Origin: Raineyella fluvialis
Lineage (GTDB): Bacteria; Actinomycetota; Actinomycetes; Propionibacteriales; Propionibacteriaceae
Reading direction: 5' to 3'
Assembly (NCBI RefSeq): GCF_009646095.1
Contig: NZ_CP045725.1
Location: 558,001 to 622,000 of the forward strand
Length of the DNA stretch: 64,000 nucleotides
Positions 1 to 64,000 of this stretch are shown piece after piece. Both the position numbers and the translations under genes were made by a program. The notes under the pieces are model-generated. The model was not told where the DNA came from. It was given only the letters and a program-made list of their open reading frames with translations, and searched no databases. Numbering within the stretch: the first letter of the stretch is position 1; each line of letters opens with the position of its first letter.

Positions 1-512
1 CAGCCTGATGCGGATCTTTTGTCCCGCCACAGTTCGTCCTTCTCTCGTGCTTCGGCGGCCACTCGGGTGAGCAGTACCGGTCTACGTTCCTCCACCGCCC
101 TTTCCGGCCGGCGGATCCGCACGATCCGGACGATCGAGCGACCCACGCGGTCGGGCGTGTCGCGTATCCGGGACACAAAAGGGCACAGTTTCCTGGTTCC
201 CAATGCATTTCCCGGGTCGGACGCCTCGATCATCGGAGCCGATGCCTGCGCATCTCCGATGCCCGAGCCGCACCCGCGAACGCGGCGGCCGGACAGCGTG
301 CGCCATCACCCATTACCCTGGGCCCCTGAACGGGACCGACTCCCATGTCGCCCACCGAACCTTCGGTGCGGCGAACCTGCGTGGAGACCCTATGGAATGT
401 AGATGACACCTGCTGCCCAACGGAGCAACCCCACTATGTTGTCATCTCTGGCCGAATGGGGCAAATTGCCCGGGTGGAGGTGGCACGCCACCGGCAACGG
501 TATGGTCGCCCC
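1..512. other. Intergenic or unassigned stretch before serB
   Basis: I find no convincing gene here. Short open frames exist on both strands, but they encode Arg/Ser/Pro-rich strings with no recognisable motif, as expected from chance at this GC content. No tRNA, strong hairpin or promoter pair stands out. The left end of the window may cut a neighbouring transcription unit. The N-terminus of serB may begin somewhat earlier, at an in-frame ATG at 456. Confidence 0.4.
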
Positions 513-1383
513 GTGCAGCAGCGCCCCTCCGTGCCCCAGCGCCTGGCCCTCGTCACCGACACCGAGATCCCCGAGGCGGCCGTCGACGCCGCCCGGGCAC
601 TCTTCCCCGGAGGGACCACGCTACGTCATCGCGAGGAGGCGGTGTGGCGGGCCGTCTACCTCGAGGGTGAGGCCCCGGCGCCCGTCGACGTGCGTCCCGT
701 CACCACCGCGTACGCCCTCTCCGGTGCCGTCGTGCACGGCCCCTGCTGGAGGGCCCCCAACTGGTCGTGATGGACGTGGACTCCACTTTCATCAGTTGCG
801 AGGTGATCGAGGAGATCGCCGACGCCGCAGGCTCCCGCGAGGAGGTCACCCGGGTCACCGAACAGGCGATGCGCGGCGAGATCGACTTCGCCGAGAGCCT
901 CGCCGCCCGGGTCGCCACCCTGGCCGGAGTGCCGGCCTCGGTGCTCGACGACGTCACCGCGCGGGTCTCCTACACCCCGGGGCCGAAGCGCTGGTCCGCA
1001 CCGTGCAGGACGCCGGCGGTCACGTCGGGCTGGTCTCCGGGGGCTTCATCGAGATCGTCGCCCCCCTCGCCGCCCGGCTCGGTATCGACCTGGTCCGCGC
1101 GAACCGCCTCGAGGTCGACGACCACGGGCTGCTCACCGGCCGTACGGTCGGCGAGGTGGTCGACCGCAGGGTCAAGGAGCACCAGTTGGGCGTGTTCGCG
1201 CAGGCCGTCGGGGCCGACCCGCGTCGTACGGTCGCCATGGGTGACGGGGCCAACGACCTGGCGATGATCGCCGCCGCCGGGCTGGGGGTGGCTTTCTGCG
1301 CCAAGCCGGTGGTCCGGGAGCAGGCGCCGGCGCAGATCACCTTCCGTCGGCTCGACGCGCTCTGCGGGCTGCTCGACCTGTGA
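513..1383 (+). CDS. serB: Phosphoserine phosphatase SerB (two frameshifts in this sequence)
   Basis: SerB hydrolyses O-phosphoserine to serine, the last step of serine biosynthesis, in the cytosol. Read across three frames, the product has the HAD nucleophile motif VVMDVDST, the stretch GEIDFAESLAARVATL, the motif-II region GLVSGGF, and the motif-IV GDGANDLAM followed by AAGLGVAFCAKP, all typical of SerB. The frame breaks at the C run 740-743 and again at the C/G runs 975-982. One added base at each site restores one continuous SerB protein, so sequencing deletions are likelier than decay. About 75 variable residues precede the catalytic domain. The start is uncertain: GTG 513, GTG 531 and ATG 456 are all in frame, and none has a clear ribosome-binding site. 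The identity is secure and the start is not. Confidence 0.85.
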
Positions 1384-1473
1384 GGTCGGCCCACGGCTGC
1401 CGCCGTGGAGAAAATTCCTGTGTGTGATCTCGACCACCCTGCGAAGCCCAAGCGGCTGACCTAGAGTCCCCCC

Positions 1474-2169
1474 ATGGACGCGGTCCCGTTTGATGCCATC
1501 ATCCTCGCGGGCGGCCGGGCACGCCGCCTCGACGGCATCTCCAAGCCCGACCTGCTGCTGCGTGGGCACCGCCTGCTCGACCACTCGCTGCGGGCCACCG
1601 GCACCGCGCGCCGCCGGGTCGTGGTCGGACCGCCCGAGCTGACCCTGCCCCTCGACGTCCTCCGCACCCAGGAGAGCCCGCCGCACGGCGGCCCGGTGGC
1701 GGGGATCGATTCCGGGCTCGGCGTCCTGGATCGCAGCCGGCACCACTCCTCGGGCGCCGACGACCTTCCCGTGCTCGTGCTGGCCTGTGACATCCCACAC
1801 ATCTCCTCGGCCCTGCCGCGCCTCCTGGCGGCCTGCTGCGACGGCACCGACCTGCCGCCCGACGGCGCCCACCTGGTCGACGCCGACGGCCGGGCGCAGT
1901 GGCTCGCGGGCGTCTACCGCCCCGCCGCCCTACGCCGCGCGCTGGCCCTGCTGGCCTGCGACGGCGGCATCCGCGATGCCTCGGTCCGCCGGCTGACCGC
2001 ACACCTCACCCTCACGGCGGTGCCGGTCGAGGGTTCCGAAGCCGCCGACGTCGACACCTGGGCCGACCACGCACACCTGGAGGCACTGGCCCGCGCCGCC
2101 GCCCCCGTTCTCCACGGAGTACCCACGGGGGACGCAGATCACACATTTGATTCGGATTTCGGCTGGTAA
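1474..2169 (+). CDS. mobA: MobA-like molybdenum cofactor guanylyltransferase
   Basis: This is a nucleotidyltransferase of the MobA/CofC/GlmU-N fold, 231 residues, close to the usual MobA length. The N-terminal signature IILAGGRARRLDGISKPDL matches LAGGxxxRxGxxK, which binds the nucleotide. A later VLACDIPHIS carries the metal-binding Asp, and HGGPVAGI follows the family pattern. MobA attaches GMP to molybdopterin to make the (bis-)MGD cofactor. The gene lies just upstream of narK-narGHJI, whose NarG needs bis-MGD, which supports this role over other nucleotidyltransferases. The ATG follows a short gap after serB, and the gene ends 90 bp before narK. Family certain, exact substrate inferred from context. 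Confidence 0.8.
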   Translation: MDAVPFDAIILAGGRARRLDGISKPDLLLRGHRLLDHSLRATGTARRRVVVGPPELTLPLDVLRTQESPPHGGPVAGIDSGLGVLDRSRHHSSGADDLPVLVLACDIPHISSALPRLLAACCDGTDLPPDGAHLVDADGRAQWLAGVYRPAALRRALALLACDGGIRDASVRRLTAHLTLTAVPVEGSEAADVDTWADHAHLEALARAAAPVLHGVPTGDADHTFDSDFGW

Positions 2170-2259
2170 ATACCCCGCCCGTGCCTCAGGATGTGACCCG
2201 AAGAAAGAACTCACCGCGTCGTACTACCCACCGTTGAGCAGCGTCGAGGGAGCAGCACC

Positions 2260-3597
2260 ATGGCAATCGGCAGCACCACACTGGCCCCGGATCTCTCGAA
2301 CTGGGATCCCAACAACGAGGAGACCTGGGACAGCCGGCTCGCTTGGCGCACCCTGTGGATCACCACCTACTCGATGATCCTGGCGTTCTGCACCTGGTAC
2401 ATCGTGTCGACCGTCGCCCCGCAGTTGAACAAGGTCGGTTTCCACCTCACCAAGGAACAGCTGTACTGGATGGTCGCCATGCCGGGTCTGGCCGCCGGCA
2501 TCTTCCGGCTGATCTGGATGTTCCTCCCGCCGGTGCTGGGTACCCGCAAACTCATCACGCTCTCGTCCCTGCTGCTGCTCATCCCGATGGGCGGCTGGAC
2601 GCTCGCGGTCCGTGACCAGACCACCCCGTACTCGACGCTGCTCCTGCTCGCCTTCGCCTGCGGCATCGGCGGCGGGATCTTCTCCGGCTACATGCCCTCG
2701 ACCGGGTACTTCTTCCCCAAGTCCAAGGCCGGCACCGCACTGGGCATCCAGGCCGGCGTCGGCAACTTCGGCATGTCGATCATCCAGATCCTCGGCCCCT
2801 GGGTGATGGGCTTCGGCCTCTTCGGCACGGCCTTCCTCACCCCGCAGCAGGCCGCGGGTCACCCGATCTGGCTGCACAACGTGGGCCTGGTGCTCATCCC
2901 GTGGACGTTGCTCGCCGTCGTGCTGGCCTGGCTGTTCCTCAAGGACGTGCCGATCAAGGCGAACTTCCGCCAGCAGATCGACATCTTCGGCAACCGGAAC
3001 ACCTGGTTCATGATGCTCATCTACCTGATGACCTTCGGCACCTTCTCCGGTTTCGCCGCACAGTTCGTCCTGCTGATCAACAACACGTACGGCATCACGT
3101 CGAGGTTCGTCCCGGCCAGTGGTGACGTGAAGGGGCTGGTGGCCGGTGCCACGTACGCCTTCCTGCCGCCGATGATCGCCTCTGCCGTACGCGTCCTGTG
3201 GGGGCCCCTGTGCGACCGCTTCGGCGGGGCGATCTGGACCTTCGTCTCCGGCGTCGGCATGACGGTGTCGATCTTCGTCGCCGCCTCGTTCCTCAACCCG
3301 ACCTCGCCCGACCAGTACAAGGGCTTCCTCTGGGCGATGTTCGCGATGTTCTTCTTCGCCGGCATCGGCAACGCCGGCACGTTCAAGCAGATGCCGATGA
3401 TCATGGGGCCGCGCCAGGCGGGCGGCGCGATCGGCTTCACCGCCGCCATCGCCGCGTTCGGCCCGTTCATCGTCGGCGTGGCCCTGGCCAATATCGACAA
3501 CCTGGCCTTCTTCATCGGCTGCGGCATCTACTTCGTCTTCTGCACCGTCCTGACCTGGGTGTTCTACGCCCGCCCGAAGGCCCCCTTCCCGGGCTGA
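2260..3597 (+). CDS. narK: Nitrate/nitrite transporter NarK (MFS)
   Basis: An inner-membrane major-facilitator transporter of the nitrate/nitrite porter family. It imports nitrate and/or exports nitrite for the nitrate reductase encoded directly downstream. The 445-residue protein has about twelve hydrophobic segments. It carries the nitrate signature around residues 138-170 (GGGIFSGYMPSTGYFFPK, then GIQAGVGNFG) and the second glycine-rich motif GIGNAGTFKQMP near residue 370. The length and the short cytosolic N-terminus rich in Asp/Asn/Glu are ordinary. The ATG follows GAGGGAG by a normal spacing. It is the first gene of the narK-narG-narH-narJ-narI run. Confidence 0.95.
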   Translation: MAIGSTTLAPDLSNWDPNNEETWDSRLAWRTLWITTYSMILAFCTWYIVSTVAPQLNKVGFHLTKEQLYWMVAMPGLAAGIFRLIWMFLPPVLGTRKLITLSSLLLLIPMGGWTLAVRDQTTPYSTLLLLAFACGIGGGIFSGYMPSTGYFFPKSKAGTALGIQAGVGNFGMSIIQILGPWVMGFGLFGTAFLTPQQAAGHPIWLHNVGLVLIPWTLLAVVLAWLFLKDVPIKANFRQQIDIFGNRNTWFMMLIYLMTFGTFSGFAAQFVLLINNTYGITSRFVPASGDVKGLVAGATYAFLPPMIASAVRVLWGPLCDRFGGAIWTFVSGVGMTVSIFVAASFLNPTSPDQYKGFLWAMFAMFFFAGIGNAGTFKQMPMIMGPRQAGGAIGFTAAIAAFGPFIVGVALANIDNLAFFIGCGIYFVFCTVLTWVFYARPKAPFPG

Positions 3598-3655
3598 CGC
3601 TTTCCCCCTCCCCCGCGACTCCCGGATGATCCACGCATCCCGCGAAAGGATTCCC

Positions 3656-6600
3656 ATGACGACCACCGCAGGTTCCCCAGGGTCGCGCGAGCGCGCGGGC
3701 GGCCCACCGAGTGACGACAACGGTCTGCTCGGCCTCGGCACCTTCTTCCGCCGTGGCACGGCCTCGTCCGACAAGCGCCAGTTGTTCCTCACCGGTGGGC
3801 GCGAGGGGGACGTCTTCTACCGGGACCGCTGGTCGCACGACAAGGTCGTCCGCTCCACCCACGGCGTCAACTGCACCGGATCCTGCTCCTGGAAGGTGTA
3901 CGTCAAGGACGGCATCATCACCTGGGAGGCGCAGCAGACCGACTACCCGGACACCGGTCCGGACATGCCGGACTACGAGCCCCGGGGCTGCCCGCGCGGT
4001 GCGGCGTTCAGCTGGTACACCTACTCCCCCACTCGGGTCCGCTACCCGTACGCGCGCTCCGTGCTGCTCAGCCTCTGGCGCCGCGCCAAGGAGGAGCACC
4101 CCGACCCGGTCGACGCCTGGCAGTCGATCGTCGAAGACCCGCAGAAGGCCCACTCCTACAAGTCGCAGCGCGGCAAGGGCGGTCTGGTCCGGATCAGCTG
4201 GCAGACGGCGACCGAGATGGCGGCCGCCGCGCACGTCTACACGATCAAGCGCTACGGGCCCGACCGGCTCGCCGGGTTCTCGGTGATCCCCGCGATGAGC
4301 CAGGTCTCGTACGGCGCCGGCACCCGCTTCTACTCACTGCTCGGCGGCACGATCCTGTCGTTCTACGACTGGTACGCCGACCTGCCGATGGCCTCGCCGC
4401 AGGTCTTCGGTGACCAGACCGACGTGCCGGAGTCGGGCGACTGGTACAACAGCTCCTACCTGATGATGTGGGGCTCCAACGTCCCGGTCACCCGGACCCC
4501 GGACGCGCACTTCATGACGGAGGTGCGCTACCGCGGCACCAAGGTGGTCGCGGTCTCCCCCGACTATGCCGACAACACCAAGTTCGCCGACGAGTGGGTG
4601 GCGATCCACCCCGGCACCGACGGCGCCCTGGGTCTGGCGATGGGCCACGTCATCCTCCGCGACTTCCACGTCGCCGAGGGCACCCCGTACTTCCACGACT
4701 ACATGAAGCGCTACACGGACGCGCCCTACCTGGTCTCGCTCGACGAGCACGCGGCTCCGGACGGCACCACCGCGTACGTTCCCGGCAAGTTCCTCACCGC
4801 CGAGGACCTGCCGGAGGAGGCCGGTCAGGAGAACGCGGCCTTCCGTACGGTCGTCCTCGACCGCTCGGGGGTCCCCCGGGTGCCGAACGGATCCCTCGGT
4901 CACCGCTTCGGCGAGTCGGGCGTCGGGAAGTGGAATCTGGAGCTGGGCGACATCGACCCGGTGCTGTCCGTGATGGACACCGGGTCCTACCGGAGCGCCG
5001 CGCTGTTGCTGCCCCGCTTCGATGTCGTCCCCGAGCCGGGTGACGAGGACTCGCAGCACCTCGGCGCCGCCGGCGTCCTCAGCCGGGGCGTCCCGGCCGT
5101 GCAGGTGGGCGACCGCCTGGTCACGACCGTCTACGACCTGATGCTCGCCCAGTACGGTGTCGAGCGGGCGGAACTGCCCGGCAGCTGGCCGCAGGGCGAC
5201 GACGATGTCGATGCCGTCGGCACCCCGGCCTGGGCGGAGTCGATCACCGGTGTCCCGGCGGCCCAGATCACCCGGGTGGCCCGCGAGTTCGCGCGCAACG
5301 CCGCGGACAGCGGTGGCCGGTCGATGATCATCATGGGCGCCGGCACCAACCACTACTTCCACTCCGACACCATCTACCGCACGATGATCGCCCTGGTGAT
5401 GATGTGCGGTTGCCAGGGGCGCAACGGTGGCGGCTGGGCGCACTACGTGGGCCAGGAGAAGGTCCGCCCGATCACCGGCTTCCAGCAGTACGCCTTCGCC
5501 CTGGACTGGCAGCGGCCGACCCGCCACATGACCACTGCCTCCTACTGGTACCTGGCCACCGACCAGTGGCGCTACGACGGGCTGCCCGCCGACGCGCTTC
5601 TCTCCCCGCTCGCCGGGGACCGGCTGCGCAACCGGACCACCGCCGACACGCTCATCGAAGCGAACAAGCGCGGCTGGATGCCCTCGTACCCGACCTTCGA
5701 CCGCAGCTCCCTGCAGATCACCGACGACGCGGCCACCGCGGGCATGGAGGTGCCGGCCTACGTCATCGACCAGCTGGACAAGGGCACGCTGCACTACGCG
5801 TGCGAGGACCCGGACAACCCGGACAACTTCCCCCGGGTCGTCACCAACTGGCGGACGAACCTGCTCGGTTCCTCCGCGAAGGGCGCCGAATACTTCTACA
5901 AGCACCTCCTCGGCGCGACGAACGCTGTCCGGGGGGCCGAGTGCGGCCCGGAGCGGCGACCGAACGACATGGTCTGGCATGACGAGGCGGCCGTCGGCAA
6001 GGTCGACCTGTTCATGACGATGGACTTCCGGATGACGTCGACGACGCTGCATTCCGACCTCGTCCTGCCGGCCGCGACGTGGTACGAGAAGCACGACATC
6101 TCGACCACCGACATGCACCCGTTCATCCACTCGTTCAATCCGGCGATCGCCCCGCCGTGGGAGTCGCGCACCGACTACGAGGTCTTCCGCGACCTCGCCG
6201 GCGCCGTGTCCGCGATGGCGGTCACCCACCTGGGGACGCGCCGCGACCTGCTGGCGGCACCGCTGAACCACGACACGCCCGACGCCATGGGGATGCCCCA
6301 CGGGGCGACGAAGCCGTTCGAGGAGACGCCCAAGATCCCCGGCGTGACGATGCCCAAGCTGATCACGATCGAGCGCGACTACACCGCGATCCGGGCGAAG
6401 TTCGACACCATCGGCCCGCTGCCCGAGAAGGCCGGGATGGGCATCAAGGGCGTCGTCCTGCACCCGGAGCAGGAGATCGCCGAGCTCCCGCGGATGAACG
6501 GCGTGGCCCGGTCCGGCCCGTGCGCCGGCCGGCCGCTGGTGGACACCGACGTCAAGGCCGCCGAGATGATCCTGCGGCTGTCGGGCACCTCCAACGGACA

Positions 6601-7426
6601 CCTCGCCACCCAGGGCTTCCACACCCTGGAGAAGCGCACCGGCACCAAGTTGGCCGACCTCGCGGCGGAGAACGAGGGCCGCCGGATCACCGTCGCCGAC
6701 ACCCAGCAGCAGCCGCAGCCGGTGATCACCTCACCGGAGTGGTCCGGGTCGGAGACCGGCGGGCGCCGCTACTCGGCCTTCGTCCAGAACGTCGAGCGGG
6801 ACAAGCCGTGGCACACCCTGACCGGGCGGATGCACTTCTTCCTCGACCATGACTGGATGGCCGATCTCGGCGAGAACATGCCGACCTTCAAGCCGCCGCT
6901 CGACATGCATCGCCTCTTCGGGGACGCCAAGCTCGGCTCCGGCACCACCGGTCATCCGAGCGCCGCGGTCGAGGTCGCCGTCCGCTTCCTCACCCCGCAC
7001 AACAAGTGGTCCATCCACTCCGAATACCAGGACAACCTGTACATGCTCTCGTTGAGCCGTGGCGGCCCCAACATCTGGATGTCGCCGGCGGATGCCGCGA
7101 AGATCGGCGTCCAGGACAACGACTGGGTCGAGTCCTACAACCGCAACGGCGTCGTGGTCGCCCGGGCAGTGGTCTCGCACCGGATGCCCGAGGGAACGGT
7201 GTTCATGCACCACGCCACGGAACGTACGGTCGACGTGCCCCGCTCGGAGACCTCCGGCACGCGTGGCGGCATCCACAACGCGCTGACCAGGGTGCTGATG
7301 AAACCCAGCCACCTGATCGGCGGCTACGCCCAGCACGCCTACGGCTTCAACTATGTGGGCCCGACCGGAAACCAACGCGACGAGGTCACCGTCATCCGTC
7401 GCCGCAGCCAGGAGGTGCAGTACTGA
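3656..7426 (+). CDS. narG: Respiratory nitrate reductase alpha subunit NarG
   Basis: Catalytic subunit of membrane-bound nitrate reductase. It reduces nitrate to nitrite at a Mo-bis-MGD centre on the cytoplasmic side of the membrane. About 1256 residues, the normal NarG size. The N-terminal FS0 cluster motif is present (HGVNCTGSCSWKVYVKDG, then PRGCPRG, giving His plus three Cys), as is the Asp-containing loop YNSSYLMMWGSNVPVTRTPD. The C-terminal molybdopterin-binding domain includes NRNGVVVARAVVSHRMP and MHHATERTVD. I chose ATG 3656 because GAAAGGA lies five bases upstream. An in-frame ATG at 3626 has no such site. The stop overlaps the narH start (TGATG). Confidence 0.97.
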   Translation: MTTTAGSPGSRERAGGPPSDDNGLLGLGTFFRRGTASSDKRQLFLTGGREGDVFYRDRWSHDKVVRSTHGVNCTGSCSWKVYVKDGIITWEAQQTDYPDTGPDMPDYEPRGCPRGAAFSWYTYSPTRVRYPYARSVLLSLWRRAKEEHPDPVDAWQSIVEDPQKAHSYKSQRGKGGLVRISWQTATEMAAAAHVYTIKRYGPDRLAGFSVIPAMSQVSYGAGTRFYSLLGGTILSFYDWYADLPMASPQVFGDQTDVPESGDWYNSSYLMMWGSNVPVTRTPDAHFMTEVRYRGTKVVAVSPDYADNTKFADEWVAIHPGTDGALGLAMGHVILRDFHVAEGTPYFHDYMKRYTDAPYLVSLDEHAAPDGTTAYVPGKFLTAEDLPEEAGQENAAFRTVVLDRSGVPRVPNGSLGHRFGESGVGKWNLELGDIDPVLSVMDTGSYRSAALLLPRFDVVPEPGDEDSQHLGAAGVLSRGVPAVQVGDRLVTTVYDLMLAQYGVERAELPGSWPQGDDDVDAVGTPAWAESITGVPAAQITRVAREFARNAADSGGRSMIIMGAGTNHYFHSDTIYRTMIALVMMCGCQGRNGGGWAHYVGQEKVRPITGFQQYAFALDWQRPTRHMTTASYWYLATDQWRYDGLPADALLSPLAGDRLRNRTTADTLIEANKRGWMPSYPTFDRSSLQITDDAATAGMEVPAYVIDQLDKGTLHYACEDPDNPDNFPRVVTNWRTNLLGSSAKGAEYFYKHLLGATNAVRGAECGPERRPNDMVWHDEAAVGKVDLFMTMDFRMTSTTLHSDLVLPAATWYEKHDISTTDMHPFIHSFNPAIAPPWESRTDYEVFRDLAGAVSAMAVTHLGTRRDLLAAPLNHDTPDAMGMPHGATKPFEETPKIPGVTMPKLITIERDYTAIRAKFDTIGPLPEKAGMGIKGVVLHPEQEIAELPRMNGVARSGPCAGRPLVDTDVKAAEMILRLSGTSNGHLATQGFHTLEKRTGTKLADLAAENEGRRITVADTQQQPQPVITSPEWSGSETGGRRYSAFVQNVERDKPWHTLTGRMHFFLDHDWMADLGENMPTFKPPLDMHRLFGDAKLGSGTTGHPSAAVEVAVRFLTPHNKWSIHSEYQDNLYMLSLSRGGPNIWMSPADAAKIGVQDNDWVESYNRNGVVVARAVVSHRMPEGTVFMHHATERTVDVPRSETSGTRGGIHNALTRVLMKPSHLIGGYAQHAYGFNYVGPTGNQRDEVTVIRRRSQEVQY

Positions 7427-9045
7427 TGCGGATCATGGCCCAGATGGGGATGGTGATGAACCTCGACAAGTGCATCGGGTGCCACACCTGTTCGGTCACG
7501 TGCAAGCAGGCGTGGACGAACCGGAACGGCCTCGAGTACGTCTGGTTCAACAACGTCGAGACCCGCCCCGGGCTCGGCTACCCCCGCTCGTACGAGGACC
7601 AGGAGCGCTGGAAGGGCGGCTGGGTCCGGCTGCCGAACGGGCGGATCCGGCCGCGTGCCGGCGGACGCCTGCGCAAGCTGGCGACCATCTTCCACAACCC
7701 CGACCTGCCGACCATCGCGGACTACTACGAGCCGTGGACGTACGACTACGACATGCTGCTGAGGGCCCCCGCGGACTCCCCGCACGTGCCGGTCGCCCGG
7801 CCCCGCTCGCTGATCACCGGCGACGAGATGAAGATCTCCTGGTCGGCCAACTGGGACGACGACCTCGCCGGCTCCCAGGAGATCGCGGTCAACGACCCGA
7901 TCCTGGCCAAGATGAACGAGCAGGTCCGGCTCGAGTACGAGAAGACCTTCATGTTCTACCTGCCGCGGATCTGCGAGCACTGCCTCAACCCGTCCTGCGT
8001 CGCGTCCTGCCCCTCGGGCGCGATGTACAAGCGGGTCGAGGACGGCATCGTGCTGGTCGACCAGGACCAGTGCCGAGGCTGGCGGATGTGCATCTCGGGC
8101 TGCCCCTACAAGAAGGTCTACTTCAACCACCGCACCGGCAAGGCGGAGAAGTGCACCCTCTGCTACCCGCGCCTCGAGGAGGGGCTGCCGACGGTCTGCT
8201 CCGAGACCTGCGTCGGGCGCCTGCGCTACCTCGGGATCGTGCTGTACGACGCCGACCTGGTCACCGAGGCCGCCTCGGTCGCCGATGAGAAGGAGCTCCT
8301 CGCGGCCCAGCGGCGCTGCTTCCTCGACCCCCGCGACCCGGCCGTGCAGACCGCGGCGGCCGCGGCGGGCATCCCCCACGACTGGATCGAGGCGGCCCAG
8401 CGCTCCCCGGTGTGGCGGCTGATCCACGACTACGAGGTCGCCCTGCCGCTGCACCCGGAGTTCCGTACGTTGCCGATGGTCTGGTACGTCCCGCCGCTGT
8501 CCCCCATCGTCGACGAGGTCTCCCGGACCGGCAACGACGCCGAAGACCACCAGGTGCTGCTGACCGCCCTGTCGACGATGCGGATCCCGCTGGAGTACAT
8601 GGCGGAACTGTTCACCGCGGGTGACACCCGGCCGGTGGAGCTGGCCCTGCGCCGGATGGCCGCGATGCGGTCCTACATGCGCGACGTCAATCTCGGGGTC
8701 GAGCCCCAGGAGGAGATCGCGGCCGCGGTGGGGATGTCAGGTCAGGACATCGAGGACATGTACCGCCTGCTCGCCATCGCCGACTACGACGAGCGTTACG
8801 TCATCCCGACCACCCACGGTGAGATCGGGCGGGCGATGGCCGAGGTGGACCCGATGGGGTGCTCGCTGGACGAGCCCGGCGGCATCGGGATGAACGGTCC
8901 GGGCATCGGCGGGCGCGCCCCGACCCATGCGGAGTCCGGCGAGACGCCCGGCGTCGCGCACCGGGTGCGTCTCACTCTGAGCCGGCGCGACGACCTGGAC
9001 GGCTATCCCGGCCAGCAACCGGGCCTGGCGGGAGGTGTGCTGTGA
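7426..9045 (+). CDS. narH: Respiratory nitrate reductase beta subunit NarH
   Basis: Electron-transfer subunit that carries electrons from NarI haem to NarG through a chain of Fe-S clusters. 539 residues. Four cysteine groups are visible: CIGCHTCSVTCKQAW, CEHCLNPSCVASCP, CRGWRMCISGCPYKK and CTLCYPRLEEG/CSETCVGR. The Trp in CRGWRMC replaces a Cys and marks the [3Fe-4S] centre typical of NarH. The ATG overlaps the narG stop by one base (shared A at 7426), and the GGAGGTG upstream at 7411-7417 serves as ribosome-binding site, so the two genes are translationally coupled. Its own stop overlaps the narJ start. Confidence 0.97.
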   Translation: MRIMAQMGMVMNLDKCIGCHTCSVTCKQAWTNRNGLEYVWFNNVETRPGLGYPRSYEDQERWKGGWVRLPNGRIRPRAGGRLRKLATIFHNPDLPTIADYYEPWTYDYDMLLRAPADSPHVPVARPRSLITGDEMKISWSANWDDDLAGSQEIAVNDPILAKMNEQVRLEYEKTFMFYLPRICEHCLNPSCVASCPSGAMYKRVEDGIVLVDQDQCRGWRMCISGCPYKKVYFNHRTGKAEKCTLCYPRLEEGLPTVCSETCVGRLRYLGIVLYDADLVTEAASVADEKELLAAQRRCFLDPRDPAVQTAAAAAGIPHDWIEAAQRSPVWRLIHDYEVALPLHPEFRTLPMVWYVPPLSPIVDEVSRTGNDAEDHQVLLTALSTMRIPLEYMAELFTAGDTRPVELALRRMAAMRSYMRDVNLGVEPQEEIAAAVGMSGQDIEDMYRLLAIADYDERYVIPTTHGEIGRAMAEVDPMGCSLDEPGGIGMNGPGIGGRAPTHAESGETPGVAHRVRLTLSRRDDLDGYPGQQPGLAGGVL

Positions 9046-9770
9046 GCCTGCCAGGAATCGGCCGCGGCGGTTTCCTGGGGCGGCCACGACGCAAGCCCCG
9101 CCCGCCCGTCCCACACACCGCGCGGCAACGCGCCGTCACGCACATGGCGGCCTCGGTGCTGCTGGACTACCCCGACGAGGCCCATCTCGACCTGTACCCG
9201 AGCGTGGCGGCCGAGCTGGACGGTCTGCCCGGACCTATCGCCGACCGGATCGCCACCTTCCTTGCCCGCGCGCAGCACGTGGGCCCCGACGAACTCGCCC
9301 AGGAGTACGTCCGGACCTTCGACCTGAAGCGGAAGTGCTCGCTCTACCTGTCCTACTTCCTCACCGGCGACACCCGCCGACGGGGCACCGCACTGGTGAC
9401 GTTCCTGGAGGCCTACCGGGCCTGCGGTTACGAGCTGGACGCGGCCGAACTGCCGGACTACCTCCCGGTCGTCCTGGAATTCTCGGCGGTCGGCGACCCC
9501 GAGGTGGCCGGCGTCCTGCTGGCCTCCCATCGCGAAGGGCTGGAGGTGCTCCGGGAGGCTCTGACGGAGATGGCCAGTCCCTGGGCGGGGATCGTCGAGG
9601 CCGTCACGCTCACGCTGCCGCACGTCGACGAGGCCACCCGCCAGCGCACCCTCGACCTGATCGCGGGCGGGCCGCCCGCCGAGATGGTCGGCGCCGACGT
9701 CCTCGGCCCGCACCCCGTCCCGCTCGGCGAACCAGGCTTCGCCGAGCCCCCCGCCGGACCCCAGGAGTAA
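9042..9770 (+). CDS. narJ: Nitrate reductase assembly chaperone NarJ
   Basis: System-specific chaperone that binds apo-NarG/NarH and helps insert the molybdenum cofactor. It is not part of the final enzyme. 242 residues with the NarJ/TorD pattern: AASVLLDYPDEAHLD near the N-terminus, EYVRTFDLKRKCSLYLSYF in the middle, and ELPDYLPVVLEF further on. The GTG start at 9042 overlaps the narH stop (GTGA) behind GGAGGTG. The first ~30 residues are basic and Pro-rich and less conserved, so a later start is possible. It stands between narH and narI, as in most nar operons. Confidence 0.95.
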   Translation: MSLPGIGRGGFLGRPRRKPRPPVPHTARQRAVTHMAASVLLDYPDEAHLDLYPSVAAELDGLPGPIADRIATFLARAQHVGPDELAQEYVRTFDLKRKCSLYLSYFLTGDTRRRGTALVTFLEAYRACGYELDAAELPDYLPVVLEFSAVGDPEVAGVLLASHREGLEVLREALTEMASPWAGIVEAVTLTLPHVDEATRQRTLDLIAGGPPAEMVGADVLGPHPVPLGEPGFAEPPAGPQE

Positions 9771-9776
9771 CGGATC

Positions 9777-10574
9777 ATGAGCGCGCTGACAGTGTTGCTG
9801 TGGATCATCTTCCCCTACATCAGCCTGACGATGCTGGTCGTCGGCACCTTCTGGCGCTGGCGTCACGACAAGTTCGGCTGGACCACGAAGTCCTCCGAGC
9901 TGTACGAGAGCCCGATGCTGCGGCTCGGTTCGCCGCTCTTCCACTACGGCATCCTCGCCGTGGGGGCCGGGCACGTGATGGGCCTGCTGATCCCCAAGTC
10001 GTGGACCGAGGCGGTGGGCCTGCCCGAAAGCGGCTACCACCTGCTGGCGACGGTGGGGGGCGGCCTGGCCGGCGTCGCCGCCGTGGTCGGACTGGTCCTG
10101 CTGATCGTCCGGCGCCGACTCAACCACGGCGTGTTCCAGGCCACCTCCCCCAACGACAAGGTGATGTACGTACTGCTGGCGCTGCCCGTCGTTCTCGGCA
10201 TCGTCGCGACGCTGCTGCACCAGGTCTTCGGCAGCGGGGACGGCTACGACTACCGCGACACCATCTCGCCGTGGCTGCGCTCCCTGTTCATCCTGCAGCC
10301 GCAGGCCCAGTTGATGGCCGACGTCCCGCTGTCCTTCCAGCTCCACGTCGTCGCGGCGTTCCTGCTCTTCGCGGTCTGGCCGTACACCCGGCTGGTCCAC
10401 GCGTTCTCGGTGCCGCTGGGCTACCCGACCCGGCCCTACATCGTCTACCGCTCCCGGGCGGCCGACCACGTGATCCGCCGGCCCGACCGCGGCTGGGAAC
10501 CGATCGTCGGTCCGGTCTCCCTCGACCGGTCGCGAGGCGGCACGGTGCGCCCCGAACCGGAACCGCAGGATTGA
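9777..10574 (+). CDS. narI: Respiratory nitrate reductase gamma subunit NarI
   Basis: Membrane cytochrome b that oxidises quinol and passes electrons to NarH. 265 residues with five hydrophobic segments. The haem-ligand histidines are in the expected pairs: FHYGILAVGAGHVMG in the second segment, and QLHVVAAFLLF with RLVHAFSVP towards the C-terminus. PTRPYIVYRSR follows the last helix and is typical of the family. The gene begins six bases after narJ and completes the nar operon. A SixA-like gene starts 21 bp further on. Confidence 0.96.
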   Translation: MSALTVLLWIIFPYISLTMLVVGTFWRWRHDKFGWTTKSSELYESPMLRLGSPLFHYGILAVGAGHVMGLLIPKSWTEAVGLPESGYHLLATVGGGLAGVAAVVGLVLLIVRRRLNHGVFQATSPNDKVMYVLLALPVVLGIVATLLHQVFGSGDGYDYRDTISPWLRSLFILQPQAQLMADVPLSFQLHVVAAFLLFAVWPYTRLVHAFSVPLGYPTRPYIVYRSRAADHVIRRPDRGWEPIVGPVSLDRSRGGTVRPEPEPQD

Positions 10575-10595
10575 GCCCGGGGTACCCTGGGGGGT

Positions 10596-11114
10596 ATGTC
10601 ACGCCACCTGTACCTGATGCGCCACGGCGAGGCCGAGGCGCACTCCTCCGCCTCGGACAAGGATCGACCCCTCAGCGCCTTCGGCCGCCGCCAGGCCGCT
10701 GACGCCGGGCAGTTGCTGGCCGGACGAGGCATCGGCGTCGTGATGAGTTCCACCGCCGAGCGCTGCCGCCAGACCGTCGCCGGTCTGGACCTGCCCGGCG
10801 GGCCGCGGCTGGAGTTCCAGGAGGCGCTCTACCTGGCCGACAGTGACACCCTGCTCCAGCGCATCGGCGAGATCGAGGACGACGTCGACGCGCTGCTGGT
10901 GGTGGGCCATTCCCCCGGTCTGCCCACGCTCGCCTCGGAGTTGGCGTACGACGCCGGCCACGGCGACGCGGACGCCCAGCGGTGCGCCTTCCCGGTCTCG
11001 TCCGTCACCGAGATCGAGGTGCCGTGCACCTGGTCGGAGCTGGCGGACGGCGAGCGGGGTGGTGTCCGCATCGTCGGCACCGTCGGCTCCGACGAGCTAC
11101 CGGCCGTCTGCTGA
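10596..11114 (+). CDS. SixA-like histidine phosphatase
   Basis: A 172-residue protein of the histidine phosphatase (phosphoglycerate-mutase-like) superfamily, SixA branch. The catalytic LMRHGEAEAH motif is at residues 7-16, with Arg9-His10-Gly11. A second cluster, SSTAERCRQT, supplies the second phosphate-binding Arg, and VVGHSPGL carries the second His. SixA removes phosphate from phosphohistidine on signalling domains in E. coli. The target here is unknown. It follows narI closely and may be cotranscribed, but nothing in the sequence ties it functionally to nitrate respiration. It converges on the downstream efflux gene. Confidence 0.85.
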   Translation: MSRHLYLMRHGEAEAHSSASDKDRPLSAFGRRQAADAGQLLAGRGIGVVMSSTAERCRQTVAGLDLPGGPRLEFQEALYLADSDTLLQRIGEIEDDVDALLVVGHSPGLPTLASELAYDAGHGDADAQRCAFPVSSVTEIEVPCTWSELADGERGGVRIVGTVGSDELPAVC

Positions 11115-11140
11115 CGCTGGCCTCCCCGCGCCGCGCTCCC

Positions 11141-12121
11141 TCAGGGGCGTGGCGCGGCCGGCTTCTCGGGCCGTGATTTCTCCGGCCGCGGCTTCTCCGG
11201 CAGTGGCTCCTCGGGCACGTCATGCGACTCGTGGGACTGGACATGGACGTAGACGTCACTGCGGCCCAACTGCGCGCCGATCGCGACCTTGACCTCCTCG
11301 GCCAGGGTCCGGGCCTGCCCCACAGTCCACTCGTCCGGGACACACATGAAGGAGTGCACCACCGCGAGCTGCCCCTGCTGGACGGTCTGATTGGCCAGGA
11401 AGTGGACCGGCTCCCGGGACGCGATGTCGGCCTCGACCGCGCGGATCCTGGCGACGTCGTCCGGGTCGAGGGAGGAACTCAGCAGCAGGGTCCCGGAGCG
11501 CCGCAGCAGCCCCCACCCGGTCCAGAGGATGTTGCCACCGACCAGGAGGGCGACGATCGGGTCGAGGGGCTGCCACTTGGTGAGCCAGACCAGTCCGATG
11601 CCGACGAGCACTCCCGCCGAAGTCCAGACGTCGGTCAGCAGGTGCTTGCCGTCCGCCTCGAGCGCGATCGATCGATGCCGACGACCGGCCCGCCGCAGCA
11701 CGAGGGAGACGACGAGATTGATCAGCGAGGCACCGGTGGCCAGGATGAGGCCGAACTCGAGCTGTTCGACCGGCGCCGGAGTGATCAGGCGCTGCACCGC
11801 CGTGTAGATGATCAGGGTCGCGGCGACGAGGATCATCGCCCCCTCGGCGAGGGAGGAGAAGTACTCAGCTTTGCCGTGGCCGAACGGGTGCCCCTCGTCG
11901 GCGGGCTTGGCGGCCAGGCTCAGCGCCCACACCCCGATCAGCGCCGCGGCGAGGTTGACCATCGACTCCATCGCGTCCGAGAGCAGACCGACGGACCCCG
12001 TCATCAGGGCGGCACCGCCCTTGATGCCCATGGTGGCGAGGGCCGCCGCCACCGACAGCCACATGAAACGTCGCAGGTAGCGGGTGTCGACCGTCAGCCC
12101 TGCGGATTGTGGGGTGCTCAT
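11141..12121 (-). CDS. Cation diffusion facilitator family transporter
   Basis: A 326-residue membrane antiporter of the CDF (ZitB/FieF-like) family, exporting divalent metals such as Zn, Fe or Mn in exchange for protons. Six hydrophobic segments precede a cytoplasmic domain. Metal-site motifs are visible: LLSDAMES in the second helix, HPFGHGKAEYFSS after the third, and EADGKHLLTDVWTSAG in the fifth. The C-terminal domain (residues ~210-305) contains the usual dimerisation fold. The last 20 residues are a low-complexity tail built from repeats of RPEK. The metal specificity cannot be read from the sequence. Confidence 0.9.
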   Translation of the reverse strand: MSTPQSAGLTVDTRYLRRFMWLSVAAALATMGIKGGAALMTGSVGLLSDAMESMVNLAAALIGVWALSLAAKPADEGHPFGHGKAEYFSSLAEGAMILVAATLIIYTAVQRLITPAPVEQLEFGLILATGASLINLVVSLVLRRAGRRHRSIALEADGKHLLTDVWTSAGVLVGIGLVWLTKWQPLDPIVALLVGGNILWTGWGLLRRSGTLLLSSSLDPDDVARIRAVEADIASREPVHFLANQTVQQGQLAVVHSFMCVPDEWTVGQARTLAEEVKVAIGAQLGRSDVYVHVQSHESHDVPEEPLPEKPRPEKSRPEKPAAPRP

Positions 12122-12217
12122 GTGGTTCGAGGGTAACCACTCGGGGGTCGCTCGGATAGCGAGGAAAGGCTAGCGAAACGCAGGTAAGGCTTGGGAAACC
12201 GACCCTCGTCCACGGGG

Positions 12218-13060
12218 TCAGTGCCCGAAGCGGAGCGGGTCCAGCAGGTCAGCAGCCGGGTCCTCCAGCGCGGCGATGGCCGCCATCTGCTCGTCGGTCA
12301 GGGAGAAGTCGAACACTGACAGGTTCTCCAGCTGGCGACGCGGATCACCTGACTTCGGGACCGCGACGATGTCCTGCTGGACCTCCCAGCGCAGCACGAT
12401 CTGGGCCGGGGTCCGCCCCAGTTCGCGAGCGGCGTCGGCGACGGCCGGTGCGCTCACCAGGGCGTCGCGGTGGTCGCGCCCGAGCGGGCTCCACGCCTCG
12501 GTGACGATGCCGTGCTCGCGGCCCAGCACCACCAGCTCACGGCGCGGCCGGGTCGGGTCCAGCTCGATCTGGTTGACGTCCGGGGTGTAATCGTGGGCGA
12601 AGAGGTCGGTGAGGAACTGCTCGGTGAAGTTGGAGGTGCCGATGGCCCTGGCGAGGCCGGCCTCCTGGACGGCGAGCATGCCCTCGAAGGCCTCCAGGTA
12701 GCGACCCTGGTCAGGGTTGGGCCAGTGGATCAGCAGCAGGTCGACGTAGTCGAGGCCCATCCGCTCCAGCGCGGCCTCGAGGGCCGGGCGGACGAGGTCG
12801 CGGCCATGCCACTTCTTGTTGAACTTGGTGGTCACGAACACCTCGTCGCGCGGGACCGACGCCTGGCGGACGCCCGCCCCGACGGCGTCCTCGTTGTCGT
12901 AGTTCTCGGCGGTGTCGACCAGGCGATAGCCCGCTTCGATCGCCGTCGCGACGGCCTCGGTGCACTCCGCTCCGGTCATCGGCCACGTCCCGAGCCCGAT
13001 CAAGGGGATGGCTCCGCCACTGCGCAGGGGAACGGTGGGAGCCAGCTGGGGGACGGTCAT
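12218..13060 (-). CDS. Aldo/keto reductase
   Basis: A 280-residue NADPH-dependent carbonyl reductase of the AKR superfamily, in the branch of 2,5-diketo-D-gluconate reductases. The catalytic tetrad is present: Asp and Tyr in LVDTAENYDNE, Lys in FVTTKFNKK, His in LLIHWPNP. The N-terminal GLGTWPM and the C-terminal cofactor loop VAVPKSGDPRRQ are typical. I chose ATG 13060 because a strong site (GAGGAGG) lies just upstream, although the frame stays open further. It is divergent from treY across about 105 bp, which probably holds both promoters. The natural substrate is unknown. Confidence 0.9.
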   Translation of the reverse strand: MTVPQLAPTVPLRSGGAIPLIGLGTWPMTGAECTEAVATAIEAGYRLVDTAENYDNEDAVGAGVRQASVPRDEVFVTTKFNKKWHGRDLVRPALEAALERMGLDYVDLLLIHWPNPDQGRYLEAFEGMLAVQEAGLARAIGTSNFTEQFLTDLFAHDYTPDVNQIELDPTRPRRELVVLGREHGIVTEAWSPLGRDHRDALVSAPAVADAARELGRTPAQIVLRWEVQQDIVAVPKSGDPRRQLENLSVFDFSLTDEQMAAIAALEDPAADLLDPLRFGH

Positions 13061-13165
13061 GGAATCCTCCTCGGTACGAACGCGTGGACTGCCGGGTCGG
13101 CGACTCCACCTTACGCAGGCTCCCACGGCGGATAGTCTGAGGCAGGCTCGACGGAAGGAAACCCT

Positions 13166-15439
13166 GTGCGAACCCCCAGCTCGACCTACCGGCTCCAGAT
13201 CACCGGAGAGTTCACCCTCCGGGACGCCACGGCCATGATCGGCTACCTGCGGGACCTCGGCGTGGGCGCGCTCTACCTGTCGCCGGTGCTGCAGTCGAAC
13301 GACGGCTCGGAGCACGGCTATGACTGCGTCGACCCGACCACGATCGACGCCCAGCGCGGCGGGGAAGAGGCCTGGGCCGAACTGGTCGAGGCGGCCCACG
13401 CGGCGGGCATCGGCATCGTCGTCGACATCGTCCCCAACCACCTGGGCGTCGCCGAACCCGACCAGAACCCCAGTTGGTGGAGCGTCCTCAAGGAGGGCAA
13501 GGACTCCCCGTACGCCTGCTGGTACGACATCGACTGGAGCCGCTACCCGATCCTGCTGCCGGTGCTCGGCGAGGACCGCGACGAGCACCTGACCCTGGTC
13601 GTCACCGACGGCGAGGCGCAGCTCGACTACTACGGCCACCGCTATCCCGTCGCGGACGGCACCTGGGAACCCGGTGATTCCGCGGCCGCGGTGCACGGTC
13701 GCCAGCACTACCGGCTGATCTCGTGGCGGCGCGGGGACACCGAGATCACCTACCGCCGCTTCTTCAGCGTCACGACCCTGGCCGGTCTACGCCAGGAGGA
13801 CCCCCAGGTCTTCACCGCGACCCACGAGCGGATCGCCCGCTGGATCGCCGAGGGACAGGTCGACGGGCTGCGGGTCGACCATCCCGACGGCCTGCGCGAC
13901 CCGGGCGGCTACTTCGTACGGCTGCGCGAACTCGCCCCGGACGCCTGGATCGTCGGGGAGAAGATCCTCGAGCGCGACGAGCAGCTGCCGACCTGGCCCA
14001 TCCAGGGGACCAGCGGGTACGACGCGATGTTCGATGCCGGCGCGGTCTTCCTCGACCCCCAGGCCGAGAAGCAGTTCAGCCGGATCTACACCTCGATCAC
14101 CGGTGACAAGGTCGGGATCGCGGACCACGTGCTCGAGGGCAAGCTCACCGCGGCCTACGACCTCCTCGAGGCGGAGCGGCGCCGGATCGCCCGGCTGGCG
14201 CCGGAGATCGAGCAGGAACCGCTCGAGTCCGCGCTGGCCGAGATCGCCGCCCGCTTCGAGGTGTACCGGTCCTACCTGCCGCATGGCGACGGTTACCTGG
14301 TCGCCGCCGAACGGGCCGCCGCCGAGGCCCGGCCCGACCTGGCCGAGACGATCGGCCAGATCAGCGGCCGCCTGCACGACCGCACCGACGAGGTGGCCTG
14401 CCGCTTCCAACAGCTGTGCGGTGCGGTGATGGCCAAGGGCGTCGAGGACACCGCCTACTACCGCTACTCCCGGTTCATCGCCCTCAACGAAGTGGGCGGC
14501 GACCCCGGCACCTTCGGGATCAGCACCGACGAGTTCCACCGGCGGCTGGCCACCCGGCAGGCCCACTGGCCGGACTCGATGACCTCCCTGTCGACGCATG
14601 ACACGAAGCGCAGCGAGGACGTCCGCGCCAGGCTCAACGTCCTCTCCGAGATCGGCGACATCTGGGGTCCGTTCGCCCAGGGCGTGGTCGACCGGATGGA
14701 CATCGCCAACCGTTCGCTGGCCTACCTGCTCGCCCAGACGTTCATCGGCGCGGCTCCGATCGCCCGGGAGCGGATGCACGCGTACGCCACGAAGGCCATG
14801 CGTGAGGCCTCCGACGAGACCAGCTGGACCGACCCGAACGTCGAGTTCGAGCACGAGGTGCACGCGGCCATCGACCGGGCCTACGACGACCCGGATACCG
14901 TCGAGCTCATGCGTACGGTCCTCGGGCTCGTCGCCCGCCCCGGATGGTCGAACTCCCTCAGTCAGAAGCTGGTCCAGCTCACCATGCCCGGGGTCCCCGA
15001 CGTCTACCAGGGCACCGAGCTGTGGGACGAGTCGCTGGTCGACCCGGACAACCGCCGGCCGGTCGATTTCGCCGCCTGCGCCGAGCTGCTCCGCCGCAGT
15101 GACGCGCCGCCACTGGACGCCAGCGGGGCGGCCAAGCTGTGGGTGACCTCCCGTGCCCTGCGGCTGCGACGGGAACGGCCCGACCTCTTCACCGGGTACA
15201 CGCCGCTGTACGCGGAGGGACCGGCCGCCGAGCACCTCGTCGCCTTCGACCGCGGCGGGGCGATCACCCTGGCGACGCGGCTGCCGTACGGACTCACGCA
15301 CCAGGGCGGCTGGCGCGACACGGTGCTGCACCTCGACGGCACCTACCGCGGGCAGCTCCAGGGCCTGGAGTGGTCGGGTACGGTCGCCTTGTCGACGATC
15401 CTCGTCGACTACCCGGTGGGCCTGCTCGTCAGGCAGTGA
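13166..15439 (+). CDS. treY: Malto-oligosyltrehalose synthase TreY
   Basis: Converts the reducing-end alpha-1,4 bond of malto-oligosaccharides into an alpha,alpha-1,1 trehalose end, which TreZ then releases. 757 residues, an alpha-amylase-family (GH13) protein. The N-terminus STYRLQITGEFTLRDATAM and LYLSPVLQSNDGSEHGYD match the family, as do VDIVPNHLGV, the nucleophile region GLRVDHPDGLRDP and the acid/base region WIVGEKIL. The C-terminal part contains VPDVYQGTELWDESLVDPDNRRP. The start is GTG. The partner treZ is about 28 kb away on the other strand, not adjacent as in many bacteria. Confidence 0.95.
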   Translation: MRTPSSTYRLQITGEFTLRDATAMIGYLRDLGVGALYLSPVLQSNDGSEHGYDCVDPTTIDAQRGGEEAWAELVEAAHAAGIGIVVDIVPNHLGVAEPDQNPSWWSVLKEGKDSPYACWYDIDWSRYPILLPVLGEDRDEHLTLVVTDGEAQLDYYGHRYPVADGTWEPGDSAAAVHGRQHYRLISWRRGDTEITYRRFFSVTTLAGLRQEDPQVFTATHERIARWIAEGQVDGLRVDHPDGLRDPGGYFVRLRELAPDAWIVGEKILERDEQLPTWPIQGTSGYDAMFDAGAVFLDPQAEKQFSRIYTSITGDKVGIADHVLEGKLTAAYDLLEAERRRIARLAPEIEQEPLESALAEIAARFEVYRSYLPHGDGYLVAAERAAAEARPDLAETIGQISGRLHDRTDEVACRFQQLCGAVMAKGVEDTAYYRYSRFIALNEVGGDPGTFGISTDEFHRRLATRQAHWPDSMTSLSTHDTKRSEDVRARLNVLSEIGDIWGPFAQGVVDRMDIANRSLAYLLAQTFIGAAPIARERMHAYATKAMREASDETSWTDPNVEFEHEVHAAIDRAYDDPDTVELMRTVLGLVARPGWSNSLSQKLVQLTMPGVPDVYQGTELWDESLVDPDNRRPVDFAACAELLRRSDAPPLDASGAAKLWVTSRALRLRRERPDLFTGYTPLYAEGPAAEHLVAFDRGGAITLATRLPYGLTHQGGWRDTVLHLDGTYRGQLQGLEWSGTVALSTILVDYPVGLLVRQ

Positions 15440-15453
15440 GAGAGAAGGTCGCC

Positions 15454-16173
15454 ATGACCCTGCGCGTGGACATCTGGTCGGACATCGCCTGCCCCTGGTG
15501 CTACATCGGCAAGCGACGTTTCGAGGCGGCGCTGGCGGACTTCGCGCATCGCGACGACGTCCGGGTGACCTGGCGTTCCTACCAGTTGGACCCGGAGCTG
15601 CCGGAGCGTTTCCAGGGCAGCGAAGCGGAGTACCTCGCGCAGGCCAAGGGGATCTCGGCCGAGCAGGCGGAGCAGATGATCGCGGTGGTCTGCGACCAGG
15701 CGGAGACCGTCGGCCTCACGTACGACTACGAGCACCTCGTCCCGGCCAACTCGCTGCGTGGCCATCAACTGCTGCACCTGGCCAGGCGGACCCCCGGCAT
15801 CGATGTCGCGGCGGTGAAGGACGACCTCCTCGACGCTCACTTCGTCCGTGGCGAGGCGATCAGCGATCCTGACGTCCTGGTGGCCATCGGCGCACGGCAC
15901 GGCCTCGACGAGGACGCGGTCCGCACGGCTCTGGAGGACGACGCGATCCGCGCGGAGGTGCTCGCCGACTTCCGCACGGCGCGCTCCATCGGCGTCACCG
16001 GGGTGCCGTTCTTCGTCCTGGAGGACAAGTACGCCATCTCGGGCGCGCAGCCGACCGAGCTCTTCGCCCAGGCGTTGCAGAAGGTCTGGGAGGAGACCGA
16101 GCCGGCGCCCCGCAACTTCATCACCATCGACGCCACCGACGCCCCGGCCTGCGGGCCGGAGGGCTGCGCCTGA
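15454..16173 (+). CDS. DsbA/FrnE-like disulfide oxidoreductase
   Basis: A 239-residue thioredoxin-fold protein of the FrnE/DsbA family. The redox motif C13-P-W-C16 follows the first beta strand (RVDIWSDIACPWCYIGKRR), the helical insert fills the middle, and GVTGVPFFVLEDKYAISGAQ supplies the cis-Pro loop. There is no signal peptide, so it is predicted cytosolic like FrnE, which handles thiol redox or isomerisation. A Cys-containing tail (ACGPEGCA) ends the protein and resembles the short C-terminal Cys pair of some FrnE proteins. The ATG at 15454 lies 12 bp after treY with GAGAAGG upstream. Confidence 0.88.
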   Translation: MTLRVDIWSDIACPWCYIGKRRFEAALADFAHRDDVRVTWRSYQLDPELPERFQGSEAEYLAQAKGISAEQAEQMIAVVCDQAETVGLTYDYEHLVPANSLRGHQLLHLARRTPGIDVAAVKDDLLDAHFVRGEAISDPDVLVAIGARHGLDEDAVRTALEDDAIRAEVLADFRTARSIGVTGVPFFVLEDKYAISGAQPTELFAQALQKVWEETEPAPRNFITIDATDAPACGPEGCA

Positions 16174-16284
16174 CCCTGCGCCCACCACGGCAACTGTTGG
16201 CATCAGCCGCCGCCCGCCCGACTCCTGACCGTACCGTGAATGTGTTCCCGCGCGAGACAGCGCTGACACAACGAGGAGTCAGAA

Positions 16285-18053
16285 GTGGTGGATCTGAGGG
16301 CCATTCCCTACAACCTGGATGATGACGGGGTCGCCTGGGTCGAGCGGACGCTGGCGTCCATGTCGCTGGACGAGAAGATCGGCCAGCTCTTCATCAACAT
16401 GGGCTCGAGCCGGGACCCGGAATACCTCAAGGGTGTGCTCCGCGACTACCACATCGCCGGCGTGCGTTACCAGAAGGCCCCCGCCGCCGACATCTGGGAG
16501 CAGAACAAGGTCCTCCAGGACAACGCCACCATCCCGCTGCTGATCGCCGCGAACACCGAGGCCGGCGGCAACGGCGCGGCCAACGACGGCACCTACGTCG
16601 GCCACGAGATCAAGATCGCCGCGACCGGCGACGAGCGCTACGCCTACGAGATGGGCCGGATCTCCGGTGTCGAGGCGGCCGCCATCGGCTGCAACTGGTC
16701 CTTCGCGCCGATCGTCGACCTCAACAACAACTGGCGCAACCCGATCATCTCGGTCCGTACCTGGGACAGGACCCGGGCATGGTGCTGCGGATGAGCCTGG
16801 CATACATGAAGGGCATCCAGGAGGCCGGCATCATGCCCGCCGCCAAGCACTGGCCCGGTGACGGCATCGACGAGCGCGACCAGCATCTGTCCTCCGCCCC
16901 GAACTGGCTCTCCACCGAGGACTGGGACGCCACCTTCGGCACCGTCTACCAGGGCCTGATCGACGCCGGTCTGCCGTCGATCATGGCCGGCCACATCGCC
17001 CTGCCGAGCTACCAGAAGCACTTCGACCCGTCGATGACCGACGAGGACATCCTGCCGGCGACGCTCTGCAAGGAGATCACCACCGATCTGCTCCGCGGCA
17101 AGCTGGGCTTCAACGGTGTGGTCGTCACCGACGCCTCCCACATGGTCGCGATGAGCGGTGCGATGCCGCGCCGCGAGTTGCTGCCGGCCGCGATCAACGC
17201 CGGCTGTGACCTGTTCCTCTTCTTCAACGACCCCGACGAGGACATCGCCTGGATGAAGCAGGCCGTCGAGGACGGCACCCTCTCCCGGGAACGGCTCGAC
17301 GAGGCCATCACCCGGACGCTCGGCCTGAAGGCCCGCATCGGCCTGCACCGCACCCCGCGCGAGCAGCTGCTGGCGCCGAAGGACGAGGCGCTCGCCAGCA
17401 TCGGCCGCCCGGAGAACCGGGCCATCGCCGTGGAGGTCGCGGAGAAGGCGATCACGCTGGTCAAGGACCGGGACGAGCGCTTCCACCCGTTGCCCATCTC
17501 GCCGGAGAAGTACCGGCGGATCCTCGTCGTGCCCGTCGAGGGTGCCCCGAACCCGATGGCCTCCCTGGGCGGTGGCGCCGGACACCCCGCCGACCGACTG
17601 GCCGCCAAGCTCTGCGAGCGCGGCTACCAGGCGAGCGTCTACGAGTCGCTCAAGCGCAAGGCCGCCGGCAAGGGCGAGGAGGAGCTCGCGAAGCTGGTGA
17701 TGAGCGCGTACGAGGGCAAGGCGCCGATCTCCGACCTGACCGACAACTACGACCTGGTCATCTCCGCCGCCAAGGTCGAGGGGCTGATGCAGCCGATCGA
17801 GCGGGTCTACTGGCCCTCCACCAAGGGGACCCTGGACATCCCGTGGTACGTGCACGAGATCCCGACGATCTTCGTCTCGTTCCACTCGCCCAACCACCTG
17901 CCGGACGTTCCCCAGGTGAAGACCTTCATCAACGCGTACGACGACAAGGACTTCACCCTGGACGCGGTGCTCGACAAGCTCGAGGGCCGCTCTGAGTTCA
18001 CCGGGGTATCCCCGGTCGATGCCCTCGGCGGCCTGCGCGACAGCCTCATCTGA
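16285..18053 (+). CDS. Glycoside hydrolase family 3 protein, copy 1 (frameshifted here)
   Basis: A family-3 glycosidase of the NagZ-like (beta-N-acetylhexosaminidase) side, about 589 residues once repaired. The N-terminal barrel contains ASMSLDEKIGQLFINMGSS, the middle has KHWPGDGIDERDQHL, and VVVTDASHMVAMSG carries the predicted Asp nucleophile. A second alpha/beta domain follows with PWYVHEIPTIFVSFHSPNH near the end. There is no signal peptide, so it is probably cytosolic. The frame breaks at GGG 16763-16765. Adding one G gives RTWGQDPGMV, which aligns with the paralogue at 19074-20794. The GTG start has GAGGAG upstream. The substrate is unknown: the usual NagZ motif KHFPGHG...DSH is replaced by PGDG...DQH. 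Confidence 0.82.
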
Positions 18054-18092
18054 CCTCCTTCTCCCCACCAGCGCTCGGACAGGACGACTCCC

Positions 18093-19045
18093 ATGACCCC
18101 CAGGCCCATGCCCGGCACCGCACCCGCGGCCGCCCAGGTGCTGCTCGACTTCGTTCCCACCAAGGATTTCTTCGTCGGCATCGACTCCGACGGGTGCGCC
18201 ATGGACGCCATGGACATCAAGCACCAGGAGTGCTTCACCCCTGCCTACATCAAGGCCTGGGACCTGCAGCCCATCTCCACCCTGGCGCGCCAGACCGCGC
18301 TGTTCGTCAACCTGGGCTCCATCACCCGCGGCCTCAACCGCTGGCTGGCCCTGCGGCAGGTGCTCGACCTGCTGCGGGACCGCACCGAGGTGGCCGAGCG
18401 GGGCGTGGTGATCCCCGAGTACCCGGAGCTGACCGCGTTCATCGAGTCGGACCACCCGCTGTCGGACAAGGGGTCGCCGCCTTCGCCGCCGAGCACCCCT
18501 CCCCCACCGTGGACCGGATGATCGCCTGGGGCAATGACGTGAACGCCCGGATCGCCGACATGGTGCACGGCTGTGGCCCGTTCCCCGGCGTCCGCGAGGC
18601 GATGGCGACGATGTTCGACAGCGTCGACGAGATGACCGTCTCCGCCACGCCGCTCGACGCCCTCAAGCGGGAGTGGACCGAGCACGGCCTGGCCCCGTAC
18701 ATGCACGTGATCGCGGGCCAGGAGATGGGCTCGAAGGCCGAGCACGTCGAGTACGCCGCGAAGGGCAAGTACGCCGACGACCACATCATGCTGATCGGGG
18801 ACGCACCGGGCGACCGGGACGCCGCCGCCAAGGTGGGTGTGCAGTACTACCCGATCCTGCCGGGTCGGGAGAAGGAGTCCTGGCTCCGGTTCACCGCGGA
18901 GGCGCTGCCGCGATTCCTCGCCGGGACGTACGCCGGCGCCTACCAGCAGCAACTGATCGACGAGTTCAACGCGATGCTGCCCGCAGAGGTGCCGTGGGAG
19001 ACGATCTCCGGCCATCGCGCCATCAGCATGCCGACGGTCAAGTAG
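18093..19045 (+). CDS. HAD-family hydrolase between the two GH3 genes (frameshifted here)
   Basis: A haloacid-dehalogenase-type phosphatase of about 317 residues. Motif I is GIDSDGCAMDAMD (the usual Asp-x-Asp nucleophile pair). Motif IV is MLIGDAPGDRDAAAK, and a lysine-rich stretch between them (KAEHVEYAAKGKYADD) could supply the motif-III Lys. A large insertion between motifs I and II would form the cap and set specificity. The frame breaks at GGGG 18470-18473. One added G restores SDKGVAAFAAEHPSPTVD. It sits about 40 bp after one GH3 gene and 30 bp before another, which suggests it acts on a sugar phosphate in the same pathway. That substrate is inference. Confidence 0.8.
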
Positions 19046-19073
19046 TCCACCCGAACCACGAAGGGAACAGCCC

Positions 19074-20794
19074 ATGCCCCGACTCGTCGACCTCACCGCC
19101 AAGCCCTATGCACTCGATGCCGACCAGATCGGATGGGTCGAGGACACCATCGCCTCGATGACCGACGAGGAGAAGGTCGGCCAGCTCTTCACCAATCTGT
19201 TCTTCTTCGGCGGGGACCCGTTCTCCGGCAACACTCTGAGCAACAAGGAGATCCTGGACCGCTACCACATCGGCGGCGCGCGCTACAACGGCGGCACGTC
19301 CGACCAGGTCCAGCAGCTACTCAACGAGCTGCAGCGCGACTCGAAGATCCCGCTGCTGATCGCGGCCAACTGTGACGCCGGGGGGAACGGCGCCTGCAAG
19401 GACGGCACGTACGTGGCCTCCGGCGCGCAGTGCGAAGCCTCCCGCGACACGGCCGTGGCCCGCGCCGCCGGCTACGTCTCGGGGCGCGAGGAGTCCGCGC
19501 TGGGGTCAACGTGAACTTCGACCCCTGCGTGGACATCCTGTCCAACTGGCGCAACACCATCGTCAACACCCGGGCGTACGGGACGAACGCCGAAGACGTG
19601 ATCACCTACACCTCGGCATACATCGAGGGCCTGAAGCAGTCGGAGGTCATCTGCTGCATCAAGCACTTCCCGGGCGACGGCGACGAGGAGCGCGACCAGC
19701 ACCTGGTGCTGGGCAACAACTCGCTGAGCGTCGACGAATGGGACGCCTCCTACGGGAAGGTCTACCGGCACCACATCGACAACGGCGTGGAGATGTTCAT
19801 GGCCGGCCACATCGCCGTCCCCGCCTACCAGAAGGCCCTCGTGCCCGGTCTGCAGGACAAGGACATCCTGCCCGCCACCCTCGCCCCTGAGCTGGCCACC
19901 GGTCTGCTCAAGGAGAAGCTCGACTTCAACGGCATGCTGATCACCGACGCCTCGCACATGCTCGGCATGACGTCGGCCATGCGGCGCGAGGACTACGTGC
20001 CGGCCGCGATCGCGGCGGGCTGTGACATGTTCCTGTTCTTCAACGACATCGATGAGGACTGGAACTTCATGCTCAAGGGCTACCGCGACGGGGTGATCAC
20101 CGAGGAGCGGATGACCGACGCGCTGCGCCGCATCCTCGGCCTGAAGGCCAAGCTGCGGCTGCACGAGAAGAAGGCGGCCGGCACACTGCTCAAGCAGCCC
20201 GAGGACCTCGCGGTCGTCGGCTGTGCGGAGCACCTGCAGCTGCGCGCCGAGGCCGCCGACAAGGGCATCACCCTGGTCAAGAACACCCTCGACCAGCTCC
20301 CGCTCAACCCGATCGACCACAAGCGGATCAGGCTCTACTACCTGAGCGGCGAGAAGGGCGGCATCATCGACGCCGGCGACGCGACGGTCGAAGCCGTCAA
20401 GGCCGAGCTGGAGTCCCGCGGCTACCAGGTCACCGTCAACGACGGCACCACCCGGATCAAGGGCCCCACGCTGACCTATCGGGCCGAGGTCGACGCAGCG
20501 CTCATCGTCGCCGAGGTGATCGGCTACGGAGCGCAGAACACCTACCGGATCCAGTGGAAGACCGCGATGAGCAACGAGTGCCCGTGGTACGTCCACGAGG
20601 TGCCGACCTTCATGGTGTCGTTCAACTACACCACGCATCTCCACGACGCGACGATGGTGAAGTGCTACGTCAACGCGTACGCCGCCAACGAGGAGACCAT
20701 CCGCCAGACCCTCGACAAGCTCGAGGGGAAGTCGCCATTCAAGGGCACGCCGAACGAGCTGGTCTGGACCGACAAGTGGCAGGCCCGCGTCTGA
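19074..20794 (+). CDS. Glycoside hydrolase family 3 protein, copy 2 (frameshifted here)
   Basis: Paralogue of the GH3 gene at 16285, about 573 residues when repaired, and collinear with it throughout. It has ASMTDEEKVGQLFTNLFFFG, LLIAANCDAGGNGACKDG, KHFPGDGDEERDQHL, the nucleophile region LITDASHMLGMTSAM, and PWYVHEVPTFMVSFNYTTH near the C-terminus. No signal peptide is seen. The frame breaks at GGGG 19502-19505. One added G gives SALGVNVNFDPCVDILSNW. The pair probably arose by tandem duplication around the HAD gene and may have diverged in substrate. It ends 30 bp before rraA. Confidence 0.82.
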
Positions 20795-20824
20795 CCAGCC
20801 CTGAAACCCTTTAGGCTTCGGCTC

Positions 20825-21289
20825 ATGAAGCCGACGCCTGATCTGTACGACGAGTACGGGGACACCCTCGCCAGCTGCTGGCTGCAGTTCCGCCAGTTCG
20901 GGCGGAGAAAGGCCTTCGAGGGCACCGTCACGACCGTCCGCTGCTTCCAGGACAATGTGCTGCTGAAGTCGGTCCTGGGTGAGCCCGGTCGCGGCAGGGT
21001 GCTCGTCGTCGACGGCGGTGGCTCCCTCGAGGCCGCGCTCGTCGGGGACGTCATCGCGGGCCTCGGGGCCGACAACGCATGGGAGGGCGTGATCGTCAAC
21101 GGCGTCGTCCGGGACAGCCCGGCGCTTGCCGAGGTGGACCTCGGCATCAAAGCCCTCGGTACCAACCCTCGCAAGAGCCGCAAGGACGGCATCGGCGAAC
21201 GTGACGTGCCGGTCACCTTCGGGGGCGTCACGTTCGCTCCGGGTGCTCATCTGGTCAGCGACGAGGACGGCATCGTCGTCTTCCGCTGA
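20825..21289 (+). CDS. rraA: RraA family protein
   Basis: A 154-residue protein of the RraA / HMG-aldolase fold. Typical segments are [45 protein letters not shown] and the C-terminal [14 protein letters not shown]. Members are either RNase E regulators or metal-dependent 4-hydroxy-4-methyl-2-oxoglutarate aldolases. The GGGS...GD and NGVVRD stretches hold residues used by the aldolases, so an enzymatic role is possible. The ATG is 30 bp after the second GH3 gene on the same strand. Its relation to that cluster is positional only. Confidence 0.85.
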
Positions 21290-21321
21290 CCGATCACGGT
21301 CAGTCGGCGATCAATCAGCGA

Positions 21322-21798
21322 TCAGTCCGCGATCAGTTCGCGGTCCGGATGCGCCTGCTGCCAGCCGTCGATCGCCCGGGTCCAGTCCTGGCCGTCGAAG
21401 GTCACCACCGAGGCGGGGAACAGCGAGTCCTCCTCGCGCAGCATGTGCTCGTGCAACTCGAGCACCTCGTCGGCGAAGGCCTGGCGGTGGCTGGCGTCGG
21501 TGACGTCCAGGGTGGCGAGGAACGCGGCGAGAGCACGATGTTCCTCGACGAGCGGGCGGATGTAGTCGGCGAAGTCGTCGGGGTAGCGCTCGACCATCAC
21601 CGCGAACAGGCCGCCCTCCTCCCCCTGCCAGTGGTCCTCCAACTCAACCGCCAGCCGGGCGACCTCCTCACGGGCCAGGTCGTACTCCCCCGCGTCCATC
21701 GCCCGCCTCGCGGCGTCGGCCAGATCACGGGAGCTGTTGTGCTCCGCGTAGTAGTCGCGGATCAGCGTCATGTCCTGGCAGCCGCAGTAGTTGCACAT
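21322..21798 (-). CDS. Hemerythrin-domain protein with N-terminal CxxCxC
   Basis: A 158-residue four-helix protein of the hemerythrin HHE family, which binds a di-iron centre and senses or handles O2, NO or iron. His/Glu ligands appear in order: YYAEHNSSR, LEDHWQGEEGGLF, LVEEHRALAAF and ELHEHMLREEDSLFP. The first residues MCNYCGCQ form a Cys cluster not needed for the hemerythrin fold and could bind another metal or be redox active. The gene converges on rraA and lies downstream of the tuf terminator. Confidence 0.85.
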   Translation of the reverse strand: MCNYCGCQDMTLIRDYYAEHNSSRDLADAARRAMDAGEYDLAREEVARLAVELEDHWQGEEGGLFAVMVERYPDDFADYIRPLVEEHRALAAFLATLDVTDASHRQAFADEVLELHEHMLREEDSLFPASVVTFDGQDWTRAIDGWQQAHPDRELIAD

Positions 21799-21864
21799 GC
21801 CGCGATCCTCACACGTCGATTTCTGACGGTCAAGGACGCAGTAATGGCGCGGCCCCCGAACGCC

Positions 21865-21898
21865 AGTAGGCCCGCCCCCTTGCGGGGACGGGCCTACT
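21865..21898 (-). terminator. Hairpin terminator downstream of tuf
   Basis: A long GC-rich inverted repeat: the 15-base arm AGTAGGCCCGCCCCC at 21865-21879 pairs with the arm at 21884-21898, with one mismatch and a four-base loop. It starts about 46 bp beyond the tuf stop and precedes the hemerythrin gene. No long T tract follows on the minus strand. Confidence 0.7.
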
Positions 21899-21944
21899 GT
21901 GCTGCGATCAGCGGTGCCTGATCAGCGCGACGAGTGCGCCAGGA

Positions 21945-23134
<1,190 letters not shown>

Positions 23135-23244
23135 TGGGGCTCCTTCTTGATGGTCGCCTCACTGGTTGCGAGGCGCGCGTTGATTTCTACCGGTCTGACG
23201 ACTTGCCGGGTCCCCGGAGGGTGACCCGGACAAGTTTTCTGCAC

Positions 23245-23300
23245 CGGCGCCGCATAGTCAAACCGCGGATATACTACCCGGTCAATCGTATGCGGCGCCG
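23245..23300. repeat. 12-bp perfect inverted repeat between fusA and tuf
   Basis: CGGCGCCGCATA at 23245-23256 is matched exactly in inverted orientation at 23289-23300, with a 32-base AT-richer spacer containing TTGACC- and TTTGAC-like words. It lies just after the fusA stop and about 110 bp before tuf. It could be a processing or regulatory structure, or a regulator site around an internal tuf promoter. Confidence 0.6.
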
Positions 23301-23317
23301 AACAGGAGCGCAGGCGA

Positions 23318-25417
<2,100 letters not shown>

Positions 25418-25438
25418 GAAGGGTACCTCTCGTCATGT

Positions 25439-25466
25439 GTGCGGTCATCTCCCGGATTGACCGCAC
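25439..25466 (-). other. Perfect 9-bp hairpin in the fusA leader
   Basis: GTGCGGTCA at 25439-25447 pairs perfectly with TGACCGCAC at 25458-25466 around a ten-base loop. It ends about 21 bases before the fusA GTG. The rest of the 243-bp rpsG-fusA gap shows nothing I can name. Confidence 0.45.
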
Positions 25467-25660
25467 GTGGCGGCGCGACCGGTGGTCAGTGAAGTGGTGG
25501 CCGACGCACGTCTCGAGGACGACGCGGCCGGATAGGCGTGCGACACGCGACCCTGCACAGGGTACGACGACGGGCGCCGACGACCCAACCCGCGTGGTAC
25601 GCGAGCGCTGCGTACCTCCGCTGTGGATCATCAGCGCCCGGCGCCGTGAAGCAGGGTGTG

Positions 25661-26131
25661 TCACCAACGGTAATGAGCGAAAGCCTTGTTGGCCTCGGCC
25701 ATCTTGTGGGTGTCCTCGCGACGCTTCACCGAAGCGCCCAGGCCGTTGGAGGCGTCGAGGATCTCGTTCATCAGGCGCTCGGCCATGGTCTTCTCGCGGC
25801 GGTCGCGAGAGAACCCGACGAGCCAGCGCAGCGCGAGGGTGGTGGCACGGGCGGGCTTGACCTCGACCGGGACCTGGTAGGTGGCGCCACCGACACGGCG
25901 GGACTTGACCTCGAGGGCGGGCTTCACATTGTCCAGCGCGCGCTTCAGGGTCTGTACGGGGTCGACGCCGGACTTGGTCCGGGTGCCCTCCAGAGCGGTG
26001 TAGACGATGTTCTGCGCGACGGACTTCTTGCCGTCGACGAGCACCTTGCTGACCAGCTGGCTCACCAGGGGCGAGCCGTAGACCGGATCGGCGGGCATGG
26101 GGCGACGGGGCGCGGGACCCTTACGAGGCAT
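25661..26131 (-). CDS. rpsG: 30S ribosomal protein S7
   Basis: S7 organises the 3' domain of 16S rRNA. 156 residues. The start [20 protein letters not shown] is typical of actinobacteria, and [30 protein letters not shown] and FAHYRW at the C-terminus are family signatures. Its ATG shares one base with the rpsL stop (TAATG), so the two are translationally coupled. Confidence 0.97.
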
Positions 26132-26501
26132 TACTTCTCCTTCTTCGCACCGTAGCGGCTGCGGGCCTGCTTACGGTTCTTGACGCCCTGGGTGTCCAGC
26201 GAGCCGCGGATGATCTTGTAGCGAACGCCCGGGAGGTCCTTCACACGACCGCCACGCACGAGCACCATCGAGTGCTCCTGGAGGTTGTGGCCGACACCCG
26301 GGATGTACGCCGTCACCTCGACGCCGCTGGAGAGGCGCACACGGGCGACCTTCCGCAGGGCCGAGTTCGGCTTCTTCGGGTGGTGGTGTAGACGCGGGTG
26401 CAGACGCCACGACGCTGCGGAGAGCCCTTGAGGGCAGGCGTCTTGCTCTTCGTCGCCTTGTCGGTCCGGCCCTTGCGGACCAGCTGCTGGATAGTTGGCA
26501 C
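26131..26501 (-). CDS. rpsL: 30S ribosomal protein S12 (one frameshift in this sequence)
   Basis: S12 sits at the decoding centre. 123 residues when repaired. The N-terminal half reads [20 protein letters not shown], up to [12 protein letters not shown]. The C-terminal half begins at the equivalent of [11 protein letters not shown] and includes [20 protein letters not shown]. The frame breaks at GGG 26378-26380. One added base gives [13 protein letters not shown], the universal S12 sequence. The lysines of TPKKPN and GRVKDLP are the streptomycin-sensitive wild-type residues. The GTG start at 26501 follows AAAGAGA. The gene is essential, so this is a sequence error. Confidence 0.93.
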
Positions 26502-26845
26502 CGGCTGGTATCTCTTTCCGTTGTCGGGCTCACCCGAAGCCCGGGCCCGCCCTGTGTCGTACGACCCCTGTGCGGGGGTCTGGATGACTCCTCTGCTGCG
26601 ATCCCCTGCCCGGGAGAGCACGACCCGCGCGGGGTGGAAACCCACACGCGACGTCGGCTCCTGGAAGCGGGACGACCGCGGATCGCGGCTCTGCCAAGGG
26701 TGTTCCGGAGGGCCTACGGCGGCCGACACCGCGTACGACGCGATGCGGCTCCTCGCCGGGGTTCTTCCTCGATCGGCCTAGGTTCGGCCGACCACCTCAT
26801 GTGCGGGCGCTGCGACTGGTCCGGTCATGCCGGACACAGGTACCA
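26502..26845 (-). other. Long leader between the rpsL promoter and rpsL
   Basis: About 340 bases separate the predicted promoter (26846-26874) from the rpsL start. No plausible gene is encoded: open frames on both strands lack recognisable motifs. The region may fold into a regulatory leader, but I cannot assign a known one. Confidence 0.4.
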
Positions 26846-26874
26846 AGGTTACCGACTTCTACGGCTCTGGTCAA
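26846..26874 (-). promoter_or_regulatory. Predicted housekeeping promoter of rpsL-rpsG-fusA-tuf
   Basis: On the minus strand, -35 TTGACC (26874-26869) and -10 TAACCT (26851-26846) are separated by exactly 17 bases. It lies between the rpoC terminator and rpsL, in the right orientation. Transcription would start near 26839. Confidence 0.65.
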
Positions 26875-26910
26875 AACGTGTGTGCCGGTGCCCCTCAGCT
26901 TACCGGAAAC

Positions 26911-26946
26911 GCCGTGGGGGCGCCCCTTTCAGGGCACCCCCACGGC
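26911..26946 (-). terminator. Terminator hairpin downstream of rpoC
   Basis: Arms GCCGTGGGGGCGCCC (26911-26925) and GGGCACCCCCACGGC (26932-26946) pair along 15 positions with one G-T-type mismatch and a six-base loop. They begin 30 bp after the rpoC stop. A short T3 run follows. Confidence 0.75.
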
Positions 26947-26975
26947 GTTGTACTGCGTGACGCTTCAGCAGCGGA

Positions 26976-30833
<3,858 letters not shown>

Positions 30834-30904
30834 GATGTATCTCTTCCTCCCGCCTCGTCAGACGGGCTGATAGTCCTGAAAGAGTTGCTGGTGGGTGAGG
30901 GAAG

Positions 30905-34399
<3,495 letters not shown>

Positions 34400-34544
34400 C
34401 AGTTTGGTCCTTCCAGAACTGGCAGGCGATGTGGTGCCAGTGCCACGCAACCAGGGACAGCGCCGCCCACACACACTCCCTCGTGAACAGGGGAAGGTGC
34501 GGGGAAGGCTCTCTATGGCGGCAGGCGACAACAGGCAAACGCCG

Positions 34545-34573
34545 ACACTACCCGCACATGCGGAAAAACGCAA
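34545..34573 (-). promoter_or_regulatory. Predicted rpoBC promoter
   Basis: Minus-strand -35 TTGCGT (34573-34568) and -10 TAGTGT (34550-34545) are 17 bases apart, giving a start near 34538 and a leader of about 140 bases. It is the best pair in the 437-bp gap between rpoB and bioB. Confidence 0.5.
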
Positions 34574-34701
34574 ACGCAAAAGCATAGCTCATGCTCGGTG
34601 CGTCGCCCAGACTACCCTCCAGCGTGTCGGCCTGCCAGCCGGACCAGAATGAACACCGGGCAACGCCTGAGGGACGACCCGCACAGCAGTCGCGCGGCCG
34701 G

Positions 34702-34734
34702 CCCCCGTACGACCCCTAGGGGGCCGTACGGGGG
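34702..34734 (-). terminator. Terminator hairpin downstream of bioB
   Basis: CCCCCGTACG (34702-34711) pairs with CGTACGGGGG (34725-34734), and an inner CCCC/GGGG stem extends it, leaving a TA loop. It lies about 100 bp beyond the bioB stop and upstream of the rpoB promoter, so it would insulate the two units. Confidence 0.6.
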
Positions 34735-34836
34735 TCATGCTACGCCACCGGGCGACGCCGGGGACAGTCGATCATCGCTGCCGGACGCGTCACGGACCTG
34801 CTCGGGCCCGACTCGGAGCTGGCCTCGGCCACGGCC

Positions 34837-35940
34837 TCAGGCGTTGGGCGCGAGGTCGGTGCCGGCACCGCGGCGGCGGACCGTCGGGGCCGCCGCGGGC
34901 GCGACGTAGGCGGGGTCATCCTCCGCCCCGACCGGCACGAACCCGGCGTCGGCGATCATCTGCAGGTCGGCGGCGCCGGCCTGCCCCTCGGACGTCAGGT
35001 AGTCACCGAGGAAGATGGAGTTCGCCACCTCCAGGCCGAGCGGCTGGAGCGAGCGCAGATTGTCCTCGCGCCCGCCGGCGATCCGGACCTCCGTGTCCGG
35101 GTTGACGAAGCGGACCATGGCCAGGATCCGCAGGCAGTCCAGCGGCGTGAGGGCATGCGTCCCCGCCAGCGGCGTGCCCTCGAAGGGCATCAGGAAGTTG
35201 ACCGGGACCGAGTCGGCATCCATCGCCCGCAGCGCGAACGCGACATCGACGAGCTCCTCAGGGGTCTCCCCCATCCCCGCGATCAGCCCCGAGCAGGGCG
35301 AGAGGCCGGCCTGGCGCGCCTTGCGGACGGTGTCCGCCCGGTCCTCGTACGTGTGGGTGGAGCAGATGTCGTCGTAGTGCGACTCCGCAGTGTTGAGGTT
35401 GTGGTTGTACGCATCGGTGCCGGCGGCCGCGAGCTTCTCGGCCTGGCCATCCTTGAGCAGGCCGAGGCAGGCACAGATCTCGAGGTCGGGATCCTCCTCC
35501 TTCAGGCCGTCGATGATGGCGCTGACGCGGTCGATGTCGCGGTTGGAGGGGCCCCGGCCGGAAGAGACCAGGCACACCCGGCGAGCGCCGGCATCCATGC
35601 CCGTCCTCGCCACCGCGACCGCCTCCTGTGTCGACAACCAGGAGTACGTCAGCACGTCCGCCTCGGAGCCCAGTCGCTGCGAGCAGTAGCCGCAATCCTC
35701 CGCACACAGGCCGGACTTGAGGTTGACCAGGTAGTTGAGCTTGACCGAGTTGCCGAACCAGTGCCGGCGCAGCCGCCCGGCGGCCTGGACAAGCCCCAGC
35801 ACATCGCCGTCGGGAGTGCCGAGCAGAGCCAACGCCTCGCCCCTGGTGACCTTCCCTCCGGCGAGAATCCGGTCGGCGAGTGCCACCAGGTCGACGGTGT
35901 CGACGGTGCGCGCGGGCGTGAGCGTGTCCTGGGGTGCCAT
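34837..35940 (-). CDS. bioB: Biotin synthase BioB
   Basis: Radical-SAM enzyme that inserts sulfur into dethiobiotin. 367 residues. The radical-SAM motif C79-x3-C83-x2-C86 is in [58 protein letters not shown] and [11 protein letters not shown] hold further cluster and substrate residues, including the Arg ligand of the [2Fe-2S] cluster. The C-terminus has a Pro/Ala/Arg tail, common in actinobacteria. It is divergent from a TetR regulator across a 151-bp gap containing a perfect palindrome. No other biotin gene is nearby. Confidence 0.96.
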
Positions 35941-35970
35941 GGGATCTCCTCGTACGACAATGTCTCGACT

Positions 35971-35983
35971 TGAACGGCGTTCA
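35971..35983. promoter_or_regulatory. Candidate BioQ operator in the bioB-TetR gap
   Basis: TGAACGGCGTTCA is a perfect TGAAC-N3-GTTCA palindrome. It lies about 31 bases upstream of the bioB start and next to a minus-strand TATAGT that could be the bioB -10. A further half site GTTCA lies at 35993-35997. BioQ sites in corynebacteria and mycobacteria are reported as TGAAC-N3-GTTAC-like. The match and position support autoregulation plus bioB repression. Confidence 0.6.
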
Positions 35984-36091
35984 CTATACGGTGTTCAACT
36001 CGGGATCACTGCCGGGTTCACGAACGGGACGGATAGTCTCGTGGGGCGGCCCGCTCGGGCAGCGGTGGAAGCAGCCGGATGAGGAGGATCC

Positions 36092-36649
36092 ATGGCACTG
36101 AGCCGGGCGGACGTGCTGGCCAAAGCCCTCGAGATCCTCGACACGTACGGCTTGGCCGACCTGACGATGCGTCGACTCGCGACCGCTCTCGCGGTGCAAC
36201 CCGGGGCCCTTTACTGGCACTACGCGAACAAGCAGGAACTGCTCGCGGCGGTGACGGACAGCATCCTCGCCGAGGTCCCCGACCCCGGTCCCGATGCCGC
36301 CTGGAACGATGCGCTGCCTACGTGGGCACTGTCGCTGCGTTCTGTCCTGCTGGCCCACCGGGACGGTGCAGAGCTCACCTCATCGGCCGTAGCCCTGAGC
36401 CTCGGCACCCTCCGACCCCAGGAGCCACTCGTCCGGCTCCTGTCATCGGCCGGGGTGCCGCCCGCGGACGCCGAGGCCATCGCGGAAACGGCCCTGCACC
36501 TGACCCTGGGGCTGGCCCTGGACGAGCAGTCACGAGCCCAAGCGGTAGCACTGGGCGTGATCGGCGGGGATGCGCCCGACGACCAGGACCGGTTGGCGTT
36601 GGGCATCGACCTGGTGGCTCGTGGGGTATCGGCGCGTTTCGGCATCTGA
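36092..36649 (+). CDS. TetR/AcrR-family regulator, candidate BioQ
   Basis: A 185-residue repressor with an N-terminal TetR helix-turn-helix (LTMRRLATALAVQPGALYWHY, residues ~28-48, then ANKQELL) and an all-helical ligand domain. The HTH wording and the size resemble BioQ, the biotin regulator of actinobacteria. It faces bioB across a palindromic operator, the arrangement known for BioQ in mycobacteria. GGAGGATC precedes its ATG. The alternative is an unrelated TetR regulator that merely neighbours bioB. I consider BioQ likely but unproven. Confidence 0.75.
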   Translation: MALSRADVLAKALEILDTYGLADLTMRRLATALAVQPGALYWHYANKQELLAAVTDSILAEVPDPGPDAAWNDALPTWALSLRSVLLAHRDGAELTSSAVALSLGTLRPQEPLVRLLSSAGVPPADAEAIAETALHLTLGLALDEQSRAQAVALGVIGGDAPDDQDRLALGIDLVARGVSARFGI

Positions 36650-36665
36650 GGCGCCGGACCCGCGC

Positions 36666-37660
36666 TCATGACGCGCGGCCAAGGGCGGCCTGCTCGTACT
36701 TCGCCCGCATCCTTCCCCGCGCCAGGGCGTGCCGGATGTGTGCCGCCAAGGCCTCGGGGTCGTCGAGATCTGCCCATCCCCACCGCACCATCTCCCAGCC
36801 CAGTCCTCGGATGGCATCCTCGCGCCGCTTCTCCTCGTAGACGATCCGTCCGGGATCGACGTCCCTCGTCGAGGCACCTCGGCGGTACTTGAGCGCTCCG
36901 TCGAACTCCCCCACCGTACGATCCTGCGGCCAGGCCATGTCCGTCCGCGCCACGAACTCCCCCGCCGGTGTCCTGATCTCGTACTGCAGGACCGGTTCCG
37001 GGATCCCCATCTCCTTCAGAACCGCACGGCTGACGGACTCGCCGCCCGATTCGGCCAGCGGCGAGGCGTACGCGGTCACCGCGCGGGCGACGGCGACCTG
37101 GTGGCGGCCCTTCTGGGCCAGCAGCGCGGAGTCCAGCTGCGCCAGGTGCTCGCGTCGACACGGCTCGGTGATGAGACTCCGCAGCGCACTGTCCGCGACC
37201 GCCAGGCCGGACCGGAAGCCCAGCAGCCTTGCGCAGTCCACCACGGTCCAGGCCAAGGAGGTGAGCCACAGGCCCTCGACCTCGACGATGTGTTGCGGGG
37301 GACAAGCGCCGTGTGACTGACCAGCCGCCGGCGCCGGCTGGCACCGCCCGAGGCCCGCGTCACGTGGATGCCCTCGCCCAGCTCCCTCCACGGCACCTCG
37401 AGGCCGTGCCACACGGCGGCCGAGATGTGGCTGATCAGGGTGCCGGCCGCCAGTTGATCGCGCGTCGCCTCGATCCTCAACCGGTGCTTCACAGCGGGAT
37501 CGTCGGGCAGGCTCGTCACATAGAGGCCCCGTCGCAGGCGGATGAGCGAGCCAGCACGCACACGCCGCGTGATCTCCTGCACGGTCAGGCCCTGCGCCGT
37601 GAGTTCGGCGGTCGACACCAGGCGGGCGGGAGACGCCTCGTGAGGTTCCATGGTCTTCAC
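36666..37660 (-). CDS. AbiEi-antitoxin-like / DUF559 nuclease-like protein (frameshifted here)
   Basis: About 331 residues when repaired. The N-terminal part (LVSTAELTAQGLTVQEITRR, then AGSLIRLRRGLYVT) resembles the winged-helix domain of type IV antitoxins (AbiEi). The C-terminal part has TVGEFDGALKYRRG and ends with a Trp-rich strand and an Arg/Lys tail, as in DUF559 proteins of the Vsr/restriction-endonuclease fold. The frame breaks at GGGGG 37297-37301. One added base gives SHTALVPPQHIVEVEGL. No AbiEii-type toxin gene is beside it. The start (37660 or ATG 37651) is uncertain. Such proteins are common in actinobacteria and of unproven function. Confidence 0.7.
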
Positions 37661-38005
37661 GCCACCAGTGAAGCCGCCGCGGGGCGCACCGGGACACCGG
37701 ACAACGAACCGGCCAACACCACCCGCGGAACGGACAACACCAGCTGGTCGGGGTCGGGGGGCGACTGAGCACGCGGGCCGACGATTCCCAGCCTCTGCTT
37801 CAGATCCAAGGCTCGCCGACGATTCTCAGCCTGGCCGACCTTGCGCACTGGGTGCAACGTCGGCGAGCTTCGGAAACGTCGGCCAACCTCAGAACCATCG
37901 GCCGCCTTCCGCCCGGCCCCAACCTCCACGCCGGCCCCCGTCCCGGTCCCAGGCCAGCCGTCGCCCATCACGCAGCAGGCGTAGACCGGCCACCACCCCA
38001 CAACG
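37661..38005. other. Gene-free stretch with short repeats
   Basis: No credible gene. GCCGACGATTCCCAGCCT (37777-37794) recurs with one change at 37815-37832. GCTCGCCGACG (37811-37821) is inverted exactly at 37858-37868. The function is unknown. Confidence 0.4.
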
Positions 38006-38043
38006 CCCGAGGGGCGGGCCCCTGGTGGGACCCGCCCCTCGGG
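38006..38043 (-). terminator. Terminator hairpin downstream of rplL (distal)
   Basis: CCCGAGGGGCGGG (38006-38018) pairs perfectly with CCCGCCCCTCGGG (38031-38043) around a 12-base loop. It is the second of two hairpins after rplL. Confidence 0.7.
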
Positions 38044-38056
38044 ACGGATGTCAGCT

Positions 38057-38080
38057 CCTCGGGACCCGCGGGTCCCGAGG
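38057..38080 (-). terminator. Hairpin immediately after rplL (proximal)
   Basis: CCTCGGGACCC (38057-38067) pairs perfectly with GGGTCCCGAGG (38070-38080), leaving only two loop bases, so the real loop must open some pairs. It begins 6 bp beyond the rplL stop. Confidence 0.5.
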
Positions 38081-38086
38081 CCGTAC

Positions 38087-38476
38087 TCACTTGACGGAGA
38101 CGGACGCGCCGGCAGCCTCGAGCTTCTCCTTGGCGGCCGCAGCGGCCTCCTTGGTGGCCTTCTCCAGGACGGGCTTCGGGGCGGCCTCGACGAGCTCCTT
38201 GGCCTCCTTCAGGCCGAGGGAGGTGAGGGCGCGCACCTCCTTGATGACCTGGATCTTCTTGTCGCCGGCCGACTCGAGGATGACGTCGAACTCGGACTGC
38301 TCCTCCTCGGCCTCGGCGGCAGCGCCACCAGCGGCCGGGGCGGCAGCGGCGACGGCGACCGGGGCGGCGGCGGTGACCTCGAAGGTCTCCTCGAACAGCT
38401 TCACGAACTCGGAGAGCTCGATCAGCGACATCTCCTTGAACGCGGCAATCAGCTCGTCGTTGCTCAGCTTGGCCAT
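38087..38476 (-). CDS. rplL: 50S ribosomal protein L7/L12
   Basis: Stalk protein that recruits translation GTPases. 129 residues. The N-terminal dimer domain begins [20 protein letters not shown]. An Ala/Gly/Pro-rich hinge follows, and the C-terminal domain has [20 protein letters not shown] and [17 protein letters not shown] chose ATG 38476, which has GAGGAA upstream. A longer in-frame start is not supported. It follows rplJ by 78 bp. Confidence 0.97.
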
Positions 38477-38541
38477 GATTGGTTCCTCACTTCTTGATGT
38501 GTGATGCAGTCTGGCCGTACGGGCCACGCCTGCGGTGTGGT

Positions 38542-38557
38542 TGATCCGTACGGATCA
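38542..38557. repeat. 16-bp perfect palindrome over the rplJ stop
   Basis: TGATCCGTACGGATCA reads identically on both strands and overlaps the rplJ stop codon. It contains the CGTACG hexamer that is frequent throughout the window. Confidence 0.5.
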
Positions 38558-39187
38558 TTCGGCAGCAGGCGCTGCCTCGTCGGCCTCCGCAGCCGGGGCT
38601 GCATCGGTGGTCTCGGGCTCCGTGGTCGCCACCGCGGCCGGCGCCTCGCCGGCACCCGCGATGAGGGAGGGGTTCGCCTCGGCCGCGGTCTGCAGCGCGC
38701 CGAAGGCACGAGCAGCAGTCTGCAGCGGAGCGGCGAACAGTCCGGCGGCCTTGGAGAGGTTGCCCTTCATGGCGCCGGCGAGCTTGGCGAGGTAGACCTC
38801 GCGCGACTCGAGGTCGGCCAGCGCGCCGACCTGCTTGGCGTCGAGGAAGTTGCCCTCCATGACGCCGCCCTTGATGACCAGGAGCGGATTGTCCTTGGCA
38901 AAGTTCTTGAGGCCCTTGGCCACGGTCGCGATGTCGCCCTTGATGAAGGTCAGGGCGTTCGGGCCGGTCAGGATCTCGTCCAGCATGTCGATGCCGGCCT
39001 TGTTGGCCGCCAGCTTCATGAGGGTGTTCTTTGCCACGGCGTAGGTGGCGTCCTCGCCCAGCGCGCGCCGAAGGTTCTTCAGCTGCGCCACGGAGAGGCC
39101 GCGGTACTCGGTGAGCACAACAGCGTCAGAGCTCTCGAACTGCTCCGTGAGCTGGGCGACAGCTGCTGCCTTGTCCTCCCTCGCCAT
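38555..39187 (-). CDS. rplJ: 50S ribosomal protein L10
   Basis: L10 anchors L7/L12 dimers to the ribosome and represses its own operon by binding the leader. 210 residues: MAREDKAAAVAQLTEQFESS, then VVLTEYRGLSVAQLKNLRR and YAVAKNTLMKLAA. A long Ala/Glu-rich C-terminal tail follows, longer than in E. coli and usual in actinobacteria. ATG 39187 has GGAAGGAG upstream. The leader holds an intrinsic terminator (39275-39305). Confidence 0.97.
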   Translation of the reverse strand: MAREDKAAAVAQLTEQFESSDAVVLTEYRGLSVAQLKNLRRALGEDATYAVAKNTLMKLAANKAGIDMLDEILTGPNALTFIKGDIATVAKGLKNFAKDNPLLVIKGGVMEGNFLDAKQVGALADLESREVYLAKLAGAMKGNLSKAAGLFAAPLQTAARAFGALQTAAEANPSLIAGAGEAPAAVATTEPETTDAAPAAEADEAAPAAE

Positions 39188-39274
39188 GGTTCTCCTTCCA
39201 CTTCTGTCGTATGTACGTCCCGACGGGACGTACGCCTCGATCGCGGGGAGTTCCTGGCGGTGGCACGGGGCATG

Positions 39275-39305
39275 AAAAAAGCCCCGGTGCGCAGGCGCAC
39301 GGGGC
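39275..39305 (-). terminator. Intrinsic terminator/attenuator in the rplJL leader
   Basis: On the minus strand a GC hairpin (arms 39297-39305 and 39281-39290, one bulged base, six-base loop) is followed directly by six T residues (39280-39275). It lies between the predicted promoter (39442-39471) and rplJ, about 88 bases before the start. It therefore fits an L10-leader attenuator better than an rplA terminator. A separate hairpin already serves rplA. Confidence 0.7.
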
Positions 39306-39441
39306 ACATGATGACCCGCCACTCCCAGGACTGACCTGGGACGACGGAACGACATGGATCTCGTCTCACCTGCGCGGGCCTCCGGATGGAGCTTAGGGCG
39401 TACGACGGGCGTACGACCACCTGCGGTCTTCGGCGTCGACC

Positions 39442-39471
39442 AGTCTAGGACGACTCGACCGGGGAGTCCAA
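39442..39471 (-). promoter_or_regulatory. Predicted rplJL promoter
   Basis: Minus-strand -35 TTGGAC (39471-39466) and -10 TAGACT (39447-39442) are 18 bases apart. Transcription would begin near 39435, giving a leader of about 250 bases that contains the T6 hairpin. Confidence 0.5.
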
Positions 39472-39484
39472 TCGGGCCGGACGC

Positions 39485-39526
39485 GGCAGGGCCCCGCCCC
39501 CGTACGTACGGGAGCGGGGCCCTGCC
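39485..39526 (-). terminator. Terminator hairpin downstream of rplA
   Basis: GGCAGGGCCCCGC (39485-39497) pairs perfectly with GCGGGGCCCTGCC (39514-39526). The loop, CCCCGTACGTACGGGA-like, can extend the stem. It begins about 50 bp after the rplA stop. Confidence 0.75.
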
Positions 39527-39544
39527 GGCAGGACGTGCAGGCGG

Positions 39545-39599
39545 ATCAGGCCGTCGCCTCGACCTCGACGGTTGATATCAGGCCGTCGCCTCGACCTCG
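39545..39599. repeat. Direct repeat of the rplA 3' end
   Basis: The 23-base string beginning ATCAGGCCGTCGCCTCGACC at 39577-39599, which includes the rplA stop codon, is repeated exactly at 39545-39567 with a 32-base period. The outer copy is outside the gene. Confidence 0.7.
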
Positions 39600-40288
39600 G
39601 CCTTCACCTTGGCCGGGTCCATCAGGACACCCGGGCCCATGGTGGAGGACGCGGAGATCTTCTTCACGTAGCGACCCTTCGACGTGGTCGGCTTGAGACG
39701 CATGATCTCGTCGACGGCGGCGAAGTAGTTCTCCAGCAGCTGGTCGATCCCGAAGGACGCCTTGCCGATGATGAACTGCAGGTTCGAGTGACGGTCGACG
39801 CGGAACTCGATCTTGCCGCCCTTGATGTCGGTGACGGCCTTGGCGACGTCCATGGTCACCGTGCCCGTCTTCGGGTTCGGCATCAGGCCGCGCGGGCCGA
39901 GGACGCGACCGAGCTTGCCGACCTTACCCATCATGTCCGGGGTCGCGACGACCGCGTCGAAGTCCAGGTAGCCACCCTGGATCTTCTCGATCAGTTCGTC
40001 CGCGCCGACCTCGTCGGCGCCCGCGGCCGTGGCGGCCTCGGCGTTCGCACCGGTGGCGAAGACGAGGACCCTCGCCGTCTTACCGGTGCCATGGGGAAGG
40101 TTGACCGTGCCGCGGACCATCTGGTCGGCCTTGCGGGGGTCGACGCCGAGGCGCATCGCGACCTCGATCGTCTCGTCGAACTTGGCGGAGGCGTTGTCCT
40201 TGACCAGGGTCAGGGCCTCACGCGGGGAGTAGAGGGCCTGTTCGTCGCGATTGGCGGCGGCTGCCCGGTATGCCTTGCTGCGCTTCAT
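39578..40288 (-). CDS. rplA: 50S ribosomal protein L1
   Basis: L1 binds 23S rRNA at the E-site stalk and autoregulates rplKA in other bacteria. 236 residues: [58 protein letters not shown] and [15 protein letters not shown] near the end. It follows rplK by 106 bp with its own leader. Confidence 0.97.
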
Positions 40289-40394
40289 GAGCTGGTTTCC
40301 TTGGTTGCTGATACCAGTGGTGGTACGGACCGCGCAGGTCCTCCCACATCCGGTGGATGGAGCCCCGATCCGTCACGTACGGACCGGAACGGGG

Positions 40395-40826
40395 TCAGTC
40401 CTCGACGGTGACACCCATGGAACGGGCGGTGCCGGCCACGATCTTCATGGCGGCCTCGACGTCGTTCGCGTTGAGGTCGGGGAGCTTGGTGGTGGCGATC
40501 TCGCGCACCTGGTCGGCGGTGAGCTTGGCGACCTTGTCCGTGTGCGGCTTGGACGAGCCCTTCTTGATGCCCGCGGCCTTCTTGATCAGCTCGGCGGCCG
40601 GCGGGGTCTTCGTGACGAAGGTGAAGGACCGGTCCTCGTAGATCGTGATCTCGACCGGGATGACGTTGCCACGCTGGGATTCCGTCGCAGCGTTGTACTG
40701 CTTGCAGAACTCCATGATGTTGACGCCGTGCGGGCCGAGGGCGGTGCCGACGGGCGGCGCGGGGTTCGCCGCACCGGCGTTGATGGCGATCTTGACGATC
40801 GCCGCGACCTTCTTCTTGGGAGGCAT
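40395..40826 (-). CDS. rplK: 50S ribosomal protein L11
   Basis: Part of the GTPase-associated centre and target of thiopeptides. 143 residues: [20 protein letters not shown], then [20 protein letters not shown], and [16 protein letters not shown]. The C-terminal RNA-binding domain is complete to [10 protein letters not shown]. It is separated from nusG by a strong terminator, so it needs its own promoter. Confidence 0.97.
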
Positions 40827-40987
40827 GCGGTGGGTCCTTTCAGTGCATGCTCAATGGGCGTACGCGGACGCGCGTCCATTTCTTCGAACGGCGGCACGAG
40901 GACGTGCGGCCGGTTTGGGCACGGCCGACGCGAGGAGCCTGGCTGGGGTACTCGGCGTGCGGCCGGCGTGCCGGATCTCCACCCCGA

Positions 40988-41016
40988 AGGGTGGTCGCGA
41001 GACGGCACAGTGTCAA
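40988..41016 (-). promoter_or_regulatory. Possible rplKA promoter
   Basis: Minus-strand TTGACA (41016-41011) is a perfect -35 element directly after the nusG terminator. The -10 at 17 bases (CACCCT) is poor, so the call rests mainly on position and the -35. Confidence 0.3.
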
Positions 41017-41021
41017 AGCAT

Positions 41022-41073
41022 AACCCGAGGACCCCTCCGCCGCGTAATCGCGGTCCGGAGGGGTCCTCGGGTT
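41022..41073 (-). terminator. Terminator hairpin downstream of nusG
   Basis: A perfect 18-bp stem (41022-41039 with 41056-41073) around a 16-base loop, starting about 20 bp beyond the nusG stop. Confidence 0.8.
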
Positions 41074-41093
41074 GCTGGCGTCCGACCCGAGGG

Positions 41094-42167
41094 TCAGGAC
41101 TTCTGGATCTGCGGGAAGGTGAGGTCGACCGGGGTGTCGCGGCCCATGAACTCCACCGTCGCGATGAGGCGCTGGGTGTTCGGGTTGATCTCGGTGATGG
41201 TGCCCGGGACACCGGCGAAGGGTCCCTCGATGACCATGATCGAGTCGCCGACCCGGTAGTCCTGCACCTCGACCTTCTTGGCCGGGCGCTTGCCCTTGCC
41301 CACGGCCGAGGCCGCGACACGAGCCACCACGGAGGGGCGCATCATGTTCTCGACCTCGTCGAGGGTGAGCGGCGTCGGGTCGTTGGCGTTGCCGACGAAG
41401 CCGGTCACGGCCGGGGTGTGCCGGATGCAGCCCCACGACTCGTCGGTCAGGTCCATCCGGACCAGGACGTAGCCGGGCAGGTAGACCCGGGTGACTTCCT
41501 TCTTGTTGCCGTTCTTCATCTCGACGACCGTCTCGGTGGGGACGACGGTCTCGTAGATGTAGTCCTCCATGTTGAGGGAGGTGACGCGCTGCTCGATGTT
41601 CTGCTTGACGCGGTTCTCCATGCCGGCGTACGTGTGCACGACGTACCAGTCGCCGAACTTGCCCTCGAGGTCGTCACGCAGCTCGGCCATCGCGGTGGCG
41701 ACGGCGGTCTCCGCGTCGAAGTCCATCACCGGCGCGGCGGGAGTCTCCTCCTCCTGGTCCGCGTCGAAGTTGAGGTTGATCTCGAAGTCGTCGTCCAGAC
41801 CGCGGGCTGCGCCAGTGGGGGCGAAGACCTCGGCGGACTCGGCCTCGGGCTCCGCCTCGAGGTCCTCCTCCGCTGCGGCGTCCTCCTCGTCGAGGGCGGG
41901 CACCTCGCCCTCCTCCTCGGACGATTCGTCGCCGGTCTCCTCGACGGAAGGCTGGGCCGCGGACTGCTCGTCGGTGTCGCCACCGAACAGGTCGGCCGCG
42001 CTCAGCTCCTCATCGGTCGGCTCCGCGGCGTCGAGGTCGAAGTCCAGGTCGGGCTCGTCACCGACGGTGTCGTCCTCGAACGCGTCCAGGTCGATCTCCA
42101 CCTCGGACTCGTCGAACTCGTCGTTGTCTGCCACGTTTCCCTCTCGGTCGTTGTCGTACGTCGTCAT
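41094..42167 (-). CDS. nusG: Transcription termination/antitermination protein NusG
   Basis: Transcription elongation factor that bridges RNA polymerase to Rho or the ribosome. 357 residues, far longer than E. coli NusG (181). Residues ~1-180 are a very acidic, low-complexity extension rich in Asp, Glu and Ser. The NGN domain follows (DWYVVHTYAGMENRVKQNIE), then the KOW motif region SIMVIEGPFAGVPGTITEIN. The ATG at 42167 overlaps the secE stop. A GTG at 42134 behind GAGAGGGAA is an equally good start. Confidence 0.95.
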   Translation of the reverse strand: MTTYDNDREGNVADNDEFDESEVEIDLDAFEDDTVGDEPDLDFDLDAAEPTDEELSAADLFGGDTDEQSAAQPSVEETGDESSEEEGEVPALDEEDAAAEEDLEAEPEAESAEVFAPTGAARGLDDDFEINLNFDADQEEETPAAPVMDFDAETAVATAMAELRDDLEGKFGDWYVVHTYAGMENRVKQNIEQRVTSLNMEDYIYETVVPTETVVEMKNGNKKEVTRVYLPGYVLVRMDLTDESWGCIRHTPAVTGFVGNANDPTPLTLDEVENMMRPSVVARVAASAVGKGKRPAKKVEVQDYRVGDSIMVIEGPFAGVPGTITEINPNTQRLIATVEFMGRDTPVDLTFPQIQKS

Positions 42168-42496
42168 CCGCCGAACACCTTCAGCACCACCCAGCCGAGC
42201 CCGGTGTCGAGCAGGCTGACGAACACCATGATGAACGCGACGAAGAGGAGCACGGCGATGAACGAGCCACCCATCTCCTGACCGGTCGGCCAGGTGACCT
42301 TCTTGAGTTCGTCGACGGACTGGCCCACGAAGGCGACCGGACCGGACTTCTGCTCGTACGGGGGCAGGGCGGGACGCGAGGAGGCATCATGACTCCGCCG
42401 CACCGGGCGCCGGCCACCGAGGCCACGACCGGGGGTGCGCTCCTCGGCGGCGTCGACATCATCCGAATCGCGGGGATCCGTCAGGTCCTCTGCCAC
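42164..42496 (-). CDS. secE: Preprotein translocase subunit SecE
   Basis: Small membrane subunit of the SecYEG channel. 110 residues from GTG 42496 (GAAGGACG upstream). A charged cytosolic N-terminus is followed by SVDELKKVTWPTGQEM, the conserved amphipathic helix, and one transmembrane segment ending GLGWVVLKVFGG. It is overlapped by nusG and lies about 215 bp after tRNA-Trp, the order seen in most actinobacteria. Confidence 0.93.
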   Translation of the reverse strand: MAEDLTDPRDSDDVDAAEERTPGRGLGGRRPVRRSHDASSRPALPPYEQKSGPVAFVGQSVDELKKVTWPTGQEMGGSFIAVLLFVAFIMVFVSLLDTGLGWVVLKVFGG

Positions 42497-42710
42497 ACAT
42501 CGTCCTTCGTCTCGCCAGGTCAGCGACCTGTTCGGTCTGGGTGCCCCCCGGCGGTCGAGGCGTGCCTCGACAAGGCAGCGCGATGACCAGTTCGGCGATG
42601 GACCAGCACGGCCATCGACCGGCTCGGACGACATCACCGACTCTAGCGCCAGCGAGGACTGCTCGTCGCGCCCGTCGCGCCACGGCGTGAGCCGCAGCGT
42701 TCAGGACTCG

Positions 42711-42783
42711 CACGGCACGAGGGACTTGAACCCCCAACCTTCGGTTTTGGAGACCGATGCTCTGCCAGTTGAGCTAGTGCCGT
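42711..42783 (-). tRNA. tRNA-Trp (CCA)
   Basis: 73 bases on the minus strand. The acceptor ACGGCAC pairs with GTGCCGT, the D arm is TAGCTCAACTGGCAGAGC, the anticodon loop is CTCCAAA with anticodon CCA, and the T arm is GGGGGTTCAAGTCCC. CCA is not encoded. It sits upstream of secE, as in mycobacteria (trpT). Confidence 0.95.
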
Positions 42784-42816
42784 CCGTCGCACGGTTCCCC
42801 GTCCGACAAGATCGGT

Positions 42817-42846
42817 AGTTTACGCAGATCCGCGATCGGATGTCGA
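42817..42846 (-). promoter_or_regulatory. Predicted tRNA-Trp (and secE-nusG) promoter
   Basis: Minus-strand -35 TCGACA (42846-42841) and -10 TAAACT (42822-42817) with an 18-base spacer. The tRNA begins 34 bases after the -10. Confidence 0.55.
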
Positions 42847-42889
42847 ACCGGGGTCGATCCGCCCCGTCCTGCGGCACGGCCCTCGGCGC

Positions 42890-44724
42890 TCAGGCCCGGT
42901 CGACGATCACCGCGGACCGGGCTCCCAGCCGCAGGCCCACGGCGGTCGGCTCCACCTCGCCGACCGCCAGCAGCAGCGTCCCCCAGACCGCGCTCAGCAC
43001 CGCCTCGTCGCCGAGGTTGACCGCCACGACGATCCGTTCACCGCGTTCGACGACGAGCAGGTCACCGTCGGCGGCGAGCGACGCGTGGGTCCGGTCGAGC
43101 CGCGGGTCACCGAGGTCGGGCCAGGCCTTCCGCAGGGCGATCAGGTCCCGGACCAGGGCGAGGTGGGTGGCGTACGGCTCGGTGAGCGGCTCGGACCAGT
43201 CCAGTCTCGAGGCCGTGAACGTCGCCTCGGCCTGCGGGTCGGGCACCGCGTCGTCGTCCCAGCCCATCCGAGCGAACTCGGCCCGGCGCCCCTCGGTCAC
43301 CGCCCGGGCGAGGTCGGGCTCCGGGTGGGAGGTGAAGAACGCCCACGGGGTCGATGCGCCCCACTCCTCCCCCATGAAGATCATCGGGGTGTAGGGCGAG
43401 GTCAGGGTGAGCACCGCCGCCAGAGCCAGGGTCCGGTCGTCGACCCTCGTGCGCAGTCGGTCCCCGGCCGCCCGGTTGCCGATCTGGTCATGGTTCGCGG
43501 CGCACACCACGAGCCGCCAGCCGGGCATGCCGGGAGGCAGCGGACGGCCGTGCGTACGTCCCCGGAAGGACGACCAGCGACCGTCGTGCAGGAACCCGTG
43601 GCCGATCACCCGGGCCAACGCCTCGGGGTCGGCGAAGTCCGCGAAGTAGCCGACGTCGTCGCCGCTCAGGGTGGCGACCACGGCGTGGTGGAAGTCGTCG
43701 GCCCATTGGGCGGTGAGCCCATAGCCGCCGGCTTCCCGGGGGTGAAGAGCCGGGGGTTGTTCTGGTCCGACTCGGCGATCAGGGTGAGCGGGCGGCCGAG
43801 GAAGGCGCTGAGGGCGTCGACCTCGGCGGAGAGCTCCTCGAGGATGTCGACGGCCCGGCCCGGATCGAACAGCGCGTGCACGGCGTCCAGCCGCAGCCCG
43901 TCCACGTGGTAGTCGCGCAGCCACAGCCGGGCGTTGTCCAGGATGTAGCGCCGGACCTCGTCGGAGTCGTGCCCGTCGAGGTTGACCGGGCTGCCCCAGG
44001 GCGTGTCGGTGGTGTCGTCCAGGTAGGGGCCGTAGCGCGGCAGGTAGTTCCCGGACGGCCCGAAGTGGTTGTAGACGACGTCCTGCACCACCGCCAGGCC
44101 GTGGGCGTGGCAGGCGTCGACGAAGGCCTGGTAGGCACGCGGGCCGCCGTACGCCTCGTGCACGCTGAACCAGTCGACCCCGTCGTACCCCCATCCCCGC
44201 GGCCCGTTGAACGCGGCGACGGGGAGCAGTTCGACGGTGTCGACCCCCAGTTCGACGAGGTGGTCGAGCCGCTCGATGGCGCTGGTGAGGGTGCCCTCGG
44301 GGGTGAAGGTGCCCAGATGGAGCTCGTAGAGGACCGCACCGGCGAGCTGGCGTCCGGTCCAACCCTCGTCGGTCCAGGCGAACGAGGCCGGATCGTACGT
44401 CCGCGACACGTCGTGCACGCCGTACGGCTGGCGCAGCGACCGGGGATCGGGCAGCGGCGTCGGGTCGTCGTCGAGCAGGTAGCCGTAGTCCAGCTCCCCG
44501 CCGTCCGGCACCGGGACGGGCGTCTCCGGATCCCACCACCCGTCCTGGTCGCGGACCATCGCCGTGATCAGGGGCTCGGGCGGCTCGACCTGCTCACCCG
44601 GCAGCGGCGGCTCGGCCGGTACGGGCCGGGTCCACAGTCGCACCCGCTCCGGCCGGGGCGCCCAGACGGAGAAATCGGGGCCCGGTCGGGCGACGGAGGT
44701 GTCGGGGACGGGGCTGTCGGTCAC
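42890..44724 (-). CDS. treZ: Malto-oligosyltrehalose trehalohydrolase TreZ (frameshifted here)
   Basis: Releases trehalose from malto-oligosyltrehalose made by TreY. About 611 residues when repaired. An N-terminal beta-sandwich ([16 protein letters not shown]) precedes a GH13 barrel: [38 protein letters not shown], the nucleophile region [12 protein letters not shown] and [15 protein letters not shown], then [14 protein letters not shown]. The frame breaks at GGGGG 43738-43742. One added base gives [17 protein letters not shown]. It begins ten bases after murB and may share that operon. Confidence 0.92.
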
Positions 44725-44733
44725 GGGACCTCC

Positions 44734-45798
44734 TCAGACGCGGACGTCGTCCAGGCTGCAGTTCACCAGGTTGGGTTCGGGCACCAGCGTGACGCCGTAC
44801 GCCTCGCGAACGCCCTCGCGGACCGCACGGGCCAGCTCAAGGACGTCGGCGGTCGAGGCCGTGCCCCGGTTGGTGAGCGCCAGGGTGTGCTTGGTGGACA
44901 GGGCGGCCGGCGCCTCGGCGTCGGAGTGGCGCGGCAGGTGCCAGCCCTTGGCGAAGCCGGCATGCTCGATCAGCCAGGCGGCGGACGTCTTCACCTGGCC
45001 GGGACCGGCCGGGTAGCGCGGAGCGCCCGCCGGCAGCCCGGCCGCCAGGGCCTCGGGAACGATCGGATTGGTGAAGAACGACCCGGCACTCCAGGTGTCG
45101 TGGTCGGCGGGGTCGAGCACCATGCCCTTGCCTGCGCGCAACTCCAGGACGGCCGCCCGGACCTGGGCGGCGCGCGCCGGTTCACCGAGCCCGACGCCGA
45201 GCTTGTCGGCGAGCTGCTGATAGCGCACCGCCGGGGACAGGTCCCCGAGCAGGAACTGGAAGGCGACGTCGAGGATGATCCAGCGGCCCGGCTCCTGCTT
45301 GAACCGCGAGGTCCGGTAGCCGAAGCCGCACTCGAAGGGGAAGAACGTCTTCTGCGCCCGTTCCTTGCGGTCCCAGGTGCGCACCCTGACGATGTAGTGG
45401 CCGACCTCGCTGCCGTACGCCCCGACGTTCTGGATCGGGACGGCCCCGACCTGGCCGGGGATGCCGGACAGCGCCTCCAGACCCCGCCACTCGTGGGTGA
45501 TGGCCTGCTGGACGAACCCATCCCACGACTCCCCAGCGGCGACCGTCACGTTGGCACCGGCGCAGCAGGACTCCTCCTCGATCGTCAGCCCCCGGGTGGC
45601 GACCTGGACGACGAGCCCGTCGAACCCTTCGTCGCCGACCAGCAGGTTGGAGCCACCGCCGAGGACGAGGACGGGCTCACCCTTCGCGTCGGCCTCGGTG
45701 ACCAGGTCGATCAACGTACGGTCATCCCGGGCGACCTCGTAGCGGGCCGCCGGGCCGCCGAGGTGGAAGGTGGTGTGGTCGGCGAGCAGTTCAGCCAC
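44734..45798 (-). CDS. murB: UDP-N-acetylmuramate dehydrogenase MurB
   Basis: FAD/NADPH enzyme that reduces UDP-GlcNAc-enolpyruvate to UDP-MurNAc for peptidoglycan. 354 residues, type I. FAD-binding VLVLGGGSNLLVGDEGFDG, then GLEALSGIPGQVGAVPIQN and VGAYGSEVGHY. SAGSFFTNPI holds the catalytic Ser. Its start overlaps the hadB-like stop by eight bases, so it is likely translated with the hadAB genes. Confidence 0.96.
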   Translation of the reverse strand: MAELLADHTTFHLGGPAARYEVARDDRTLIDLVTEADAKGEPVLVLGGGSNLLVGDEGFDGLVVQVATRGLTIEEESCCAGANVTVAAGESWDGFVQQAITHEWRGLEALSGIPGQVGAVPIQNVGAYGSEVGHYIVRVRTWDRKERAQKTFFPFECGFGYRTSRFKQEPGRWIILDVAFQFLLGDLSPAVRYQQLADKLGVGLGEPARAAQVRAAVLELRAGKGMVLDPADHDTWSAGSFFTNPIVPEALAAGLPAGAPRYPAGPGQVKTSAAWLIEHAGFAKGWHLPRHSDAEAPAALSTKHTLALTNRGTASTADVLELARAVREGVREAYGVTLVPEPNLVNCSLDDVRV

Positions 45799-46225
45799 GG
45801 TCGACCTCCGCGACGGCCTGCCCGAGGACCTTGACGTCCTCGCCGTCGGGGCCGGTGATCACGGCGGAGATGGTCACGGTCGCCGTCTCGTCGGTGACGC
45901 CGGTGACAGTGGCGCTGATCCGCAGTTCCGTGCCGACCTCGTCATCGGGCACCGGGACGGGGCTGGTGAACCGGCAGGAGTAGCTGCGCACCTTCGCCGG
46001 GTCCCCCACCCACTCGGTGACGACGCGCAGGGCGGTCGCCATGGTGAGCATGCCGTGGGCGATGACGGAGGGCATGCCGACCCGCCGTGCCATCCGGTCG
46101 GACCAGTGGATCGGGTTGAAGTCGGTGGAGGCACCGGCGTAGCGGACGAGATCGGCGCGGGTCAGCGAGACCGTGAGCGGCGGCAGCGCCGTGCCGATGG
46201 TCAGCGGAGTGGGATCGGTCATCAT
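45791..46225 (-). CDS. MaoC-like dehydratase, HadB-type
   Basis: A 144-residue hot-dog-fold hydratase/dehydratase. The hydratase-2 motif is STDFNPIHWSD, with catalytic Asp35 and His40. It is followed by GMLTMATALRVV, typical of HadB. In mycobacteria HadAB dehydrates beta-hydroxyacyl-ACP in FAS-II. Here the acyl substrate is unknown. Two adjacent ATG codons (46225, 46222) overlap the upstream stop, and GAGGAGG precedes them. No hadC homologue is present. Confidence 0.85.
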   Translation of the reverse strand: MMTDPTPLTIGTALPPLTVSLTRADLVRYAGASTDFNPIHWSDRMARRVGMPSVIAHGMLTMATALRVVTEWVGDPAKVRSYSCRFTSPVPVPDDEVGTELRISATVTGVTDETATVTISAVITGPDGEDVKVLGQAVAEVDRG

Positions 46226-46734
46226 CGGGCGGCCTCCTCGGCAGCGGCATCGGATGCGGTGCTCTTCGCCGATTCCTTCGCCGCCGGGTCCTTGGCGGCA
46301 GGGTCCTTGGCGGCCGCGACCTCGCGGTTGTGGATCAGGTTGGCGGTCACGGTGCACACCGGCTCACCGGCGACGGTTCGCACGGCGACCGAGGTGGTGA
46401 TGAACTCCATCGGCCCCCGCAGCCGGATCTTGTCCAGTGTCAGCACGCCGACGACCTCGTCACCCGCACGCAGGGGCCGGTCGTAGGTGAAGCGCTGCTC
46501 GCCGTGGATGATCCGCTCCAGGCGCAGCTCCAGCTCGGGGTCGGCGAACATCGCTTCCCATGCCGTCGAGGCGATGACGAACGCGAAGGTCGGCGGGGCG
46601 ATCGGATTGGGGCCACCGTACGAGGGGTTGTCGTCGCCGATCGCCCGGGCGAACTCGTGGATCTTGGCACGGGACACCTGGTAGGGCTCCGTGGCCGGGT
46701 AGGTCCTCCCGGCATGCTCAGACGTGATGGCCAT
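46222..46734 (-). CDS. MaoC-like N-terminal dehydratase subunit, HadA-type
   Basis: A 170-residue hot-dog protein that would pair with the HadB-type subunit. It has EHAGRTYPATEPYQVSRAKI, IGDDNPSYGG, and IIHGEQRFTYDRPLRAGDEV, as in HadA. It lacks the Asp/His pair of HadB, so the catalytic site is probably in the partner. The C-terminus has short AAKDP repeats and an Ala/Glu tail. The position after rpmG matches mycobacterial rpmG2-hadA-hadB. Confidence 0.82.
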   Translation of the reverse strand: MAITSEHAGRTYPATEPYQVSRAKIHEFARAIGDDNPSYGGPNPIAPPTFAFVIASTAWEAMFADPELELRLERIIHGEQRFTYDRPLRAGDEVVGVLTLDKIRLRGPMEFITTSVAVRTVAGEPVCTVTANLIHNREVAAAKDPAAKDPAAKESAKSTASDAAAEEAAR

Positions 46735-46800
46735 GCCTCCACGCTACCGGGTCGGGCGAGGGGCAGGGGAGGCCAGACGCCGGGCGGTCCGGGAAACGCA

Positions 46801-46830
46801 GCAGGGCGCCACCTCGCGGTGGCGCCCTGC
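46801..46830 (-). terminator. Terminator hairpin downstream of rpmG
   Basis: GCAGGGCGCCAC (46801-46812) pairs perfectly with GTGGCGCCCTGC (46819-46830) around CTCGCG. It lies 25 bp beyond the rpmG stop and before hadA. Confidence 0.8.
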
Positions 46831-46855
46831 TGGGAAGACTGTGTCGTACGAGAGC

Positions 46856-47023
46856 TCAGCGGGTCTCGCGGTGTGCGGTGTGACGGCCGCACTTCGGGCA
46901 GAACTTGTTCATCTCCAGACGATCCGGGGTGTTGCGCCGGTTCTTCTTGGTGATGTAGTTCCGCTCCTTGCACTCGGTGCAGGCAAGCGTGATCTTCGGG
47001 CGAATATCAGCAGCCTTGGCCAT
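46856..47023 (-). CDS. rpmG: 50S ribosomal protein L33, zinc-binding form
   Basis: A 55-residue ribosomal protein: [20 protein letters not shown], then [17 protein letters not shown] and [15 protein letters not shown]. The two CxxC pairs (CTEC, CPKC) mark the zinc-containing paralogue. It lies about 40 bases after tRNA-Met, and the upstream tRNAs probably share its promoter. Confidence 0.93.
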
Positions 47024-47063
47024 GATCGATCCTCTGTCTGTTCAATGTCACTGGTCTGAATGG

Positions 47064-47137
47064 TAGCGAGGGCGGGATTCGAACCCGCGACCTCACGATT
47101 ATGAGTCGTGCGCTCTCACCAACTGAGCTACCCCGCC
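47064..47137 (-). tRNA. tRNA-Met (CAT)
   Basis: 74 bases on the minus strand. The acceptor GGCGGGG pairs with CCTCGCT (two G-U pairs), the D arm is TAGCTCAGTTGGTGAGAGC, the anticodon loop is CTCATAA, and the T arm is CGGGTTCGAATCCCG. The G1-T72-type pair indicates an elongator rather than initiator tRNA. Confidence 0.93.
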
Positions 47138-47216
47138 ATTGTTCCGGACCAGTCACCTGGCTGGCATCCACGGTGTCAACGACTGCGGTTGTCGTGGACC
47201 GTGGATCCGGAGTCCG

Positions 47217-47289
47217 AGCCCCCAAGCAGAATCGAACTGCTGACCTTCTCCTTACCATGGAGACGCTCTGCCTACTGAGCTATAGGGGC
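47217..47289 (-). tRNA. tRNA-Thr (GGT)
   Basis: 73 bases on the minus strand. The acceptor GCCCCTA pairs with TGGGGGC, the D arm is TAGCTCAGTAGGCAGAGC, the anticodon stem TCTCC/GGAGA encloses ATGGTAA with anticodon GGT, and the T arm is AGCAGTTCGATTCTGCT. It lies upstream of tRNA-Met and rpmG. Confidence 0.94.
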
Positions 47290-47337
47290 TTGCACCCTGT
47301 CCCGGACGGCGAGTTCCGGCACAGCTGCCGGGGAACT

Positions 47338-47366
47338 AACTTACACAACCTCGACCCTGTTGCCAA
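47338..47366 (-). promoter_or_regulatory. Predicted promoter of tRNA-Thr/tRNA-Met/rpmG
   Basis: Minus-strand -35 TTGGCA (47366-47361) and -10 TAAGTT (47343-47338) with a 17-base spacer. The tRNA-Thr begins 48 bases downstream. Confidence 0.6.
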
Positions 47367-47415
47367 ACCTTGGTTCGACGGGCCGTGCTGTGCAAATCGG
47401 AACTCCGACCGTGCG

Positions 47416-47497
47416 TGGCAGGTGCTGGATTCGAACCAGCGTAGGCGAAGCCGACGGTTTTACAGACCGCTCCCTTTGGCCGCTCGGGCAACCTGCC
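47416..47497 (-). tRNA. tRNA-Tyr (GTA)
   Basis: 82 bases on the minus strand, with a long variable arm (CGGCTTCGCC region). The acceptor GGCAGGT pairs with ACCTGCC, the D arm is CCCGAGCGGCCAAAGG, the anticodon loop is CTGTAAA with anticodon GTA, and the T arm is GCTGGTTCGAATCCAGC. Confidence 0.94.
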
Positions 47498-47542
47498 ATG
47501 CCCTGATCCACCCGGTCTCCCGGGTTTCTTGGGGCGACGGAA

Positions 47543-47572
47543 ACCTTAGCAAGCTTCCGCCACCGAGCGCAA
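47543..47572 (-). promoter_or_regulatory. Predicted tRNA-Tyr promoter
   Basis: Minus-strand -35 TTGCGC (47572-47567) and -10 TAAGGT (47548-47543) with an 18-base spacer, ending 45 bases before the tRNA. Confidence 0.5.
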
Positions 47573-47661
47573 AACGTCCCTCAGCAGCCTGTCCGGCCGG
47601 CCGTGGCACGGCAGAATGGTCGGACACCGGGGACCCGTCCCCGAGCAGAGTGGAGAGCATC

Positions 47662-48156
47662 GTGGCCAGTGAGAACTCGTTCGACGTCGTCAGCAAGGTC
47701 GACCACATGGAGGTGGCGAACGCGGTGAACCAGGCCGCCAAGGAGGTCGGCCAGCGGTTCGACTTCAAGGGCACCGACGCGAAGGTGGTCCTCAGCGGCG
47801 AGAGCGTCATCGACCTGGAGGCCTCCACCGAGGAACGGGTGACGGCGGTGCTGGACGTCCTGCAGTCCAAGCTCGTCCGCCGGGGTATCAACCTGAAGTC
47901 CCTGGACGCCGGCACCCCGCGGTCCTCGGGGAAGGTGTGGAAGATCACGGCCACCGTGCAGGAGGGGATCAGCCAGGACAACGCCAAGAAGGTCTCCAAG
48001 CTGATCCGCGACGAGGGCCCCAAGGGCGTGAAGGCCCAGATCCAGGGCGACGAACTCCGGGTCTCCTCCAAGAGCCGCGACGACCTTCAGACGGTCCAGT
48101 CACTGATCAAGGCGCAGGACTTCGACTTCGCGGTCCAGTTCACCAACTACCGGTGA
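47662..48156 (+). CDS. YajQ family (UPF0234) nucleotide-binding protein
   Basis: A 164-residue protein with two RNP-like domains: [40 protein letters not shown], then [19 protein letters not shown] and the C-terminal [13 protein letters not shown]. Homologues bind cyclic di-GMP or nucleic acid. The function in actinobacteria is not settled. The start is GTG 47662 behind TGGAGAG. It converges on the enolase-superfamily gene. Confidence 0.92.
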
Positions 48157-48189
48157 GGGGCGCGCCGCGCCGGGCCGGCCGACACAAGG

Positions 48190-49308
48190 TCAGCCGACCC
48201 GGAACTCGGCCATGTCCGCTTCCCGCCACCGGATCCCGAGGCCCGGCTCGTCGCCGAGCACGAGCCTGCCGTCCTGGACCGCGGCGGCCGCGTCGAGCGC
48301 TGCCGCCTCGATCCTGACGTGGTCGTGGAACCACTCGAGGTGGCGCAGGTTGGGCACCGCAGCGGCCACGTGGGCGTGCAGGTGGGGGGCGCAGTGGCCG
48401 GAGATCTCCAGGCCGAAGGCAGCCGCCACCGCAGCCACCCGTAACCACTCGGTGATGCCCCCGCACCGGCTGACGTCGGCCTGCAGGCAGTCCACCGCCC
48501 CCTCCTCGCAGAGCCGGCGGAAGTAGACCAGGTCGTAGCCGTACTCCCCCGCCGCGACGTCGGCGCTGACGGCGTCGCGCACCTCCCGCAGTCCGGCTGG
48601 GTCATCGGAGGAGACGGGCTCCTCGAACCAGGCGACGTCGAGGTCGCCGACCCGTTCCATCACCCGGATGGCCTGTTTGCGGGTGTAGCCGCCGTTCGCG
48701 TCGACGAACAGTTCCCGGTCCGGGCCGAGCAGGGCCTTGGCCTGGCGCATCCGGAGGATGTCCCGGTCGACCCGGCGGCCCCTGTCCTCGCCGATCTTGA
48801 TCTTGCCGGCCGTCATGCCCACGGCCAGCCACTCCTCGACCTGCTGGGACAGCCGGTCGTCCGAGTAGGTGGTGAAGCCCCCGCTGCCGTACAAGGGGAC
48901 ACTGTCGCGGCACGCGCCGATCAGCCGGTGGACGGGCAGCCCGACCACCTTGCCCTTGAGGTCCCACAGCGCCGTGTCGACGCCGGAGATCGCCTCCCCC
49001 ACCAGACCGGGGCGACCGGCGTTGCGCCCCGCCCGGATCATTGCCTGGTTGGTGCCGCCGACGTCCAGCAGGTCGGTGCCGAGCACCACGTCGGCGAGGA
49101 ACCCGGAGATCACCTCGCCCGTGGCCGCCGGGGCGTACGTCCACCCGAGCCCCACCTCGCCCCCGCCGGCGACCTCGACCCGGACCAGTGTCGTCGCGTT
49201 CCAGGCGTACGTGCCGTCGGCCTCCGGGCGGTCGGTCGGGATCCGGTACGCCGAGGCGCTCAACCGTGTGACCCGGGTGTCCCCGATGTCCCGGGTGCTG
49301 GTGGTCAT
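48190..49308 (-). CDS. Mandelate-racemase/muconate-lactonizing-type enolase-superfamily enzyme
   Basis: A 372-residue enzyme with the enolase-superfamily barrel. The Lys-x-Lys base is in TAGKIKIGE, and the metal ligands are in LFVDANGGY, WFEEPVSS and VAAGEYGYD. The second catalytic pair, Asp in LQADVSRCGGIT and His in SGHCAPHLHAH, marks the mandelate-racemase subgroup, which includes acid-sugar dehydratases. The substrate cannot be read. As last gene of the operon (its ATG overlaps the ThDP-enzyme stop), it may dehydrate the sugar acid made by the oxidoreductases upstream. Confidence 0.85.
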   Translation of the reverse strand: MTTSTRDIGDTRVTRLSASAYRIPTDRPEADGTYAWNATTLVRVEVAGGGEVGLGWTYAPAATGEVISGFLADVVLGTDLLDVGGTNQAMIRAGRNAGRPGLVGEAISGVDTALWDLKGKVVGLPVHRLIGACRDSVPLYGSGGFTTYSDDRLSQQVEEWLAVGMTAGKIKIGEDRGRRVDRDILRMRQAKALLGPDRELFVDANGGYTRKQAIRVMERVGDLDVAWFEEPVSSDDPAGLREVRDAVSADVAAGEYGYDLVYFRRLCEEGAVDCLQADVSRCGGITEWLRVAAVAAAFGLEISGHCAPHLHAHVAAAVPNLRHLEWFHDHVRIEAAALDAAAAVQDGRLVLGDEPGLGIRWREADMAEFRVG

Positions 49309-51124
49309 CACTGGTGCCCGGGCTCGTCCCGGTCGGTGTGATGGGGCCTGACCTCGGCGGCCTTGGTCTTGATCCCTTCCCGCACCAGGCCCCAGGCGTC
49401 CTCGTCGCCCTGGACGAGGGCCTTGGTGACGCTCTTGACCTGCTCGAAGGTGGAGTGCGGCGGGACGGGCGGCACGTCCGGGTCGACGTGGACGTCGAGG
49501 ACGGTCGGACGGTCCGCCGTCAGTGCCCGCTCCCACGCCTGGGCGAGCTCCTCCGGGCGGAGCACGGTGATGCCGAGCAGTCCGAGGTCGGTGGCGAAGC
49601 CCGCGTAGTCCACCTCGGGGATCGTCTGGGTCTGCGGGACCTTCGGCGAGTCGGTCATCGCCCGCAGTTCCCAGGTCACCTGATTGAGGTCGTTGTTGTG
49701 CAGCACGGCGACGACCAGGCGTGGATCGGCCCAGTCCCGCCAGTAGCGGTCGATGGTGATGAGCTCCGCCAGCCCGTTCATCTGCATCGCCCCGTCGCCC
49801 ACGAACGCGACGGCCGGACGGTCCGGGTGCGCGAACTTCGCCCCGATCACGTACGGCACACCGGGACCCATCGTGGCCAGCGTGCCCGACAGCGAGCCGC
49901 GCATGGGGGCCGGAACCGGAGCTGGCGGGCGTACCAGTTCGCGGCCGAGCCCGAGTCGGCCGCCACCATGACGTTCGGCGGCAGCTTCTTCGACGCCGCA
50001 TGGAACATCAACTGCGGGTTGATCGGGTTCGCGTCGACGTGGGCCTCCGCGTCCATCGACTCCCACCACTCGGCGACGTTCTTCTCGACATGGTGGCGCC
50101 ATGACCCGTGGTCACGCTGCCGCAGCAGCGGGATCAGGGCCCGCAGGGTCGCGGCCGCGTCGCCCACGAGGTTGACCTCGTAGTCGTACCGCATCCCGAT
50201 GAATCGCCCGTCGATGTCGATCTGGACGGCTCTGGCCTGGCCGCTCTCCGGCATGAACTGGGTGTAGGGGAAGTTCGAGCCGACAGTGAGCAGCATGTCG
50301 CAGTGCTTCATCATCTCGTAGCTGGCGCGGGTGCCGAGGAGACCGATGGAGCCGGTCACCCACGGCAGGTCGTCGGAGAGGACGTCCTTGCCGAGCAACG
50401 CCTTGGCGGCGCCGGCGCCGAGGAGGTCGGCGACCCGCTCGACCTCGACCCGTGCGCCACGGGCACCCTGGCCGATGAGGATGGCGGGACGTTCGCCGCT
50501 GTTGAGGACGTCGGCGGCACGCCGGATGGCGTCGTCGTCGGGCACCGGCGTGGCCCACTCGATCCCCAGACTGGACGGCACCATCTTGAAGGCGTGGGTG
50601 GGGGCGACGTACTCCAGTTCCTGGACGTCGGCCGGGATGATGATCGCGGTCGGGGCGCGCTGGGCGACGGCCACGCGGATGGCCCGGTCGAGGACGCCCG
50701 GCAGCTGTTGGGGCACGGTGACCATCTGTACGTAATCGGAGGCCACGTCCTTGAACAGGGTGATCAGGTCGATCTCCTGCTGGTAGGCACCGCCCATCGC
50801 CGACCGGTTCGTCTGCCCGACGATGGCGACGGTGGGGACGTGGTCCAGCTTGGCGTCGTACAGCCCGTTGAGCAGGTGGATGGCGCCGGGGCCCGAGGTG
50901 GCGAGGCAGACGCCGAAAGGTGCGTCGCCGTACTTGGCGTAGCCGACCGCTTCGAAGGCGGACATCTCCTCGTGCCGGGCCTGGACGAAGGTGGGATGGT
51001 CTTCGGAGCGCCCGAGGGCGGCGACGATCCCGTTGATGCCGTCACCGGGGTAGCCGAAGATGTGCGAGACCCCCCAGGCCCGCAGGCGCTCGAGGAGGTA
51101 GTCGGCAACCGTTTGCTTGGACAT
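49308..51124 (-). CDS. Thiamine-diphosphate enzyme, pyruvate-oxidase-like (frameshifted here)
   Basis: About 605 residues when repaired. The N-terminal PYR domain has VSHIFGYPGDGINGIVAALG and QARHEEMSAFEAVGYAKY. The central domain has PAILIGQGARGARVEVERV. The C-terminal PP domain has AFVGDGAMQMNGLAEL and LHNNDLNQVTWE, the ThDP/Mg motif. It resembles PoxB-type pyruvate:quinone oxidases. A decarboxylase acting on another 2-oxo acid is possible. The frame breaks at GGGGG 49905-49909. One added base gives APMRGSLSGTLATMGPG. It begins 19 bp after the GMC gene. Confidence 0.88.
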
Positions 51125-51143
51125 GCGTGTTCCTTTCTGGCCG

Positions 51144-52790
51144 TCACGGCGCGGCGGCTCCGCGCCTCAGCAGGTCGGCGGCGCGGGCGGCGATCGCCAT
51201 GATGGTGAGCGCCGGATTCGCGCTGCCCTGGGTCGGCAGGACACTGCCGTCGGTGACGTAGAGGTTGGGCACGGCGAAGGTGCGGCAGGTGGCGTCGACG
51301 ACGCCGGTCGTCTCGTCGGCGCCCATCCGGGCGCCCCCGACCAGGTGCGCGAAGCGTTCGAAGGTGGCGAGATCCTGGGCGCCTGCGCCCCGCAGGATGT
51401 CCTCCATCGTCAAGCGTGCGGCCCGCATCAGCTGCCGATCGTTCTCCCCCATCGAGTAGGTGAAGCGGGCGACCGGCAGTCCGTACGCATCCTTCTGCTC
51501 GTCGAGGGTGACCCGGTTGTCGGGCAGGGGAAGGAACTCGCACAGGGCGCCGAGGCAGGCCCAGTGCGGATAATCACTCATCACCCGGCGCAGATCGGCG
51601 CCGAAGTGCCCTTGCCCTGCCATGTGCTCCGCCCAGGTGATCGGCAGCGGGGACACGGTCTGGATCGAGAACCCCCGCTTCCAGGGCTTGCCCGGATCGG
51701 TCTCGTAGAACTGTTCGGTGCTCACCTCGGGAGGCGGGCCCTTCCACATCCGCACCTCGGACTCGAAACGTCCCGCGGTCTGGGGGGCGCCCTGCACCAT
51801 CACGTAGCGCCCGACCAGGTCGTGGTCGTTGCCCAGGCCGTCCGGGAAGCGCCGCGTCGCGGAGTTGAGCAGCAGCCGGGGGGTCTCGATCGAGTAGCCG
51901 GCGACCGCGACCATCCGGGCCCGCTGGAACCGGTGGACGCCGTCGTGCACGTAGTGGACGCCGGTGGCCAGGCCGGTCCGGTCATCGACTCCGATCCGGG
52001 TGACCATGCTGTCCGCGCGGATCTCGGCCCCGTGGGCGAGTGCGTCCGGGACGTGGGTGATCAGCGGTGAGGCCTTCGCGTTGACCTTGCAGCCCTGCAG
52101 GCAGAAGCCGCGGTAGATGCAGTGCGCGCGGTGGCCGAAGCGGCCGTTGGAGATCGCCACCGGCCCCACCCGGGTCTCGATGCCGCAGGCGAGCGCGCCG
52201 CGCTGGAGGATCTCGCCGTTGCCCGAGACCGGGTGCGCGGACTGCGGATAGCGGTGCGGATCGCCCCAGGGCCAGTCCTGGCCGGCGACGGGCAACTCCG
52301 CCTCGATCGCCTGGTAGTAGGGCCGCAGGTCCAGGTAGTCGATCGGCCAGTCGTCACCGACCCCGTCGAGCGTACGGGTGGCGAAATCGCTGGGATGGAA
52401 CCGCGGCGTGAAGCCGGCGAAGTGGATCATCGAGCCCCCGACGCCACGGCCCGAGTTGTTGGACCCGAGCGGCACGGGGGTCTCGCCGTCGACCACACGC
52501 GGCTCGGTCCAGTACAGGTGGTGCGAGCCCGCCTCGTCGCTGACCCAGTCCTTCTCCGGATCCCAGAAGGGACCGGCGTCGAAGGTGACGACGCGCCAGC
52601 CGGCCCGGGCGAGTCGCTGCATCAGCACCGATCCGCCGGCACCGCACCCGACGATGGCGAGATCGACCTCGTCCTCGTCGGCGAACCGGCGCATCTCCTC
52701 GCGCAGCCGGCCATCGACGGCGCCGTACGGGGTCAGCAGCCAGGCCGAGTCGTTGCGCGCACGGACGTCACCGTGGAAGCCCTTGATCAC
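51144..52790 (-). CDS. GMC-family FAD oxidoreductase with a [3Fe-4S]-type Cys motif
   Basis: A 548-residue flavoprotein. FAD-binding VDLAIVGCGAGGSVLMQRLA (GxGxxG at 48-53), GRGVGGSMIHFAGFTPRFHP, and C-terminal TDGSVLPTQGSANPALTIMA. C224-x5-C230-x3-C234 (CIYRGFCLQGC) has the spacing of the [3Fe-4S] motif of FAD glucose dehydrogenases. The GTG 52790 overlaps the stop of a gluconate-dehydrogenase-subunit-3-like gene, its usual small partner. No Tat signal and no cytochrome gene are present. I predict a sugar or polyol dehydrogenase with an unknown electron acceptor. Confidence 0.88.
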   Translation of the reverse strand: MIKGFHGDVRARNDSAWLLTPYGAVDGRLREEMRRFADEDEVDLAIVGCGAGGSVLMQRLARAGWRVVTFDAGPFWDPEKDWVSDEAGSHHLYWTEPRVVDGETPVPLGSNNSGRGVGGSMIHFAGFTPRFHPSDFATRTLDGVGDDWPIDYLDLRPYYQAIEAELPVAGQDWPWGDPHRYPQSAHPVSGNGEILQRGALACGIETRVGPVAISNGRFGHRAHCIYRGFCLQGCKVNAKASPLITHVPDALAHGAEIRADSMVTRIGVDDRTGLATGVHYVHDGVHRFQRARMVAVAGYSIETPRLLLNSATRRFPDGLGNDHDLVGRYVMVQGAPQTAGRFESEVRMWKGPPPEVSTEQFYETDPGKPWKRGFSIQTVSPLPITWAEHMAGQGHFGADLRRVMSDYPHWACLGALCEFLPLPDNRVTLDEQKDAYGLPVARFTYSMGENDRQLMRAARLTMEDILRGAGAQDLATFERFAHLVGGARMGADETTGVVDATCRTFAVPNLYVTDGSVLPTQGSANPALTIMAIAARAADLLRRGAAAP

Positions 52791-53461
52791 AACTCCGGCC
52801 TTCCCGGCCTCGCCATCGGGTCGTACTCCGGCCAGTGGTCGGCGACCTCGCGGGGATCCCTGGCGTCGAGGCCGAGGTTCTTGTACCCCTGGGGATAGGC
52901 GGGGCCGGCGAAGCCGATCTCCTCCCACGCCCAGGGGTGCGCATAGAAGGCGGTGCAGGCGTAGCGGGTCCACAGGCTCCAGACGTGCCCCGCCGGCAGT
53001 CCGTGCCAGTCGCCCGACGCCTGTCGCTGGATCCGGGAGAGCAGGTCGTCCTGCTGGTCGGGCTCGAGTCGGTGGAAGCGCCGACCGTGCTCGGCCTCGG
53101 CATCCGCGTCCAAGGCGGCAAGGCTGCGGCGCCAGGCGACGTCGTCGTGTGGCATGTCGTGGTAGTGCCAACCGTCGGTCAGTCCGTCGGCGAGACGCCC
53201 GTCGATGGGCTCCACCACCGGGACGCGCCGGCGGCTCTTCTTCCGGTCGGCCTCGTCCTGGTCCAGCAGCCGGTCGCAGAGGGCACGCGCCGTGTCGGCC
53301 TCCTCGGCGGTGAAGAACCTCAGCTCGCCCGGGGCGTCCAGCCTCGCGGCGACCGTCGCGGTGGTGGCGGCGTCCCAGTGGCGCGCCTGACCCATCACGT
53401 CGAACCCCGGGAACCGCTGTGGGGTGGGATTCCCCGTCGCCGGACGCGGAGTGTTCATCAT
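52787..53461 (-). CDS. Gluconate 2-dehydrogenase subunit 3 family protein
   Basis: A 224-residue helical protein of the family that accompanies FAD-dependent sugar dehydrogenases. It has ELRFFTAEEADTARALCDRL, FHRLEPDQQDDLLSRIQR and a C-terminal FYAHPWAWEEIGFAGPAYPQ. Known homologues carry a Tat signal that exports the flavoprotein with them. This one begins MMNTPRPATGNPTPQRFPGF and shows no twin-arginine signal, so the complex is likely cytosolic. Two ATGs (53461, 53458) overlap the preceding stop. Confidence 0.82.
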   Translation of the reverse strand: MMNTPRPATGNPTPQRFPGFDVMGQARHWDAATTATVAARLDAPGELRFFTAEEADTARALCDRLLDQDEADRKKSRRRVPVVEPIDGRLADGLTDGWHYHDMPHDDVAWRRSLAALDADAEAEHGRRFHRLEPDQQDDLLSRIQRQASGDWHGLPAGHVWSLWTRYACTAFYAHPWAWEEIGFAGPAYPQGYKNLGLDARDPREVADHWPEYDPMARPGRPEL

Positions 53462-53907
53462 TCCCTCCGCAGCAGCGCGGCGAGCAGTCCCATCCCGCCC
53501 ACCATGGTCATCATCAGGGGAGCCAGCAGGGGTGGGCCCATCTCGAGGTTGTAGCGGGTGTTGCGCCACCCCCCGGGCTTCTGGGCGATCCCGCGGGCGT
53601 GCAGATAGGTGCCCTGGAGCCCGTTCGCCACGATGGTCGCGGAGGCCATCGGGAGCAGTGTCCGGGCCATCCGCCGGCTGAAGAAGCCGGCGATGCCGGC
53701 GGTGGCACCGACCGGCCCCAGGACCACGGGCGCCCACATCCAGGGGTTGCCGAAACTCGCCCGGTCGTGTTCGAAGTAGATCTCCCCGGCGGTGACGAGC
53801 GCTCCCGCGGCCGTCAGGGCCGCGAGGGTGCGCTCGAAACGGCCGGTGCGGATGTCCTGGGCGAAGCGCTCGACCTCGCGGACGGGACGGCGGAATCGAG
53901 GGGCCAT
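53458..53907 (-). CDS. Small membrane protein of unknown function
   Basis: 149 residues with three or four hydrophobic segments (TLAALTAAGALVTAGEIYFE; WMWAPVVLGPVGATAGIAGF; MASATIVANGLQGTYL; LLAPLMMTMVGGMGLLAALL) and a basic N-terminus. I recognise no family. The gene overlaps its neighbours on both sides by ATGA-type junctions and has GCAGGAGG upstream, so it belongs to the operon. It could anchor the dehydrogenase to the membrane, which is inference. Confidence 0.75.
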   Translation of the reverse strand: MAPRFRRPVREVERFAQDIRTGRFERTLAALTAAGALVTAGEIYFEHDRASFGNPWMWAPVVLGPVGATAGIAGFFSRRMARTLLPMASATIVANGLQGTYLHARGIAQKPGGWRNTRYNLEMGPPLLAPLMMTMVGGMGLLAALLRRE

Positions 53908-54940
53908 CACGACCTCCTGCCTCGGCGCAGCGCCGGCAGGGCGCCGGCCAGGCCCAGGCCCGCGGCGAGGGCGCCGAGCAGACCGTGATGGTGCGAGGCC
54001 CACAGCTGCAGGGACCGGTCGCGGGATTGCGAGTCGAACTCCCCACGGGTGCCGAAATCGCGGTGCCGGTCGGCCGGTTCCCACAGGTTGACGGGCTGAT
54101 CGGGGTCCTTGGGCTGCGACGTCTGCTGGGAGTCGAAGCCGGACCGGGCCAGATAGCGGTCGAGCAACCCGGGCACCACGGCGTTCGCGGCCAGGGTGAG
54201 GGCGGTGCTGCCGCCGACCCAGTACTCCCGTCGCTGCGGGTGATCGGCGGCGTACACCACGGCGCGACCGGCGACCTCGGGCTGGTAGATCGGCGGCACC
54301 GGCTGCGCGTGCCGAGGCAGGCGGGACAGCACCCAGGAGAACTGGGGGGTGTTGACCGCCGGCATCTGCACCATCGTCACCCGTACGGGGCTGCGGTCGT
54401 GCAGGAGCTCACAGCGCAGCGCCTCGTGGAAGCCCTGGATCGCGTGCTTGGACCCGCAGTAAGCCGTCTGCAAGGGGATCCCCCGGTAGGCCAAGGCCGA
54501 GCCCACCTGGACGATGGTCCCGTGCCCGCGGGCCTTCATCCGGGGCAGGACGGCCATCGTCGCGTAGACGAAGCCCAGATAGTTGACCTCGGTCACCCGG
54601 GCGAATTCCTCGGGTTTCACGTCGTCGAACCGGGCGAAGACGCTGGTGAAGGCGACGTTGACCCAGGTGTCGATCGGACCGAGTTCGGTCTCGATGCTTT
54701 CGACGGCGGCGGCCACCGCCTCGTGGTCGGCCATCTCCGTCGGCACGACGAGGGCCCGGCCCCCGCGCTCTCCACCTCCCGCGCCGCATCCTCCAGACCG
54801 GTGCGGCCACGGGCCAGCAGCGCGACGGTGGCGCCGCGGCGGCCGAACTCGATGGCCGTCGCGCGGCCGATCCCGGCACTGGCCCCGGTGACCGCGACGA
54901 TGCGGTCACCGGACGCCGCTGTCTGCCGCGCGGCGCTCAT
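53907..54940 (-). CDS. Short-chain dehydrogenase/reductase with C-terminal extension (frameshifted here)
   Basis: About 344 residues when repaired. The Rossmann motif TGASAGIG is at residues 18-25, the active-site pair is in QTAYCGSKHAIQGFHEAL (Tyr-x3-Lys), and the catalytic Ser is in VQVGSALAYRG. The usual NNAG is changed to NVAF. A ~100-residue C-terminal extension with GLLGALAAGLGLAGALPALR may contact the membrane. The frame breaks at CCCCC 54760-54764. One added base gives VESAGGRALVVPTEMADHE. It overlaps the genes on both sides. Confidence 0.83.
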
Positions 54941-55551
54941 CGGTCGTCGGACCGGCGAGGCCTCTCGCCACCGAAGTCGGATCCCGAAGGCGGCACCTCA
55001 CCGGGGCGACCCGGGTCGACGCGGCGGGGGTCCGACTCGCGGTAGCCGGAGCCGCGGGGGTCCGACTCGCGGTAGCCGGACTCCTCCCGGCCGACGGTCG
55101 GCTCCGTACGACCGCTCCCGTACGCGCCGGCACCGCCGCCGGGCTCGACGTCGTTCCTGGGACCTACGTCGTAGGGCTCGGTCCGACCGGTCCGTGGATC
55201 AGCCTCCGCGCGGGGATCGTTGCCGCCCGCACGGGGGTCGAGATCGTCGGCGCGGCGCAGGTGCTCGTCCGCCCTGCTTCGCGCCTCACGTGCCTGGTCC
55301 GCCGCGCGACGCGCGGCGGCCTGCTGTTCTTCCGCCTCCACTCGCGCCTGCTCGGCGCGGGCATGGGCCAGCTCCGCTTCGGCCTGGCCGCGGTGCGCCT
55401 CCAGGGAATGTTCCCGGCCGCGTTCCCGCAGTTCCTCGGCCTTGGCGATCTTGCGCTCCTGCCCTGCGCGGGACCGTTGGGCCGCGAGAACGGCGATGAC
55501 CACGACCACGATCACCACGACGGCGATGACTACCCAGATCCAGGTGCTCAT
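54937..55551 (-). CDS. Membrane-anchored coiled-coil protein with a repetitive tail
   Basis: 204 residues. One N-terminal transmembrane helix (IWVVIAVVVIVVVVIAVLA) is followed by a charged Ala/Glu/Arg coiled coil (~residues 30-105). A disordered Gly/Asp/Arg/Pro tail contains the tandem repeat GYRESDPR. I recognise no family or function. It is the first gene of the eight-gene operon, and its stop overlaps the SDR start. Actinobacteria often have such proteins beside stress genes. Confidence 0.7.
   Translation of the reverse strand: MSTWIWVVIAVVVIVVVVIAVLAAQRSRAGQERKIAKAEELRERGREHSLEAHRGQAEAELAHARAEQARVEAEEQQAAARRAADQAREARSRADEHLRRADDLDPRAGGNDPRAEADPRTGRTEPYDVGPRNDVEPGGGAGAYGSGRTEPTVGREESGYRESDPRGSGYRESDPRRVDPGRPGEVPPSGSDFGGERPRRSDDR
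55021..55080. repeat. Tandem 30-bp repeat in the coiled-coil gene
   Basis: 55021-55050 and 55051-55080 are the same 30-mer, differing only near the left end. Each unit encodes GYRESDPR with flanking residues, and the period of 30 keeps the reading frame. Confidence 0.8.
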
Positions 55552-55702
55552 AGCGAGACCTCTTCTGTCGGTGTTGGGACTTGACTTGTCAGCCTCTTAC
55601 CCACTGCCGGCTCGGATCACACCGAAGTGACGCAGGTCACACCGCTTCCTCCGAGTCGAACACGGTCCTGTCCCCACTGTGCGGACGTCTAGTCTGGCTC
55701 CC

Positions 55703-56524
55703 GTGTTGCGCATCGCCACCTTCAACGTGAACGGCATCCGGGCCGCCGAACGGCGCGGTTTCCCGGGCTGGCTGGCCGAGCGCACCCCGGACGTCCTGGC
55801 GGTGCAGGAGATGCGCTGTCCCTCGGGTGAGGTGCCCGACGTCTTCGCGGGCTACCACCTCGTCCACGACGCCGGGATGATCGCCGGTCGCAACGGCGTC
55901 GCCCTCGCCACCCGTACGGCCCCCAGCGCGGTGCGGATCGGCTTCGGCAGCAAGGAGTTCGACCGCGAGGGCCGTTACGTCGAGGTCGACCTCGATCCCG
56001 CCGACGGCCCCCTACTGCGCGTCGCCTCGGTCTACGTCCCCAAGGGCGGCACCCCCTTCGAGGACGAGGCCTCGCTGGCGAAGATGCAGCGCAAGTTCCG
56101 CTTCCTGCGCTCGTTCGCCCGCCATCTGAGCGCCACCCGGCGGGAGGCGGCCCGCGAGGGCCGGGAGTTCGTCGTGATGGGCGACTGGAACATCGCCCCG
56201 ACCGAGCTGGACCTGCGCAACTGGCGCACCAACCGCCGCTCGGAGGGATTCCTCCCCGAGGAGCGTGAGTGGATCGCCGGCATCCAGTCGCCGCGCACCC
56301 TCGTGGACGTCGTCCGTCACCATCGCCACGGCGAGGACGGCCCGTACTCATGGTGGTCCTGGCGCGGGAAGGCCTTCGACAACGACGCCGGCTGGCGGAT
56401 CGACTACCAACTGGCGACCCCCAGGCTCGCCCGTTCGGCGATCGTCACCGGCACCGATCGTGATCTGTCGTACGACACCCGGATCTCCGACCACGCCCCG
56501 GTCGTGGTCGACTACGACGTGTGA
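55703..56524 (+). CDS. xth: Exodeoxyribonuclease III
   Basis: DNA-repair AP endonuclease and 3'-5' exonuclease. 273 residues: LRIATFNVNGIRAAERRGF, LAVQEMRCPSG (metal-binding Glu), VVMGDWNIAPTELDL, and RIDYQLATP with the catalytic His in SDHAPVVVDY. I chose GTG 55703, where the conserved N-terminus begins. An in-frame GTG at 55679 adds eight unlike residues. Confidence 0.93.
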   Translation: MLRIATFNVNGIRAAERRGFPGWLAERTPDVLAVQEMRCPSGEVPDVFAGYHLVHDAGMIAGRNGVALATRTAPSAVRIGFGSKEFDREGRYVEVDLDPADGPLLRVASVYVPKGGTPFEDEASLAKMQRKFRFLRSFARHLSATRREAAREGREFVVMGDWNIAPTELDLRNWRTNRRSEGFLPEEREWIAGIQSPRTLVDVVRHHRHGEDGPYSWWSWRGKAFDNDAGWRIDYQLATPRLARSAIVTGTDRDLSYDTRISDHAPVVVDYDV

Positions 56525-56562
56525 CCGTCCCTCCCCTCGACCGACCTGGAGGTAGCACCCCC

Positions 56563-57618
56563 ATGGAGCTGACCAGCCGCACCACCGACGACGTGCTCTT
56601 CGGGACCGATGGGCCGGTGGCCCGGATCGTGCTCAACCGGCCCCGGGCCATCAACGCCCTCACCCTGGCCATGGTCGGCGACGTCCGGGACCAGCTCGAG
56701 GAGTGGGCCGCCGACGACGGCATCGGCGCCGTCGTCATGCAGGGCGCCGGGGAGCGGGGGCTGTGCTCCGGCGGGGACGTCCGGTCGGTCCGCACCCACG
56801 TCGTGCAGGACGGCGACGCGGGGCCGTTCTTCGCCACCGAGTACGCCATGAATGCCGCCATCGCCGACTTCCCCAAGCCGTACGTGGCGCTGATGGACGG
56901 GATCGTGATGGGCGGCGGCGTCGGCGTGTCCGGCCACGGCTCGATCCGCCTGACCACGGAGAACACCCGACTGGCCATGCCGGAGACCATCATCGGCTTC
57001 ACTCCCGACGTCGGCGCCCAGTGGCTACTCGCCACGGCCCCCGGCCAGATCGGCGCCTGGATGGCGATGACCGGCACCACCATCGACGGCGCGGACGCCG
57101 TGGCGGCGGGCTTCGCCGACGCGATGGTCGCGGCCGATCGGATGGCCCAGATGGCGTCTCTGGACGGGCGGCGTGACCCTTGGTTGTACGCGCTCGCGGA
57201 GGGTGCCCCCTTCACCGGCGTGGAGATCTCCTATCCGGCCCTGTCCGCTCTGCACGACGGTGGCCCGTCGCGCGCCTGGATCGACGAGTGCTTCGAGGGG
57301 CGCGACGCCGCGGTCGTCGTCCGCCGGCTGCTGGACCACGAGGAGTCGGCCGCGCGTCAGGCCGGCGCGGACCTGCGAGCGCGCAGCCCGCTGTCCGTGG
57401 TGACCAGTCTCGAGGCGCTGCGGCGGGCGCAGGCGATGTCCGGGGTGCACGAGGTGCTCGACCAGGACCTGCGCGTCGCCTACCGGATGGCGCTGCTGCC
57501 GGACTTCGCCGAAGGGGTGCGCGCCCAACTGGTCGACAAGGACCGGGCGCCGCGCTGGAGCGACGCCTCGATCGAGGACGTGGACCCGGCGCAGGTGGCG
57601 GCGCTGTTCGCCGCCTGA
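56563..57618 (+). CDS. 3-hydroxyisobutyryl-CoA hydrolase / enoyl-CoA hydratase-isomerase family protein
   Basis: A 351-residue crotonase-fold enzyme in the hydrolase branch used in valine breakdown. The oxyanion segment is RGLCSGGDVRSV. PYVALMDGIVMGGGVGVSGH and LAMPETIIGFTPDVGAQWLL, with the catalytic Glu, match HIBYL-CoA hydrolases. The C-terminus has PLSVVTSLEALRRAQ. The length exceeds ordinary hydratases (~260) and fits the hydrolase. TGGAGGT precedes the ATG at 56563. No other valine genes are nearby. Confidence 0.85.
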   Translation: MELTSRTTDDVLFGTDGPVARIVLNRPRAINALTLAMVGDVRDQLEEWAADDGIGAVVMQGAGERGLCSGGDVRSVRTHVVQDGDAGPFFATEYAMNAAIADFPKPYVALMDGIVMGGGVGVSGHGSIRLTTENTRLAMPETIIGFTPDVGAQWLLATAPGQIGAWMAMTGTTIDGADAVAAGFADAMVAADRMAQMASLDGRRDPWLYALAEGAPFTGVEISYPALSALHDGGPSRAWIDECFEGRDAAVVVRRLLDHEESAARQAGADLRARSPLSVVTSLEALRRAQAMSGVHEVLDQDLRVAYRMALLPDFAEGVRAQLVDKDRAPRWSDASIEDVDPAQVAALFAA

Positions 57619-57640
57619 GCGCACTGTCGTGCCTGACTAA

Positions 57641-57685
57641 GGCAGGGCTGACTCCGGCAGGGCTGACTCAGGCAGGGCTGGCTCA
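57641..57685. repeat. Three tandem 15-bp repeats
   Basis: GGCAGGGCTGACTCC, GGCAGGGCTGACTCA and GGCAGGGCTGGCTCA follow one another between two convergent genes. The third includes the stop codon of the mannosyltransferase. Confidence 0.85.
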
Positions 57686-59248
57686 GGCCGGGAGGCTGAT
57701 CCCGAAGGGCGTCCGCCACGCCGCCCGGTCGTGGCGGACCATCAGCGCCGCGTACGGCACGAGGGAGAGGACGGCGAGCCAGCCGGCCTGGTTACGGAAG
57801 GCGAGGTTGGTCGCGTAGTAGACGACCATGCCGACGGTGACCCAGACGGCCGCCCTGACCAGCCGCGGCGACGGACGGGTGGCGGGCAGCAGCAAGCCGC
57901 CCCAGAGCAGGTACCAACCATGCAGGGCCGCCCCACCGATGGCCGCGGCCAACAGACCCCAGGAGACGAAGCGGATCGGGCGATGCAGCGCGATCCGCGC
58001 GGCCATCCAGCTGATGAACGCGACGGTGCCGAGTCCGAAGACGGTCTCCACGGCCCCCGTGATCACACCACCCCACTCGTAGTAGCCCCACTGCAGCACC
58101 AGCGCGTTGACCCCCTGGGCGACCAGGCTGCTGGGCGCGATCGTGGGCACCGATCCCGGCACGGTCATCGCGTGCAGCCAGCCGAACCCGAGCCCGGTGA
58201 GCAGTGACACCGCGGCGAACGACGCCAGCGCGATCGCGGCGGTGAGAGCGGTCCGTCGCAGGATCTCCCGCCAGGCCGACCAGCGGCGGGCCTGGGACGG
58301 CAGGAACATGAACGCCACCGCCAGACCGGCGAGCGCCGCCGGCTGTTTGGCCGCGGTCGCGACACCGACCAGCACGGCGGCGGTGACGAAACGGCCCCGA
58401 CCGGCGAACCACAGGGCGAGCACCATCAGTCCCACCATCAGCGCGTCGTTGTGGGCGCCACCGACGAAGTGGACGATCATCAGCGGGTTGGCGACGGCCA
58501 GCCACATGCCCCGCTCGTGCTCGGTCCCGGTGGCACCGACGTGCCGCATCAGGGCGGGCAGGCAGGCAGCGATCAGCACCACCCCGACCAGGGCCGGCAG
58601 ACGCATGGCGACGGCCGCGACGTAGGCGTGCAGCGGGCTGCCGGCGACCGGCGCCAGGAGATGCCCACCGGTCGCGTCGACCAGTAGCCGCTGGATCTGC
58701 AGACTGAGAGGTCCGTACGGTGCGGGGGTGTAGAGCCAGACCCGGGACACGTTGTCGGCGAATGCCCCGGGCAGGGCGGCGGGGCCGACCTGGTAGGGAT
58801 CGATCCCTCGCGACACCAGCCAGCCCTGGGCGGCGTACGAATACGCGTCCTGGCTGAAGACCGGCGGGGCGAGCAGGAAGGGCGTCGACCACAACGTCAG
58901 CACGGCCCGGAAGTCGTGGCGCCCGACACCCGTGGGCCGCAGCCGCAGCCAGGCGTCGAGGACGAGCCAGATCCCGGCGAGCGCGACGAGGGAGACGAAG
59001 GTGCTGCCGACCGTGGTCCGGAGGGCAGCGCTACCCGGCACCGACCACAGCGGCGCAGCGTCAGGCAGGAAGGCGGGGCTGAGCGACCCGGCGACGACGA
59101 GGACGAGTCCGAGCAGGCCCTGGCGGACCATCGGGTCATACCACTCGGCTCGTAGCGCCGCGACGGCGTCCGCGCCCCGTACGCGCAGCGGTCGGCGGGT
59201 GCGCGTGTCCGCCGGTAGCGTCACCACGGGCATCTGTTCACCTGCCAT
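57683..59248 (-). CDS. Polyprenol-phosphate-mannose-dependent mannosyltransferase, MptB-like
   Basis: A 521-residue GT-C-fold integral membrane protein with about a dozen hydrophobic segments. The first periplasmic loop has SQDAYSYAAQGWLVSRGIDP followed by YQVGP, the acidic catalytic region typical of MptA/MptB alpha-1,6-mannosyltransferases. FVGGAHNDALMVGLMVLAL and ATAAKQPAALAGL are also typical. In actinobacteria these enzymes build mannan cores of lipomannan or lipoglycan. I chose ATG 59248 (GAAGGGAAAG upstream). It converges on the hydrolase gene. Confidence 0.8.
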   Translation of the reverse strand: MAGEQMPVVTLPADTRTRRPLRVRGADAVAALRAEWYDPMVRQGLLGLVLVVAGSLSPAFLPDAAPLWSVPGSAALRTTVGSTFVSLVALAGIWLVLDAWLRLRPTGVGRHDFRAVLTLWSTPFLLAPPVFSQDAYSYAAQGWLVSRGIDPYQVGPAALPGAFADNVSRVWLYTPAPYGPLSLQIQRLLVDATGGHLLAPVAGSPLHAYVAAVAMRLPALVGVVLIAACLPALMRHVGATGTEHERGMWLAVANPLMIVHFVGGAHNDALMVGLMVLALWFAGRGRFVTAAVLVGVATAAKQPAALAGLAVAFMFLPSQARRWSAWREILRRTALTAAIALASFAAVSLLTGLGFGWLHAMTVPGSVPTIAPSSLVAQGVNALVLQWGYYEWGGVITGAVETVFGLGTVAFISWMAARIALHRPIRFVSWGLLAAAIGGAALHGWYLLWGGLLLPATRPSPRLVRAAVWVTVGMVVYYATNLAFRNQAGWLAVLSLVPYAALMVRHDRAAWRTPFGISLPA

Positions 59249-59354
59249 CCGGATCTTTCCCTTCACGCTGCCGCCGTCGGGGGAGCACCCCACTCTGCCA
59301 GGGTAGGCGCCGGGTCAGGTTCCGGGCCAATCTTCGGGCGCTCGGGGGCGCGTG

Positions 59355-59693
59355 TCACGCCGTCGGGCGGCCCCCCGGATCGGGGGCGAGCCGGTCGCGC
59401 TGGTGCACCAGATCGGGGAGCGACGCCCCGGGCGAGACGTGCTCGCCGTTCCACTCGAGGGCGTCGAAGGGGCACTCGTCGACGCAGATGCCGCAGTACA
59501 TACAGACGGACCAGTCGATCGCGAAGCGGTCCAGCACGTTGTGCAGCCGGGGGCGACGGGAGGCCTCCGAGGCCGGATCCGGTTCGGTGTGGGCGTCGAT
59601 GCTGATGCACCAGACGGGGCACTCGCGGGCGCAGATCATGCACGAGGTGCAGCGGTCCTCGATCAGCCGGATCCGGCCATGGGTTGCGGTCAT
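59355..59693 (-). CDS. NuoI-like 2x[4Fe-4S] ferredoxin subunit
   Basis: 112 residues with two cluster motifs, C15TSCMICARECP and C64MYCGICVDECP, as in NuoI/HycF. They are separated by a 40-residue insert containing a run of polar residues, and followed by DALEWNGEHVSPG. The start ATG overlaps the stop of the NuoC-like gene (ATGA). It would carry electrons between a ferredoxin-reactive partner and the NuoB-like cluster. It could also act as a free ferredoxin for KorAB, which is divergently encoded. Confidence 0.82.
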   Translation of the reverse strand: MTATHGRIRLIEDRCTSCMICARECPVWCISIDAHTEPDPASEASRRPRLHNVLDRFAIDWSVCMYCGICVDECPFDALEWNGEHVSPGASLPDLVHQRDRLAPDPGGRPTA

Positions 59694-60262
59694 CGCCCCG
59701 CTCCCCGGTCGCGGGACCGTCGCACCCGGCCACCGGAGGTGCTGGTGGCGACGTCCTCGGGATCGGCCTGCCCGTCGGAGGGGTCGCGCTCGCCCCAGAT
59801 CGCCGGGTCGGGAACCCCGGGAGGGACCATCCGGCGGCGGGCGCGCGCCCCTTCCTCCGGCTCGTCGGCGCCGGGCCACGGCACGGCGGCGCGGGCCGCG
59901 AGCGGGTGGTCCTTCAGCAGTGGCGCCTCCGGAGCATCCGGCCCGAGCAGGAGTCGCCGGCCGTCCCCGCCACCGAAGTCGACGGCGTAGCCCTCCCCCG
60001 CCTCGCGCTCGCACCAGGCGGCCCCCGGGAAGACGCCGGCGAGACTCGCCAGCACGCCACCGCGGCGCGGTACGCGAGTGCGCAGGCGCACCGGCGCCCC
60101 GTCGCGGGCCCGCAGTTGGCAGACCACGCTCACCGTGTCGGTCCGGCCGATGTCGTCGGTCGCGTCGAGCCAGTCGAAGCGGTCGAAGCCTTCATCCCGA
60201 GCGGCGCTCACCGCCGCGACCCATGCGGCGGCCTCGACGCTGCGGGTCACCTCGTCACTCAT
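59690..60262 (-). CDS. NuoC-like (30-kDa) subunit
   Basis: 190 residues. FDWLDATDDIGRTDTVSVVC and VPRRGGVLASLAGVFPGAAW, then CEREAGEGYAVDFGGG and LLLGPDAPEAPLLKDHPL, match the NuoC/HycE-N signature (WxERExxxxxGxxFxG ... HPL). In place of the usual EMFGI it has GEGYAV. A long polar C-terminus follows. It overlaps both neighbours. It has no NuoD (catalytic large subunit) partner in the window. Confidence 0.78.
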   Translation of the reverse strand: MSDEVTRSVEAAAWVAAVSAARDEGFDRFDWLDATDDIGRTDTVSVVCQLRARDGAPVRLRTRVPRRGGVLASLAGVFPGAAWCEREAGEGYAVDFGGGDGRRLLLGPDAPEAPLLKDHPLAARAAVPWPGADEPEEGARARRRMVPPGVPDPAIWGERDPSDGQADPEDVATSTSGGRVRRSRDRGAGR

Positions 60263-60702
60263 CGTGCCTCCTCCAGGTCCGTGGCGAGACCGGCCAGGGC
60301 CTCCTCCAGCGAGCCGGGGGGTGGCGGGCACCCCGGCACGACGACGGAGACCGGGACGAACTGGGCGATGCCGTCGGCCACCGCGTACGAATCCCAGTAG
60401 GGGCCGCCCGAACTGGCGCAGGCACCGTAGGCGATCACCTGGGCAGGCCGACCGACGCGGTCCGCCAGGGCATCGATGGCCTCCCGGACCACCGGGACGA
60501 GGGCGTCCGGGACCGTGCCGGACACCACGACGGCCAACGCCTGCGGTGGTGCCGCGAGCGGGCCGGGACCGGGCGGGAGCTCGGCCTCACGGCGCGCCAG
60601 CACCGCCGCCTCGAACTCCAGGCTGCAACAGGCCAGACCGAGGTCGGCGACGAGCAATCGGCCGTCGCCGTACCAGTCGTAGACGCGTATGCCCTCTGCC
60701 AT
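60259..60702 (-). CDS. NuoB-like (20-kDa) Fe-S subunit
   Basis: 147 residues. All four ligands of the terminal N2-type [4Fe-4S] cluster are present: C25-C26 in ACCSLEFEAA, C95 in YGACASSGGPYWDSY, and C125 in VPGCPPPPGSLEEAL. VVVSGTV and GIAQFVPVSVVV are also as in NuoB. It is the first gene of a three-gene overlapping set that lacks NuoD and all membrane subunits. It is divergent from korA across 178 bp. Confidence 0.82.
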   Translation of the reverse strand: MAEGIRVYDWYGDGRLLVADLGLACCSLEFEAAVLARREAELPPGPGPLAAPPQALAVVVSGTVPDALVPVVREAIDALADRVGRPAQVIAYGACASSGGPYWDSYAVADGIAQFVPVSVVVPGCPPPPGSLEEALAGLATDLEEAR

Positions 60703-60880
60703 GACGGACAGCCTATCCGCCGGTCGCATTCCACCCCTCGGACCGCTCTGAGGCATAAGGACTTGCGCCTAGACTCATTAGAAGATCCAATAAGTGAGGC
60801 TCAGCTGACGCCGCACTAGACTTGACCGGCGGCCGGCCCCTCCTGGGCGGCCGGTACGACGAGAAACGAGGCATACCGAC

Positions 60881-62764
60881 GTGGCAGACGTCCAGATGCT
60901 CAACCGAGTGGTCATCCGCTTCGCGGGCGACTCCGGCGACGGGATGCAGCTTACCGGTGACCGGTTCACTGCGGAGGCCGCGTCGTTCGGCAACGACATC
61001 TCCACCCTGCCGAACTTCCCGGCAGAGATCCGCGCCCCCCAGGGGACCATCCCCGGGGTGTCGAGCTTCCAGGTGCACTTCGCCGACTTCGACATCATGA
61101 CCCCGGGCGACACCGCGGACGTGCTGGTGGCGATGAACCCGGCGGCCCTGAAGGCGAATCTCGCCCAGGTCAAGCGCGGCGGCCTGATCATCGCCGACAC
61201 GGCGGAGTTCACCAAGCGCAACCTGGCGAAGGTCGCCTACCCGGCCAACCCGCTCGAGGACGGTTCGCTGGACGACTACCAGTTGCACGCCCTCGACCTC
61301 ACCGGGATGACCGTCGCCGCCGTCCACGACTTCGGCCTGAGCCGCAAGGACGCCTCCCGCGCGAAGAACATGTACGCGCTGGGCCTGCTCAGCTGGCTGT
61401 ACAACCGCGACACCGAGACCACGCTGAAGTTCCTCAGCGAGAAGTTCGCCGGCAAGCCGCAGCTGCGCGACGCCAACATCACCGCCTTCCGGACCGGCTA
61501 CGCCTTCGGCGAGACGACCGAGACGTTCGGCGTCACCTACCAGGTCGCGCCGGCCCCGATGCCGGCCGGGCGCTACCGCCAGATCTCCGGCAACGTCGCA
61601 CTGGCGTACGGCCTCGTCGCCGGGGCCCAGAAGGCCGGGCTCCAGCTCTTCTTCGGCGCCTACCCGATCACCCCGGCGTCCGATGTGCTGCACACGCTGT
61701 CGAAGCTGAAGCGGTTCGACGTGATGACCTTCCAGGCCGAGGACGAGATCGCCGCCGCCGGCTCCGCCCTCGGGGCCAGCTTCGCCGGCCGGCTCGGCGT
61801 CACCGCGTCCTCCGGCCCAGGCATCGCCCTGAAGTCGGAGACGATCTCGCTGGCCGTGATGACCGAGCTGCCAATGGTGATCTGCGACGTCCAGCGATCC
61901 GGCCCCTCGACAGGCATGCCGACGAAGACCGAGCAGGCCGACCTGCTGATGGCCCTGTACGGCCGCCACGGCGAGGCCCCGGTCCCGGTGATCGCCGCCC
62001 AGTCCCCCTCGGACTGCTTCAACGCGGCGATCGAGGCCGTCCGGGTCGCGGTCGAGTACCGTACGCCGGTCTTCGTCCTCACCGACGGCTACCTCGCCAA
62101 CGGCGCCGAGCCGTGGAACGTCCCGCACCTGGACACGATCCCCGCGATCGACCCGGGCTTCGCCACCGAGCCGAACGGCCCCAAGGGTGAGTTCCTGCCC
62201 TACGTACGGGACGAGGAGACACTGGCCCGCCCGTGGGCCATCCCGGGCACGCCTGGCCTCGAGCACCGCCTCGGCGGCATCGAGAAGGACTCCCGCACCG
62301 GCAACATCTCCTACGACCCGGCCAACCACCAGCTGATGACCGACACCCGCCAGGCCAAGATCGACCGCGTCGGCCGGCTCGTCCCGCCGCTGCTGGTGGA
62401 CGATCCCGGCCGCGAGGACGGCGAGGGTGCCCGCCTGCTGGTGCTGGGCTGGGGGTCGACGTACGGCCCCGCGCTCGCCGCGATCCGCCGGATGCGCAAG
62501 ACCGGGGCCAAGGTCGCCCACGCCCAGCTGCGCTGGCTCAACCCGTTCCCGGACAACCTCGGCGACGTGTTGCGGTCGTACGACCGGGTCATCGTGCCCG
62601 AGATGAACCTCGGCCAGCTCGCCATGCTGCTCCGAGCCAAGTACCTCGTCGATGTCCGGAGCTACTCGCGGGTCCGCGGCCTGCCGATCTCCGTCGACGA
62701 ATTCGAAGCCGACCTGTTCGAGGTCCTCCGCGAGCTCGGCAGCCGGGAAGGAGTCCTCCAGTGA
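60881..62764 (+). CDS. korA: 2-oxoglutarate (2-oxoacid):ferredoxin oxidoreductase, fused gamma-alpha subunit
   Basis: 627 residues. The N-terminal gamma domain (VVIRFAGDSGDGMQLTGDRF, residues ~10-190) is joined to the alpha domain, with FFGAYPITPASDVLHTL, TFQAEDEIAAAGSALGASFA, VTASSGPGIALKSETISLAV and RSGPSTGMPTKTEQADL. This fused arrangement is typical of actinobacterial KorA. With KorB it decarboxylates 2-oxoglutarate to succinyl-CoA and reduces ferredoxin. The GTG start at 60881 gives VADVQM. The stop overlaps the korB start. Confidence 0.92.
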   Translation: MADVQMLNRVVIRFAGDSGDGMQLTGDRFTAEAASFGNDISTLPNFPAEIRAPQGTIPGVSSFQVHFADFDIMTPGDTADVLVAMNPAALKANLAQVKRGGLIIADTAEFTKRNLAKVAYPANPLEDGSLDDYQLHALDLTGMTVAAVHDFGLSRKDASRAKNMYALGLLSWLYNRDTETTLKFLSEKFAGKPQLRDANITAFRTGYAFGETTETFGVTYQVAPAPMPAGRYRQISGNVALAYGLVAGAQKAGLQLFFGAYPITPASDVLHTLSKLKRFDVMTFQAEDEIAAAGSALGASFAGRLGVTASSGPGIALKSETISLAVMTELPMVICDVQRSGPSTGMPTKTEQADLLMALYGRHGEAPVPVIAAQSPSDCFNAAIEAVRVAVEYRTPVFVLTDGYLANGAEPWNVPHLDTIPAIDPGFATEPNGPKGEFLPYVRDEETLARPWAIPGTPGLEHRLGGIEKDSRTGNISYDPANHQLMTDTRQAKIDRVGRLVPPLLVDDPGREDGEGARLLVLGWGSTYGPALAAIRRMRKTGAKVAHAQLRWLNPFPDNLGDVLRSYDRVIVPEMNLGQLAMLLRAKYLVDVRSYSRVRGLPISVDEFEADLFEVLRELGSREGVLQ

Positions 62765-63870
62765 CCGCGACGCAGAACCCCACCGAGTCGCCGGCGGCGG
62801 CCGGGTCCCGAGCCATCGGACGCGGCCTGGCGCATGTCCCGCTGGCCATCGAGCCACTCAACCGCAAGGACTTCGTCTCCGACCAGGAGGTGCGCTGGTG
62901 CCCCGGCTGCGGTGACTACGCCGTGCTCGCCGCGTTCCAGGGCTTCATGCCGGAGCTCGGGATCAAGCGCGAGAACACCGTGATCATCTCGGGGATCGGC
63001 TGCTCGTCGCGCTTCCCGTACTACGTCGACTCGTACGGGATGCACTCGATCCACGGCCGTGCCCCGGCGATCGCCACCGGCGTCGCCGCGACCCGGGAGG
63101 ACCTCGCGGTCTTCGTGATCACCGGCGACGGTGACGCCCTCTCGATCGGCGGCAACCACCTGCTGCATGCCCTGCGCCGCAACGTGAACATCACCGTCCT
63201 GCTCTTCAACAACCGGATCTACGGACTGACCAAGGGCCAGTACTCGCCCACGTCCGAGATGGGCAAGGTCACCAAGTCGACGCCGATGGGGTCGCTCGAC
63301 CAGCCGCTCAACCCGGTGTCGCTGGCACTCGGATCCGAGGCCACCTTCGTCGCCCGCGCCATCGACTCCGACCGCAAGCACCTCAGCGAGGTGCTCAAGG
63401 CGGCGGCCGCCCACCGGGGCGCCTCGCTGGTCGAGATCTACCAGAACTGCCCCATCTTCAACGACGGCGCCTTCGACGCCCTCAAGGGCGGCGAGGAGTC
63501 GGCCGAGGCGATCATCCCGCTCGTCCACGGCGAGAAGATCATCTTCGGGGTCGGCGGTCACCTGGCCGTCGTCCGCGACCGGGCCGACGGTGCGCTGCGG
63601 ATCGCCGAGCGGGACAGCGTGGCCGAGGACGACATCGTCGTCCACGACGCCCATGCCGACAACCCGTCGTACGCCTTCGCCCTGTCCCGCCTGAGCAGCG
63701 CAGGGCACCTGCAGCGCTCCCCGATCGGCGTCTTCCGCGATGTGCAGCGGCCGACGTACGACGACGAGGCCCGCGAGCAGGTCCGCACCGCCCGTGGGGA
63801 CGGCGCGGACTCCGAGGCCTCCCTGCAGGACCTGCTGTACGGGCAGGACACCTGGGAAGTCACCGCCTGA
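62761..63870 (+). CDS. korB: 2-oxoglutarate (2-oxoacid):ferredoxin oxidoreductase beta subunit
   Basis: 369 residues. Binds ThDP and one [4Fe-4S] cluster: W46CPGCGDYAVLAAF (C47, C50), GIGCSSRFPYYVDSYGMHSI, and IYQNCPIFNDGAF. The ThDP motif is ITGDGDALSIGGNHLLHALR with FNNRIYGLTKGQYSPTS. The GTG start overlaps the korA stop (GTGA), so the subunits are made together. A hairpin at 63906-63944 may terminate the operon. Confidence 0.93.
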   Translation: MTATQNPTESPAAAGSRAIGRGLAHVPLAIEPLNRKDFVSDQEVRWCPGCGDYAVLAAFQGFMPELGIKRENTVIISGIGCSSRFPYYVDSYGMHSIHGRAPAIATGVAATREDLAVFVITGDGDALSIGGNHLLHALRRNVNITVLLFNNRIYGLTKGQYSPTSEMGKVTKSTPMGSLDQPLNPVSLALGSEATFVARAIDSDRKHLSEVLKAAAAHRGASLVEIYQNCPIFNDGAFDALKGGEESAEAIIPLVHGEKIIFGVGGHLAVVRDRADGALRIAERDSVAEDDIVVHDAHADNPSYAFALSRLSSAGHLQRSPIGVFRDVQRPTYDDEAREQVRTARGDGADSEASLQDLLYGQDTWEVTA

Positions 63871-63905
63871 GTGGCGGCGACCTGAGTCGCTTCTCAGCAA
63901 CGACA

Positions 63906-63944
63906 CGCCGCGGGCGGCACCGGATTCCGGGTTCGTCCGCGGCG
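63906..63944 (+). terminator. Possible terminator after korB
   Basis: CGCCGCGG (63906-63913) pairs with CCGCGGCG (63937-63944), 36 bp beyond the korB stop. No T tract follows. Confidence 0.35.
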
Positions 63945-63983
63945 CGCCTACGCTTGGGAGGACGCGCTCCGGAGGAAGTCTTC

Positions 63984-64000
63984 ATGACCCACGTCCACTC
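63984..64000 (+). CDS. Start of a gene cut by the window end
   Basis: ATG 63984 follows GGAGGAAG (63971-63978) by five bases and begins MTHVH before the window ends. Nothing more can be said about its product. Confidence 0.45.

Follow-up and report, generated by a model that had tools for sequence, protein, structure and literature searches.

A trio of complex I-like genes facing korAB

The window, a 64,000-nucleotide stretch of the Raineyella fluvialis genome, contains three open reading frames on the minus strand that overlap by 4 bp and encode NuoB-, NuoC- and NuoI-like proteins, as a preliminary description of this DNA had reported. The genes are nuoB2 (60259-60702), encoding an N2-cluster subunit of a reduced type; nuoC2 (59690-60262), encoding a 30-kDa-like scaffold subunit; and nuoI2 (59355-59693), encoding a ferredoxin-like subunit with two [4Fe-4S] clusters (N6a/N6b) that is the presumed electron entry point. 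Divergent from the trio, across a 178-bp intergenic region read directly between nuoB2 and korA (60703-60880), the plus strand carries korA (60881-62764) and korB (62761-63870), placed just as initially described. They encode, respectively, the alpha/gamma subunit of a 2-oxoacid:ferredoxin oxidoreductase, with POR_N and POR domains, and its TPP- and [4Fe-4S]-containing beta subunit.

All of the trio and KorAB proteins matched a Pfam family above its curated cut-off, including PF01058 (Oxidored_q6) for nuoB2 (55.9 bits, cut-off 27), PF00329 (Complex1_30kDa) for nuoC2 (60.2 bits, cut-off 22.5), Fer4 for nuoI2 (47.6 bits, cut-off 21.1) and PF02775 (TPP_enzyme_C) for korB (106.9 bits). Among NCBIfam models, TIGR03710 matched korA with 663 bits (cut-off 483) and TIGR02177 matched korB with 259.4 bits, 2.5 bits under its cut-off of 261.9. 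The top NCBIfam models for the trio, namely NuoB for nuoB2, NuoC or NuoBCD for nuoC2 and NuoI (TIGR01971) for nuoI2, all scored below their cut-offs, suggesting that these proteins are divergent relatives of the housekeeping subunits rather than the housekeeping subunits themselves. The housekeeping nuo operon occupies roughly 629-645 kb on the contig, starting approximately 7 kb past the end of the window.

The cluster ligands noted at the outset are retained well beyond this genome. All four N2 cysteines were present in 20 of 20 aligned NuoB2 sequences and in each of the 51 loci read; the four NuoB cysteines were kept in 72 of 72 sequences, and the ferredoxin-cluster cysteines of NuoI2 in 49 of 49 loci.

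An unlinked large subunit

The preliminary description held that neither a large catalytic subunit nor a membrane arm was present. The membrane arm is indeed absent, as the genome has one NuoH gene, but NuoD is absent only locally. The Pfam 49-kDa model identified two NuoD proteins in the window genome. One, NuoD1, belongs to the housekeeping operon; the other, NuoD2, is encoded by a stand-alone gene (G000:C1:2186800-2187945) 1.57 Mb from the trio and is the kind of isolated homologue that the preliminary description proposed to look for. With NuoD2 included, B, C, D and I subunits with the ligands of N2, N6a and N6b are all present in the window genome. By eye, we assigned the neighbors of the NuoD2 gene as fol genes on one side and clpC on the other, and found fol genes nearby in five of the seven relatives listed. 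Among the 80 loci retained from a species-level collection of genomes, the nearest relative with a name was Raineyella antarctica, with 82% identity for NuoD2. The predicted structure of NuoD2 (pLDDT 85.1) matched complex I 49-kDa subunits, with query TM scores of 0.74-0.82 among the best 50 matches. Judged by sequence scores, NuoD2 is nearer to complex I (170.5 bits for Thermus Nqo4) than to group 4 hydrogenases (87.6 and 87.5 bits for the group 4 hydrogenase/formate hydrogenlyase matches).

NuoB2 and NuoD2 are inherited together. These are plain genome counts, in which relatedness was considered through the genus-level pattern only. The same 82 of 147 genomes in the order carry both proteins, as do the same 32 of 50 genomes in the family of R. 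fluvialis (in one of these, G071, NuoD2 is frameshifted). None of the 18 family genomes without NuoB2 has an intact NuoD2; one of them, G023, has NuoD2 broken into two frames with the HRGxE motif still there. For the 97 order genomes outside the family, rows read by eye gave both proteins in 50 and neither in 47. Presence is mixed within genera g2, g3, g4 and g8, and both proteins are missing from g6, g7, g9 and g11. The scattered absences in four genera imply that the two unlinked loci were lost together several times.

Across the class, at least 86 genomes have NuoD2, judged by reading matches that reached the C-terminal end or were clear fragments. We searched again in the 25 genomes that have NuoD2 and had given no strong full-type NuoB2 match, together with G212, and found a second NuoB match in 22 of the 26. 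The exceptions were G178 (94% complete), with only a fragment; G238 (77% complete), with none; G322 (94% complete), with NuoD2 and just one NuoB match; and G212, which lacks NuoD2. The second match was in pieces in G151. In the search within the order, G145 gave a second, weak NuoB match. A further NuoD-like protein, with 30% identity, is encoded in G131 as part of a distinct cluster that also has NuoL-, N-, B-, H- and I-like genes; we took it to belong to another complex and set it aside as a NuoD2 candidate.

Paired residues at the N2 cluster

Residues beside N2 appear to tie NuoB2 to NuoD2 and NuoB1 to NuoD1. A position that is arginine in 21 of 21 NuoB1 sequences is threonine in NuoB2 at all 51 loci. 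The reverse exchange is seen in NuoD, where NuoD1 has threonine in 41 of 41 sequences (21/21 in the order and 20/20 across the class) and NuoD2 has arginine in 50 of 50, with the frameshifted G071 excluded from NuoD2 residue counts; it was also arginine in 80 of 80 named loci, from partly overlapping genomes. Arg75 of NuoB1 aligns without gaps to Arg83 of Thermus Nqo6. According to excerpts of a published comparison, this Thermus arginine shares space with the NDUFS2 arginine, and N2 was lost in Yarrowia when the equivalent arginine was changed (PMC8042128). A mixed NuoB/NuoD pair would have zero or two arginines, which suggests that NuoB2 is fitted to NuoD2 rather than to NuoD1. The suggestion that the trio is part of a complex with its large subunit encoded elsewhere is thus strongly supported: NuoD2 is unlinked, co-inherited and matched to NuoB2 in its N2 residues.

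A putative methyltransferase next to NuoD2

In human complex I, NDUFAF7 dimethylates the counterpart of the NuoD2 arginine, as described in the portion of PMC3829151 available to us. The equivalent arginine is dimethylated in Paracoccus, unmodified in Escherichia coli and replaced by threonine in Thermus, as stated in part of PMC3750175. In the window genome, a gene for a MidA/NDUFAF7-family methyltransferase (PF02636, 31.3 bits, cut-off 23.3) adjoins the NuoD2 gene, and the MidA profile matches the NDUFAF7 homologue 5ztz at 2.2e-6. Within the order, 57 of 147 genomes have a PF02636 match; each of these has NuoD2, and the 65 genomes without NuoD2 gave no match. MidA and NuoD2 were on the same contig in 57 of 57 cases and no more than 10 kb apart in 56. 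Across the class, PF02636 was found in 79 of 197 genomes; 74 of the 79 have NuoD2 among the matches listed, 67 of them on the same contig. The five class genomes with MidA and without NuoD2 among the matches listed are G160, G169, G219 and G248, which are 72-80% complete, and G212 (94%). In 70 of the 80 named loci, MidA is located upstream of NuoD2 and in the same orientation; nine of the other ten have at most 6.2 kb of upstream DNA, and the tenth (L132) has 10 kb and no MidA. A PF02636 match was present in 3 of 14 control genomes, E. coli not among them, in line with its unmodified arginine.

This distribution points to MidA as a candidate enzyme for dimethylation of the NuoD2 arginine and a likely maturation factor. 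No MidA was detectable with Pfam in 25 of the 82 order genomes with NuoD2, all of them in the family of R. fluvialis and of the reduced type. The arginine is kept where it was read in these genomes, suggesting that methylation is not universal. A weak MidA homologue sits beside NuoD2 in genus g10. The 3' end of midA in the window genome is frame-shifted. The resulting 781-aa frame resembles a MidA-NuoD2 fusion and probably reflects a one-base frameshift in a G-run; we ruled out the fusion because another frame still reads a normal MidA end and stop, and the genes are separate in two close relatives.

The relationship with KorAB

KorAB was originally proposed to produce reduced ferredoxin for the trio, under joint control through the shared gap. 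Trio and korAB were both in view in 29 of the 51 loci and were divergent in all 29. The distance between them was 118-844 bp in 19 of the 23 reduced loci with both in view; in genus g8 (G083, G098 and G110), korA is 7-8 kb away in the same orientation. KorA was found in 81 of 82 order genomes with NuoD2 compared to 52 of 65 others, and in 73 of 86 class genomes with NuoD2 compared to 79 of 111 others, with NuoD2 status taken from the matches listed. In the remaining 13 of the 86, KorA was not found at an E-value of 1e-120 among the matches listed. In addition, all 18 genomes of the family without the trio retain KorA. The expected neighborhood is therefore frequent in relatives and divergent wherever both are in view, but co-occurrence is not obligate, and we rejected KorAB as an obligate partner. 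Joint control was not borne out by a k-mer comparison, in which the 18 intergenic regions had no 8-mer common to six or more and no 10- or 12-mer common to four or more. This distribution makes KorAB a plausible supplier of reduced ferredoxin rather than a proven partner.

The trio could also be a three-subunit soluble shuttle dedicated to KorAB that operates without a large subunit. The consistently divergent arrangement and the short distances in reduced loci favor such a shuttle, but a NuoD2 exists and is co-inherited with the trio, KorA persists without the trio in the family, and some NuoD2 genomes lack KorA. We therefore consider a dedicated three-subunit shuttle very unlikely. Overall, the original interpretation is partly supported: a large subunit encoded elsewhere is strongly favored, and the link to KorAB is less exclusive than was suggested.

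Ancestry and loss of the membrane arm

The window genome has no complete second nuo operon that could accommodate the trio, but relatives do. In loci of other families, A2, B2, C2, H2, I2, J2, K2, L2 and M2 are clustered. NuoH2 was beside NuoB2, in loci with their own H, A and J-M genes, in 14 of the 51 loci read, and 37 of the 51 had no NuoH2. A Kribbella-type genome (G006, family f2) has all of the nuo2 genes named above and an N-like gene, in separate pieces spread over roughly 40 kb that have korAB at their far end. Searches of the 51 trio/nuo2 loci with tblastn, using the NuoE, NuoG and most of the NuoF of R. fluvialis itself, gave no match at 1e-3; the same queries recovered the housekeeping operon as a positive control. 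These comparisons suggest that the trio descends from a complex that had a membrane arm of its own but no NADH module, of the Streptomyces "nuo2" type.

No membrane genes were seen in the reduced trio loci, that of the window genome included. NuoH was counted genome-wide within the order; outside the order, absence of membrane genes refers to the surroundings of the trio only. Each of the 32 trio genomes in the family has a single NuoH gene, and for this reason we conclude that the window genome is without a second membrane arm. At least nine further families within the class have trio loci without membrane genes, so that clear reduced loci are known from ten families (f1, f8, f15, f17, f30, f31, f35, f37, f41 and f42). 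Two of the 37 loci counted as reduced are less certain, which leaves 35 clear cases: G236 has a lone full-type NuoB2 with no other nuo2 gene in 10.5 kb, and in G204 the contig edge is reached and NuoC2 is missing. The 20 class loci were picked for divergent NuoB2 and are not a random sample.

Parsimony on a FastTree phylogeny of joined NuoB2, NuoI2 and NuoD2 (50 genomes, rooted at the midpoint with no outgroup) gave two changes between the full and reduced forms. The long branches of the reduced forms may attract one another in that tree. Full and reduced forms occur together in the order of R. fluvialis and in family f31, which makes more events, or transfer, likely.

Decay of the quinone site and selection on the cluster ligands

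Six residues of the NuoB loop (D, R, P, R, Q and K) are present in 14 of 14 full NuoB2 and 20-21 of 21 NuoB1 sequences and are scattered in the reduced group; a tryptophan ahead of the first NuoB cysteines follows the same pattern. The quinone histidine of NuoD is present in 14 of 14 full NuoD2 and 21 of 21 NuoD1 sequences, compared to 18 of 36 reduced NuoD2, a count that leaves out G071 and includes G236, which has a full-type sequence with the histidine. None of the aligned NuoD2 sequences from the family of R. fluvialis has it, and in the window genome the quinone pocket (the His38 equivalent and the RFG/SPRQ loop of NuoB) is gone. Going by complex I structures, we take the decayed residues of the NuoB loop and NuoD pocket to face NuoH/NuoA and the quinone. 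Part of this assignment is described in the section of PMC3750175 at hand.

Simple NG86 counts between the window genome and G139 gave dN/dS of 0.13-0.20 for the four subunits (0.20 for nuoI2 and 0.17 for nuoC2), 0.44 for MidA and 0.11-0.12 for KorA and KorB. The cysteines and the N2 arginine thus appear to be under purifying selection while residues facing the quinone and the membrane decay. This bears on the possibility that the trio is a relic, a former ferredoxin:quinone oxidoreductase that has lost its membrane arm and is on its way out. The missing membrane genes and quinone-site residues, the broken NuoD2 in G071 and G023 and the several joint losses in the family could all be expected of a relic. 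Nevertheless, the NuoB2 and NuoI2 cysteines and the N2 arginine are without exception in the loci read, including those of ten reduced families, and the dN/dS values are low, so we regard decay toward loss as the most improbable of the explanations.

A further alternative, and the chief rival to a soluble complex, is an interchangeable Q-module, in which B2C2D2I2 docks on the housekeeping membrane arm so that the pump could be driven by NADH or ferredoxin. In the window genome, nuoB2 and nuoB1 are 26 kb apart, and several class loci have, 1-3 kb upstream of the trio, nuoL/M/N-like genes that presumably belong to nuo1. A hybrid nuo/nuo2 machine has also been suggested for Streptomyces, in part of PMC9239103. 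However, the decay affects precisely those NuoB-loop and NuoD-pocket residues that are kept in NuoB1, NuoD1 and the full NuoB2 and NuoD2. We consider docking on the housekeeping arm rather unlikely, although it may apply in lineages that keep the quinone histidine, as half of the reduced NuoD2 sequences counted do.

Discussion

We propose that the trio and NuoD2 together probably constitute a second complex I Q-module, namely a soluble NuoB2C2D2I2 complex that is probably fed by ferredoxin and passes electrons to a non-quinone acceptor. A soluble, ferredoxin-fed role agrees with both the absence of membrane genes and the decay of the quinone site. Reduced ferredoxin supplied by KorAB or another source would donate electrons to NuoI2, from which they would pass through N6a and N6b to N2 at the interface of NuoB2 and NuoD2. 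Dimethylation of the NuoD2 arginine by MidA may contribute to the assembly or tuning of N2. The electrons would leave the soluble B2C2D2I2 complex for an acceptor that is not membrane quinone. Alternatively, the complex could act as a redox sensor or regulator, reporting the redox state of ferredoxin to another protein without catalytic flux. The lack of any predicted cofactor besides the Fe-S clusters and of an assigned acceptor would suit a sensor, but four subunits would be costly for this purpose, and no conserved regulator was noticed beside the trio in an unsystematic look at its neighbors. A sensor thus seems highly improbable.

Returning to the soluble electron-transfer complex, we see roughly even chances for a fuller account of its origin and role. 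By this account, a soluble four-subunit enzyme evolved, perhaps repeatedly, from a ferredoxin-driven complex I by shedding its proton pump and quinone site, kept the Fe-S wire and N2 with its MidA-methylated arginine, delivers low-potential electrons to a non-quinone substrate and is a candidate outlet for KorAB ferredoxin in aerobic actinobacteria. If true, this would be an unusual case of complex I being dismantled to an electron wire while under selection. It would provide a testable answer to how aerobic actinobacteria can dispose of the electrons carried by KorAB ferredoxin; for KorAB of tuberculosis, the route into redox pools was called "currently unclear" in an excerpt of PMC2773412. 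For the nuo2 cluster, it would identify unlinked NuoD2 as its NuoD and MidA as the likely maturation factor. For bacterial MidA, a single cell with a methylatable arginine in NuoD2 and a non-methylatable threonine in NuoD1 offers a natural internal control.

The Streptomyces nuo2 genes (SCO4599-4608) are likewise a second nuo set without an NADH module. There too, korAB is nearby. The Streptomyces type keeps its membrane arm, which is missing from the window genome. Both the full nuo2 set of Streptomyces and its unlinked nuoD2 are already in print: nuoD2 is reported to sit apart from the nuo2 cluster (PMC3765725, in part), and a passage of PMC9239103 describes nuo2 as lacking NuoCDEFG and L and states that "its function is unclear". 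The NuoC2 found here suggests that C was overlooked in Streptomyces nuo2. In the open-licence literature, we found no link between bacterial MidA and NuoD2, no membrane-less nuoBCI and nuoD set, and neither the N2 arginine exchange nor an assignment of NuoD2 to the trio.

Other known systems share parts of this arrangement. The 11-subunit complex I-like enzymes, such as those of Desulfitobacterium and the cyanobacterial NDH-1, have a Q-module without NuoEFG, as here, and ferredoxin is their candidate donor (PMC11238625, as excerpted). However, those enzymes are membrane-bound quinone reductases, whereas the window genome has no membrane arm for the module and a decayed quinone site. Group 4 hydrogenases and formate hydrogenlyase have a homologous core (7z0s and 6cfw were among the matches), although NuoD2 is closer to complex I. 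Mitochondrial NDUFS2/NDUFS7 with NDUFAF7 share with our system the HRGxE arginine by N2 and a PF02636 methyltransferase; in contrast to mitochondria, the bacterial arginine is in a second copy beside a Thermus-type housekeeping NuoD1 with threonine, and its methylation is predicted.

Broken, neighboring and stray nuo2-type genes

Two of the compared genomes carry a broken copy of the gene for NuoD2, the unlinked large subunit: G071 (C23:398256-399321), in which NuoB2 is still present, and G023 (C1:290570-291524), which is without NuoB2. These broken copies are snapshots of the joint loss of NuoB2 and NuoD2.

KorA, a subunit of the 2-oxoacid:ferredoxin oxidoreductase, was not found at E 1e-100 in G064 (L075), the only such case among the NuoD2 genomes of the order sample. 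The ferredoxin source of this genome, which carries a full nuo2 cluster, must differ. Several KorA matches (G225:C184:4441-6291, G315, G307 and others) have one in-frame stop codon inside the matched stretch, which is TGA, or TAG in one case.

In the window genome, the methyltransferase gene midA (G000:C1 about 2187946-2189020; L006:9950-11020) carries a frameshift at a G-run near its 3' end, because of which a single 781-aa frame runs from midA into nuoD2. Either the sequence contains an error here or the frameshift arose recently. At another locus, L095, midA and nuoD2 enclose a polysaccharide pyruvyl transferase gene (PF04230; L095:4029-5504); the ends overlap, and a DUF885 gene follows. 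Adjoining the nuoB2-nuoC2-nuoI2 trio, a 536-aa frame (window 57683-59293, minus strand) looks hydrophobic and has no Pfam match at E 0.001.

In G236 (L279, G236:C1:5205205-5205603), a full-type NuoB2 that shares 89% identity with the query occurs on its own, with no other nuo2 genes within 5 kb; the nuo2 genes of this genome may be dispersed. The family member G131, which is without the trio, has an additional complex I or hydrogenase-like cluster with NuoL-, N-, B-, H-, I- and D-like genes (L287, G131:C2:438400-444800), whose NuoD-like protein shares 30% identity with NuoD2.
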